Shown: positions 1 through 42,267 of the stretch, one piece after another
Position numbering within the stretch: the first letter of the stretch is position 1
Layout of the letters: each line of letters starts with the position of its first letter
NCBI GenBank assembly: GCA_017468985.1
Contig: JAFUHF010000078.1
Span: 1-42,267, forward strand
Source: Bacteroidaceae bacterium
GTDB lineage: Bacteria > Bacteroidota > Bacteroidia > Bacteroidales > Bacteroidaceae
Length of the DNA: 42,267 nt
Reading direction: 5' to 3'
The notes under the pieces: model-generated
What the model was told of the DNA's origin: nothing
The model's database searches: none
Seen by the model: the letters and a program-made list of their open reading frames with translations, nothing else
Position numbers and translations under genes: made by a program

Positions 1-2254
1 TCATGGCGTTGTAGGCGTTGTAGAGACTGACGTTCCACGTGCGGAGCACGCCGCCCTTGAGCACTTTCCGGCGATTCACCCCCACGCTGAGGGTATGGCT
101 ACACGGCAAACGGTAGGTGTTGCGGCCGGGCACATAGTCTGGAGTGCGGACATAGCCTCCATCGGGCCGACGCTCAAGGGTGTTGTGCGTAGCCACGGTG
201 GCCGCCTCGCCGCTGTGGAACATCCACGAAAGGTCCAGGTCGGTGCGCTCGTCGAGCTTGTGGTTCAGGAGCAGATTCACCACATGACGGCGGTCGTAAG
301 TGAAGGGAAAACGCCTGCCATCGTTCACACCGCTCTCGCGGCTGAACTTTCGGTCGCTTTTCGAGAGCGTATAGGCCAGCCACCCCGTGGTGTGGCCCCA
401 TGTTTTCCGTGCCATGAGCTCCAGCCCGTAGGAACGCCCCGTGCCGGCACTTACCAGTTCCTGCCACGAACCGCTGAAACCCACGAAGCTCATGCCGTCG
501 CGATATTCCAATACGTTAGAAAGCCTCTTCACATACAGCTCGGCAGAAAGTTCCCAACCGTAGCACGGAAGCCACGTGGTGCCCACGCTGAGCTGACGGG
601 CGCGTTCAGGACGGAAACGCCGCGTAATGGGGACCCACAGGTCGGTAGGCATGGCGATGGGCATGGACGTGAGCAGATGGACGTACTGCTCCATCTCCGT
701 GTATGACGACTTGAGCATCCAACTGTCGTTCATCTGCCAGCGCAGGGAGAGACGGGGCTGGAGGGAGTGGTAACTTTTTCCTTCCACCCGGAACATGTTG
801 CCCACCAATGCCGGAAGCACCGAAAATGCGCGGCTTACCTTCCATTCATCTTCTATATATATCTGAGCCTCCGTTCCCCTATAGCGATGGGAATTGATGG
901 CGTAAGTGGTATCTTCTGCTTCAGCGTCGCCATCGCGCATGTCGGAGTGGAGCGTCATGCTCTCAGGGCGGAAGCGGTGGGCCGTGACCTGGGTGCCGAA
1001 CTCAACGCGATGATTGGGATGGGGATGGTACTCAAAGCTGAGGGCAGCCGACAAGTCGCGTATGAGCGAATGGTAGCGGCTGCTCATGTTGTCCCAATGC
1101 CATGGGGTGTATTTGGAATTGTCGTAGCTGCGCAGCGTCATGTCGTACTCGTTGTAGGCCACGGTAGTGTTGGAAAAGAGGCGTGAACTGAACACGTGGT
1201 TCCAGCGCAGCGAGCCCAGCATGTTTCCCCAGTGCATGCGGCTGCCGTAGCGTTCGTTCACCGTGTAACCACTGGAGCCGCTGTAAGAATCAGTGTAATC
1301 GCTGGTGAGTCGGTCCTGGCCCTGGTAGAGGCTCAGAAAGAGACGGTCGTGATACGAGAAACGATGGTTGAGTTTCAGGTTCAGATCGTAGAATTTGTAA
1401 CCGAACTTATCGTCGTCCGACATGAAGGGCTTCATGAGGAGGTCGATGTATGTGGTGCGCGCGGAGAAACTCATCGAAGTGTGATCCTTCCAGAGCGGTC
1501 CTTCAAGGTTGATCCGGCTCGTAAGCAAGCCCAATGAGGCTGATCCATGCCAGTGCTGCATGTTGCCATCCTTGGTGCGCACGTCGACAACCGACGAGGC
1601 ACGTCCTGCGTAGCGTGCAGGAAAGGAATTCTTGTAGAACGTCACCTTTTTCATGGCCTCGGGCGTAAATACCGAGAAAAAACCAAACAGATGGTCCACC
1701 TTATAGATTGGAACACCGTCAAGCATAATGAGATTTTCATCGCCACCACCGCCACGCACGTAGAGTCCGGCCGCGCCGTTCATGCCCGTTTGCACTCCCG
1801 GCAGTAGCTGAATGGTTCGCATCACGTCAGTTTCGCCGAGCAAAGCCGGCGTATGGCCCACCTGCTCGGCCGATAGCTCCGTCACCCCCAGACGGGCCGA
1901 CTGAAGGCTGGCCTCGGAGCGTTCTGCCCTGACCACAGCGGCACCGAGCACGGCCTTAGGCTGTAGTCCTATGTCGATCTTGGTTTCAGCCGTGAGTTTC
2001 AGTTCGCGTTTCTCGGGCAGGTAGCCCACGTAGGAATAAACCAGCCCAACCACCTCAGGAGGAAGTGAAAGCGAATAGAATCCATAGGCGTTCGTAGTTG
2101 TAACAAGGCCCGACACCGTGTCCCTTACCAATGCCCCGATGAGTGTTTCGCCCGATGCCTCGTCCCTTACATAACCGCTCACTGTGACACGTCGCTGGCC
2201 ATAGACCACAAGCTGCACCAAAAGGAGCAACGAAAAAATTACACGTCGTTTCAT
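1..2254 (-). CDS. TonB-dependent outer-membrane receptor, 3' end cut by window edge
   Basis: Reading the minus strand from ATG at 2254 gives about 751 codons open to the window edge. The N-terminus has a signal peptide (MKRRVIFSLLLLVQLVVYGQ), then a carboxypeptidase-D regulatory-like domain (VSGYVRDEASGETLIGALV, about residues 25-105), then a plug domain with RTIQLLPGVQ and LYVRGGGGDENLIMLDGVP (about 145-190). The last visible residues (WNVSLYNAYNAM) are typical of strands near the end of a 22-strand barrel, so only some tens of residues are missing. It would import a ligand across the outer membrane using TonB energy; the ligand cannot be told. No SusD partner lies on the visible side, and the plug lacks the usual SusC look, so it is better called a general CarboxypepD_reg receptor than a SusC protein. 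Confidence 0.9.
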   Translation of the reverse strand, partial: MKRRVIFSLLLLVQLVVYGQRRVTVSGYVRDEASGETLIGALVRDTVSGLVTTTNAYGFYSLSLPPEVVGLVYSYVGYLPEKRELKLTAETKIDIGLQPKAVLGAAVVRAERSEASLQSARLGVTELSAEQVGHTPALLGETDVMRTIQLLPGVQTGMNGAAGLYVRGGGGDENLIMLDGVPIYKVDHLFGFFSVFTPEAMKKVTFYKNSFPARYAGRASSVVDVRTKDGNMQHWHGSASLGLLTSRINLEGPLWKDHTSMSFSARTTYIDLLMKPFMSDDDKFGYKFYDLNLKLNHRFSYHDRLFLSLYQGQDRLTSDYTDSYSGSSGYTVNERYGSRMHWGNMLGSLRWNHVFSSRLFSNTTVAYNEYDMTLRSYDNSKYTPWHWDNMSSRYHSLIRDLSAALSFEYHPHPNHRVEFGTQVTAHRFRPESMTLHSDMRDGDAEAEDTTYAINSHRYRGTEAQIYIEDEWKVSRAFSVLPALVGNMFRVEGKSYHSLQPRLSLRWQMNDSWMLKSSYTEMEQYVHLLTSMPIAMPTDLWVPITRRFRPERARQLSVGTTWLPCYGWELSAELYVKRLSNVLEYRDGMSFVGFSGSWQELVSAGTGRSYGLELMARKTWGHTTGWLAYTLSKSDRKFSRESGVNDGRRFPFTYDRRHVVNLLLNHKLDERTDLDLSWMFHSGEAATVATHNTLERRPDGGYVRTPDYVPGRNTYRLPCSHTLSVGVNRRKVLKGGVLRTWNVSLYNAYNAM

Positions 2255-2308
2255 GCTGATACGTTTCTATTTAGCTTAAAAATTAAATGTTTCGCCAGAA
2301 AACAGACG

Positions 2309-2316
2309 CAAAAGTA
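2309..2316 (-). promoter_or_regulatory. -7 box TACTTTTG for the TonB receptor
   Basis: The minus strand reads TACTTTTGC, matching the Bacteroidota TAnnTTTG box, about 55 bases upstream of the receptor start. No clear TTTG -33 element stands at the usual spacing. The rest of the 2255-2542 gap is AT-rich and holds nothing else I can name. Confidence 0.5.
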
Positions 2317-2542
2317 CAGTTTTCTCTCAGATATCCCGTCCGAGAAAGAAACAAAATCCGTTTTTGAAGCAAAAAAATGTTCATTTTCACAAATTACATA
2401 TTTAATTCATCCACATCTGACACTCTGGCGTAAAAAAACAGGGCATTAAGTGCGCTTTGCCATTACGTCGAAATCAAAGGAGATTGCCTCAGAAGCATAA
2501 GTAGTGGCACAAACTCTCCAAGGTTTTATATTAATAGTCGCA

Positions 2543-3022
2543 CTAATACTCCGTCTTGTCCGTTTTCTCCGTCCAAAGACGGAAGGACTCTAAGGCTTCA
2601 TCGCGCAGCAATGGGATGATGGGGACGGCGCGCTCGGTAAACGGTTTCGCAAGCTCATCGTAGATGAAGTCGTCGGCGAAGCTGATCTCGGCCGCATCTC
2701 CTCGGTGGTTGCCGTAGTAGATACGATCAAGGTGCGCCCAGTAGATGGCGCCGAGACACATGGGACACGGTTCGCACGAGGTATAGATGGTGCAGCCGGA
2801 GAGGTCGAACGTGCCAAGCCGGCGGCATGCTTCGCGGATGGTCTTTACCTCGGCATGAGCCGTTGGGTCATTGTCGATAGTGACACTGTTGGAACTTCCA
2901 GCAACAATCTTTCCATCCTTAACGATAACGGCACCAAACGGGCCACCACCTCGCTTTACACTCTCATTTGCCAATCTGATGGCTTCGCGCATGAACAGGC
3001 AGTCTTGTTCTGTGATATTCAT
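2543..3022 (-). CDS. guaD: Guanine deaminase (cytidine-deaminase fold)
   Basis: This 159-residue protein has the zinc-binding signature of the CDA superfamily: HAEV (about residue 57) supplies the His ligand and catalytic Glu, and PCPMC (about 86-90) the two Cys ligands. The full-length match to the Bacillus-type guanine deaminase (GGPFGAVIVKDG near the start, TSCEPCPMCLGAIYWA, and an ending WTEKTDKTEY) separates it from TadA, which is encoded elsewhere at 12662-13096. The reaction is guanine to xanthine in the cytoplasm, a purine salvage or catabolism step. It is a single-gene unit with its own consensus promoter, divergent from dnaE. Confidence 0.88.
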   Translation of the reverse strand: MNITEQDCLFMREAIRLANESVKRGGGPFGAVIVKDGKIVAGSSNSVTIDNDPTAHAEVKTIREACRRLGTFDLSGCTIYTSCEPCPMCLGAIYWAHLDRIYYGNHRGDAAEISFADDFIYDELAKPFTERAVPIIPLLRDEALESFRLWTEKTDKTEY

Positions 3023-3060
3023 GGTTTATTTCTGTCTTTGTTATCACTCAGAATGATTTG

Positions 3061-3091
3061 CAAAGTTACGATTTAGAAAGAGACATGCAAA
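3061..3091 (-). promoter_or_regulatory. Consensus Bacteroidota promoter for guaD
   Basis: On the minus strand TTTG (3088-3091) is followed after 19 bases by TAACTTTG (3061-3068), which is the textbook -33/-7 arrangement for this phylum. The predicted transcript starts about 30 bases before the guaD ATG. Confidence 0.7.
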
Positions 3092-3276
3092 TAAAAGCGA
3101 GTTTTTCTTTGATGGACGAACGTGAGAAACTTCAAGAGTGAAGCGACTAAAATTACAATTGCAGAGAAAAAGACAAAACGTGAAAAACGATTGACGGATA
3201 AGACTTGTGTGGGTGGAATAAAACATTAAGGTAAAAGTATTGAAAATAGAGGATGGTGTGTATTGGAATAAATTAC

Positions 3277-3284
3277 TACCTTTG
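3277..3284 (+). promoter_or_regulatory. -7 box TACCTTTG for dnaE
   Basis: TACCTTTG matches TAnnTTTG and lies 22 bases before the dnaE start, so the leader is very short. No good -33 TTTG is seen. Confidence 0.5.
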
Positions 3285-3306
3285 TACGCAAAGACGACAA
3301 TGAGAA

Positions 3307-6300
3307 ATGGAAGATTTTGTACATCTGCACGTTCATACGCAATACTCCATCCTTGATGGACAAAGCGCTATACCCAAGTTGGTAGACAAGGCACTGAAGG
3401 ACCACATGCGTGGCATGGCCGTTACCGACCATGGCAACATGATGGGCATCAAAGAATTCTATAACTACACTAAGAAGAAGAAAGGTGGAGCAAAAGACAA
3501 CCTAAAACTTTGGAAAGGCATCAGAGAAAGCCTCACAAACGATGAAGGAAAGCTTCCGGAACTCCAGAAGGAACACAAAGAACTGATCGGGAAGAAAGCC
3601 GACGAAGTCATTACTCTCTGCGATAAAAAGATAGCAGCGGCTGAGGAGATACTGCGCTTCAAACCCATCTTTGGTTGCGAGATGTACGTAGCTCATCGTA
3701 GAAAGAGCGATCGCAATGGCAGGGAAGACCAGTCAGGTTGGCACCTCATCGTGCTGGCAAAAAACGAAAAGGGCTATCACAACCTCATCAAGCTGGTGTC
3801 AAGAGCATGGACCGACGGCTTCTATATGCGTCCACGTACCGACCACGAAGATCTGGAACACTACAAAGAGGGACTAATCGTGGCCTCAGCGTGCCTTGGC
3901 GGAGAAATACCCCAATACATTCTGAAAGGAGAATTGGCAGCCGCAGAAAAGTCTGTAGCATGGTTTAAGAATACGTTTGGCCGAGACTTTTATCTGGAGC
4001 TGCAACGGCATAAAGTAAAGGATCCTGCTCAGAGAGCCAATAGAGAAACCTATCCTGCTCAGCAGAAAGTAAACACAGTGCTTCTGGAACTGGCTAAGAA
4101 ATATGACGTCAAACTGATCTGCACTAACGACTGCCACTTTGTGGATGAAGAAAACGCAGAAGCCCACGACCGACTGATCTGTCTCAGTACAAACCGCGAT
4201 TTAGACGACCCCAACCGTATGCTCTACTCCAAGCAGGAGTGGTTCAAGACACGCGAAGAGATGAACGAGGTATTTGCTGACGTACCGGAAGCATTGAGCA
4301 ATACGTGCGTCATCTGCGACGAGGTAGAAGAATATAGTATTGACCACGGACCCATTATGCCTAATTTCGACATTCCCAAAGACTTTGGTACGGAAGAAGA
4401 ATATAGGCAGAAATTCTCCGAGCAAGAATTGTTTGACGAATTTACGCGCGACGAGAATGGGCAAGTTACGTGCAGCGAGGAAGAAGGGCGGAAGAAGATA
4501 GAAAAACTCGGAGGCTATGAAAAGTTGTACCGCATAAAACTTGAGGCCGACTATTTGGCAAAATTGGCATACGAGGGTGCAAAGGAGCGATATGGTGAGC
4601 CACTGAGCAAGGAGATAGATGACCGCATCCGCTTCGAGCTGCACGTAATGAAGACGATGGGCTTCCCTGGCTACTTCCTGATCGTACAAGACTATATCAA
4701 CGTAGCACGTAAGGAACTTGACGTTTCCGTAGGTCCTGGACGTGGTTCGGCGGCAGGATCGGCCGTGGCCTATTGCTTAGGCATTACCCAGATAGACCCT
4801 ATTAAATACGACCTTCTGTTTGAACGATTCCTGAATCCCGACCGTATATCATTGCCGGATATTGACGTAGACTTCGATGACGACGGCCGCGGCAGGGTGC
4901 TTGATTGGGTAACGAAAAAGTATGGCGAAGAAAAAGTGGCCCACATCATTACGTATGGCACGATGGCCACGAAACTGGCCATAAAGGATGTTGCACGTGT
5001 TGAAAAACTGCCGCTGTCAGAGAGTAACCGTTTGTGTAAGGCGATTCCCGACAAATTACCCGAAGGACCAGACGGAAAAGTTCCCAAGATGAACTTACCG
5101 AATGCCATTGCAGCCGTACCGGAACTGCGTGAAGCCGAATCGTCAGACAATCCGCTGCTAAGAGAGACCATAAAGTATGCCAAAATGCTGGAAGGCAACA
5201 TCAGAAATACCGGAGTACATGCCTGCGGTACCATCATTTGCCGCGATGACATCTCCGACTGGGTGCCTGTCAGTACAGCCGATGACAAAGAAACTGGCGA
5301 AAAACTGAGGTGTACACAATATGAAGGTTCGGTGATTGAGGAGACAGGGCTTATAAAGATGGACTTCCTCGGGCTAAAGACGCTGTCCATTCTGCGCGAA
5401 GCCATATTCAACATCAAGAAAAGTTTAAACATTGACATTGATCTTGACAAGTTGCCCTTAGACGATCCGGCCACCTATCAGCTCTTCTGCGACGGAAAGA
5501 CCATCGGCACTTTCCAGTTTGAATCAACAGGTATGCAAAAGTACCTGCGCGAACTGCAACCTTCCACCTTCGAAGACCTCATTGCAATGAATGCCCTCTA
5601 TCGTCCGGGCCCCATGCAATACATTCCGCAGTTCATCAACCGCAAGCACGGCAAGGAAGTCATCAGTTACGACCTGCCCTGCATGGAGAAATACCTGAAG
5701 GAAACCTACGGAATCACCGTGTATCAGGAGCAAGTGATGTTGCTCTCGCGTCTAATAGCCGACTTTACGCGCGGCGAAAGCGACACTCTCCGAAAAGCCA
5801 TGGGTAAGAAGCAGATCGATAAACTGAACCATTTGCATCCCAAATTTATTGAAGGAGGAAAGAAGAATGGCTACGACGAAACAACGCTCAACAAAATATG
5901 GAAAGACTGGGAGTCGTTTGCCTCGTATGCCTTCAACAAGAGCCACGCCACATGCTATTCGTGGGTAGCTTACCAAACCGCTTACCTGAAAGCCAACTTT
6001 CCACCGCAGTACATGGCCGCCGTGATGAGCCGAAGCTTGGATAACATCACCGACATCACCAAACTGATGGATGAATGCAAGGCGATGGGCATACAGACGC
6101 TGATTCCCGATGTGAACGAAAGCAACATCAAGTTCAGCGTAAACAACCAGAACAACATCCGCTTCGGAATGGGTGGCATCAAAGGCGTAGGTGCTGCCGC
6201 CGTAGATTGCATTGTGAAAGAACGTGAACAAAACGGATTATACAAAGACTACTACGACCTGGTAGAAAGAATAGACCTATCCACCTGCAACAAGCGAGTC

Positions 6301-7167
6301 ATCGAAAACTTGATTCTGGCAGGAGCTTTTGACTGTTTTGGGCTGGCACGCGAGCAATACTTTGAGGTAACCAACGCGGAAACATTCCTCGAATCCCTGT
6401 TTGCCTATGGGCAGACCTTCCAGAAAGACAAACTCTATAACTCGAACACGCTGTTTGGCGACATGGAGGCATTTGAAATCACCAAACCCATGCCCCAGTC
6501 AACTTACAGAAAATGGACCACGCTTGACAAACTCAACAAGGAGCGCAATCTGATAGGCATCTACCTTTCGGCCCATCCGCTGGATCCTTACAAAGTGGTA
6601 CTGTCGAAGATGTGTACACTCAAGTGCAACCAGTTGCAGGATGATCCGGCCACCTTTGCCAATCAGGAGCTCATGTTTGGAGGCATCGTGACCAATGTGC
6701 GCGAGGGCGTTACCCAACGCAACACAGCTTTCGGCATCGTGAAGATGGAAGACTATTCCGGACAAGGAGAACTGGCCCTCTTCGGAGATGACTGGAGCAC
6801 TTACCGCAACTTGTTTGTCGAGGGCAATGCCCTATTCATCACCGCAGCCTCAATACCCAAAAGATGGAATGCGTCGCAGTTTGAGATAAAAATACAAAGA
6901 GTGGAATTTTTAGCCGACATCAAAGACAATAACATACAAAAGATCACCATCAAAGGCAACATAGATGCCTTCACCGGATTTGTATGCAATGATTTGCTCA
7001 AATGTTTCAGCAATAACAGAGGCAATACGGCTGTCTACTTCCACATCGTTGACAAGGATAACAATGTACAAATCAACCTCAAGTCGCAGAGCATCAAGAT
7101 TGACATGAGCAAAGAAGTGGTTGACTGCCTGGACCATTTTGCTGACATTGAATATGCTATCAATTAA
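3307..7167 (+). CDS. dnaE: DNA polymerase III alpha subunit
   Basis: This is a 1286-residue replicative polymerase of the DnaE class. The N-terminal PHP domain starts with VHLHVHTQYS (residues 5-14) and AVTDHGNMMG. The palm domain shows GPGRGSAAGS (about 477) and the catalytic aspartates in PDIDVDF (about 517-523), followed by YRPGPM in the fingers region. The C-terminal part has helix-hairpin-helix and OB-fold regions (FGGIVTNVREG, about 1120). Between the first PHP motifs and GCEMYVA there is a lysine- and glutamate-rich insert of about 60 residues, predicted helical, that is absent from the E. coli protein; I believe related Bacteroidota share it. The start at 3307 is preferred because a nearby ATG at 3300 is out of frame. 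The next gene, trxA, has its own promoter. Confidence 0.98.
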   Translation: MEDFVHLHVHTQYSILDGQSAIPKLVDKALKDHMRGMAVTDHGNMMGIKEFYNYTKKKKGGAKDNLKLWKGIRESLTNDEGKLPELQKEHKELIGKKADEVITLCDKKIAAAEEILRFKPIFGCEMYVAHRRKSDRNGREDQSGWHLIVLAKNEKGYHNLIKLVSRAWTDGFYMRPRTDHEDLEHYKEGLIVASACLGGEIPQYILKGELAAAEKSVAWFKNTFGRDFYLELQRHKVKDPAQRANRETYPAQQKVNTVLLELAKKYDVKLICTNDCHFVDEENAEAHDRLICLSTNRDLDDPNRMLYSKQEWFKTREEMNEVFADVPEALSNTCVICDEVEEYSIDHGPIMPNFDIPKDFGTEEEYRQKFSEQELFDEFTRDENGQVTCSEEEGRKKIEKLGGYEKLYRIKLEADYLAKLAYEGAKERYGEPLSKEIDDRIRFELHVMKTMGFPGYFLIVQDYINVARKELDVSVGPGRGSAAGSAVAYCLGITQIDPIKYDLLFERFLNPDRISLPDIDVDFDDDGRGRVLDWVTKKYGEEKVAHIITYGTMATKLAIKDVARVEKLPLSESNRLCKAIPDKLPEGPDGKVPKMNLPNAIAAVPELREAESSDNPLLRETIKYAKMLEGNIRNTGVHACGTIICRDDISDWVPVSTADDKETGEKLRCTQYEGSVIEETGLIKMDFLGLKTLSILREAIFNIKKSLNIDIDLDKLPLDDPATYQLFCDGKTIGTFQFESTGMQKYLRELQPSTFEDLIAMNALYRPGPMQYIPQFINRKHGKEVISYDLPCMEKYLKETYGITVYQEQVMLLSRLIADFTRGESDTLRKAMGKKQIDKLNHLHPKFIEGGKKNGYDETTLNKIWKDWESFASYAFNKSHATCYSWVAYQTAYLKANFPPQYMAAVMSRSLDNITDITKLMDECKAMGIQTLIPDVNESNIKFSVNNQNNIRFGMGGIKGVGAAAVDCIVKEREQNGLYKDYYDLVERIDLSTCNKRVIENLILAGAFDCFGLAREQYFEVTNAETFLESLFAYGQTFQKDKLYNSNTLFGDMEAFEITKPMPQSTYRKWTTLDKLNKERNLIGIYLSAHPLDPYKVVLSKMCTLKCNQLQDDPATFANQELMFGGIVTNVREGVTQRNTAFGIVKMEDYSGQGELALFGDDWSTYRNLFVEGNALFITAASIPKRWNASQFEIKIQRVEFLADIKDNNIQKITIKGNIDAFTGFVCNDLLKCFSNNRGNTAVYFHIVDKDNNVQINLKSQSIKIDMSKEVVDCLDHFADIEYAIN

Positions 7168-7201
7168 GTTTCAGGAGAATTAAAAGATTTATGCCCGAAA
7201 C

Positions 7202-7233
7202 TTTGAGTAAAAGAGAAATTTTATGTTACTTTG
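7202..7233 (+). promoter_or_regulatory. Promoter for trxA
   Basis: TTTG (7202-7205), a 20-base spacer and TTACTTTG (7226-7233), one mismatch from TAnnTTTG. The predicted leader is about 40 bases. Confidence 0.6.
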
Positions 7234-7278
7234 CAGATGAAAAGTAATACCCTTAACAAGTAATTCAGACAACAAAAA

Positions 7279-7593
7279 ATGGAAATAGAATTCACAGACC
7301 AGAATTTCGCTGAGTATGTAGCTCAGGACAAACCCATATTAGTAGATTTCTATGCCGTATGGTGCGGCCCTTGCAAAAAGATGGCACCAACCGTTGAAGC
7401 CCTGGCCGAGAAATACGAAGGACAGGCAATTATCGGAAAACTTGACGTTGACGATAACCCTGAAGTCACGGCACGCTTTGGCATACGCAACATCCCCACC
7501 CTTCTTTTCATCAAGAACGGGCAGGTGGTCGACAAGTCGGTAGGAGCCATTCCTGCATCAGAAGTAGAGACCAAGTTACAGGCATTACTCTGA
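7279..7593 (+). CDS. trxA: Thioredoxin
   Basis: This 104-residue protein is the normal length for thioredoxin and carries the redox-active WCGPCKK motif (about residues 29-35) in the usual context DFYAVWCGPC. The cis-proline loop is seen in IRNIPTLLF (about 72-80). There is no signal peptide, so it acts in the cytoplasm as a general disulfide reductase with thioredoxin reductase (not in the window). It lies between dnaE and frr on the same strand, with its own promoter. Confidence 0.96.
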   Translation: MEIEFTDQNFAEYVAQDKPILVDFYAVWCGPCKKMAPTVEALAEKYEGQAIIGKLDVDDNPEVTARFGIRNIPTLLFIKNGQVVDKSVGAIPASEVETKLQALL

Positions 7594-7661
7594 ATCAGAA
7601 TGCACCCCGATGCCCGTTCAGGGTAATTCGTTTAGTCAATAACCCCCCAATTATCATAATT

Positions 7662-8222
7662 ATGTTCGACGTAAAACAGTGTTTGCAAGATTGCGAAGAG
7701 AAGATGGAGATGGCTGCCATGTATTTGGAAGATGAACTGTCGCACATCCGCGCAGGCAAGGCCAATATTCATCTGGTGGATGGCATCAGAGTCAATTCCT
7801 ACGGTTCCATGGTTCCGCTGAATAACGTTTCCGCCATTACAACCCCCGATGCTCGTACCATTGCCATCAAGCCCTGGGACAAATCCATGTTTCGAATCAT
7901 AGAAAAAGCCATCATGGATTCGGACATCGGCATTACGCCCGAGAGCAATGGCGAGATCATTCGTTTAGCCATCCCTGCTCTTACCGAAGAACGCCGCCGT
8001 CAGATCTCCAAACAGTGCGGTAAGTCGGGTGAGCAGGCCAAGATCAGCGTGCGCAACGTGAGGCGCGACGGCATCGACAAACTGAAGAAGGCCATCAAGG
8101 ACGGGCTCAGCGAAGATAACGAGAAAGATGCAGAAGCAGAACTGCAGAAACTTCACGATAAGTTTGTAAAGCGCATTGATGAAATCCTTGCCAAGAAAGA
8201 CAAGGAGATCATGACCGTGTAA
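7662..8222 (+). CDS. frr: Ribosome recycling factor
   Basis: This 186-residue protein is the usual length for RRF. It has the conserved LSHIRAGKANIHLVDGIRV region near the N-terminus, PWDKSMFRIIEKAI in domain II, and the long helical EERRRQISKQ...VRNVRRDGIDKLKK segment at about 110-150. With EF-G it splits post-termination ribosomes. In many Bacteroidota frr is next to rsgA and near pyrH, as here. A strong hairpin followed by T residues lies just after it, so it probably ends the trxA-frr transcript. Confidence 0.96.
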   Translation: MFDVKQCLQDCEEKMEMAAMYLEDELSHIRAGKANIHLVDGIRVNSYGSMVPLNNVSAITTPDARTIAIKPWDKSMFRIIEKAIMDSDIGITPESNGEIIRLAIPALTEERRRQISKQCGKSGEQAKISVRNVRRDGIDKLKKAIKDGLSEDNEKDAEAELQKLHDKFVKRIDEILAKKDKEIMTV

Positions 8223-8248
8223 GCCTCCCTGCGCTATTCATGCCAAAC

Positions 8249-8316
8249 TCCACAGACTATGCTTGATGAAGCATGCATTTTTGAAGAAGCACGTCAATTG
8301 TAGTCTGTGGATTTTT
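8249..8316 (+). terminator. Hairpin with 11-bp stem after frr; possible terminator and repeat element
   Basis: TCCACAGACTA (8249-8259) pairs perfectly with TAGTCTGTGGA (8301-8311), followed by TTTTTA. The 41-base loop contains a smaller stem, TGCTT-gatg-AAGCA (8260-8273). It can end frr transcription before rsgA. The arms are nearly the same as those of the hairpin at 24738-24808, so it may belong to a dispersed hairpin family. Confidence 0.6.
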
Positions 8317-8325
8317 AGCAAATAA

Positions 8326-9258
8326 ATGAAAGGTGTAGTCGTAAAAAACACAGGGAGTTGGTATGAAGTGCTGAGTGACGGAGGCACTATCGTTCCCTGC
8401 AAGATAAAAGGAAATTTCAGGCTTCGTGGAATCCGAAGCACCAATCCTATTGCCGTAGGCGACCATGTGGCTTATATTCTCAACACGGAGGGCACGGCAT
8501 TCATCTCTGAAATAGAGGATCGCCGCAACTATATCATACGCCGCGCCTCCAATCTATCGAAGCAGAGCCATATCCTTGCCGCCAATCTGGACCAGGTAGT
8601 GCTCGTCATCACGCTCAAGCATCCCGAAACGTCTACCACCTTCATCGACCGCTTTCTCGCTTCAGCCGAAGCCTACCGCATTCCGGCCATTCTCATGTTC
8701 AACAAGTCCGACCTACTTGACGATGAGGACCTAAAGCGCGTGGAAGAACTCATGCACCTCTATCAGGCAATGGGATATACCAGCCTGCTTACTTCTGTGC
8801 AACAAGCCACGGGGCTCTCCACCCTGCCCCAGTTGCTCCAAGGCAAGGTCAATCTGATTGCCGGCCATTCGGGAGTGGGAAAGTCGGCACTGCTCAACTT
8901 CCTCATTCCCGGGCTCAACACGCGTACCGCCCCCATTTCAGCGGCTCACGATGCCGGAATGCATACCACCACATTCAGCCAAATGTTCCAACTACCATTC
9001 GGCGGTGTTGCCATTGACATTCCTGGCGTGAAAGGCTTTGGTACTTTCGACTTCGACAAGCACGAAGTTTCGCATTTCTTCAGGGAAATATTCCAAACAG
9101 GTCTGGAATGCCGTTATTCCGACTGCATGCATTTGGGAGAGCCCCACTGCGCCGTCAGGGAAGCCGTGGAAGAAGGCATCATAGCCAAGAGCCGCTATGC
9201 TTCCTACCTGAGCATGCTGGGGGACCAGGATGAATCAAAATACAGAGAAGCTTACTAA
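8326..9258 (+). CDS. rsgA: Small ribosomal subunit biogenesis GTPase RsgA
   Basis: This 310-residue circularly permuted GTPase has its motifs in the order G4-G1-G3: NKSD (about 126), P-loop GHSGVGKS (about 180) and DIPG (about 231). An N-terminal OB fold precedes them, and a C-terminal zinc knuckle C-x5-C-x-H-x5-C (CRYSDCMH..HC, about 261-274) follows. It helps late maturation of the 30S subunit in the cytoplasm. Its stop lies 6 bases from the convergent porT-like gene. Confidence 0.96.
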   Translation: MKGVVVKNTGSWYEVLSDGGTIVPCKIKGNFRLRGIRSTNPIAVGDHVAYILNTEGTAFISEIEDRRNYIIRRASNLSKQSHILAANLDQVVLVITLKHPETSTTFIDRFLASAEAYRIPAILMFNKSDLLDDEDLKRVEELMHLYQAMGYTSLLTSVQQATGLSTLPQLLQGKVNLIAGHSGVGKSALLNFLIPGLNTRTAPISAAHDAGMHTTTFSQMFQLPFGGVAIDIPGVKGFGTFDFDKHEVSHFFREIFQTGLECRYSDCMHLGEPHCAVREAVEEGIIAKSRYASYLSMLGDQDESKYREAY

Positions 9259-9264
9259 AACCTG

Positions 9265-9999
9265 CTACTCAAAGTAGAGGGTAAAAACGATGAGGTTCGT
9301 ATGGGCCGCATCCACGCTCTTGGTGAAAACCTCCTTGGTTTTGTCAAGCAGATCGCTGCGATCCTTGTCCAACAGGTTGTTGAAACCCAGACAGAACTTC
9401 AGTTCGGGAATCAACTTAAAGAAGGGAAGATAAAAATCACACCCCATGCCCACTTCCAACATGGTATTCATAGGTTTCAGTTTCAGGTTGGCATCCTCCT
9501 TCGTGGTCAAGTCATACATCAGGTTCACGCCAGCCATGACATACGGTCTGTAATTATTAAAACGGGGAGCACTGAGTTTCACGTCAATGGGCAAAGAAAT
9601 GTAGGTAGCCTTCATATCCTGAAACTGCTGCTGGTGAGTAACCTGATCGCGAAATACGATATGCTTACTGCCAAAGTGCATTGTAGGCAGTGCCCTCAGG
9701 GCCACGTGGCGGTGCATGCGCCATTCGCCCAACACGCCTACCGTAAACCCCGGATCATAGCGGTCATTGCTGGCAAGCCACTGGCTACCCGTCTCGGGGT
9801 CCACGAATCCATTGTTTTTCAGCCTCAGACTTTCCTCGTGAACTCCGATCATAAACCCATAGTGGAAGGGCCGCAGGTCAAGGTACGGCCTGTTCTGGAG
9901 CTTCACCTCCTGCGCCTGCACTGCTGCCGGCCATAAGAGAAGCACCGCACCGAGCACCAAACCCAGCTTCTGAAATGTTCTAAACCATGACGTCATCAC
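9265..9999 (-). CDS. porT: PorT-family outer-membrane beta-barrel protein (type IX secretion)
   Basis: This 244-residue protein has an N-terminal signal peptide ending in AAVQAQ and then a small barrel. The pattern FHYGFMIGVHEESLRL, the NDRYDPGFTVGVLGEWR segment and PTMHFGSKHIVF match the PorT family known from Porphyromonas gingivalis, where it is needed for gingipain secretion through the type IX system. It ends with an aromatic residue pair (LYFE) as barrel proteins do. Two ATG codons begin the frame; either could be used. It stands alone on the minus strand; no other por or gld gene is visible. PorT is the best match, but a general outer-membrane beta-barrel annotation would also fit. Confidence 0.8.
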   Translation of the reverse strand: MMTSWFRTFQKLGLVLGAVLLLWPAAVQAQEVKLQNRPYLDLRPFHYGFMIGVHEESLRLKNNGFVDPETGSQWLASNDRYDPGFTVGVLGEWRMHRHVALRALPTMHFGSKHIVFRDQVTHQQQFQDMKATYISLPIDVKLSAPRFNNYRPYVMAGVNLMYDLTTKEDANLKLKPMNTMLEVGMGCDFYLPFFKLIPELKFCLGFNNLLDKDRSDLLDKTKEVFTKSVDAAHTNLIVFTLYFE

Positions 10000-10154
10000 T
10001 TTATTAACGGCATTCTGTATTATTTATTGCCCAAGGCCCGTATTCTTCGGCTGCGTCAAAAAACAAGCACTCTCACCTGAGGCAATCCGTCTCTCTTCTA
10101 CGCTGTCGGGCCAACCGGCCAACGTCCACAAATAGAAAAAAAAGAGGTTTTCAT

Positions 10155-10185
10155 TTTGATTATCGCAGAGTTTAAACTAACTTTG
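10155..10185 (+). promoter_or_regulatory. Consensus promoter for psd-pssA operon
   Basis: TTTG (10155-10158), 19 bases, then TAACTTTG (10178-10185): a perfect match to the Bacteroidota consensus, giving a leader of about 17 bases before psd. Confidence 0.75.
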
Positions 10186-10209
10186 CCGAAAATATAGTGA
10201 CATCCCTTC

Positions 10210-10917
10210 ATGAGTCCGCTCAAAAACATAAAGAAAATAAAAAAGATCAAGAAGATACGCATTCACCACGAGGGCACCAGAACCCTCATTGTCAGTGCCA
10301 TTCTCCTACTGGCTATCAATGCGTTACTCTATTTTCTGATTCCCACCAAAATTCCTTTTTATTGCATTCTGACAGCCTCCGTGGCGGTCTACGCCATTCT
10401 GGTCAACTTCTACCGTTGCCCCATCCGCATTTTCGAAGGAGAGACCACCAAAGACATTGTAGTGGCGCCGGCAGACGGCAAGGTGGTAGTCTTGGAGGAA
10501 GTGGATGAGAACGAATTCTTCCATGATCGCAGGCTGATGATATCCATCTTCATGTCTCCCCTCAATGTGCATGCCAACTGGTTTCCCGTTGACGGCTACG
10601 TCAAAATGGTAGCCCACCAGAACGGCAATTTCCATAAGGCTTTCCTCCCGAAAGCGAGCATGGAAAACGAGCGTTCCACCGTGGTCATCACCACTCCCGA
10701 CCATGGCGACATCATGGTGCGCCAAGTGGCCGGTGCAGTGGCGCGGCGCATTGTGACCTATGCCCACGAAAACGAGGAATGCTATATTGACGAACATCTG
10801 GGATTCATCAAACTGGGCTCCAGGGTGGATGTCTACTTGCCGGTTGGCACGGAAATCTGCATCAAACTGGGTCAGGCCACCGTGGGAAACGACACTATCA
10901 TTGCCAAACTGAGATAG
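10210..10917 (+). CDS. psd: Phosphatidylserine decarboxylase
   Basis: This 235-residue protein belongs to the short archaeal/Bacteroidota-type decarboxylase group. A lysine-rich start is followed by two hydrophobic segments (about 20-60). It then has [22 protein letters not shown] and, near the C-terminus, LGSRVDVY (about 197-204). The Gly-Ser bond there is the expected self-cleavage site that creates the pyruvoyl cofactor. It converts phosphatidylserine to phosphatidylethanolamine at the inner membrane, using the product of pssA, which starts 7 bases downstream. The two steps are therefore encoded in one operon. Confidence 0.95.
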
Positions 10918-10924
10918 CACGTTA

Positions 10925-11623
10925 ATGGCATCGTTCATCACGCGACAAATTCCCAATACGCTTACCTGTTGCAACCTGATTTCGGGCTGTATCGCCACTT
11001 ACATGGCCTTTGAAGGTCTCACGGAAATGTCGCTTTGCTTTATCATCATAGGGGCAGTGTTCGATTTCTTCGACGGTTTCGCCGCGCGCCTGCTGCATGT
11101 GTCGTCACCCATTGGCAAGGAACTCGATTCTCTGGCCGACGACGTCACTTTCGGCTTTGCTCCCTCGGCCATCGTGTTCATGTTGCTTCGCGACCTCTGC
11201 TCCAGCGCGCTGCTTCCCTATGCGGCATTCCTCATGGCCGCCTTCTCTGCGCTCAGACTGGCCAAGTTCAATCTGGATGAGCGCCAGACTTCTTCATTCA
11301 TTGGTCTGCCCACGCCGGCCAACGCGCTCTTCTGGGGCGCTTTCACCATTGGCTTCGGCAACCTGCTGGCTGACTATTCCTGGGCCAGCGTGGTCATTCT
11401 CTGCATGCTGGTGCTCTCATGCTTTCTGCTGGTGGCCGAGATCCCCATGTTTGCGCTGAAGTTCAAGCATTATGGCGTCAGGGAGAATGCCGTGCGCTAT
11501 TTCTTCCTGCTCACGGCCGTGCTGCTCATCGTCCTGCTGCGTACGAAAGGCATCGCTCTTGCCATCGTGTGGTACATCGTACTTTCCCTGCTTACGCAGA
11601 AACGTCAAAACACTAAAATCTAA
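10925..11623 (+). CDS. pssA: CDP-diacylglycerol-serine O-phosphatidyltransferase
   Basis: This 232-residue membrane enzyme contains the CDP-alcohol phosphotransferase signature D-x2-DG-x2-AR-x8-G-x3-D-x3-D, seen as DFFDGFAAR followed by GKELDSLAD (about residues 46-70). NTLTCCNLISGC at the N-terminus is typical. It has about six to eight transmembrane segments. It makes phosphatidylserine from CDP-diacylglycerol and serine, which the upstream Psd then decarboxylates. It is linked to psd by 7 bases and to the DUF4834 gene by 6 bases. Confidence 0.95.
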   Translation: MASFITRQIPNTLTCCNLISGCIATYMAFEGLTEMSLCFIIIGAVFDFFDGFAARLLHVSSPIGKELDSLADDVTFGFAPSAIVFMLLRDLCSSALLPYAAFLMAAFSALRLAKFNLDERQTSSFIGLPTPANALFWGAFTIGFGNLLADYSWASVVILCMLVLSCFLLVAEIPMFALKFKHYGVRENAVRYFFLLTAVLLIVLLRTKGIALAIVWYIVLSLLTQKRQNTKI

Positions 11624-11629
11624 AGAGTC

Positions 11630-11863
11630 ATGGGATTACTTGAAATCATTCTTTTCTGCATCATCATATACTACGTATTCAAGTATCTGAAAGAGATTGT
11701 GCACACGCTGTTCAGCCCTTCGGCCAAGAACTACAACCAGCGCACCACGCAGCAGGGGTCCTCGTCGCAGCGCAAGCAGCCCGAAGCCAAGCCTCAGGAG
11801 AGCGGCAACCGCATCATCAAGGACGATGAAGGGGAGTACATCGACTTTGAAGAAGTGAATTAA
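11630..11863 (+). CDS. DUF4834 family small membrane protein
   Basis: This 77-residue protein has one N-terminal transmembrane helix (about 3-20, GLLEIILFCIIIYYVF), a basic juxtamembrane stretch, a glutamine/serine-rich low-complexity linker and an acidic end containing IIKDDEGEYIDFEEV. This layout matches the DUF4834 family of Bacteroidota; no function is known to me. It follows pssA by 6 bases and is likely co-transcribed with the phospholipid genes, which suggests, without proving, a membrane-related role. Confidence 0.8.
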   Translation: MGLLEIILFCIIIYYVFKYLKEIVHTLFSPSAKNYNQRTTQQGSSSQRKQPEAKPQESGNRIIKDDEGEYIDFEEVN

Positions 11864-11896
11864 GCAGAAAAGGGCGGAGGGAAACGCCGGCTCTTA

Positions 11897-12607
11897 TCAG
11901 TTTCTTACGAGCGTACCGATCTGTTCGCCACTGAGCACGCGTTTCAGGTTGCCATACTGGTCCATATTGAACACATAGATGGGCAGATGGTTTTCCTTAC
12001 ACATGGTGGTAGCCGTGAGGTCCATCACCTTGAGTCCGCGCTGATAGATTTCGTCGTAAGTGATTTCCGTAAACTTCGTAGCCGTAGGGTCTTTTTCCGG
12101 GTCGGCCGTGTAGATGCCGTCCACCCGTGTGCCTTTGAGCATCTCGTCGGCCTCTTTTTCTATGCCGCGCAGGGAAGAACCCGTGTCGGTAGTGAAATAA
12201 GGATTGCCCGTGCCTGCGCTCATGATCACCACCTCGCCTGCCTCCAGCAACCGCAGTGCGTTCCACTTGTTGTAAAACTCACCGATAGGCTCCATTCTGA
12301 TGGCGGTCAGCACCCTTGAGGGCACGCCGATGGCTCCCAGTGCGCTGCTCAGTGCCAGGCTGTTGATCACCGTGGCACACATGCCCATCTGGTCTCCCTT
12401 CACGCGGTCAAAGCCTTTTCCGGCCCCACTCAAGCCGCGAAAGATATTGCCACCGCCTATCACGATGCCTATCTGCACCCCCATCTCTCGGGCTTCCTTA
12501 ATTTGTGCAGCGTAATCGTTGAGCCGGTCTACGTCAATGCCGTAACCCTGGTTGCCGGCGAGGCTCTCGCCGCTGAGTTTCAATAATATTCTCTTAAATA
12601 TGGCCAT
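11897..12607 (-). CDS. pyrH: UMP kinase
   Basis: This 236-residue protein is a bacterial UMP kinase of the amino-acid-kinase fold. It has RILLKLSGESLAG at the start, IVIGGGNIFRG (about 49-59), FDRVKGDQMGM and DGIYTADPEKDPTA (about 155-170). It phosphorylates UMP to UDP in the cytoplasm for pyrimidine nucleotide synthesis. It lies downstream of tadA on the minus strand with a -7 box between them, so it can be transcribed alone. It converges with the DUF4834 gene; a weak GC-rich hairpin (about 11872-11890) lies in the gap. Confidence 0.96.
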   Translation of the reverse strand: MAIFKRILLKLSGESLAGNQGYGIDVDRLNDYAAQIKEAREMGVQIGIVIGGGNIFRGLSGAGKGFDRVKGDQMGMCATVINSLALSSALGAIGVPSRVLTAIRMEPIGEFYNKWNALRLLEAGEVVIMSAGTGNPYFTTDTGSSLRGIEKEADEMLKGTRVDGIYTADPEKDPTATKFTEITYDEIYQRGLKVMDLTATTMCKENHLPIYVFNMDQYGNLKRVLSGEQIGTLVRN

Positions 12608-12638
12608 AATGCTTGCTGTATGAATGTTAATCCTGTTG

Positions 12639-12646
12639 CAAAGTTA
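12639..12646 (-). promoter_or_regulatory. -7 box TAACTTTG for pyrH
   Basis: The minus strand reads TAACTTTGC about 32 bases before the pyrH ATG, just beyond the tadA stop. No matching -33 TTTG is seen. Confidence 0.5.
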
Positions 12647-12661
12647 AACATTCTGTCTGAC

Positions 12662-13096
12662 TTAGCCCCTTTTCTTCCTGAAAAAGGCCTGCACCAGTTC
12701 GGAACACTCCTGCTCCATCACGCCGCTTCTCACCTCCGTATGGGGATGGAGGGCTTTCGGCGCAAAGGTGGAGTAGCCGCGCTTGGGATCGGCCACACCA
12801 TACACCAGGCGGCCCATCTGCGCCCAGCCTATGGCCCCTGCACACATCACGCAGGGCTCCAGCGTGACGTAGAGCGTGCAGTCAGTCAGATACTTTCCGT
12901 CCACCACTCCGGCGGCAGCCGTAATGGCCTGCATTTCGGCATGTGCCGTTACGTCGCACAGCCGCTCCGTCAGGTTGTGGCCACGCGCTATCACTCTGTC
13001 ACCGCTCACAATCACAGCACCCACGGGCACCTCCCCGTCGGCCTGGGCCTTCTTCGCTTCGTCGAGGGCCTTCTTCATGTAGTACTCGTCGTCCAT
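12662..13096 (-). CDS. tadA: tRNA-specific adenosine deaminase
   Basis: This 144-residue protein has HAEMQ (about 55-59) with the catalytic Glu, and PCVMCAGA (about 84-91) with the two zinc-binding Cys residues. The start DDEYYMKKALDEAKKA and VPVGAVIV match TadA, which converts the wobble adenosine of tRNA-Arg to inosine. The CDA-family paralogue at 2543-3022 is guanine deaminase and differs in its C-terminal half. The start at 13096 lies only about 17 bases from a -7 box, and yraN diverges from the same short gap. Confidence 0.93.
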   Translation of the reverse strand: MDDEYYMKKALDEAKKAQADGEVPVGAVIVSGDRVIARGHNLTERLCDVTAHAEMQAITAAAGVVDGKYLTDCTLYVTLEPCVMCAGAIGWAQMGRLVYGVADPKRGYSTFAPKALHPHTEVRSGVMEQECSELVQAFFRKKRG

Positions 13097-13112
13097 ATCC
13101 GGTTTTTTGGTG

Positions 13113-13161
13113 CAAAGTTAACCATTTATGCCTCACCTCACGCAAAAAAGGCTTAACTTTG
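13113..13161. promoter_or_regulatory. Divergent -7 boxes for tadA and yraN
   Basis: The minus-strand box TAACTTTG (13113-13120) faces tadA, and the plus-strand box TAACTTTG (13154-13161) faces yraN. The two boxes are identical inverted copies in a 91-base gap, so the two transcripts start back to back. Confidence 0.55.
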
Positions 13162-13187
13162 CCTATGAATAGAGCATCATTCCACTC

Positions 13188-13574
13188 ATGGCACAGCATA
13201 ACGACACGGGCCGATGGGGCGAGAGCATGGCCCAGCGCTATCTCTTGCTCCACGACTACCATATCCGCCACGTGGGCTGGCATGCCGGCCATTGCGAAAT
13301 CGACATCGTGGCCGAAAAACTGGGATATCTCATTTTCGTTGAGGTAAAAACCCGGAGCAACGACCGTTTTGCCCTGCCGGAAAGCGCTGTAGACCGCACC
13401 AAGATGCAGCATCTCCTGCGCGCCGCCCGAAACTACGTAGCGTTCTACCACCTCGAAATGCCCCATCAGTTCGACATCATCAGCATTGTGGGCACCCCCG
13501 ATGCCTACCGCGTCACTCACTTCAAAGATGCCTTCGATGCCTACACGCTGTCCGACCCTTCACTCATCCATTAA
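13188..13574 (+). CDS. YraN/UPF0102 family protein
   Basis: This 128-residue protein matches the UPF0102 (YraN) family, a restriction-endonuclease-like fold. Visible family features are GRWGESMAQRYLL near the start, GHCEIDIVAEKLGYLIFVEVKTRS (the putative nuclease core with E-I-D and E-V-K) and KMQHLLRAARNY. The substrate and role are not settled. Its stop codon touches the birA start directly (13574/13575), which points to translational coupling. Confidence 0.9.
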   Translation: MAQHNDTGRWGESMAQRYLLLHDYHIRHVGWHAGHCEIDIVAEKLGYLIFVEVKTRSNDRFALPESAVDRTKMQHLLRAARNYVAFYHLEMPHQFDIISIVGTPDAYRVTHFKDAFDAYTLSDPSLIH

Positions 13575-14318
13575 ATGAACTCCCCCTCCCCCACCTACCT
13601 CCTTTCGCTCGATTCTACAACCTCCACCAACGACGAGGCGCGCCGCCTCCTCAGGGAGCGTAACGAGAAGTACGTCATCGTGACGGCCCGTCACCAGTCG
13701 GCCGGTCGTGGCCAGCAGGGCCATCGCTGGGAGAGCGAGGAAGGCAAGAATCTGCTGTTCAGCCTCGGCGTGAGGCCCACGTTCCTGGCCCCACGCCGGC
13801 AGTTCCTGCTGCTGCAAGCCATGTCGGTAGCCATCTGCCAGAGCCTCAGCGAGGTGATTTCCGGTTTCACCATCAAATGGCCCAACGACATCTACTTTGC
13901 CGACCTGAAGATTTGCGGCACGCTCATCGAGGTAGGCCTCTCAGGCAGCACGATGGACCACTGCATCATAGGCAGCGGCGTCAACGTCAACCAGACGCTA
14001 TTCTCTGCCTATCCTCCCAACCCCGTTTCCCTCCGGATGCTCACCCACCACTCCCACGACTGCGCCGCCCTGCTCCAGGCCATCACCCATCGCTTCATCA
14101 CCCACTACGAAGCCTTGGAAAAGGGCATCACCGCCCCTTTGCAGCAGGCCTACATGCAGCGGCTCTACCGCCGCGAGGGCATCCATCCCTACCAAGACCG
14201 CGAGGGAACATTCATGGCCCGTATACTCTCCGTTGAACCCGACGGGCACCTGCTCCTGCTCACCACCGACCAGCAACGCCGACGCTATGCTTTCAAGGAA
14301 GTACGATTCGTTCTCTGA
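13575..14318 (+). CDS. birA: Biotin-[acetyl-CoA-carboxylase] ligase, monofunctional
   Basis: This 247-residue protein has the biotin-protein ligase core. It shows DSTTSTNDEARRLL at the start, the biotinyl-AMP binding segment SAGRGQQGHRWES (about 38-50), KWPNDIYFADLKICGTLIE and IIGSGVNVNQ. There is no N-terminal helix-turn-helix, so unlike E. coli BirA it should not repress transcription. It attaches biotin to carboxylase carrier proteins in the cytoplasm. Its last 32 bases overlap the preferred start of the MATE gene. Confidence 0.93.
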   Translation: MNSPSPTYLLSLDSTTSTNDEARRLLRERNEKYVIVTARHQSAGRGQQGHRWESEEGKNLLFSLGVRPTFLAPRRQFLLLQAMSVAICQSLSEVISGFTIKWPNDIYFADLKICGTLIEVGLSGSTMDHCIIGSGVNVNQTLFSAYPPNPVSLRMLTHHSHDCAALLQAITHRFITHYEALEKGITAPLQQAYMQRLYRREGIHPYQDREGTFMARILSVEPDGHLLLLTTDQQRRRYAFKEVRFVL

Positions 14319-15594
14319 GCAAACCATCCTGCACATTGCTCTGCCGGCCATCGTTTCAAACATTACGGTGCCCCTCCTGGGCATCATCGACACGGCCATC
14401 GTGGGCCACCTGGGCTCGCCGACCTACATCGGAGCCATTGCGCTGGGTAGCATGGTGTTCAGCCTCATGTACTGGCTGTTCGGTTTTCTGCGCGCCGGCA
14501 CGAGTGGCTTCACCAGCCAGGCGCTCGGTGCCGAAAACCACGAGGAGGTGACTTACAGCCTCTATCGCTCGCTCATCTTCGCCGTGGGCGTGGGCGTGCT
14601 GCTCCTGCTGTTGGGCCATCCGCTGAGCCGCCTGGCTTTTCGCCTGGCCGACGCCTCGTCCGAGGTGGAAGCCTCGGCCTTGACCTATTTCCACATCCTC
14701 ATCTGGGGTGCACCGACCGTGCTGCCCCTCTATGGGCTTAACGGATGGTTCATCGGTCATGGCGATACGCGCTCCACGATGCGCATCGCCATCGCACAGA
14801 ATCTTCTCAATGTCATTGCCAGCCTGGGGTTCGTACTCGTGGCCAAGATGCAGGTGGCCGGTGTGGCAGCCGGAACCCTCCTGGCCCAGTATGCCGGCCT
14901 GCTGATGGCCATCGTCACCTGGCGCACCCGTTATGCCCACTATCGCCATGCCTTCCATTTCAGCCGTTTGGTGCAGAAGGAAAAGCTCAGGCGCTTTTTC
15001 AGCGTAAACCGCGACATCTTTCTGCGCACGCTCTGCATCCTTTCGGTCACCACCTTTTTCACCATAGCCGGTTCGCGGCAAGATGACCTCACCCTGGCGG
15101 CCAACTCCCTGCTCATGCAGCTGTTCCTGTTTTTCTCCTATTTTGTAGATGGCTTTGCCAATGCCGGCGAATCGCTGGCCGGTCGCCTCACGGGAGCAGG
15201 CCAGCCCACGGAGCTCAGACGGATGCTGTCGGCCCTGTTTCGCATGGGAGCGGCCATAGCCGCCGCGTTCACCCTCTGCTATGCCGTGTTGGGGTCCACC
15301 CTCCTCTCGCTGCTCACCCACCATGGCGACGTGCAGGCCCGAGCCTTACAGTTTCTGCCCTGGACGATGGCCGTACCGCTCTTAGGCTTCGCCGCATTCC
15401 TGTGGGACGGCGTGTTCATAGGCCTTACGGCCACGCGCAAGCTGCTCCTCACCATGCTCACAGCCACCGTGGGCTTCTTTGCCTGCTACTACCTCACCTT
15501 CCCCATGCTGATGAACCACGGTTTGTGGCTCTCCTTCTGCCTCTTTCTGCTGCTACGCAGCGCAGTGGCCACCCTCCTGAGCCGAAGGGGCTGA
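14287..15594 (+). CDS. MATE family efflux transporter (DinF type)
   Basis: This protein of about 435 residues has twelve predicted transmembrane segments in two homologous halves. It begins with the MATE pattern ILHIALPAIVSNITVPLLGIID, then TAIVGHLG and FLRAGTSGFTSQALGAEN, as in the DinF branch. It would export drugs or metabolites using a Na+ or H+ gradient; the substrate is unknown. I prefer the ATG at 14287 because the family start aligns there; the longer frame from 14233 would add 18 residues that merely re-read birA. This gene ends the plus-strand group, and the repeat array follows directly. Confidence 0.88.
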   Translation: MLSRKYDSFSEQTILHIALPAIVSNITVPLLGIIDTAIVGHLGSPTYIGAIALGSMVFSLMYWLFGFLRAGTSGFTSQALGAENHEEVTYSLYRSLIFAVGVGVLLLLLGHPLSRLAFRLADASSEVEASALTYFHILIWGAPTVLPLYGLNGWFIGHGDTRSTMRIAIAQNLLNVIASLGFVLVAKMQVAGVAAGTLLAQYAGLLMAIVTWRTRYAHYRHAFHFSRLVQKEKLRRFFSVNRDIFLRTLCILSVTTFFTIAGSRQDDLTLAANSLLMQLFLFFSYFVDGFANAGESLAGRLTGAGQPTELRRMLSALFRMGAAIAAAFTLCYAVLGSTLLSLLTHHGDVQARALQFLPWTMAVPLLGFAAFLWDGVFIGLTATRKLLLTMLTATVGFFACYYLTFPMLMNHGLWLSFCLFLLLRSAVATLLSRRG

Positions 15595-15629
15595 CTCCAC
15601 AAAGGAGGCAAAGCAATTTATTTGAGTCC

Positions 15630-15803
15630 TGCAACAATTCCCCGGGGTAATGTTGCAATTCTCGTGTGGAATTGCAACAATTTCTCGAGAAATGTTGCAT
15701 CTTCGAATTATTTTGCAACAAAACCATGGTATATTGTTGCATTTTTCAAATAAATTGCAACAAATTTCCTCACAATGTTGCATCTTTCAAATAATTTGCA
15801 ACA
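15630..15803. repeat. Phased array of nine alternating TGCAACA/TGTTGCA boxes (about 42-bp period)
   Basis: Nine perfect 7-mers alternate in orientation. TGCAACA starts at 15630, 15673, 15714, 15756 and 15797; TGTTGCA starts at 15651, 15693, 15735 and 15776. Each step is 20-22 bp, about two helical turns, and the full period is 41-43 bp. The interiors differ, yet several are themselves palindromic: CCCCGGGG in unit 1, TTTCTCGAGAAA in unit 2 and ACCATGGT in unit 3. The segment 15651-15679 is an 11-bp perfect stem with a 7-base loop. The array lies between two convergent genes. It could be a multi-hairpin terminator, a protein-binding array, or a mobile repeat; I do not recognise it. Confidence 0.9.
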
Positions 15804-15852
15804 TTACCCCAGGAAAGTGAACTCGCACACCACCCTCACAGCGCAAATCTCC

Positions 15853-15980
15853 AGGGGAAGTAGAACCGTTCGCCTATGGTACGGAACCCATCCTCAGGGG
15901 AGTGGCACCATTCACTTATGGTGCGGAGCCACACCGATGGGGATTCATGCCATACCACAGGCGTACGGCCATTCTCCCCT
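15853..15980. repeat. GC-rich palindromic repeats in the same 42-bp register
   Basis: Three units follow the TGCAACA array. Landmarks recur every 42-43 bp: GGGGA at 15854, 15897 and 15939, and T(A/G)CGG at 15880, 15922 and 15964. Unit B contains a perfect 7-bp stem, GCACCAT (15905-15911) with ATGGTGC (15918-15924). Unit C, read on the minus strand, resembles unit A (about 22 of 30 positions around CCGT-CGCCT-TGGTA-GG), so it is an inverted copy. A further 7-bp inverted repeat, TGCCGCA (16008-16014) and TGCGGCA (16038-16044), lies closer to the esterase stop. No gene is supported in 15595-16075. Confidence 0.75.
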
Positions 15981-16075
15981 GCAATGCAGCGATATACAAA
16001 AAAGGCATGCCGCACCGCCGTCAACAGGTTTCGGCAATGCGGCACACCCGATGCAGGCCCATGCTGCACTTCGAT

Positions 16076-17338
16076 TCAGCGCAGCACGCGGTCGCAGAAG
16101 TTCATGTATTGCTGCCAGTCGTAAGGCGTCACGTCGTGAACGCCCGTACGGATGTGGTAGCCCACGTCGGTCATGATGGGCTGATTCACCTGGGGCATCG
16201 TCTCCTGTTCTATGCCCTGAAGGCCATAGAGTTTCCATACGGGACTCGCATAGTGGGTGGAGAGGAACTCTCCCTTCGGGTCAGCCCAGCGGTCCTCCTC
16301 AGCACTGACCACATAGAGGTGGCGCGGAGCAACGAGCGCCAGCAGTTCATGCTGGTCGAACGGCATACGGGATTCATTCCAGCTGTATTGCTTATAGGCA
16401 GGGCAGAACCAATGGGGAAAGCTCTGGTTAATTTTGCCCACCGTTTCGCCATACTGACGCTTGGAGAGAGCCGCACCACTGCACCCCGAACAGTTGGAGA
16501 TCACCACGGGGAAGCGCTGGTCCTGCACTCCGGCCCAGAGGGCCGTTTTGCCTAAGCGCGAGTGGCCCAGCACGATGAGTTTCTTGCGGTCCGCCCAAGG
16601 CTGTTTCACCACCCAGTCGGCAATGCGGCTGTAGCCCCAGGCCCATACGCCAATGGCGTTCCAGGAATCGGGCTGCCGGTCCGTGTCATCCTTAAAGAGG
16701 GCGGCCACACTCTCGGGGCGCCCCTTGGCATTGTCTGGAAAGAGGTCCTGATAGCACATGGTAGCTACGGCATAGCCTCGCTTCACGATGTCGGCAATGG
16801 GCCAGCGAGAAGCCTGGTTGTTGCGCACCAGGACGGGGTCCTCGCGGTTGGTGAGGCGGTTGAAATACGGAGAGTAGAGTATCGACTCGTCGGTGGACAT
16901 GCTGTGATTGCCACGGAAGTTGTAGCTCACGAAGGTGGGCACGCGGCCCTGCCTTTGGTTGGGGACATAGACGAGGAGCAACGCCTCCACCTTACGGCCC
17001 TGGCCGTAGAAGGTGAACCTCACCTGCTGCTCCGTGGCCAGTCCGTCCAGCGCGGCCTTATTCTCACGCAGCAGTTCGTGGGTAATTTTGAGCTTTTCCC
17101 GAGGCGTCCGCCCATACTCCTGACTGGCAAAGAGCTCCATGAGTTCGGTGCGGCGCTTCTTCTCCCAGATTTTACGGCTGGTCACTGGTGTGCCATCGCT
17201 GAGCCGCAGCAGATCGGGAAGTGTGAACTTGGGCACCTGCGATTCGTCGTAGAGGGGTGCCGGTTGCTGCGCCTCGGCATGCGTCCAGACACTCAGGCCG
17301 ACAGCCAGCAGAAATACTTTTATTAATTTATGATTCAT
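16076..17338 (-). CDS. CE15-type glucuronoyl esterase homologue (copy 1)
   Basis: This exported 420-residue protein has a signal peptide (LIKVFLLAVGLSVWTHAEAQ) and the alpha/beta-hydrolase pattern of CE15 4-O-methyl-glucuronoyl methylesterases. The nucleophile is Ser260 in GHSRLGK, the oxyanion-region motif is SGCSGAALSKR, and the catalytic His is at about 401 in GVHDVTPYDW. At the place 23 residues after the Ser, where many CE15 enzymes have the acid, there is Cys; the acidic segment EEDRWAD may supply it instead. The enzyme would cleave glucuronate-lignin or related uronate esters. The start at 17338 is chosen because the signal peptide begins there. It follows copy 2 by 37 bases and is about half identical to it by eye. 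Confidence 0.85.
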   Translation of the reverse strand: MNHKLIKVFLLAVGLSVWTHAEAQQPAPLYDESQVPKFTLPDLLRLSDGTPVTSRKIWEKKRRTELMELFASQEYGRTPREKLKITHELLRENKAALDGLATEQQVRFTFYGQGRKVEALLLVYVPNQRQGRVPTFVSYNFRGNHSMSTDESILYSPYFNRLTNREDPVLVRNNQASRWPIADIVKRGYAVATMCYQDLFPDNAKGRPESVAALFKDDTDRQPDSWNAIGVWAWGYSRIADWVVKQPWADRKKLIVLGHSRLGKTALWAGVQDQRFPVVISNCSGCSGAALSKRQYGETVGKINQSFPHWFCPAYKQYSWNESRMPFDQHELLALVAPRHLYVVSAEEDRWADPKGEFLSTHYASPVWKLYGLQGIEQETMPQVNQPIMTDVGYHIRTGVHDVTPYDWQQYMNFCDRVLR

Positions 17339-17375
17339 AATGATGGATTGTACGGAGCAAAAGGAGTAACAGTTC

Positions 17376-18638
17376 TCACCTTCCAAACACCTTGTCGCAG
17401 AAGTCCATGTAGCGCTGCCAGTCGTAGGGGGCCAGGGAGTGCTTGCCCGGGCGCATGTGGTAGCCGATGTCGGTCATCACCTGCTGCCCCACGGGTGGCA
17501 TCTCGGCGGAAGAGGGCCCATTCATGCCATACAGGGCCCACACGGGCGAGGCATAATAGGCAGCCAGATATTCCCCCTTCTGATCGGCCCAGCGGTCTTC
17601 GCTGGCACTGGCCACATAGGCATGGCGCGGCGCAACGAGGGCCACGAGCTCATGCTGATCGAAGGGCAGGTTTTGTTCTTTATCATTGTAATTACGGAAA
17701 TTGCGACAGAACCAGTGGGGAAAACTACCATTGATGATGCCCACCGTTTCGCCAAACTGGCGCTTGGAGAGCGCCGCACCGCCACAACCGGAATTGTTGG
17801 AGATGACCACCTGGAACCGCTCATCCTGTGCTCCGGCCCACAGGGCAGCCTTGCCCTGACGCGAGTGGCCTATCACGATGAGTTGCTTGCGATTGACCCA
17901 CGGCTGGCGGCACACCCAGTCGGCCACGCGACTGCTACCCCAGGCCCATGCGCCAATGGCCTGCCACGCCGTGCCGCTTTCTTCGGCAGGAAACAGCGAA
18001 GCCACCGAACGGGAGGCACCTTCGGGATAATCGGGACAGATATCTTCATAGAGCAGCGTTACCAAGGCGTAACCGCGATCAATGATGTTTTCAACAGGGA
18101 AAGGCTCGATGGCCGTTCTCCAGCCTGGCAGATTGTCGTGTGGATGGAGCGGACGCAGCATGTGGGGCGACGGCAAAAGCGTGGTGTCGCCCGTTACGTA
18201 ACGGTTGCCCTGAAAATTGTAGGCTATGAACACGGGTACGCGCCCCTTACGCTGGTTGGGAACGTAGACGGCCATCAGTGCCTTCACCTCGTTAACGCCC
18301 ACACCGAAGGTCATCATCACTTCGCGCATCGTGGCCTTGCCGCCCAATGCGAGGGGGCGCTCCGTGAGCACCTCGTAGGAGGTCTTCACCTTGCCGCGAG
18401 GCGTCACGCCGTATTCCTGCTCGCTGAGCATCTTCAGCAGTTCGGGCCGGCGGCGTTTCTCCCACTCCTTCGCCGTGGTCACCCTCCTGCCGTCCTCGCA
18501 GCGCAGAACGTCGGGCAACACGTAAGCCGGGATGTTCGATTCATCATAATTCACCTCCCTCTTCGACTGGGCAAAGGCCAAGAGGGGCATACACATAAAA
18601 CAAAATAAGAACGATCTTCGTATCATAACCTTATTCAT
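17376..18638 (-). CDS. CE15-type glucuronoyl esterase homologue (copy 2)
   Basis: This 420-residue paralogue of the next gene has a signal peptide (MIRRSFLFCFMCMPLLAFAQ region). Its nucleophile is Ser259 in GHSRQGK, followed by SGCGGAALSKR and His at about 400 in GKHSLAPYDW. The usual acid position is Asn, with ASEDRWAD as the likely alternative acid segment. Starts at 18638 (MNKV) or 18626 (MIRR) both give good signal peptides. It is the first gene of a two-gene unit that diverges from the OPT-kduI-kduD-MFS operon, whose enzymes would process released uronates, so a shared substrate is likely. Confidence 0.85.
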   Translation of the reverse strand: MNKVMIRRSFLFCFMCMPLLAFAQSKREVNYDESNIPAYVLPDVLRCEDGRRVTTAKEWEKRRRPELLKMLSEQEYGVTPRGKVKTSYEVLTERPLALGGKATMREVMMTFGVGVNEVKALMAVYVPNQRKGRVPVFIAYNFQGNRYVTGDTTLLPSPHMLRPLHPHDNLPGWRTAIEPFPVENIIDRGYALVTLLYEDICPDYPEGASRSVASLFPAEESGTAWQAIGAWAWGSSRVADWVCRQPWVNRKQLIVIGHSRQGKAALWAGAQDERFQVVISNNSGCGGAALSKRQFGETVGIINGSFPHWFCRNFRNYNDKEQNLPFDQHELVALVAPRHAYVASASEDRWADQKGEYLAAYYASPVWALYGMNGPSSAEMPPVGQQVMTDIGYHMRPGKHSLAPYDWQRYMDFCDKVFGR

Positions 18639-18725
18639 TAATGCTACGTTATTTACATCAAACAGAAAGTCTTCCTTCAACACTTACAGCGGCTTATCAA
18701 GCATAATCGCACCATCGAAGTTGGG

Positions 18726-18756
18726 CAAAGTTACGAAAAAACGGGTGATAAGGAAA
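18726..18756 (-). promoter_or_regulatory. Promoter for the CE15 pair
   Basis: On the minus strand TTTC (18753-18756), 19 bases, then TAACTTTG (18726-18733). The leader would be about 80 bases. An 8-bp inverted repeat, GGGTGATA (18743-18750) and TATCACCC (18824-18831), brackets the upstream region and could bind a regulator shared with the divergent operon. Confidence 0.6.
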
Positions 18757-18892
18757 GTGGAAATACACAGTTTTTCCAAGTTTACTTATCCGAGTGGAAG
18801 TAACTTTTCCAGAGCTACGAAAATATCACCCTACGAACACCCTGCAGCAGCGTTTTTATAGTAAAAACCACAGGTGATTCAATCTTTCTTTC

Positions 18893-18900
18893 TAAATTTG
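18893..18900 (+). promoter_or_regulatory. -7 box TAAATTTG for the OPT-kdu operon
   Basis: TAAATTTGC matches TAnnTTTG, 52 bases before the OPT start. No -33 TTTG is present at the usual distance, which would fit a promoter that needs an activator. Confidence 0.5.
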
Positions 18901-18952
18901 CAGTTTGTAAACTCTATATATCAAAGAAAAGAAACATATATCGTAATACTTT

Positions 18953-20929
18953 ATGGAAAATAAAGAGCAGATAAAACTACCGGAAAATGCATTCCGCGAA
19001 CTAAAGGAGGGCGAAGAATATCAGCCCGTAATGGATCCGCACGGCCAGCCGCGCGAAGTGACACCGTGGTCGGTGGCGTGGGGATTGGCCTTCGCCATCA
19101 TCTTCTCAGCAGCGTGTGCCTACCTCGGACTGAAGGTGGGCCAGGTGTTTGAAGCCGCGATTCCCATTACCATCATAGCCGTAGGCGTGGCTGGAGCCAC
19201 GCACCGGAAGAATGCACTGGGCGAAAACGTAATGATCCAGAGTATCGGAGCCTGTTCGGGCATGATCGTGGCCGGAGCCATCTTCACACTGCCTGCGCTC
19301 TATATTCTGCAAGCCAAATATCCCGAGATTACGGTGGACTTCATGAAGGTATTCCTGGCAAGCCTGCTTGGAGGATTCCTGGGCGTGCTGTTCATGATTC
19401 CCTTCCGCAAGTATTTTGTCAAGGAAATGCACGGCAAGTATCCCTTCCCCGAGGCTACGGCATCCACGCAGGTGCTGATGAGCGGCGAAGGAAGTTCGGC
19501 AGGCGCCAAGCCACTGCTCTTTGCCGGCCTCGTGGGCGGACTGTACGACTTCATCATCGCCACGTTCGGCTCATGGACAGACACCTTCACCACGAGTGTG
19601 TTCGGCTGGGGAGCCGCTGTGGCTGACAAGGCAAAGCTGGTGTTCAAGCTCAACACCGGAGCGGCCGTATTGGGCATGGGATACATCGTGGGCCTGAAAT
19701 ATGCCGCCATTATCTGTGCAGGTAGCGCCGTAGTATGGTGGCTCATTGTGCCGGGCATTGCATTGATATTCCCCGAAACACAAGTGGCAGAGGGTCTCAG
19801 TGCCACACAGGCATCACCCGAAGAAATCTTTAAATATGCCAAAAGCATTGGCATTGGCGGCATTGCCATGGCAGGACTCTTGGGCATCTGGAAAAGCCGT
19901 AAGATCATTTCCGGAGCGGCTCGCCTCACGGGAAAAGCCTTCAAGACCGTAGGAGCCGAAGCAGAAGCCCAAACCGTGCGCACACAGCGCGACCTCTCGA
20001 TGAAAATCGTGGCCATAGGAACGCTGCTGACCATCTTCGTGATATCCATATTCTTCTTTATAGGCGTAATGAACGGCAACCTGCTTTTCAGCATCGTAGC
20101 CATACTGATCGTAGCCTTGATTGCCTTCCTCTTTACCACTGTGGCAGCCAATGCCATCGCCATTGTGGGCAGTAATCCCGTAAGCGGAATGACACTCATG
20201 ACGCTCATTCTGGCTTCGGTAATCATGGTGGCCGTAGGACTGAAAGGCACGGGCGGCATGGTGGCCGCACTGCTGATGGGAGGCGTGGTATGTACAGCGT
20301 TGTCCACGGCAGGCAGTTTCGTAACGGACCTCAAGATTGGATATTGGCTCGGTTCCACACCGAAAAAGCAGGAAACCTATAAATTCCTCGGCATTCTGGC
20401 CAGTGCTGCGACTGTGGGAGGCGTGATTATGCTCCTGAACAGCACCTACGGGTTCACCAGTGGGCAGCTGGCAGCCCCACAGGCTAACGCCATGGCCGCC
20501 GTAATAGAACCGCTGATGAGCGGACAGGGAGCACCGTGGCTACTCTACGGCATTGGTGCCGTGATGGCTATTGCTTTGGACTACGTGGGCATCTCGGCCC
20601 TGGCTTTCGCATTGGGCATGTTCATACCGCTCGACCTGAACCTGCCGCTCCTGGTGGGAGGAATCGTAAACTGGTACGTAACTTCACGCAGCAAGGACAA
20701 GGAAGTCAATGCATCGCGCGGAGAGATGGGTACCCTGATTGCCAGTGGATTCATAGCAGGCGGAGCCCTGATGGGCGTGGTAAGCGCACTGCTGCGCTTC
20801 GCGAACTTCAACCCCGTAAACGATGCATGGGTGAACAGCACATGGAGCAACCTGCTGGCCGCCGCAACATACGTTCTGCTGATATGGTATTTCGTTAAAG
20901 CATCGATGAAAAAGAACAAACAAGCATGA
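18953..20929 (+). CDS. OPT family transporter
   Basis: This 658-residue inner-membrane protein has about 14-16 hydrophobic segments. It matches the OPT superfamily: [38 protein letters not shown] near the start (shown here only by its pattern) and [16 protein letters not shown]. Family members carry oligopeptides or metal chelates; the substrate here is unknown. Its stop overlaps the kduI start by four bases (ATGA), so it is translationally coupled to uronate catabolism. That context hints at a role in the same pathway, but this is inference. Confidence 0.88.
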
Positions 20930-21768
20930 AAACAAACTACGAACTGAGATATGCCGCGCATCCTGAAGATGCGAAGCACTACGACACCGCTCGCCTACGC
21001 AAGGATTTTCTGATAGAGAAAGTGTTTGCAGCAGACGAAGTGAACATGGTATACTCGATGTATGACCGCATGATAGTGGGTGGGGCCATGCCCGTGAAGG
21101 AGCCTCTGGAGCTGGAAGCCATCGAGCCGCTGAAAGCAGCATTTTTTCTGAGCCGCAGAGAGGTGGGCATCTACTGCGTAGGAGGTTCGGGCACGGTGCG
21201 TGTAGGCGACCAAGAGTTTCACCTTAATTATAAGGAAGCACTCTACTTGGGGCGCGGCGACCGCAAGGTGACCTTCGAAAGCGATGACGCAAACCGCCCT
21301 GCCAAGTTTTATTTCAACTCCACCACAGCCCACTGCACTTACCCTGACAAGAAAATTACCAAAGCCAATGCCATCGTGGCCCACATGGGCAGCCTGGAAG
21401 GCTCCAACGACCGCAACATCAACAAAATGATCGTTAACCAGGTGCTACCCACATGCCAGTTGCAAATGGGCATGACAGAACTGGCCCCGGGCAGCGTATG
21501 GAACACCATGCCAGCCCACACGCACAGCCGCAGAATGGAAGCCTACTTCTATTTCGATCTTCCTCAGGATCAGGCCATCTGTCACTTTATGGGCCAACCC
21601 CAGGAAACGCGCCACATCTGGATGCAGGGCGACCAAGCCGTGCTTTCACCGGAATGGTCGATACACTCCGCAGCGGCCACCAGCAACTATACTTTCATCT
21701 GGGGCATGGGCGGAGAGAATTTGGACTACGGGGATCAGGATTTCTATGCTATCACTGACCTGAAATGA
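20926..21768 (+). CDS. kduI: 5-dehydro-4-deoxy-D-glucuronate isomerase
   Basis: This 280-residue protein is a cupin-fold isomerase with normal KduI length. It shows [17 protein letters not shown] near residue 45, and a metal-binding cluster [16 protein letters not shown] at about 198-213 with a late His in [12 protein letters not shown]. KduI converts 4-deoxy-L-threo-5-hexosulose uronate, produced from unsaturated uronates, to 3-deoxy-D-glycero-2,5-hexodiulosonate in the cytoplasm. It overlaps OPT upstream and kduD downstream by four bases each. Confidence 0.96.
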
Positions 21769-22571
21769 CAAAAGACATGGAGAAACTATTCCGTCTGGAA
21801 GGAAAAGTAGCCCTCGTTACCGGTGCAGCCTATGGCATAGGGATGGCCATTGCCGAAGCGTTGGCCGAAGCAGGGGCGAAGATAGCCTTTAATTGCCGTG
21901 GAGAGGAGCATCTGAACAAAGCGCTCAGCAAATATGCCCAGAAAGGCATTGCTGCGAAAGGCTATCTGTGCGACGTGACGGACGAAGAAAGCGTAAGCCG
22001 CATGGTTAGCGACATAGAACGCGAGCTGGGGAGCATTGACATACTGGTGAATAACGCCGGTATCATCAAAAGAATTCCGATGGACCAAATGACGGCTGCA
22101 GAATTCCGGGAAGTGATTGACATCGACCTTAACGGACCGTTTATCGTATCGAAAACCGTGATTCCGGGAATGCTGCGCAAGGGGCACGGAAAGATTATCA
22201 ACATCTGCTCCATGATGAGCGAGCTGGGACGCGAAACGGTTTCGGCCTACGCCGCTGCCAAAGGGGGACTGAAGATGCTCACCCGGAACATTGCCTCGGA
22301 ATACGGAGGCAGAAACATTCAGTGCAACGGCATAGGCCCGGGCTACATCGCCACACCCCAAACGGCTCCTCTCCGTGAGCCACAGCCCGACGGCAGCCGT
22401 CATCCATTTGATGCTTTCATCGTAGCCAAAACGCCGGCAGGCCGCTGGGGAAATACTGACGACTTGAAAGGACCAGCGGTATTCTTGGCTTCGGATGCTT
22501 CCAACTTCGTCAACGGACAGATTCTCTACGTAGACGGAGGCATTTTGGCCTATATCGGCAAACAACCATAA
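21765..22571 (+). CDS. kduD: 2-keto-3-deoxygluconate-forming oxidoreductase (KduD)
   Basis: This 268-residue short-chain dehydrogenase has the nucleotide-binding motif TGAAYGIG (about 19-26), NNAG, and the catalytic Tyr and Lys in YAAAK at about 162. It begins with the KduD-like [13 protein letters not shown]. KduD reduces 3-deoxy-2,5-hexodiulosonate to 2-keto-3-deoxygluconate, the step after KduI. The ATG at 21765 gives the four-base overlap with kduI; an in-frame ATG at 21777 is a possible alternative. KdgK and KdgA, needed for later steps, are not in the window. Confidence 0.94.
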
Positions 22572-22604
22572 CCAATTGAGATTAATACCATTAATAAAAT
22601 CATC

Positions 22605-24041
22605 ATGACAGATAACAAGAGAATGACCAACTACCGCTGGGTGATTTGCGTATTACTGTTCTTCGCAACTACCATTAACTATATGGACCGGCAGGTATTG
22701 TCGTTGACGTTCCCCGACTTCATTTCTCCTGAGTTCCACTGGAGCAATAAAGACTACGGATTTGTAACCGGATGCTTCTCCCTCTTCTATGCCATCGCCA
22801 TGCTCTTTGCCGGACGCATTGTAGACTGGCTGGACACAAAGAAAGGCTTCATCGTGGCAGTCACCGTATGGTCGATTGGCGCCATACTCCATGCCTTCTG
22901 CGGCATAGCCACAGCAGGAACCCTCTCGGGCTCATTCGGGATCTCTTTTGAAGAGGCGCGCAACATCATCGCAACATCGGCCGATGTGGAAAAAGTAATT
23001 GCAGTAAGCATGGCACTATTTCTGGGAGCACGACTGATTCTGGCAGTAGGCGAAGCCGGCAGCTTTCCTGCCTGCGTCAAAGCAACGGCCGAATACTTCC
23101 CCAAGAAAGACCGCGCATACGCCACCAGCTGGTTTAATTCCGGCTCTACAATAGGCGCACTGATCGCACCACTCACCATTCCGTTCATAGCCAAAGCATA
23201 CGGGTGGGAAATGGCTTTCATTATCATTGGTGCCCTCGGATTTGTATGGATTGGATTCTGGCAGTTCCTCTATAAGAAGCCCGACAAGAATAATGCCGTC
23301 AACGCCGCTGAACTGAAATACATCAATCAAGATGACGAAGACCATCTGACATTACCGGCAACCGAAAGTAAAGCGAAAGTTTCATTATGGAAAGCATTCC
23401 GTCACCGCCAAACATGGGCCTTCGCCAGCGGCAAGTTCATGACCGACGGCGTATGGTGGTTCTTCCTGTTCTGGATTCCCAGCTACATGAAGCAAGTATT
23501 CCACATGGATACCACGCAGAGTGCTCCTTACATTTTCGTGATCTATCTGATTACGATGCTCTCAGTCTTTGGTGGTTATTTGCCCACCATTTTCATCGAG
23601 AAAAAGAAGATGAATCCCTACGCTGGCCGCATGCGCGCCATGCTCATCTTTGCATTCATACCGCTTCTCGTGCTTTTTGCTCAACCGCTTGGTAGTTACT
23701 CACCGTGGATTCCCATTATCATCATCGGCTTAGCTTGCACCGCCCATCAATCATGGTCGGCTAACATATTCACCACGGTCAGCGACATGTTCCCGAAGTA
23801 TGCTGTAGCCACAGTGACCGGCATAGGCGGAATGGCCGGCGGCCTCGGCTCATTCTTCATTCAGCAAGGCTCTGGTGCTTTCTTTGACTACGCCGCAGAA
23901 AACAACTTACACTTTGCCGGATTCTCTGGTATACAAGCAGGTTACTTCGTTGTGTTTATTTTCTGCGCCGTGGCCTATTTGATAGGTTGGTGTATCATAA
24001 AAACCCTGGTTCCCCACTTCAAGATCATCCGCGAACTGTAA
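22605..24041 (+). CDS. MFS hexuronate transporter (ExuT-like)
   Basis: This 478-residue protein has 12 predicted transmembrane segments and the anion:cation symporter-family start RWVICVLLFFATTINYMDRQ, with the MFS loop motif seen as GRIVDWLDTKKG. The branch includes ExuT and other sugar-acid transporters. It follows kduD by 33 bases and closes the operon, so it is probably the uptake system for hexuronates or unsaturated uronates. An insert of about 25 residues after FCGIATAGTLSG, between helices 3 and 4, is longer than in E. coli ExuT. Confidence 0.9.
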   Translation: MTDNKRMTNYRWVICVLLFFATTINYMDRQVLSLTFPDFISPEFHWSNKDYGFVTGCFSLFYAIAMLFAGRIVDWLDTKKGFIVAVTVWSIGAILHAFCGIATAGTLSGSFGISFEEARNIIATSADVEKVIAVSMALFLGARLILAVGEAGSFPACVKATAEYFPKKDRAYATSWFNSGSTIGALIAPLTIPFIAKAYGWEMAFIIIGALGFVWIGFWQFLYKKPDKNNAVNAAELKYINQDDEDHLTLPATESKAKVSLWKAFRHRQTWAFASGKFMTDGVWWFFLFWIPSYMKQVFHMDTTQSAPYIFVIYLITMLSVFGGYLPTIFIEKKKMNPYAGRMRAMLIFAFIPLLVLFAQPLGSYSPWIPIIIIGLACTAHQSWSANIFTTVSDMFPKYAVATVTGIGGMAGGLGSFFIQQGSGAFFDYAAENNLHFAGFSGIQAGYFVVFIFCAVAYLIGWCIIKTLVPHFKIIREL

Positions 24042-24057
24042 AAAACGAATGTAAATC

Positions 24058-24088
24058 CTTGCTATTTTGTCAGAAAAGCGTACTTTTG
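24058..24088 (+). promoter_or_regulatory. Promoter for rpsP
   Basis: CTTG (24058-24061), 19 bases, then TACTTTTG (24081-24088). The leader is about 50 bases. Confidence 0.65.
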
Positions 24089-24144
24089 CACCGCCGTTAC
24101 GAGTTAGCGGCATTATTCAAACCTATTAAACATTACAATTAATT

Positions 24145-24714
24145 ATGGCAACTAAAATCAGATTGCAAAGAAGAGGAAGAAAAGGCTATGCCTTCTACTC
24201 TATCGTAATCGCAAACTCAAGTGCTCCACGTGATGGACGCTTTATTGAGAAAGTTGGAACTTACAATCCCAACACGAACCCCTCTACTGTAGATTTGAAT
24301 TTTGAACGTGCCCTCTATTGGGTAGAAGTTGGTGCACAGCCCACTGACACTGTTCGTAACATTCTCTCGCGAGAAGGCGTTATGCTCAAAAAACATCTCA
24401 ACGTAGGTGTACGTAAGGGCGCTTTCGACGAAGCTGCTGCTCAAGCAAAGTTTGAAGCTTGGAAAAAGGAGAAAGAACTGAAATTAAGCAAAATTATTGT
24501 TAAGCAAGTCGAAGAAAAGAAGTCTGCCAAGACCGCTCGCTTAGAAGCAGAGAAGAAAGTAAACGAAACCATTGCAAAGAAAGTTGCAGAAAAGAAGGCT
24601 GAAGCCCTGAAGGCCGCTGAAGAAGCAGCAGCCACAGCTGCCGCTGAAGCAAACGAAGCTGCCGCAGAAGCTGTTGAAACTCCAGCAGAGCCAGAAGCAC
24701 CAGCTGCAGAGTAA
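24145..24714 (+). CDS. rpsP: 30S ribosomal protein S16 with long C-terminal extension
   Basis: This 189-residue protein starts with the S16 core: [17 protein letters not shown], then [30 protein letters not shown]. The core ends near residue 80, the usual full length in Proteobacteria. The rest is a lysine-glutamate-alanine-rich helical tail, ending in an acidic, proline-containing stretch (EAPAAE). I believe such tails are common in Bacteroidota S16 proteins. It is transcribed alone, without the usual rimM-trmD partners, and is followed by a long imperfect hairpin. Confidence 0.96.
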
Positions 24715-24737
24715 CTTTCTACTTCAAGATTAATTAG

Positions 24738-24808
24738 TCCACAGATTTCAGACAGATTCCGCGATGCATTAATATCATAGCATCGGTATGGTCTGCGAAG
24801 TCTGTGGA
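24738..24808 (+). terminator. Long imperfect hairpin after rpsP; same arms as the 8249 element
   Basis: TCCACAGA (24738-24745) pairs with TCTGTGGA (24801-24808). Pairing continues inward imperfectly to GATGC (24763-24767) and GCATC (24780-24784), around a 12-base loop. The following bases, TTATTCG, are only moderately T-rich, so it may act as a terminator or leader structure. Its ends match the hairpin at 8249-8311 (right side AGTCTGTGGATT in both). Confidence 0.55.
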
Positions 24809-24862
24809 TTATTCGTTTCTAACCAGAAGTACATCACATTATTCTTACCCAAATTCCCCATC

Positions 24863-25873
24863 ATGAAAAAGACACTTTTCCTTATTGCTTTCACGCTATT
24901 CACACTGCTCACCGCTGGTGCACAGAAAGGACCACAACTTATCATCTTCGACACAGATATGGGCAATGACGTTGATGATGCCCTTGCACTTGATCTGCTC
25001 TATAAATATCAGGACATGGGAAAGATTAAACTTATTGCCATCATGTCTAATAAACAAGGTGAGGAATCTGCCCGTTTCATTGACATTATGAATACTTGGT
25101 ATGGTTATCCTAACATTCCCATCGGCATCGTACGCGGCGGATATGTAGAGAAGAAACTCACCAATTATGCCAGCATCGTATCTGATATGAAAACAGAAGG
25201 AAAACCTGCTTTCAAAACAACAATACCTGATGTCAATCAGTTGCCCGATGCACACCAGCTCTATCGCCAGATTCTCGCAAAGCAAGCAGACCATTCCGTT
25301 ATTATCATCTCTACAGGATTTTCTACCAACCTTGCACGCCTGCTCGAAACCAAAGCAGATCAATATTCCTCCCTCTCAGGAAAGCAACTCATCGCAAAAA
25401 AGGTAAAGTATCTGTCCGTCATGGCTGGCCGCTTCGATAAAGACGATTATTCTGAATACAATGTGCTTAATGACATTCCGGCATGCGCCAAGCTCTTTGC
25501 AGAATGCCCTGTTCCCATCATTACTTCACCCTTTGAATTAGGATTAGCCGTGAAATACCCGGGGAAAAGCATTGAGAACGACTTCAACTGGGCCAAACTC
25601 CATCCGATGGTGGAAGCCTACAAGTGCTATCTGAAGATGCCTTACGACCGCCCCACTTGGGACGTCACTTCTGTACTCGAAGTACTTGAGCCCAATACTT
25701 ACATGACGCGCACACAGGCTGGAAATATCTTTGTTGATCCCAAGGGCCGCACACATTTCACCAAAAGCCTGGATGGAAAGCACTACTACCTCACTATTAC
25801 GCCGGAACAAGGCGAAAGTATGAAGCAGTACTTCATAGATATACTTAAAAAGAAACCCAAAAGCCAGCAATAA
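24863..25873 (+). CDS. Exported nucleoside-hydrolase-like protein
   Basis: This 336-residue protein has a signal peptide (MKKTLFLIAFTLFTLLTAGA) followed at once by the calcium-binding signature of inosine-uridine nucleoside hydrolases, DTDMGNDVDDALAL (about residues 31-44). Later features include VSDMK and TGFSTNLARLLE. Most family members are cytoplasmic and cleave the N-glycosidic bond of ribonucleosides; the signal peptide suggests a periplasmic or surface role. The ATG at 24863 is chosen because the 25 extra codons from 24788 fall in the right arm of the hairpin upstream. Substrate is uncertain. Confidence 0.82.
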   Translation: MKKTLFLIAFTLFTLLTAGAQKGPQLIIFDTDMGNDVDDALALDLLYKYQDMGKIKLIAIMSNKQGEESARFIDIMNTWYGYPNIPIGIVRGGYVEKKLTNYASIVSDMKTEGKPAFKTTIPDVNQLPDAHQLYRQILAKQADHSVIIISTGFSTNLARLLETKADQYSSLSGKQLIAKKVKYLSVMAGRFDKDDYSEYNVLNDIPACAKLFAECPVPIITSPFELGLAVKYPGKSIENDFNWAKLHPMVEAYKCYLKMPYDRPTWDVTSVLEVLEPNTYMTRTQAGNIFVDPKGRTHFTKSLDGKHYYLTITPEQGESMKQYFIDILKKKPKSQQ

Positions 25874-25943
25874 GAACTGGAATCTATACGAACTCCTTAT
25901 TCCTTTTGCACAATCCAACCAGTCTAGGTTGGAAGTTTTCAAC

Positions 25944-26000
25944 ACTCCTACCTCTCCTACCTATTCCATTCAGTGAATGGATGGTTTGAAAGGTAGGAGT
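25944..26000. terminator. Nested palindrome between convergent genes
   Basis: ACTCCTACC (25944-25952) pairs with GGTAGGAGT (25992-26000). CTCCTACCT is repeated at 25954-25962 and can compete for the same arm. In the centre CCATTCAGTGAATGG (25966-25980) is a perfect palindrome around one base. It can serve as a two-way terminator. The inner part also encodes the last residues of the CYTH protein. Confidence 0.6.
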
Positions 26001-26433
26001 TATAATATTTTTCATTTCCCGTTACTTCTTTGCCCACAAACGGAGGAATTTCAAACGTCTCATCCGCAGACTGGACTTCTATTTCAGCCAAAATAAGCCC
26101 CACATTGTCTCCACGAAACTCGTCTATTTCCCATACATGCCCAGCATAAGGTACAATGTGGCGCACTTTTTCTATTATTCCCGGCTCACAACATAGCTGC
26201 AACATCTGCTCAGCCTCTGCAAGGGGAATCTCCTGCTCAAACTCATAACGTGTGAGTCCATCAGACCGTGTTGGACCCTTCACTGTGAAGTATGCACGGT
26301 CTCCATAAATACGAACACGCACCGTACGCTCTTTCAAGCTTGAAAGATATCCTTGCACAATGCGCGTTGAGCGCGTTACGTATGAATTAAAGCAGCCTTT
26401 TACCAGGAACTTATGTTCTATCTCTAATGGCAC
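25957..26433 (-). CDS. CYTH-domain (triphosphate tunnel) protein
   Basis: This 158-residue protein has the family hallmark E-x-E-x-K near the N-terminus (EIEHKFLV, residues 4-11), then RVRIYGDRAYFTVKGP and later WEIDEFRGDN and LAEIEVQ, which are the charged strands lining the tunnel. Related bacterial proteins hydrolyse inorganic triphosphate; activity here is not proven. The start codon is GTG (26433), 5 bases after the 47-residue gene, and both appear to be in the prfB transcript. Confidence 0.88.
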   Translation of the reverse strand: MPLEIEHKFLVKGCFNSYVTRSTRIVQGYLSSLKERTVRVRIYGDRAYFTVKGPTRSDGLTRYEFEQEIPLAEAEQMLQLCCEPGIIEKVRHIVPYAGHVWEIDEFRGDNVGLILAEIEVQSADETFEIPPFVGKEVTGNEKYYNSYLSNHPFTEWNR

Positions 26434-26438
26434 TGCTT

Positions 26439-26582
26439 TTATGAGAAGATGATGGCCGAAATAACCACTACGATCAGTGCCAATACGATTAAACCGATAA
26501 AAATACCATTCACCACCTTACGAGCTTTCTTTTCAGCTTGTATCTGGCGGTTCTTTTGACGAATCTTACTATTTTTACTCAT
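26439..26582 (-). CDS. Small single-pass membrane protein (47 aa)
   Basis: This short frame runs from ATG at 26582 to TAA at 26439. The first 25 residues are strongly basic (MSKNSKIRQKNRQIQAEKKA region), followed by one hydrophobic helix from about residue 27 to the end (GIFIGLIVLALIVVVISAII). It fits neatly between prfB (34 bases upstream) and the CYTH gene (5 bases downstream) with no alternative gene in the space, so I consider it real. I do not recognise a family; the shape resembles other small basic membrane proteins near translation genes. Confidence 0.75.
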   Translation of the reverse strand: MSKNSKIRQKNRQIQAEKKARKVVNGIFIGLIVLALIVVVISAIIFS

Positions 26583-26616
26583 TGTATATATGAATTTTAA
26601 TGATTATAACGCTTCA

Positions 26617-27735
26617 TTAGTCGTTTTCCTTACCGGCAAACTCCATAAGATAAGCTTTGATGAATCCATCGAGCTTTCCGTCCATCACTCCGCTCACGTC
26701 ACTGGTCTGATAGCCTGTTCTGTGGTCTTTTACGCGCCTATCATCAAAAACGTAGCTCCTTATCTGGCTGCCCCACTCTATTTTTTTCTTTCCGGCTTCA
26801 ATCTTTGCTTGAGCCGCTTTCCTTCGTTGCAGTTCGCGGTCATAAAGTTGTGAACGTAGCAACCTCATGGCATTTTCGCGATTTTCCAACTGTTTGCGAC
26901 TCTCCGTATTCTCTATCAGGATTTCTTCTGTCTCTCCAGTGTCCGGATCGGTATACATGTAGCGTAATCTTACTCCTGTTTCTACCTTATTTACATTTTG
27001 TCCGCCAGCTCCGCTTGAACGGAATGTATCCCACGAGATTTTAGAGGGATCAACCTCAACTTCTATCGTATCATCCACTAATGGAGTAACAAAAACACTC
27101 GCAAACGATGTCATGCGCTTGCCTTGGGCATTAAAAGGAGACACGCGAACCAACCGATGCACTCCGCTTTCGCTTTTTAGGTAACCGTAGGCATCCTCAC
27201 CTTCTATTTCCATCGTTACGGTCTTTATTCCGGCTTCGTCACCATCCTGAAGGTTGCTTATGCGTGTTTTATAGCCCTGCTGCTCTGCATAGCGCAAATA
27301 CATGCGCATAAGCATCGACGCCCAGTCCTGACTTTCGGTTCCACCAGCTCCAGAATTGATCTTCAGTACGCAGTCCATCGAATCTTCGTCTTCCCTGAGC
27401 ATATTACGAAGTTCGAGAGTCTCCAAAGCGTGCAAAGCAGTCTCAAAATTCTGGTCTACTTCGTTTTCAGACACCATTTCTGATTTATAAAACTCGTAAG
27501 CGAGCTCCGTCTCGTCAACCAGACTTTTCAGCTCCTTGTAGCCATCTATCCACTTTTGAAGGCCCTTCACCTTCTTCATCTGGACCTCTGCAGCTTTCGG
27601 GTCATCCCAGAAACCAGGAGCTTGGGTGCGCAACTCTTCTTCTTCTACCTCAACCATCTTTCCTTCGATATTAAGATAGCGATATAGGGCCGCTGTACGG
27701 TCTGATAAGTCTTTGAGTTGTTCTGCAGTTATCAT
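26617..27735 (-). CDS. prfB: Peptide chain release factor 2
   Basis: This 372-residue protein has the SPF stop-codon recognition tripeptide (RVSPFNAQGKR, about 205-215) and the catalytic GGQ motif in SSGAGGQNVNKVETGVRLRY. The N-terminal region ALYRYLNIEGK aligns with the site where many RF2 genes carry a programmed +1 frameshift (CTT TGA C); here the codons are CTT AAT ATC and the frame is continuous, so autoregulation by frameshifting is absent. The ATG at 27735 is chosen over 27756, which falls in the -7 box. It leads a likely operon with the 47-residue gene and the CYTH gene. Confidence 0.95.
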   Translation of the reverse strand: MITAEQLKDLSDRTAALYRYLNIEGKMVEVEEEELRTQAPGFWDDPKAAEVQMKKVKGLQKWIDGYKELKSLVDETELAYEFYKSEMVSENEVDQNFETALHALETLELRNMLREDEDSMDCVLKINSGAGGTESQDWASMLMRMYLRYAEQQGYKTRISNLQDGDEAGIKTVTMEIEGEDAYGYLKSESGVHRLVRVSPFNAQGKRMTSFASVFVTPLVDDTIEVEVDPSKISWDTFRSSGAGGQNVNKVETGVRLRYMYTDPDTGETEEILIENTESRKQLENRENAMRLLRSQLYDRELQRRKAAQAKIEAGKKKIEWGSQIRSYVFDDRRVKDHRTGYQTSDVSGVMDGKLDGFIKAYLMEFAGKEND

Positions 27736-27753
27736 TGTTTCTTTTTGTAGCCC

Positions 27754-27761
27754 CAAAATTA
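27754..27761 (-). promoter_or_regulatory. -7 box TAATTTTG for prfB
   Basis: The minus strand reads TAATTTTG at 27754-27761; a second copy is adjacent at 27762-27769. Either gives a very short leader before the ATG at 27735. Confidence 0.45.
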
Positions 27762-27811
27762 CAAAATTATATTCACACGTGCCACATTATTCTTCGAAAT
27801 AACTTTAGCGT

Positions 27812-29617
27812 TCATTCATACATATCATCTATCTCCTCCTTATAATGCTCCAATACCACCCTGCGCTTTATTTTTAGCGTATTGGTCACTTCGCCACGAG
27901 TCATGCTGAACGGGTGGGGAAGCAATCTGAAGCGTTTTACCTGCTCATAGGGTGCGAAGTCCTGCTGCAAAGTCGCAATTCGCCCCATCATAAAATCGTT
28001 GATTTGCTCATTCCGACATAATGCTTCCATCGAGTCACAGGTTACGCCGTTTTTCTTCGCATACTCTTCCAATAGCGCATAGTTGGGCACAATCAAGGCC
28101 GAAACGAACTTCAACCTGTCGGCCACCACCACAATTTGGTCTATAAATTTGTCTACGATCAGTTTTGACTCGATTTGTTGTGGTGCAATGTACTTTCCGT
28201 TCGATGTTTTGTAGAGATCTTTTATTCTGTCGGTCAAAAAAAGTTCGCCTTCCTTCAGATAACCTGCATCTCCGGTATGAAACCATCCTTCATCGTCAAT
28301 AGCTTGATGAGTTTCCTTCGGTTTGCGATAGTATTCGCTCATAATGGTGCCTCCGCGTAGCAAGATCTCTCCGTCTTCGGCTATTTTCACTTCCACGCCG
28401 CCCAAGATGCGTCCCACTGAGCCTATAGTATAAGGTTCTCCAACGTGGTCGCACGATACGGTGGCCGTCGATTCCGTCAGCCCGTAACCTGTGACCATGT
28501 TGATGCCACAAATATGGATAAAGCTTTCCACTTCCTTCGATATGGTAGCCCCTGCCGTGGGGAAAATATTGCCTCGGTCCAATCCCAATTGCTTTTTCAG
28601 CAGTCCGATTATGGTTTTCTCCAAGAACTTATATTCCCATTTCAGGTTCAATGGTGGCTTTCGCCCCTTGCTCAGATAGCCTATCTGGTATATTTTCCCT
28701 ACCGAAACGGCCTTTCGAAACAAATGCTGTTTCATTTTTGGCAGATGGCTCATGCGTTCCAGCACTCCTTCGTATACTTTCTCCCAAAACCTCGGTACGG
28801 CGCTCATACACGTGGGCCTTACCTCCTTCAGCGATCTCAATATGTCGGCCGGATAGCGGTTTACCGCCAAGTGACATCCTTCCGACAGGCACAAGTAAGC
28901 CCATCCGCGCTCAAATACATGTGTCAGGGGCAGGAAGTTCAATATCACGTCTCTCTCGCTCAGGGGCAACACCTTGTCGTTTTCCTTCATGGCGCATCCA
29001 TACATCTGATGCGTCAGCACTACCCCTTTGCTCAATCCCGTCGTTCCGCTCGTATAGAGAATATTGGCGATATCCTCCCCTCGCGCCAAGGCACTGCGTC
29101 GATCCACCTCCTGCTGATGTGCATTTGCTCCACCCAAGGCCAGAAATTCATCGAAATACATCGATACGTGATCCAACGGATGGCGCACCACCTTGCGGTC
29201 GAAGATCACCATGCGTTCCAGCGTTTGCGAAACAGCAAAAACTCCGAAAGCTACATCATATTGTGCCTGTTCTCCAACAAAAATGAGCCTCACCTCAGCA
29301 TCGTCCACCATATATTTCACCTGAGCGGCGCTACTCGTAGCATAGAAGGGCACCGTTACGGCTCTGATGCCATAAGCACCGAAATCTACAAAGTAATCTT
29401 CGGGCATATTCTGCGAAAATACGGCGATGTTCTCCTGAATCTTCACGTCTAAGGCCAAAAGGGCGTTCGACACGCGGCGCACTTGCTCTGCAAAGTCCGT
29501 CCAGCTGATGGGCATCCACTCTCCGCGATCGTCGTCGCGATAGCTCAGTGCCGTTCGGCTGCCATAGCGCCGCGCCTGCTCATAAATGAGCCGTGAAAAG
29601 TGACAAAGGGTAATCAT
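27812..29617 (-). CDS. Long-chain fatty acid-CoA ligase (AMP-forming)
   Basis: This 601-residue protein is an ANL-superfamily enzyme. It has the AMP-binding P-loop YTSGTTGLSKG (about 188-198), ending of the core with GYGLTESTATVSCD, and WFHTGDAGYLKEGELFLTDRIKDLYKTSNGKYIAP, broken by the hinge residues (described by pattern). Its closest type is the FadD15/long-chain branch with a lid of about 600 residues. It activates fatty acids to acyl-CoA, probably at the inner face of the membrane. It stands alone with a -7 box TACTTTTG at 29655-29662. Confidence 0.92.
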   Translation of the reverse strand: MITLCHFSRLIYEQARRYGSRTALSYRDDDRGEWMPISWTDFAEQVRRVSNALLALDVKIQENIAVFSQNMPEDYFVDFGAYGIRAVTVPFYATSSAAQVKYMVDDAEVRLIFVGEQAQYDVAFGVFAVSQTLERMVIFDRKVVRHPLDHVSMYFDEFLALGGANAHQQEVDRRSALARGEDIANILYTSGTTGLSKGVVLTHQMYGCAMKENDKVLPLSERDVILNFLPLTHVFERGWAYLCLSEGCHLAVNRYPADILRSLKEVRPTCMSAVPRFWEKVYEGVLERMSHLPKMKQHLFRKAVSVGKIYQIGYLSKGRKPPLNLKWEYKFLEKTIIGLLKKQLGLDRGNIFPTAGATISKEVESFIHICGINMVTGYGLTESTATVSCDHVGEPYTIGSVGRILGGVEVKIAEDGEILLRGGTIMSEYYRKPKETHQAIDDEGWFHTGDAGYLKEGELFLTDRIKDLYKTSNGKYIAPQQIESKLIVDKFIDQIVVVADRLKFVSALIVPNYALLEEYAKKNGVTCDSMEALCRNEQINDFMMGRIATLQQDFAPYEQVKRFRLLPHPFSMTRGEVTNTLKIKRRVVLEHYKEEIDDMYE

Positions 29618-29654
29618 GATTTGCTTCTCCTTATAGTTTTGTTGCTTCGTTGTG

Positions 29655-29662
29655 CAAAAGTA
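29655..29662 (-). promoter_or_regulatory. -7 box TACTTTTG for the acyl-CoA ligase
   Basis: The minus strand reads TACTTTTGC, 38 bases upstream of the ATG at 29617. No clear -33 element is seen. Confidence 0.45.
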
Positions 29663-29895
29663 AGAAAAATTTCACAGATGCCACCGTCCTCAGCAATCAG
29701 AATGGGGCTTTCGCCCACCATCCGTAGTGACTTTGGCTTCTTGTCTGAACGTTGAGGATCATCTGGTCACCATTACAGATCTTTTGCCATTGTTTTAATT
29801 GCGAATTTCACAATCTTATTTCTTCATTTCATTAAGAAATCATATTATTCGCAGTTTATTTATATAAAATACCCTCAAAACGCCATTCCTCTTCG

Positions 29896-30021
29896 TAACT
29901 TTGCATCAACAACAGAACAATAAGAGTCTTTTCATAGTATATTGAGTTAATGATTTTGGAGAAGAAGCGCGCCGTGAGGCTCGCTTCTTTTGGTTTTGTG
30001 CCACTACTCCTCAGTTTGTGA
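29896..30021 (+). ncRNA. Candidate small RNA or short-peptide transcript
   Basis: A plus-strand -7 box TAACTTTG (29896-29903) stands alone, with no gene close behind it. About 55 bases downstream is a 7-bp stem, AGAAGCG (29963-29969) and CGCTTCT (29982-29988), followed by a TTTTGGTTTT run, which looks like an intrinsic terminator. The predicted transcript is about 85-90 bases. A 23-codon frame (ATG 29950, TGA 30021) runs through the hairpin, so a leader peptide is the alternative. The M20 gene has its own -7 box further on. The remainder of 29618-30101 holds promoters only. Confidence 0.4.
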
Positions 30022-30053
30022 GGGGCCCTTATGAACTTCTCAGATTAAAGTTG

Positions 30054-30061
30054 TAATTTTG
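30054..30061 (+). promoter_or_regulatory. -7 box TAATTTTG for the M20 gene
   Basis: TAATTTTGC lies 40 bases before the ATG at 30102. A short hairpin, CCTCA-gtttg-TGAGG (about 30009-30023), is upstream of it. Confidence 0.45.
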
Positions 30062-30101
30062 CCGTCAATAAGGTTGGTTCTAAGCCTTCCATTCACTACT
30101 G

Positions 30102-31172
30102 ATGAACGAAAACATATCTTCCGCAGCCCAAGCAGCCTTGTCGTTGCTCCAATCTCTGATTCGCATTCCGCGTCACAGTCGCGAGGAGGACGCCGGAGCC
30201 GATTTTTTAGAGCAAGAGATGCTCCGCAGGGGACTTTCACCCCAACGAAAAGGCAACAACCTTTGGGCCATTGCCCCCCATTACGATGCTTCGCGCCCCA
30301 CGCTCCTGCTCAACGCCCATCTCGACACCGTGCGCCCCGTACAGGGATGGACGCGCTCCCCTTACGCCCCCACCCTCTCTAACAGTTGTCTCTATGGATT
30401 GGGCAGCAACGATTGTGGCGGTGGATTGGTGTCCTTATTCGAAGTTTTCTGCTTTCTTCGCACCAAACCCCAACCCTATAATCTCATTTTCGCCGCTTCT
30501 GCCGAAGAAGAAGTGTCCGGTCAGGGCGGCATCAGCAGTATTTTGCCTTCGTTACCCAAGGTTGACGTGGCCATCGTGGGCGAACCCACTTCGCTCCAGC
30601 CTGCAGTGGCAGAACGCGGTCTGATGGTTCTCGACTGCACGGCCCACGGCAAATCTGGCCATGCCGCACGCCAGGAAGGTATCAATGCGCTCTATTTGGC
30701 CTTAGATGACATCCAGTGGGTGCGCACTTACCGCTTCCCAAAGGTTTCCGACCTCCTCGGCCCAGTCCAGGTATCTGCCACTATCATTCAGGCTGGCACG
30801 CAGCACAACGTAGTGCCCGACACTTGCACTTTTACGCTCGACGTACGTGTCAACGAGCTCTATTCCAACCTTGAGGTACTCCAAATCATTCAATCCCACT
30901 TAAAAAGCGAGGTCCAGCCACGCTCCACGAGGCTTCGCTCCTCCTCCATCAGTCGCAGCCACCCTCTCGTGCTCGCGACAGAGGCACTTGGGCTTCATCC
31001 CTTCGGCTCGCCCACGCTCAGCGACCAAGCCTTGATGCCATTTCCCTCCATGAAGTTAGGTCCGGGCGATTCTGCTCGTTCCCACACCGCTGACGAATAC
31101 ATTGAAGTCTCCGACATAGAGCGAGCCATCCGTCTTTACCTCCAATTACTCAACGAGAAGCCTGTCATCTGA
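30102..31172 (+). CDS. argE: M20 family deacetylase, ArgE-like
   Basis: This 356-residue metallohydrolase has the M20 motifs in order: NAHLDTV (about 68-74) with metal-binding His and Asp, YGLGSNDCGGG with the bridging Asp, AASAEEEVSGQGG with the catalytic Glu pair, VGEPTSLQPAVAERG, and the late His in SRSHTADEYIEVSD. This pattern is typical of the Bacteroidota protein annotated as acetylornithine deacetylase; in Bacteroides the arginine pathway uses N-succinylornithine, so the acyl group is uncertain. It is followed after 28 bases by the EamA gene; no arginine genes are nearby. Confidence 0.85.
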   Translation: MNENISSAAQAALSLLQSLIRIPRHSREEDAGADFLEQEMLRRGLSPQRKGNNLWAIAPHYDASRPTLLLNAHLDTVRPVQGWTRSPYAPTLSNSCLYGLGSNDCGGGLVSLFEVFCFLRTKPQPYNLIFAASAEEEVSGQGGISSILPSLPKVDVAIVGEPTSLQPAVAERGLMVLDCTAHGKSGHAARQEGINALYLALDDIQWVRTYRFPKVSDLLGPVQVSATIIQAGTQHNVVPDTCTFTLDVRVNELYSNLEVLQIIQSHLKSEVQPRSTRLRSSSISRSHPLVLATEALGLHPFGSPTLSDQALMPFPSMKLGPGDSARSHTADEYIEVSDIERAIRLYLQLLNEKPVI

Positions 31173-31200
31173 ATACCTTATTTATATATAAGCCGCTTTT

Positions 31201-32100
31201 ATGACTAAAATGGACCAAGGTATCAAGATTGCATTCTTCCAACTCCACTTATCTGTCCTTCTGGCAGGTTTTACGGGCATGTTTGGCAAGCTGATCACCC
31301 TCAACGAAGTCGACATCGTGTGGTATCGCATGCTTTTCGCTTCCGCCATTCTCATAGTGTTCACTGGCTTCCCCAGAGTGCCTTGGAAGAAGTTTCTTGC
31401 CATATCCGGATGCGGAATCTTGCTCGGGCTCCACTGGATGCTGTTTTATGGAAGCATCAAGGCCTCCAACATATCCATCGGGGTAGTTTGTTACGCTTTG
31501 GTAGGCTTCTTCACTGCACTCATCGAACCTTTGATCTACAAAAGGCGCATCTCCCTTGTCGAGGTGGCCTTTTCACTCATCACCGTAGCTGGACTGCTCT
31601 GCATTTTCTCCTTCGATGCCCGTTATCGCTATGGCATTGCCATCGGCGTGGTCTCTTCGCTCGTTGCCGCACTCTACATCGTACTCAACAAGAAGGTGGG
31701 TGAAGGTGTTCGAAGCCGCACCATGCTGTTCTATCAGCTAAGCGGCGGTTTGGCAGGCGTGAGCTTTCTCATTCCGCTTTATTTGCTCGTTTTTCCGGCC
31801 CAGACCGAGGTGCTGGTCATTCCCGAAGGATCCAATTTATGGTGGATGCTCTGCCATGCGCTTTTTTGCACGGTGTGTATGTACTTGCTGCAAATCATGT
31901 CGCTCAAACGGCTCTCGGCCTTCACCGTCAATCTTACCTACAACCTCGAACCCTGCTACACCATTGCCTTAGCCTTCCTCATCTTTGGCGAAGCACGCGA
32001 ACTGGGCCCCTCCTTCTATGTGGGGATAGCGCTCGTATTGCTCAGCGTGTTGCTACAGACATGGAGGGTGGCCTCCCAACGCCGCTCCTTAGTCCTTTAA
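31201..32100 (+). CDS. EamA/DMT family transporter
   Basis: This 299-residue protein has ten predicted transmembrane segments in two EamA repeats, starting with LHLSVLLAGFTGMFGKLI and ending with LNLE-like NLTYNLEPCYTIALAFLIFGE, the typical second-repeat pattern. It exports or imports an unknown metabolite, often an amino acid or nucleotide derivative. It lies 28 bases after the M20 gene. Its stop codon overlaps the stop of the convergent EnvC gene by four bases. Confidence 0.9.
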   Translation: MTKMDQGIKIAFFQLHLSVLLAGFTGMFGKLITLNEVDIVWYRMLFASAILIVFTGFPRVPWKKFLAISGCGILLGLHWMLFYGSIKASNISIGVVCYALVGFFTALIEPLIYKRRISLVEVAFSLITVAGLLCIFSFDARYRYGIAIGVVSSLVAALYIVLNKKVGEGVRSRTMLFYQLSGGLAGVSFLIPLYLLVFPAQTEVLVIPEGSNLWWMLCHALFCTVCMYLLQIMSLKRLSAFTVNLTYNLEPCYTIALAFLIFGEARELGPSFYVGIALVLLSVLLQTWRVASQRRSLVL

Positions 32101-33563
32101 CGTGCCACCCAGCGTTCCGGATTCAGTATTTCGCGCTCGTGACGCAACTCGAAGTGCAACGTATAGGTTCCGGAAACGTCGCGGCCTATGTTTCCGATGG
32201 TCTGACGGGTTGAAACACGCTGCCCCTTAGTCACGCTGAGCGAAGAAAGGTTGCTGTAGAGCGAAATGTAACTGCCATGACGCACCAGAACGTGATACAA
32301 GCCTCCCAACGAGAAGATATAACTCACTTCGCCATCAAAAATGCTTCGGGCCGTTGTGGCCGAGCGCGAAGTGTAGTTCACGCCTCTGTTGGTCACCACC
32401 ACACCCTTCAACCCCTGTATGGTGTTGCTCCCGTAATGAGAGGAAACCACATAAGCGCCGTTGATGGGCACCGGCAGTTTTCCGCGGTTGGACGAGAAGG
32501 TCTGTCCCAGCTTGTACTCCTTGCCGTTCTTGTAAACAGGCATCGGTTCGCTCTTGCGCGATGTTGCGATGGAAGAACTGACTTCCGTCTGACCCGACGA
32601 GGACGACTTGGACGCACCGCTTGAGCCACTCTTGCCCTTACGGGCCTGCTCCCTGGCCTCGGCTTCGCGCCGGCGACGCTCCTCTTCCTCGCGCTGCTTG
32701 CGCTCTTGTTCTATAACGAGCTTCACGAAATAGTCTATCTTTCTGTCCAGCTCTGCCACTTCCTTCTTGTTGGCCTCCACCACACTCTGAATCTGTTTTT
32801 GCTGGTTCTGGAGCTGCTTCACGGTCTTTTGATGTTCTCCCTGCTGCGTAAGGAGTTTACCTTTCTCCACTTCTTGCCTGCTGAGGGCCTGACTGCGTTC
32901 CGACTTGGACTTCAAAAGCTCTTGCTGAACCTGCCGCACCTGGTCTTCCTTGCGTTTGATGATGATTCCCTGTACGCGCTGATATTTGGCGTATTCTTCC
33001 ACATAATGATAGCGTCGGAGCATCTGCGAAAAGTTATCGGCAGAGAAAATGAACATCAGCTTGTTGTTGGTTTTCCGATTATTGTAGAGATAGAGCATCG
33101 AACGGGCATAGGCTTGCTTTTTTGCATCCAGTTCCTTTCCTAACTGCTTCAGTTCAGCCTTAAGCCGGCCTATCTGCACACTCAGCGAATCTATTTCAGT
33201 CTGAATTCCCTTGATGGTATGCTCCTGCTTTTCTATCTGACCGTTAATCACGGTGAGATTGTTCATCCCTATGGCTACGTTTTTCCTAACGGCAGCCAGA
33301 TTCTTCTCATTCTGCTGTATTTTTTTCTTCAACTGCGATTGCTGGTTGCGCAACTGGTTGAGCGTTTGCTGCGGAGCCTGCTGTTTCTTTGCCGGCGTTG
33401 TGGTAATTTTCTTTTTTGCAGTAGTTGTGGTGCTCTTCTTGGTCTGCGTGGGCTTGGCCACAGCGCGTTTGGCCGTCGTTGTGGTCTTCTTGCGCGTTTG
33501 TGCAGGAGCGAGGGCCACATTCACGCTCAGCAGGAGGAAAAACAGCAGTCGAAGGTTGCTCAT
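32097..33563 (-). CDS. EnvC-like murein hydrolase activator (M23 domain)
   Basis: This 488-residue exported protein has a signal peptide, a low-complexity T/K-rich stretch (about 22-65), a long coiled coil (about 65-290) and a C-terminal LytM/M23 domain (about 365-488). The zinc-site residues look degenerate: the final HxH motif is replaced by TLHFEL and the first His-x3-Asp is not seen. This matches EnvC-type activators of amidases rather than active endopeptidases. It is the last gene of the dut-TPR-DUF4292-EnvC group. Confidence 0.88.
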   Translation of the reverse strand: MSNLRLLFFLLLSVNVALAPAQTRKKTTTTAKRAVAKPTQTKKSTTTTAKKKITTTPAKKQQAPQQTLNQLRNQQSQLKKKIQQNEKNLAAVRKNVAIGMNNLTVINGQIEKQEHTIKGIQTEIDSLSVQIGRLKAELKQLGKELDAKKQAYARSMLYLYNNRKTNNKLMFIFSADNFSQMLRRYHYVEEYAKYQRVQGIIIKRKEDQVRQVQQELLKSKSERSQALSRQEVEKGKLLTQQGEHQKTVKQLQNQQKQIQSVVEANKKEVAELDRKIDYFVKLVIEQERKQREEEERRRREAEAREQARKGKSGSSGASKSSSSGQTEVSSSIATSRKSEPMPVYKNGKEYKLGQTFSSNRGKLPVPINGAYVVSSHYGSNTIQGLKGVVVTNRGVNYTSRSATTARSIFDGEVSYIFSLGGLYHVLVRHGSYISLYSNLSSLSVTKGQRVSTRQTIGNIGRDVSGTYTLHFELRHEREILNPERWVAR

Positions 33564-33590
33564 GATGCTACACTCGCATTAATTTTACTG

Positions 33591-34490
33591 TCAGAAACCG
33601 CCCTCCATCAGCTTGTCGAGCAAACGGTTCACGTTGAGTTCCGAATACTTCGACGATACCTGCGTATGCTTGGTCCAGTTCTCGTCATTGTTCAGACTGG
33701 AGAGCGCCATGTCGAGCGTGTAGGTCTTATCGCCCTTGAAGGTGAGCTTCATAGACGACGGGAAGTCCTTACCGCCCAGTTTCACGAAGCTTCCGTAGCG
33801 ACATTGCAGGTTTTCCTCGTTCTCTACGTTCTTTGGCTTCACCGTGGTGAGATTGAGCTGGGCCGTTTTCGTCACTGTAAGGAAGGAATAGTCCAAACGC
33901 GGTGCCGTTGAGAGAATCAGAAGCGTATGGTCGCCACTCTCCGAAACGCGGATATCCTCAATGGCTTTGCTGAGGTCCGCCTGTCCAGGTATGAATATTT
34001 CGTTCCAGAAAATGGCCTGCAAGGCATTGAAGTCGAGATTGGCAGAACGCAAAAAATCGATCTGGCGATAGTCCACGCGTGCATATTGCCGATGGACACG
34101 GTCCAGAATCAGCACGTCGCTGCGAGTAAACTCCATTCGGCCTACTTCTATGCCAAATACGGAGAGTGAAAGCTGTATGACATCATCTCTCATCATTTTC
34201 AGGCTGCCGCTCAGCGAAATATCCTTATCGCCAGCCAGGATATTGATCTTCATCTTCCCTGTTACGGCCTTTGCCGTCTGGTTATTGGCCAACACCTTCA
34301 GTTTGTAGGCCTCACCCGTGGCTGCAGGACCATGATGGCTGCCCTTTTGCGCACTGCCGCTGCTCTTACAGCCCGAAAGTGACACTCCGAGAGCTACCAC
34401 TGCGAGGCTGAGCACGATTTGCCTTCTGATTCGGCGCAGGCTCTTGGCCGCAGCCTGAATGGGAGTTTGTATGTTCATTAGCATTTGCAT
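33591..34490 (-). CDS. DUF4292 lipoprotein
   Basis: This 299-residue protein has a basic N-region, a hydrophobic core and a lipobox SLSG-Cys41, so it should be a lipoprotein. The mature part fits DUF4292, a family with a LolA/LppX-like fold, with KMKINILAGDKDISLSGSLK-type strands and LILDRVHRQYARVDYRQIDFL. No function is established. The position between a TPR protein and an EnvC-like protein suggests work in the outer membrane or cell wall. Several ATG codons (34490, 34484, 34478) could start it. Confidence 0.85.
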   Translation of the reverse strand: MQMLMNIQTPIQAAAKSLRRIRRQIVLSLAVVALGVSLSGCKSSGSAQKGSHHGPAATGEAYKLKVLANNQTAKAVTGKMKINILAGDKDISLSGSLKMMRDDVIQLSLSVFGIEVGRMEFTRSDVLILDRVHRQYARVDYRQIDFLRSANLDFNALQAIFWNEIFIPGQADLSKAIEDIRVSESGDHTLLILSTAPRLDYSFLTVTKTAQLNLTTVKPKNVENEENLQCRYGSFVKLGGKDFPSSMKLTFKGDKTYTLDMALSSLNNDENWTKHTQVSSKYSELNVNRLLDKLMEGGF

Positions 34491-34496
34491 GTTGCT

Positions 34497-36281
34497 TTAT
34501 TCTTTGATGTATTTTGAACTTCTGATTTTCTTTTTGAGTGTTTTTGAAGGCGGAGCAAGCTTACGGGCCTTTTGCCAGGCGGCCTGAGCCTCTTTTTTGC
34601 GCCCCAGCATGAGGTAGATGTCGCCGGCGTGTTCGTATAGGTTTGCGTCTTCGGGCTCGTCTTCCAAAAGTGGCATGGCCTGCTCCATGTAAGCTCTGGC
34701 TTGTTCATAATCACCTTGCATGAAGAGTATCCAGGCATAGGTGTCCAAATAAGTGGGATTTTCGGGCTCTATCTTGAGCACCCGGGCGCTCATTTTGCGT
34801 GCATCGTCCAAACGGTCAGAGGAGAGTGACAAAAAATAGGCATAATTGTTCAAACAGATCACGTTGGAGGGATTATAAACCAGTGCACTGTCGTAATAGG
34901 CATAGGCTTTGTCGCGATAACCGGCTTGGTGGAGCGCATCGGCATACGATGAGTAGAAATTAGACACTCTTTCCCTGTCCTTGGTGGCCGGTACTTGCTC
35001 CAAACCGTATTGGAAGAGTTCCAGCGACTCGGCATAGCGTTTTTCCTGATAAAGCGCTCCTCCGCCGATGTGGTAGAAAATCAAACGGCTTGGGCGCAGC
35101 TTAATGCCTTCCTTGCAGAGCCTCACGGCCTCTTCGTAGTCCTTATGGTCTAATGCTTCCTGCACCATGAGCAGTCGGGCCTGCTCCTCGGTGGGGTCGA
35201 TCTCCAAGAGTTTCCTCATGCAGGGCACGAAGGCGGAATCGGGCCTGTTTTTCGACGCCAAGTACTGTGCATACATCTGCGGAAACTGTTTTTCGATGAG
35301 GGGCTGCATCATGAGATTGCTGAAGATGCGCTCCACCTGCATTTCGCCCTTCTTGCTGCCCTTCAGGCTGCTCATCAGGCTTTGCATCATGGAAACGCGC
35401 AGGTCGTTGGGCTGCGAATTGTTCATAATGACCGCTTCGATGGCCTCCAAGAGCCTTTCTTCGTCGTTGAGGCTCTGAAAATAAAGCACGCGAAACACTT
35501 GAGCCGACAAATTGTCGGGGTTTGCGGCCACTGCCTCTTTATAGGCTTTCCAGGCGGTGGCAGTGTCGCCCTTGTGCAAATAAGCCTCAGCCCGGGCCAC
35601 GGGGTAATATTCGTTGTCGGGATTTTCGTGCATGAGCTTCTCCGCAATGACTATTTCGTCATCATAGCGCCGCATGCGGTTCAGCGTCTTCATCTTCATG
35701 TTTTCTATTTCCTCATTCTCGCCCTCAGCCTTTTCCCAGTCCTCCAATACGCCAAGCAAATCCTCGTACTGCTGTTGCCGTTCGAAGATGGTAGCCAGCA
35801 TCTGGAAGGCCATTTCGCGCTTCAGGTCGTTTTGCGCCAACTTGCGGAACACGGGAACAGCCTCTTCGTACTTTCCAAGGGTCATTTCATACTTGCCGTA
35901 ACACTCCATGTAGTACAGGTTCTGCTCCTGGGTCAAGGCGATGGCCTTCTGGAAGAGTTGTTCCACTTCGTCGCTCTCCATCACGGCCCCCTGCGTGCCC
36001 AGCATGGCCAAATCAAACAAGGCCTCGGGAGCTTCGGGCCGGAGTTCAAGGGCACGTTTCAAAAGCTGGTACTGCCCCGTGTGATTGCCCTTTTCGCGCT
36101 GCACAACGGATTCTAAGTAGTAGGTTCTGAATTTTCCGTCGGCCTCAGCACTTTCCTTAGAGGCTGGGGTAGCCTTCTGGGCAGCCTGCGCTCCTGCCAT
36201 GAGGGGGAATGCCAAGATGCACAGAACCAACGCCATGGTTCTGAGCCTCCGTTGCTGCCAGGTGCTGCCCCACTCCTTCAC
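34497..36281 (-). CDS. Exported TPR-repeat protein
   Basis: This protein of about 594 residues has a signal peptide ending AFPLMAGAQ and then many tetratricopeptide repeats, for example SAEADGKFRTYYLESV, the YNPSNVICLNNYAYFLS unit and the EPENPTYLDTYAWILF unit near the C-terminus. It probably acts as a periplasmic or outer-membrane scaffold. The start is uncertain: an ATG at 36329 overlaps dut by 41 bases and only re-reads its conserved C-terminus; the ATG at 36236 lacks basic residues; the GTG at 36281, 8 bases after the dut stop, gives a good n-region and is preferred. Confidence 0.85.
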   Translation of the reverse strand: MKEWGSTWQQRRLRTMALVLCILAFPLMAGAQAAQKATPASKESAEADGKFRTYYLESVVQREKGNHTGQYQLLKRALELRPEAPEALFDLAMLGTQGAVMESDEVEQLFQKAIALTQEQNLYYMECYGKYEMTLGKYEEAVPVFRKLAQNDLKREMAFQMLATIFERQQQYEDLLGVLEDWEKAEGENEEIENMKMKTLNRMRRYDDEIVIAEKLMHENPDNEYYPVARAEAYLHKGDTATAWKAYKEAVAANPDNLSAQVFRVLYFQSLNDEERLLEAIEAVIMNNSQPNDLRVSMMQSLMSSLKGSKKGEMQVERIFSNLMMQPLIEKQFPQMYAQYLASKNRPDSAFVPCMRKLLEIDPTEEQARLLMVQEALDHKDYEEAVRLCKEGIKLRPSRLIFYHIGGGALYQEKRYAESLELFQYGLEQVPATKDRERVSNFYSSYADALHQAGYRDKAYAYYDSALVYNPSNVICLNNYAYFLSLSSDRLDDARKMSARVLKIEPENPTYLDTYAWILFMQGDYEQARAYMEQAMPLLEDEPEDANLYEHAGDIYLMLGRKKEAQAAWQKARKLAPPSKTLKKKIRSSKYIKE

Positions 36282-36288
36282 CGCTGCT

Positions 36289-36726
36289 TCAACTTTGGGT
36301 TCCGGTGTGGCCAAATCCGCCTGCGCCACGCTCTGTTTCGCTCAGCACGTCCACCTGTGCCCATCCGGCCTGCTCGTAACGGGCTATAATGAGCTGCGCT
36401 ATGCGGTCGCCGTCTTGAATCGGAAAATCTTCGGTCGAAAGGTTGATCAGTATCACGCCTATCTCGCCCCGATAGTCCGAATCGATGGTGCCTGGGGCAT
36501 TGAGCACGGTGATTCCCTTCTTAATGGCCAGTCCGGAGCGCGGACGCACCTGTGCTTCGTAGCCCACGGGCAGGGCTATGTAGAGTCCGGTGGGAATGAT
36601 GCGCCGCTCCATGGGGCTGAGCACCACCGGCTCGTCCAGATTGGCTCGCAGATCCATGCCTGCACTGCCCTCGGTGGCATAGGCCGGCAGGGCGTGATGT
36701 GAATGGTTGATGATTTCTACTTTCAT
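36289..36726 (-). CDS. dut: dUTP diphosphatase
   Basis: This 145-residue protein has all five dUTPase motifs: [30 protein letters not shown] and the C-terminal [10 protein letters not shown] arm. It hydrolyses dUTP to dUMP in the cytoplasm, protecting DNA and feeding thymidylate synthesis. The ATG at 36726 (MKVEIIN) is chosen since the 36783 alternative overlaps the -7 box. It leads the minus-strand operon with TPR, DUF4292 and EnvC genes. Confidence 0.97.
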
Positions 36727-36780
36727 CGTTCTGTAGTCTTTGCTTGGTCCCCCTGAAAGGGCCATTATGATTATAGTGGA

Positions 36781-36812
36781 CAAAATTACCGCTTTTTGCG
36801 CACTGCACCAAA
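36781..36812 (-). promoter_or_regulatory. Consensus promoter for the dut operon
   Basis: On the minus strand TTTG (36809-36812), 20 bases, then TAATTTTG (36781-36788), giving a leader of about 48 bases before dut. Confidence 0.7.
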
Positions 36813-36880
36813 CTTATTGCTTAAAATCAAGGGGCACACGGGGCTCTTGCGAGTGCAGCAACGAGGTGCGAAGCAGATTT

Positions 36881-37384
36881 TCAGTCTACGCGGTAGCGTC
36901 CCAGGTCGCCCTTCTGCCTGATTCTCGCTCTGTAGCGGAGCGGACTCATGCCGTGGGCCTTCTTGTAGGCCAAAAAGAAGTTAAACGAGGTTCCGTAGCC
37001 CGAAAGCCGGGCCACATCCTCCATCGACAGGTCGGTGTAGCGCAGATATTCGTCGGCCACGCGCTTACGGTAGGCCAGTCGAAAGTCAATGTTGCGCATT
37101 CCGGTGAACAAGAACACCAGGGAATCCAGATCCTCACGTCGGATGCCGTAACGACTCACAAAGGGACGCAGATCGGAGCCGCCATTGGTGAGATACATCA
37201 AATAGTCATCGAAAATCTGAATGCCAGTCGGTCTCCGGTTGGACTTCAAGGGTAAATAACTCACTTCGCCGTCCTCATCGTATACGCGCCTGAGTCGCAT
37301 GGGCGATATCAGGAGCTCGTCAAGAGAGAATTGGGGCGGCGTGAGGAGTTTTCGGGACTTTCGCCCTCGTAGGTTGTCATTCAT
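36881..37384 (-). CDS. Short AraC-type helix-turn-helix protein
   Basis: This 167-residue protein ends in a typical AraC/XylS double helix-turn-helix: RLAYRKRVADEYLRYTDLSM then VARLSGYGTSFNFFLAYKKA and SPLRYRA. The N-terminal 85 residues are basic and show no cupin sugar-binding or response-regulator domain. The last HTH is complete, so it can probably bind DNA. It has a -7 box TAATTTTG at 37421-37428 and is divergent from dgt across an AT-rich gap that could hold its operator. Targets are unknown. Confidence 0.75.
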   Translation of the reverse strand: MNDNLRGRKSRKLLTPPQFSLDELLISPMRLRRVYDEDGEVSYLPLKSNRRPTGIQIFDDYLMYLTNGGSDLRPFVSRYGIRREDLDSLVFLFTGMRNIDFRLAYRKRVADEYLRYTDLSMEDVARLSGYGTSFNFFLAYKKAHGMSPLRYRARIRQKGDLGRYRVD

Positions 37385-37429
37385 ATGCTTAAATATAGTG
37401 CGTAGCACGGGCTACCGATGCAAAATTAC

Positions 37430-37640
37430 GCATTTCTTCAGAATCACCACTTCACTTAAGGAGAAAATTTAACTTCAATTCTAAAATGAAGTTTTTGCTA
37501 CTTAATAAATATGCTTTAATTATATAACCATAAAATAATGAATAGATAAAATTCATTTAATTATAAAATAATACTTGTATAGTTATATAAATAAATCAAA
37601 TTTCTAAAACTATATAAGTATGATTATTAAAATTAGGCTT
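37430..37640. other. Very AT-rich segment with a 14-bp inverted repeat
   Basis: Between the AraC-type gene and dgt about 200 bp is far richer in A and T than the rest. ATACTTGTATAGTT (37571-37584) is matched in 13 of 14 positions by the inverted AACTATATAAGTAT (37608-37621). TTTAATTATA occurs directly repeated at 37515 and 37556. It holds no gene. It could be an operator region, an UP-rich promoter zone or imported DNA. The rest of the gap up to 37793 has only a GC-rich stretch near 37700. Confidence 0.6.
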
Positions 37641-37793
37641 TATTCCCTACAATCACCATCCTGATGGGCCCAAACAAAGCCCAAATCCTTAAAAGGGAGA
37701 CTCCGGGAGCCCCTATTTGCAAATTATTCACTAAATTCGCTCCTCCTTATCACCCCGAGGAACCACTATTTCCTCTAACGCAGAACCGTCAAG

Positions 37794-39170
37794 ATGACCA
37801 ATACGCCTAAAATGGACTGGAACCGCCTGATTTCGTCGAAACGACTCGGGCAAGACAGCAACAGCCGCCACGAGGTGGCCGAATATCGCACAGAATTTCA
37901 GCGCGACTACGACCGCCTGATCTTTTCGTCCCCTTTTCGCCGCTTGCAGAACAAGACGCAGGTGTTTCCGCTGCCCGGAAGCATCTTTGTGCACAACCGT
38001 TTGACTCACAGCCTGGAAGTTTCGAGCGTGGGCCGCAGCCTCGGCACCGATGCAGCGCGCGAATTGCTCCTCAGACATCCCGATTTGAAACCTTCAACGC
38101 TCGACATGCTCGGAGCCATCGTTTCGTCGGCCTGCCTGGCCCACGATCTGGGCAATCCACCTTTTGGCCACGCCGGCGAACGGGCCATTTCCTCCTACTT
38201 CAGCGAGGGCAAGGGAGCGCAAATCAAGCCCCTCATCCTTCAGGAATGCGGTGAGCAGCTGGGAGAGTGGCTCTGGAGCGACATCGTCAACTTCGACGGC
38301 AACGCCAACGCCTTCCGACTGCTCACCCATCAGTATGAGGGTCGCCGCGCCGGAGGCTACGCCATGACCTACAGCGTGCTGGCATCCATCGTGAAATATC
38401 CTTACACCTCACTGCTCGCGGAGCGCAAACCCAAGTTTGGTTTCTTCCAAAGCGAAACCGATGACTATGTCAGAATAGCCAGGGAACTCGGCATTCTGCC
38501 CCTTAGGGAAGACGAAGGACGCATACGCTACGTACGTTATCCCTTGGCCTACTTCGTGGAGGCGGCCGACGACATTTGCTATGAAATCATGGACATAGAA
38601 GATGCCCACAAGCTCCACATCATCACCACGGAGCAGACCTGCGAGCTGTTTTTGGGCTTCTTTGAAGGAGAGAGGCGCCAGAAAATAGCTCAGGCCCACC
38701 CCAACGTGACTGACCCGAACGAACGCGTGATCTATTTGCGCTCATGCGTGATCAACCAGATAGAACAAGAGTGCGTGAAGGCCTTCATCCGCCATGAGGA
38801 AGACATCCTGAGCGGCCAGTTCAGCGGCTCGCTCATTGAGCACACCGACCCTACGTGCGTAAAAGCCTTCAAGGCCTGCTCCGACTTTGCCAGACAGCAC
38901 ATTTACAAGGCACGCGAAGTGCTCGACGTGGAATTGGCCGGTTACCGCATCATCCACATGCTGCTTGACCTCATGACCAACGCCGTGCTGGAGCCCGACA
39001 AGGCCTATAGCCGCCAACTCATTGACCGCGTGCCCAACCAGTATCAGATTAAGCACCCCACGCTCCACGGGAGAATCATGGGGGTGCTCGATTACGTTTC
39101 GGGCATGACAGACGTGTACGCCCTGGACCTCTACCGGAAGATTATAGGACTGAGCCTACCCGTGGTGTGA
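37794..39170 (+). CDS. dgt: dGTP triphosphohydrolase
   Basis: This 458-residue HD-domain protein begins with the Dgt pattern RTEFQRDYDRLIFSSPFRRL, followed by HNRLTHSLEVSSVGRSLG and the HD metal site HDLGNPPFGHAGE (about 116-128). It hydrolyses dGTP to deoxyguanosine and triphosphate, adjusting dNTP pools; some relatives protect against phage. The usual C-terminal region (LMTNAVLEPDKAYSRQLI) is present. It stands alone on the plus strand, convergent with cvfB, near dut, another dNTP-pool enzyme. Confidence 0.93.
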   Translation: MTNTPKMDWNRLISSKRLGQDSNSRHEVAEYRTEFQRDYDRLIFSSPFRRLQNKTQVFPLPGSIFVHNRLTHSLEVSSVGRSLGTDAARELLLRHPDLKPSTLDMLGAIVSSACLAHDLGNPPFGHAGERAISSYFSEGKGAQIKPLILQECGEQLGEWLWSDIVNFDGNANAFRLLTHQYEGRRAGGYAMTYSVLASIVKYPYTSLLAERKPKFGFFQSETDDYVRIARELGILPLREDEGRIRYVRYPLAYFVEAADDICYEIMDIEDAHKLHIITTEQTCELFLGFFEGERRQKIAQAHPNVTDPNERVIYLRSCVINQIEQECVKAFIRHEEDILSGQFSGSLIEHTDPTCVKAFKACSDFARQHIYKAREVLDVELAGYRIIHMLLDLMTNAVLEPDKAYSRQLIDRVPNQYQIKHPTLHGRIMGVLDYVSGMTDVYALDLYRKIIGLSLPVV

Positions 39171-39263
39171 GCCACAGAGAAAGCAAAGGCTGCCATCCGG
39201 CCCTGCACATTAAAAAACGATACTGAAAACTTTGGAAAATCTGGCTTTACGACCAACCACGGG

Positions 39264-40100
39264 TCAATCATTGGGGGCCAGATGGAGTCCGTCGTCTGCA
39301 ATGAGGATGTAGTGCTCCTTGTAGAGCGTTCCTACAGCACGCTTAAACGCCTTTTTGCTCACGTGGAAGCGCTCATAAATTTCGTCGGCCGGCGTATGGT
39401 CGCCATAGGGCAAAAAGCCTTCGGCCTTGTTGAGTTCACGAAGCAAGAGAGTGGCCACATCGTCCACCAGGCGCCATCCGGAATGTTGCAGGGCGATGTC
39501 TATCTTGCCATCGGCCCTCACAGCTTTCACTACGGCCTTCTGGCGATGGCCTACGTTGATTTGACGGAAAATTTCGTCACGATAGATGAGCCCTTCGTAC
39601 TTTCCATCTACAATTACCTTAAAACCCAGGTCGGTATGCTTCCAAACGATGATTTCCACCTCTTGGCCGGAGCGGTAAGGCGGAAAGTCAGCACTCAGGC
39701 ATCGATCAACCTTTGCGGTGCCCACAATGCGGCCCGTGCGGTCGTCAATGTAGATATATATAAGGTAATAACGGTCTTTGACCATCTTGTGGCGCTGCTC
39801 GGAGAAAGGCACGAAGAGATCTTTGAGCAATCCCCAGTCCATGAAGGCCCCATAACGGTTGGTCCAGGCCACCCGGAGGAAGGCAAACTGCCCCACTTCG
39901 GCCAGAGGCTCCTCCAGCGTTCCCACGGGCTTGCCCGACTGGTCGAAGTAGACAAAAACCCTCACCTCGTCACCCACATGAAGGTCGGGGGTGACATAAT
40001 TCCGGGGCATCAGGATGTCTGTGCCCGAGCCGTCGAGTATTGCACCATGGTCGGTAAAGCGAATGATGCGCAGCGTGTTGAAATGGCCAATATTGAGCAT
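39264..40100 (-). CDS. cvfB: CvfB-family S1 RNA-binding protein
   Basis: This 278-residue protein has S1-like OB domains: residues about 4-60 (LRIIRFTDHGAILDG), 70-135 (FLRVAWTNRYGAFMDWGL) and 150-210 (YEGLIYRDEIFRQINVG). A winged-helix domain follows (ADEIYERFHVSKKAFKRAVG). This order matches CvfB, which binds RNA and affects virulence-gene expression in Staphylococcus. It abuts lolD: its start is at 40100 and lolD ends at 40101, so the two are co-transcribed and perhaps translationally coupled. Confidence 0.88.
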   Translation of the reverse strand: MLNIGHFNTLRIIRFTDHGAILDGSGTDILMPRNYVTPDLHVGDEVRVFVYFDQSGKPVGTLEEPLAEVGQFAFLRVAWTNRYGAFMDWGLLKDLFVPFSEQRHKMVKDRYYLIYIYIDDRTGRIVGTAKVDRCLSADFPPYRSGQEVEIIVWKHTDLGFKVIVDGKYEGLIYRDEIFRQINVGHRQKAVVKAVRADGKIDIALQHSGWRLVDDVATLLLRELNKAEGFLPYGDHTPADEIYERFHVSKKAFKRAVGTLYKEHYILIADDGLHLAPND

Positions 40101-40757
40101 TTATGCAGAAAGAATTTTGCCATCCTTCATGTGGATGGTACGGTCAGTGAGCGTGGCAAGGCCTTCGTCGTGGGTCACGATGACGAAAGTCTGTCCCATT
40201 TGGTCACGGAGGTCGAAGAACAGCCGGTGGAGATCGGTTTTGTTTCTGGAGTCAAGGCTGCCGGAGGGTTCGTCGGCCAAAACTACCTTGGGATGGTTCA
40301 CGAGGGCGCGAGCCACTGCCACGCGCTGATTCTCTCCGCCCGAGAGTTCCTTTGGACGATGATTTGCACGATCAGCCAACTTCATGAAGTCCAATAATTC
40401 CATGGCGCGAGCACGGGCCTCTTTTTCTTTCTTACCGGCGATAAAAGCCGGCATCATGACATTCTCCAAGGCTGAAAATTCGGGTAAAAGCTGATGGAAC
40501 TGAAACACGAAGCCTATACTGTCGGCTCGGAAACGCGACAGCGCATTGGTTCGGAGTTTTAAAACGTCAATTCCGTCGATCAGGACCTGGCCGGCGTCGG
40601 GAACGTCGAGCGTTCCGATTATCTGAAGCAGCGTAGTCTTACCAGCACCGCTGGGCCCCACAATGCTCACCACCTCACCCTGATTCACATGAAGATTGAT
40701 GCCTTTGAGCACCTCTAAGGACCCAAAACTCTTGTGAATGCCTCTGACGTCGATCAT
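40101..40757 (-). CDS. lolD: ABC transporter ATP-binding protein, LolD type
   Basis: This 218-residue ATPase has Walker [10 protein letters not shown] (about 34-42), Q-loop [16 protein letters not shown], the signature [15 protein letters not shown] (about 139) and Walker [13 protein letters not shown]. Length and sequence fit the LolD/MacB group, whose LolD energises release of lipoproteins from the inner membrane together with LolC/LolE. The permease genes are not next to it, which is common in Bacteroidota. A -7 box TAATTTTG (40830-40837) and a hairpin-like CCTTCC/GGAAGG (40791-40817) precede it. Confidence 0.88.
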
Positions 40758-40829
40758 GCTATGCTGAATTTTGCGTTGAACTTTTCCTCCATCCTTCCCT
40801 TAAGGGGAAAAGGAAGGTGATTTGGACCA

Positions 40830-40837
40830 CAAAATTA
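40830..40837 (-). promoter_or_regulatory. -7 box TAATTTTG for lolD-cvfB
   Basis: The minus strand reads TAATTTTG about 75 bases before the lolD ATG. The leader contains the purine/pyrimidine inverted repeat CCTTCC ... GGAAGG. Confidence 0.45.
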
Positions 40838-40937
40838 CGAAATAGGAGAGAATAAAATGTTCATGACGGGCAAAATTCGCTCCAGAGGATTTTAACCCAC
40901 TGTTTAACCGAAAGAATCATCTTCTTCATTGAAATGA

Positions 40938-40969
40938 TTTGTATACCATGGGATTTAATCTTACTTTTA
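40938..40969 (+). promoter_or_regulatory. Promoter before the carbohydrate-binding pseudogene
   Basis: TTTG (40938-40941), 20 bases, then TACTTTTA (40962-40969), one mismatch from TAnnTTTG. The promoter seems intact although the gene is not. Confidence 0.5.
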
Positions 40970-40987
40970 CACGAAACATTATGGAAT

Positions 40988-42038
40988 ATGAAGACTTTAC
41001 GCATTTCTATCATTCTCCTGATAGCCATCATAGGGCTTGGGGCCTGTGGCGATGATGAGCCCGAGACTTCTTCTTTCGACGGAAGCAGCAATTCCAGTGA
41101 CAACATTACCGTTGACAAGACCTTCGCGGCCTCTACGGAGGGCGACGTGCAGACATTTACCGTAAACCTGGACTCTACGGCGCTACAAAACGAGACGGAA
41201 ATCATCCCCACAGACTACGCTCTTTAGCGAGGGACAAATCATTTTTAGCTGCAGGGGACTACTCACAGTCAACGGAACGGGAAAAAACGACATATGCAGC
41301 GATGAGTACATCATATTTCGCCCCGGATGCAACATCTACGTAGCCGCTATGGCCAACCATGGCATTAAAGCAAACGAAACGATAGAGGTGAGGGGCGGCG
41401 TGATCAATATTTTGAGCACCGCGACAGCCGCTTAGGGCATAAAAACCGACGGAAACATCCTCATCAGCGGCGGAAGGACCACGGTGAAGACTACGGGCGA
41501 CGGCACCTTCGACAGTAGCGAGAATGACGCCAAGGGAGCGGCCGGGCTGAAATGTGACAGCACATTTGCGATGACGGGCGGCCTGCTGCTCGTAGAGAGC
41601 TCCGGAAGCGGAGGCAAAGGCGTCAAAACAGACATGGAGATGACCGTCAGCGGAGGTAATTTGAAGGTCATCACCACCGGTAAGGAATATACGTACAACA
41701 GATACAGCGCATCGCCCAAGGGTTTGAAAGCTGACGGGAACATGAGCGTCACGGGAGGAACCATTCAGGTGAGATGCAGCAATGCAGAGGGCATAGAGAC
41801 CAAAGGTACGCTCACCATCAACGATGGGACAATCGAAAGCTACAGCGGTGACAATGCCATTAACTCTAAACTCAACATGACGCTCAACGGAGGCTACATT
41901 TATGCCCATTATACAGGCAACGACGGCATAGATTCAAACAAAAACCACGTAGAATTGGAGCAAAACATTCACCTCCCGATTGGGGAACTCTACAAAGAAA
42001 ACTTCTTTTACTGGATTGAGTTCAATTATCTAAAATAA
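40988..42038 (+). pseudogene. Decayed carbohydrate-binding-domain (DUF4353-like) lipoprotein gene
   Basis: The start (MKTLRISIILLIAIIGLGAC) is a lipoprotein signal ending in a lipobox, and the frame stops at TAG 41225-41227. From 41223 the +1-shifted frame continues with FSEGQIIFS, LLTVNGTGKNDICSD and IIFRPG, matching the middle of the secreted repeat-domain family rich in turns such as ITSGG, TINDGTIE and GGYIYAHYTGNDGID. By comparison with the family as I know it, about 120 codons between the linker and FSEGQ have been deleted, changing frame. A second defect is TAG at 41433-41435, where relatives have Lys. The usual 3' end is also lost after GIDSNKN. So it is broken in at least three places. 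Confidence 0.8.
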
Positions 42039-42074
42039 ACAGCCCTCACCACACATTGCCGCGCCTTATTTCGC

Positions 42075-42267
42075 CTAAATTTGGTGTTGACCAATGAGGC
42101 GCAGCAACGATGTGCGTTCACCTACGATCCAAACCACATCGCCTTGTTCAAAAACGCGTTGAGCCTGCGGTAACACCAAGTGGTCAACGCCATCCTCAAA
42201 GCCAACGAGCATACACTGGTATATTTCGCGTAAACCGCTGTCTCGAACAGTCTTACCAAGAAATGGA
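42075..42267 (-). CDS. Cation:proton antiporter, C-terminal TrkA-C domain (partial)
   Basis: The minus strand has an open frame from the window edge to TAG at 42075-42077, about 63 residues. It reads LGKTVRDSGLREIYQCMLVG, then VLPQAQRVFEQGDVVWIVGE and ends LLRLIGQHQI. This is the RCK_C/TrkA-C pattern that closes CPA2-type cation:proton antiporters and some K+ channels in Bacteroidota. The rest lies outside the window, so the transporter type is inferred. Confidence 0.7.
   Translation of the reverse strand, partial: PFLGKTVRDSGLREIYQCMLVGFEDGVDHLVLPQAQRVFEQGDVVWIVGERTSLLRLIGQHQI

Follow-up and report, generated by a model that had tools for sequence, protein, structure and literature searches.

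The window analysed here, a 42,267-nucleotide stretch from a Bacteroidaceae bacterium, carries between two convergent genes an array of nine exact copies of the heptamer TGCAACA or its reverse complement TGTTGCA, the strand of which alternates strictly from one copy to the next. The sequence-only reading from which the analysis started had described the array, its spacing and its position between convergent genes; a motif scan and Pfam assignments bear out all three. The gene on the left encodes a protein of the MATE efflux family on the plus strand and ends at 15594, and the 3′ end of the minus-strand gene on the right, which is glucuronoyl-esterase-like, lies at 16076. The features of the locus are the following.

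14284..15594, plus strand: flanking gene of the MATE efflux family (Pfam MatE)
15611..15811, no strand: class A element, nine alternating heptamers 20–22 bp apart with short conserved flanks (motif scan, alignment of copies)
15630..15636, plus strand: heptamer 1, TGCAACA (motif scan)
15651..15657, minus strand: heptamer 2 (motif scan)
15673..15679, plus strand: heptamer 3 (motif scan)
15693..15699, minus strand: heptamer 4 (motif scan)
15714..15720, plus strand: heptamer 5 (motif scan)
15735..15741, minus strand: heptamer 6 (motif scan)
15756..15762, plus strand: heptamer 7 (motif scan)
15776..15782, minus strand: heptamer 8 (motif scan)
15797..15803, plus strand: heptamer 9 (motif scan)
15851..15955, no strand: 42-bp direct repeat without TGCAACA arms, adjoining the array, with units at 15859–15900 and 15901–15942 (lag-42 scan; borders read from the sequence)
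16076..17386, minus strand: flanking glucuronoyl-esterase-like gene (Pfam PF22244), 3′ end at 16076

Successive heptamers start 21, 22, 20, 21, 21, 21, 20 and 21 bp apart (mean 20.9 bp), which gives a full period of 41–43 bp. The sole detection of a direct-lag scan of the window is the adjoining 42-bp repeat at 15851–15955, and since its units are devoid of TGCAACA arms, arrays of different classes can evidently be neighbours. To the right of the arrays, the region 16076–18683 holds two adjacent minus-strand glucuronoyl-esterase-like genes, both assigned to Pfam PF22244.

What distinguishes the array from chance is the order of its heptamers and not their total number. The window contains 17 heptamers, a mildly high count that is reached by one out of 100 shuffles. 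When alternating inverted k-mers spaced by 18–25 bp were sought irrespective of their sequence, 735 kb of the same genome yielded eight arrays, whereas three dinucleotide shuffles yielded none; in a further run one setting gave nine arrays versus none in shuffled sequence, and a subset of that setting six versus one (one mononucleotide shuffle each). Of the four odd units of the window array, to which the sequence-only reading ascribed palindromic centres, three possess one (CCCCGGGG, TTTCTCGAGAAA and ACCATGGT) and the fourth, AATTTCCTCACAA, does not. No intrinsic terminator-like or promoter-like site was found in the region 15560–16120 and Rfam returned no match at the gathering threshold within the array, which leaves terminator, promoter and Rfam readings of the array unsupported.

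Constant heptamers and drifting interiors

Copies at other loci had been anticipated, and two diverged ones exist. The pattern TGCAACA-N10-18-TGTTGCA occurs at 11 sites in the genome, all of which lie inside three arrays, that of the window (contig C81) and those on contigs C15 and C6, whereas the reversed-pattern control has a single occurrence. A DNA search recovers the same three class A arrays, with 77 % identity over 200 bases and 78 % over 131 bases. In the three-copy alignment, 62 of the 63 heptamer columns are invariant versus 58 of the 113 interior columns (Fisher p 1.3e-12), and pairwise identity of the interiors is 63, 54 and 74 %; it is thus the heptamers, not the interiors, that are kept constant. 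Their mean spacing in the three copies (20.9, 21.1 and 21.1 bp) corresponds to two turns of B-DNA. About 60 bp of one flank resemble each other between the copies on C15 and C6, and the resemblance is weaker in the window copy, in a comparison that looked for ends of the BOX type in class A only. A CRISPR array was considered and rejected, as the interiors are homologous between loci and not unrelated spacers.

The proposal that palindromy is maintained while the interior sequence changes does not hold across the three copies. Only two of the 24 interiors are palindromic at p<0.05, both of them from the window copy, in a test that was centred and therefore missed the off-centre ACCATGGT. Mean palindromy amounts to 0.47 in odd interiors versus 0.37 in shuffled ones, and to 0.43 versus 0.47 in even interiors. 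Nor does the array keep a fixed orientation relative to genes, since the window copy lies in a convergent gap, the C15 copy between two plus-strand ORFs, and the C6 copy between a minus-strand tRNA-Asn and a minus-strand ORF.

It is in the arms that sequence changes and symmetry persists. A weak match (E 0.5) leads to an array on contig C24 with arms GTTAA(A/G)A/TTTTAAC, designated class B; similar arrays are found on C70, C42, C2 and C7, and related ones with different right arms on C50, C51 and C55. The alignment of the window array with the array on C70 scores 35 over 56 columns, compared with a maximum of 32 in 300 two-base-block shuffles applied to the class A side only. One stretch of class A is homologous to class B, the arms of which differ and yet are again inverted. 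When TGCAACA/TGTTGCA and GTTAAAA/TTTTAAC are paired by hand, both sides differ in four of the seven pairs, a manual count since the computed alignment offsets the two arm classes by one column. Such a concerted change of arms could have come about in three ways: two-fold symmetry may have been selected for, the array may have been amplified anew from a single palindromic unit of new sequence, or template switching may have acted.

Repeat families sharing a period of 40–43 bp

Sequence is the criterion by which intergenic repeats of bacteria are usually recognised. What the arrays of this genome share is a length, 40–43 bp or approximately four helical turns, and the window array is one of many with that period. 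A direct self-similarity scan of 738,950 bases, or 34 % of the genome, detected 43 arrays at lags of 39–45, versus none after mononucleotide shuffling; their best period within 30–59 is 40 bp in seven cases, 42 bp in 26 and 43 bp in ten. Class A does not contribute to this number, its core having been found via the alternating scan and the DNA search. Shorter lags are nearly empty (three arrays at 18–24, one at 25–31, none at 32–38) and so are the longer bands 46–52, 53–59, 60–66, 67–73 and 88–94 (0, 1, 0, 0 and 1 arrays), while the seven arrays at 74–80 and the 33 at 81–87 mostly represent double units. Tandem Repeats Finder gives a similar picture: out of 55 rows with a period of at least 25, 44 fall at 40–43, eight at 80–86 and three at 25–28, and among periods below 25 the commonest is 21 bp (12 rows). 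Nine of the sampled contigs (C15, C2, C24, C42, C70, C7, C8, C55 and C50) had been picked for arrays or for a match inside one; six others (C51, C37, C68, C58, C61 and C57), picked on weak matches outside arrays, contain 16 arrays in 263 kb, a similar density.

The 43 arrays cover 1.4 % of the sampled sequence but 11 of the 32 contig ends examined. They thus explain in large part why this assembly is fragmented, and the arrays as assembled are probably shorter than the real ones. Array-bearing ends were noted on contigs C15, C37, C2, C70, C24, C58, C61, C8 and C55 (e.g., in stretches L163, L171, L173, L186, L188, L193 and L194).

The 44 rows of period 40–43 cluster into six families (11, 7, 7, 5, 5 and 3 rows) and six singletons, two of which are linked more weakly to a family. 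Here and in the dyad, folding, gene-context, conservation and family-score tests, the rows are those of the host genome without the window and stretch L023. The best of the 15 scores between families is 27 and does not exceed the 99.9 % null level (also 27; null maximum 30); the families share their period without detectable similarity to one another. Class A, however, has links outside itself: in 396 comparisons with a null maximum of 30, its nine units score up to 34 against class B and up to 33 against family F5, so that some families may be old relatives. The score of 33 is that of a unit of the C15 copy, A2_3, with a 42-bp F5 unit at position 16295 of stretch L171 (null maximum 30 in 1500), which hints at common descent of the two.

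Beyond their period the arrays have little in common, be it dyad symmetry, RNA folding or gene context. Dyad symmetry reaches p<0.05 in seven of the 44 unit consensuses, and palindromy as a general trait of 42-bp units was therefore rejected. As judged by eye, conservation within the unit is highest in the inverted arms in two of six families, class B and the 40-bp family F4; it is nearly flat in F2, F3 and F5 and patchy in F6. As a whole, the array population points to a geometrical rule or to a common origin and not to one particular sequence.

Distribution in other genomes

A search for the heptamer array in related genomes, as the sequence-only reading had proposed, came back empty: it is lacking in all 18 congeners and in a sample of 398 further genomes from the family. 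Two matches in other genomes, one of 25 bp in G003 and one hairpin in G004, were inspected and judged to be due to chance. A looser pair pattern is present in 19 of 61 relatives including the host, with 11 occurrences in the host and one or two elsewhere. Likewise, queries representing two families, one of 40 bp and one of 42 bp, match 21 and 17 pieces of the host genome and nothing in the 18 congeners. The MATE gene has matches in 16 of the 18 congeners; the alternating scan detected no array around these loci, and none was seen in their downstream tails (two loci have no tail and one has 111 bases). The genus is broad, however, with MATE proteins 46–60 % identical over the fuller matches; absence from congeners thus says little about the age of the array, and their distance leaves neither an empty site nor a target duplication demonstrable.

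Arrays of the same heptamer occur in an apparently different phylum, the host being placed in the Bacteroidales from the look of its sequence; a family scan of eight proteins encoded in the window yielded no lineage-specific family. A scan of a genome collection for three successive heptamers returned 44 stretches, six of them from Mammaliicoccus lentus, and among the stretches with at least five clustered heptamers a long regular alternation at 20–21 bp is confined to L062, L065 and L066, all from M. lentus. In this species TGTTGCA-N12-16-TGCAACA has 26 matches on 13 contigs (reversed-pattern control: 0), forming arrays with the same heptamer and the same alternation as in the host, a period of 41 bp, and interiors unlike those of the host. 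Since the heptamer served as the search key, its occurrence in both organisms may be a coincidence; the geometry common to the two is more telling. Over 341 kb of M. lentus stretches selected for heptamer matches, ten arrays were detected at lags of 39–45 versus 2, 1, 2 and 0 at 27–33, 32–38, 46–52 and 53–59. The repeat rows have periods of 40 (two), 41 (five) and 42 bp (one) and fall into three families and a singleton; one 41-bp family has the inverted arms TTGGATT/AATCCAA. One row is weakly linked to a host family (score 29 versus a null maximum of 29), and dyad symmetry at p<0.05 is seen in one of the eight unit consensuses. Arrays of 40 and 41 bp unlike the TGTTGCA family were also noted (L218 13210–13401, L222 18721–18938, L223 14627–14743 and L228 99–482).

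Sequence from other genomes served as a control. With the same order of comparison bands, 400 kb from six congeners contain five arrays at 39–45 versus 4, 2, 0 and 0, and 400 kb from seven other genomes of the family or order contain seven versus 3, 3, 1 and 0, a slight excess; 280 kb from 38 heptamer-selected stretches of other species contain eight versus 6, 3, 5 and 3. The commonest tandem repeats of the sampled congeners have units of 21–22 bp (19 of 34 rows with a period of at least 20), for instance in G006 and G010 (L202 9518–9788, L201 97–180 and L195 3069–3149). In the genome collection, a contig from a Rhodospirillaceae MAG (L031, 3177–3423) is partly regular, with a 43-bp tandem repeat of 5.9 copies that contains TGTTGCA, and the match in Umea1_bin-0439 (L052) turned out to consist of direct repeats with a recurring TGTTGCA. 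Fourteen stretches from a viral scan include no cluster of at least five heptamers that is regular at 20–22 bp, and plasmid and phage searches gave no match.

Possible origins and known repeat systems

The array is best seen as one of many non-coding minisatellites that lie between genes, probably throughout the genome, and have units of about 42 bp; in class A each unit is made up of two halves, each of about 21 bp. Any function is most likely exerted at the DNA level. The explanation that we tentatively favour, and to which we give somewhat less than an even chance, is recognition of the inverted arms by a protein that contacts a single face of the helix, the length of the repeat being fixed by helical phase. 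The heptamers would be putative half-sites that follow one another at two-turn intervals and switch orientation each time, neighbouring ones forming two-fold-symmetric pairs occupied side by side by a candidate dimeric DNA-binding protein; the role could be nucleoid organisation, looping, or provision of recognition ends for a mobilising enzyme. A conserved motif at whole-turn spacing, as expected of a helically phased protein-binding array, is indeed what class A displays (20.9–21.1 bp, 62 of 63 columns invariant). This explanation meets the constant arms and the two-turn alternation, and also the 40–43 bp period if selection sees phase. However, arm sequences differ between families, so that no single sequence-specific protein can read them all, and with dyad symmetry in only seven of 44 units the symmetric part of the model is limited to class A, class B and possibly F4. 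The nearly flat conservation of F2, F3 and F5 and the absence of class A from the 43 direct-lag arrays likewise count against it.

A neutral or selfish minisatellite is almost as likely, likewise at somewhat less than an even chance. Arrays would arise by tandem duplication and dispersal, template switching would homogenise the arms, and the period would be inherited and not selected; each arm would be corrected to the local majority while single-copy interiors drift. This scenario needs no protein, and homogenisation of inverted-repeat arms by template switching is on record (PMC7202029, PMC8604942). It meets the constant arms and owes the two-turn alternation to descent; the period would have to be inherited or set by duplication. 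The concerted difference between the arms of class A and those of its homologue class B fits it, and so does the restriction of perfect palindromes to some interiors. The confinement of two families to the host among the 18 congeners and the many contig ends within arrays are compatible with rapid turnover. With class A linked to F5, an old common descent of the families becomes possible; since families that score as unrelated may be old relatives, the period may simply be inherited, and this link has lowered our estimate of the binding model and raised that of the minisatellite. If the shared length reflects such descent, repeat length outlasts sequence. On the other hand, a minisatellite alone leaves unexplained why dissimilar families and M. 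lentus have units of 40–43 bp, and majority correction would have to be very efficient to keep the same heptamer at three loci over 26–46 % interior divergence.

A third possibility, rather unlikely in our estimate, is that a process measuring helical turns, such as a wrapping protein or an amplification enzyme with a reach of about four turns, makes or maintains arrays regardless of their sequence, and does so independently in M. lentus. Different families would then converge on 40–43 bp, and the heptamer array would be the one class that still reveals its half-unit of two turns. A protein or enzyme with such a fixed ruler would provide a direct handle on the origin of repeats and on chromosome organisation.

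Protection of mRNA 3′ ends had been among the first candidates, and a multi-hairpin RNA element acting there as a stabiliser, attenuator or processing site is now improbable. Compared with shuffles, the window array folds far better on either strand (z −8.85 and −6.33), but the alternating-arm layout by itself predicts folding. The 44 unit consensuses of the host fold weakly (mean z −0.56, 10 of 44 below −1.5), those of M. lentus better (mean z −1.49, four of eight below −1.5), and the interiors of class A do not keep their pairing. Out of 42 sampled arrays, placed with a crude ORF picker, 12 lie in co-directional, nine in convergent and seven in divergent gaps, 13 at contig edges and one inside a crudely called ORF, versus 86 co-directional, 28 convergent and 39 divergent gaps in a baseline of 153. 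Although the convergent share (9 of 28 classifiable arrays versus 28 of 153 baseline gaps) speaks for an RNA role, as does the transcription reported for BOX elements (PMC3049150), a convergent position is no rule, which weakens a function at 3′ ends, and the arrays in divergent gaps fit a DNA role better. The varied orientation of genes around the three class A copies and the lack of an intrinsic terminator or Rfam match in the window array count against it as well.

Least probable of all is a mobile element of the REPIN/BIME or MITE type with inverted arms as transposase recognition sites, an idea close to the earlier suggestion of a repeat spread by a transposase. The conserved inverted ends, variable interiors and dispersed copies recommend it. 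Against it stand the missing GTAG or CGTC tag, the mere three class A copies, and the lack of a match to the IS200/RAYT-type transposase (Y1_Tnp, PF01797), the one gene family looked for, in an assembly that is 78.65 % complete; the congeners are too distant to reveal a target duplication or empty site.

Among known repeats, BIMEs appear closest in layout, while BOX and BrickBuilt elements seem similar in spirit. According to published reports (PMC2817692, PMC3733652), BIMEs carry regularly spaced REPs in alternating orientation, and BIME/REP arrays resemble the present ones in being intergenic and built from regularly spaced palindromic units, in having stems mostly of 6–9 bp, and in families that vary by species. 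In contrast, REPs bear a GTAG or CGTC tetranucleotide at one end of the palindrome (PMC3733652), and none of GTAG, CTAC, CGTC and GACG occurs in 15611–15811; BIME/REP units usually exceed 100 copies per genome whereas the assembly has three class A arrays, and a unit of 40–43 bp across families sets the present arrays apart. REPINs (PMC3116915) share inverted conserved ends and sometimes form ordered tandem clusters, but their common REP spacings are 71 and 110 bp as opposed to 21 bp in class A, and no RAYT-type transposase was found in the incomplete assembly of the host.

Pneumococcal BOX elements, as described in PMC3049150, are likewise modular and intergenic, have a repeatable middle module and are over-represented between convergent genes. 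Their boxB modules vary and are enclosed by boxA and boxC, which form fixed ends. The present arrays differ in the alternating arms of class A and in the several families with one period. BrickBuilt of Porphyromonas gingivalis, a host group that may be related to the present one, is a dispersed intergenic minisatellite of variable repeat number; it consists (PMC4596501) of a 23-nt direct repeat without spacers and a leader and tail with inverted ends, unlike the half-unit of 21 bp, unit of 40–43 bp, alternating arms and several families found here. A literature search confined to titles and the beginnings of abstracts yielded no description of this layout or of the 40–43 bp length lock, a weak negative. 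As a minor observation, the 43-bp units of F3 (L155, L158, L162 and L163, on contig C15) carry CGTC/GACG next to palindromes; CGTC-tagged repeats have been reported from Bacteroidetes (PMC3733652).
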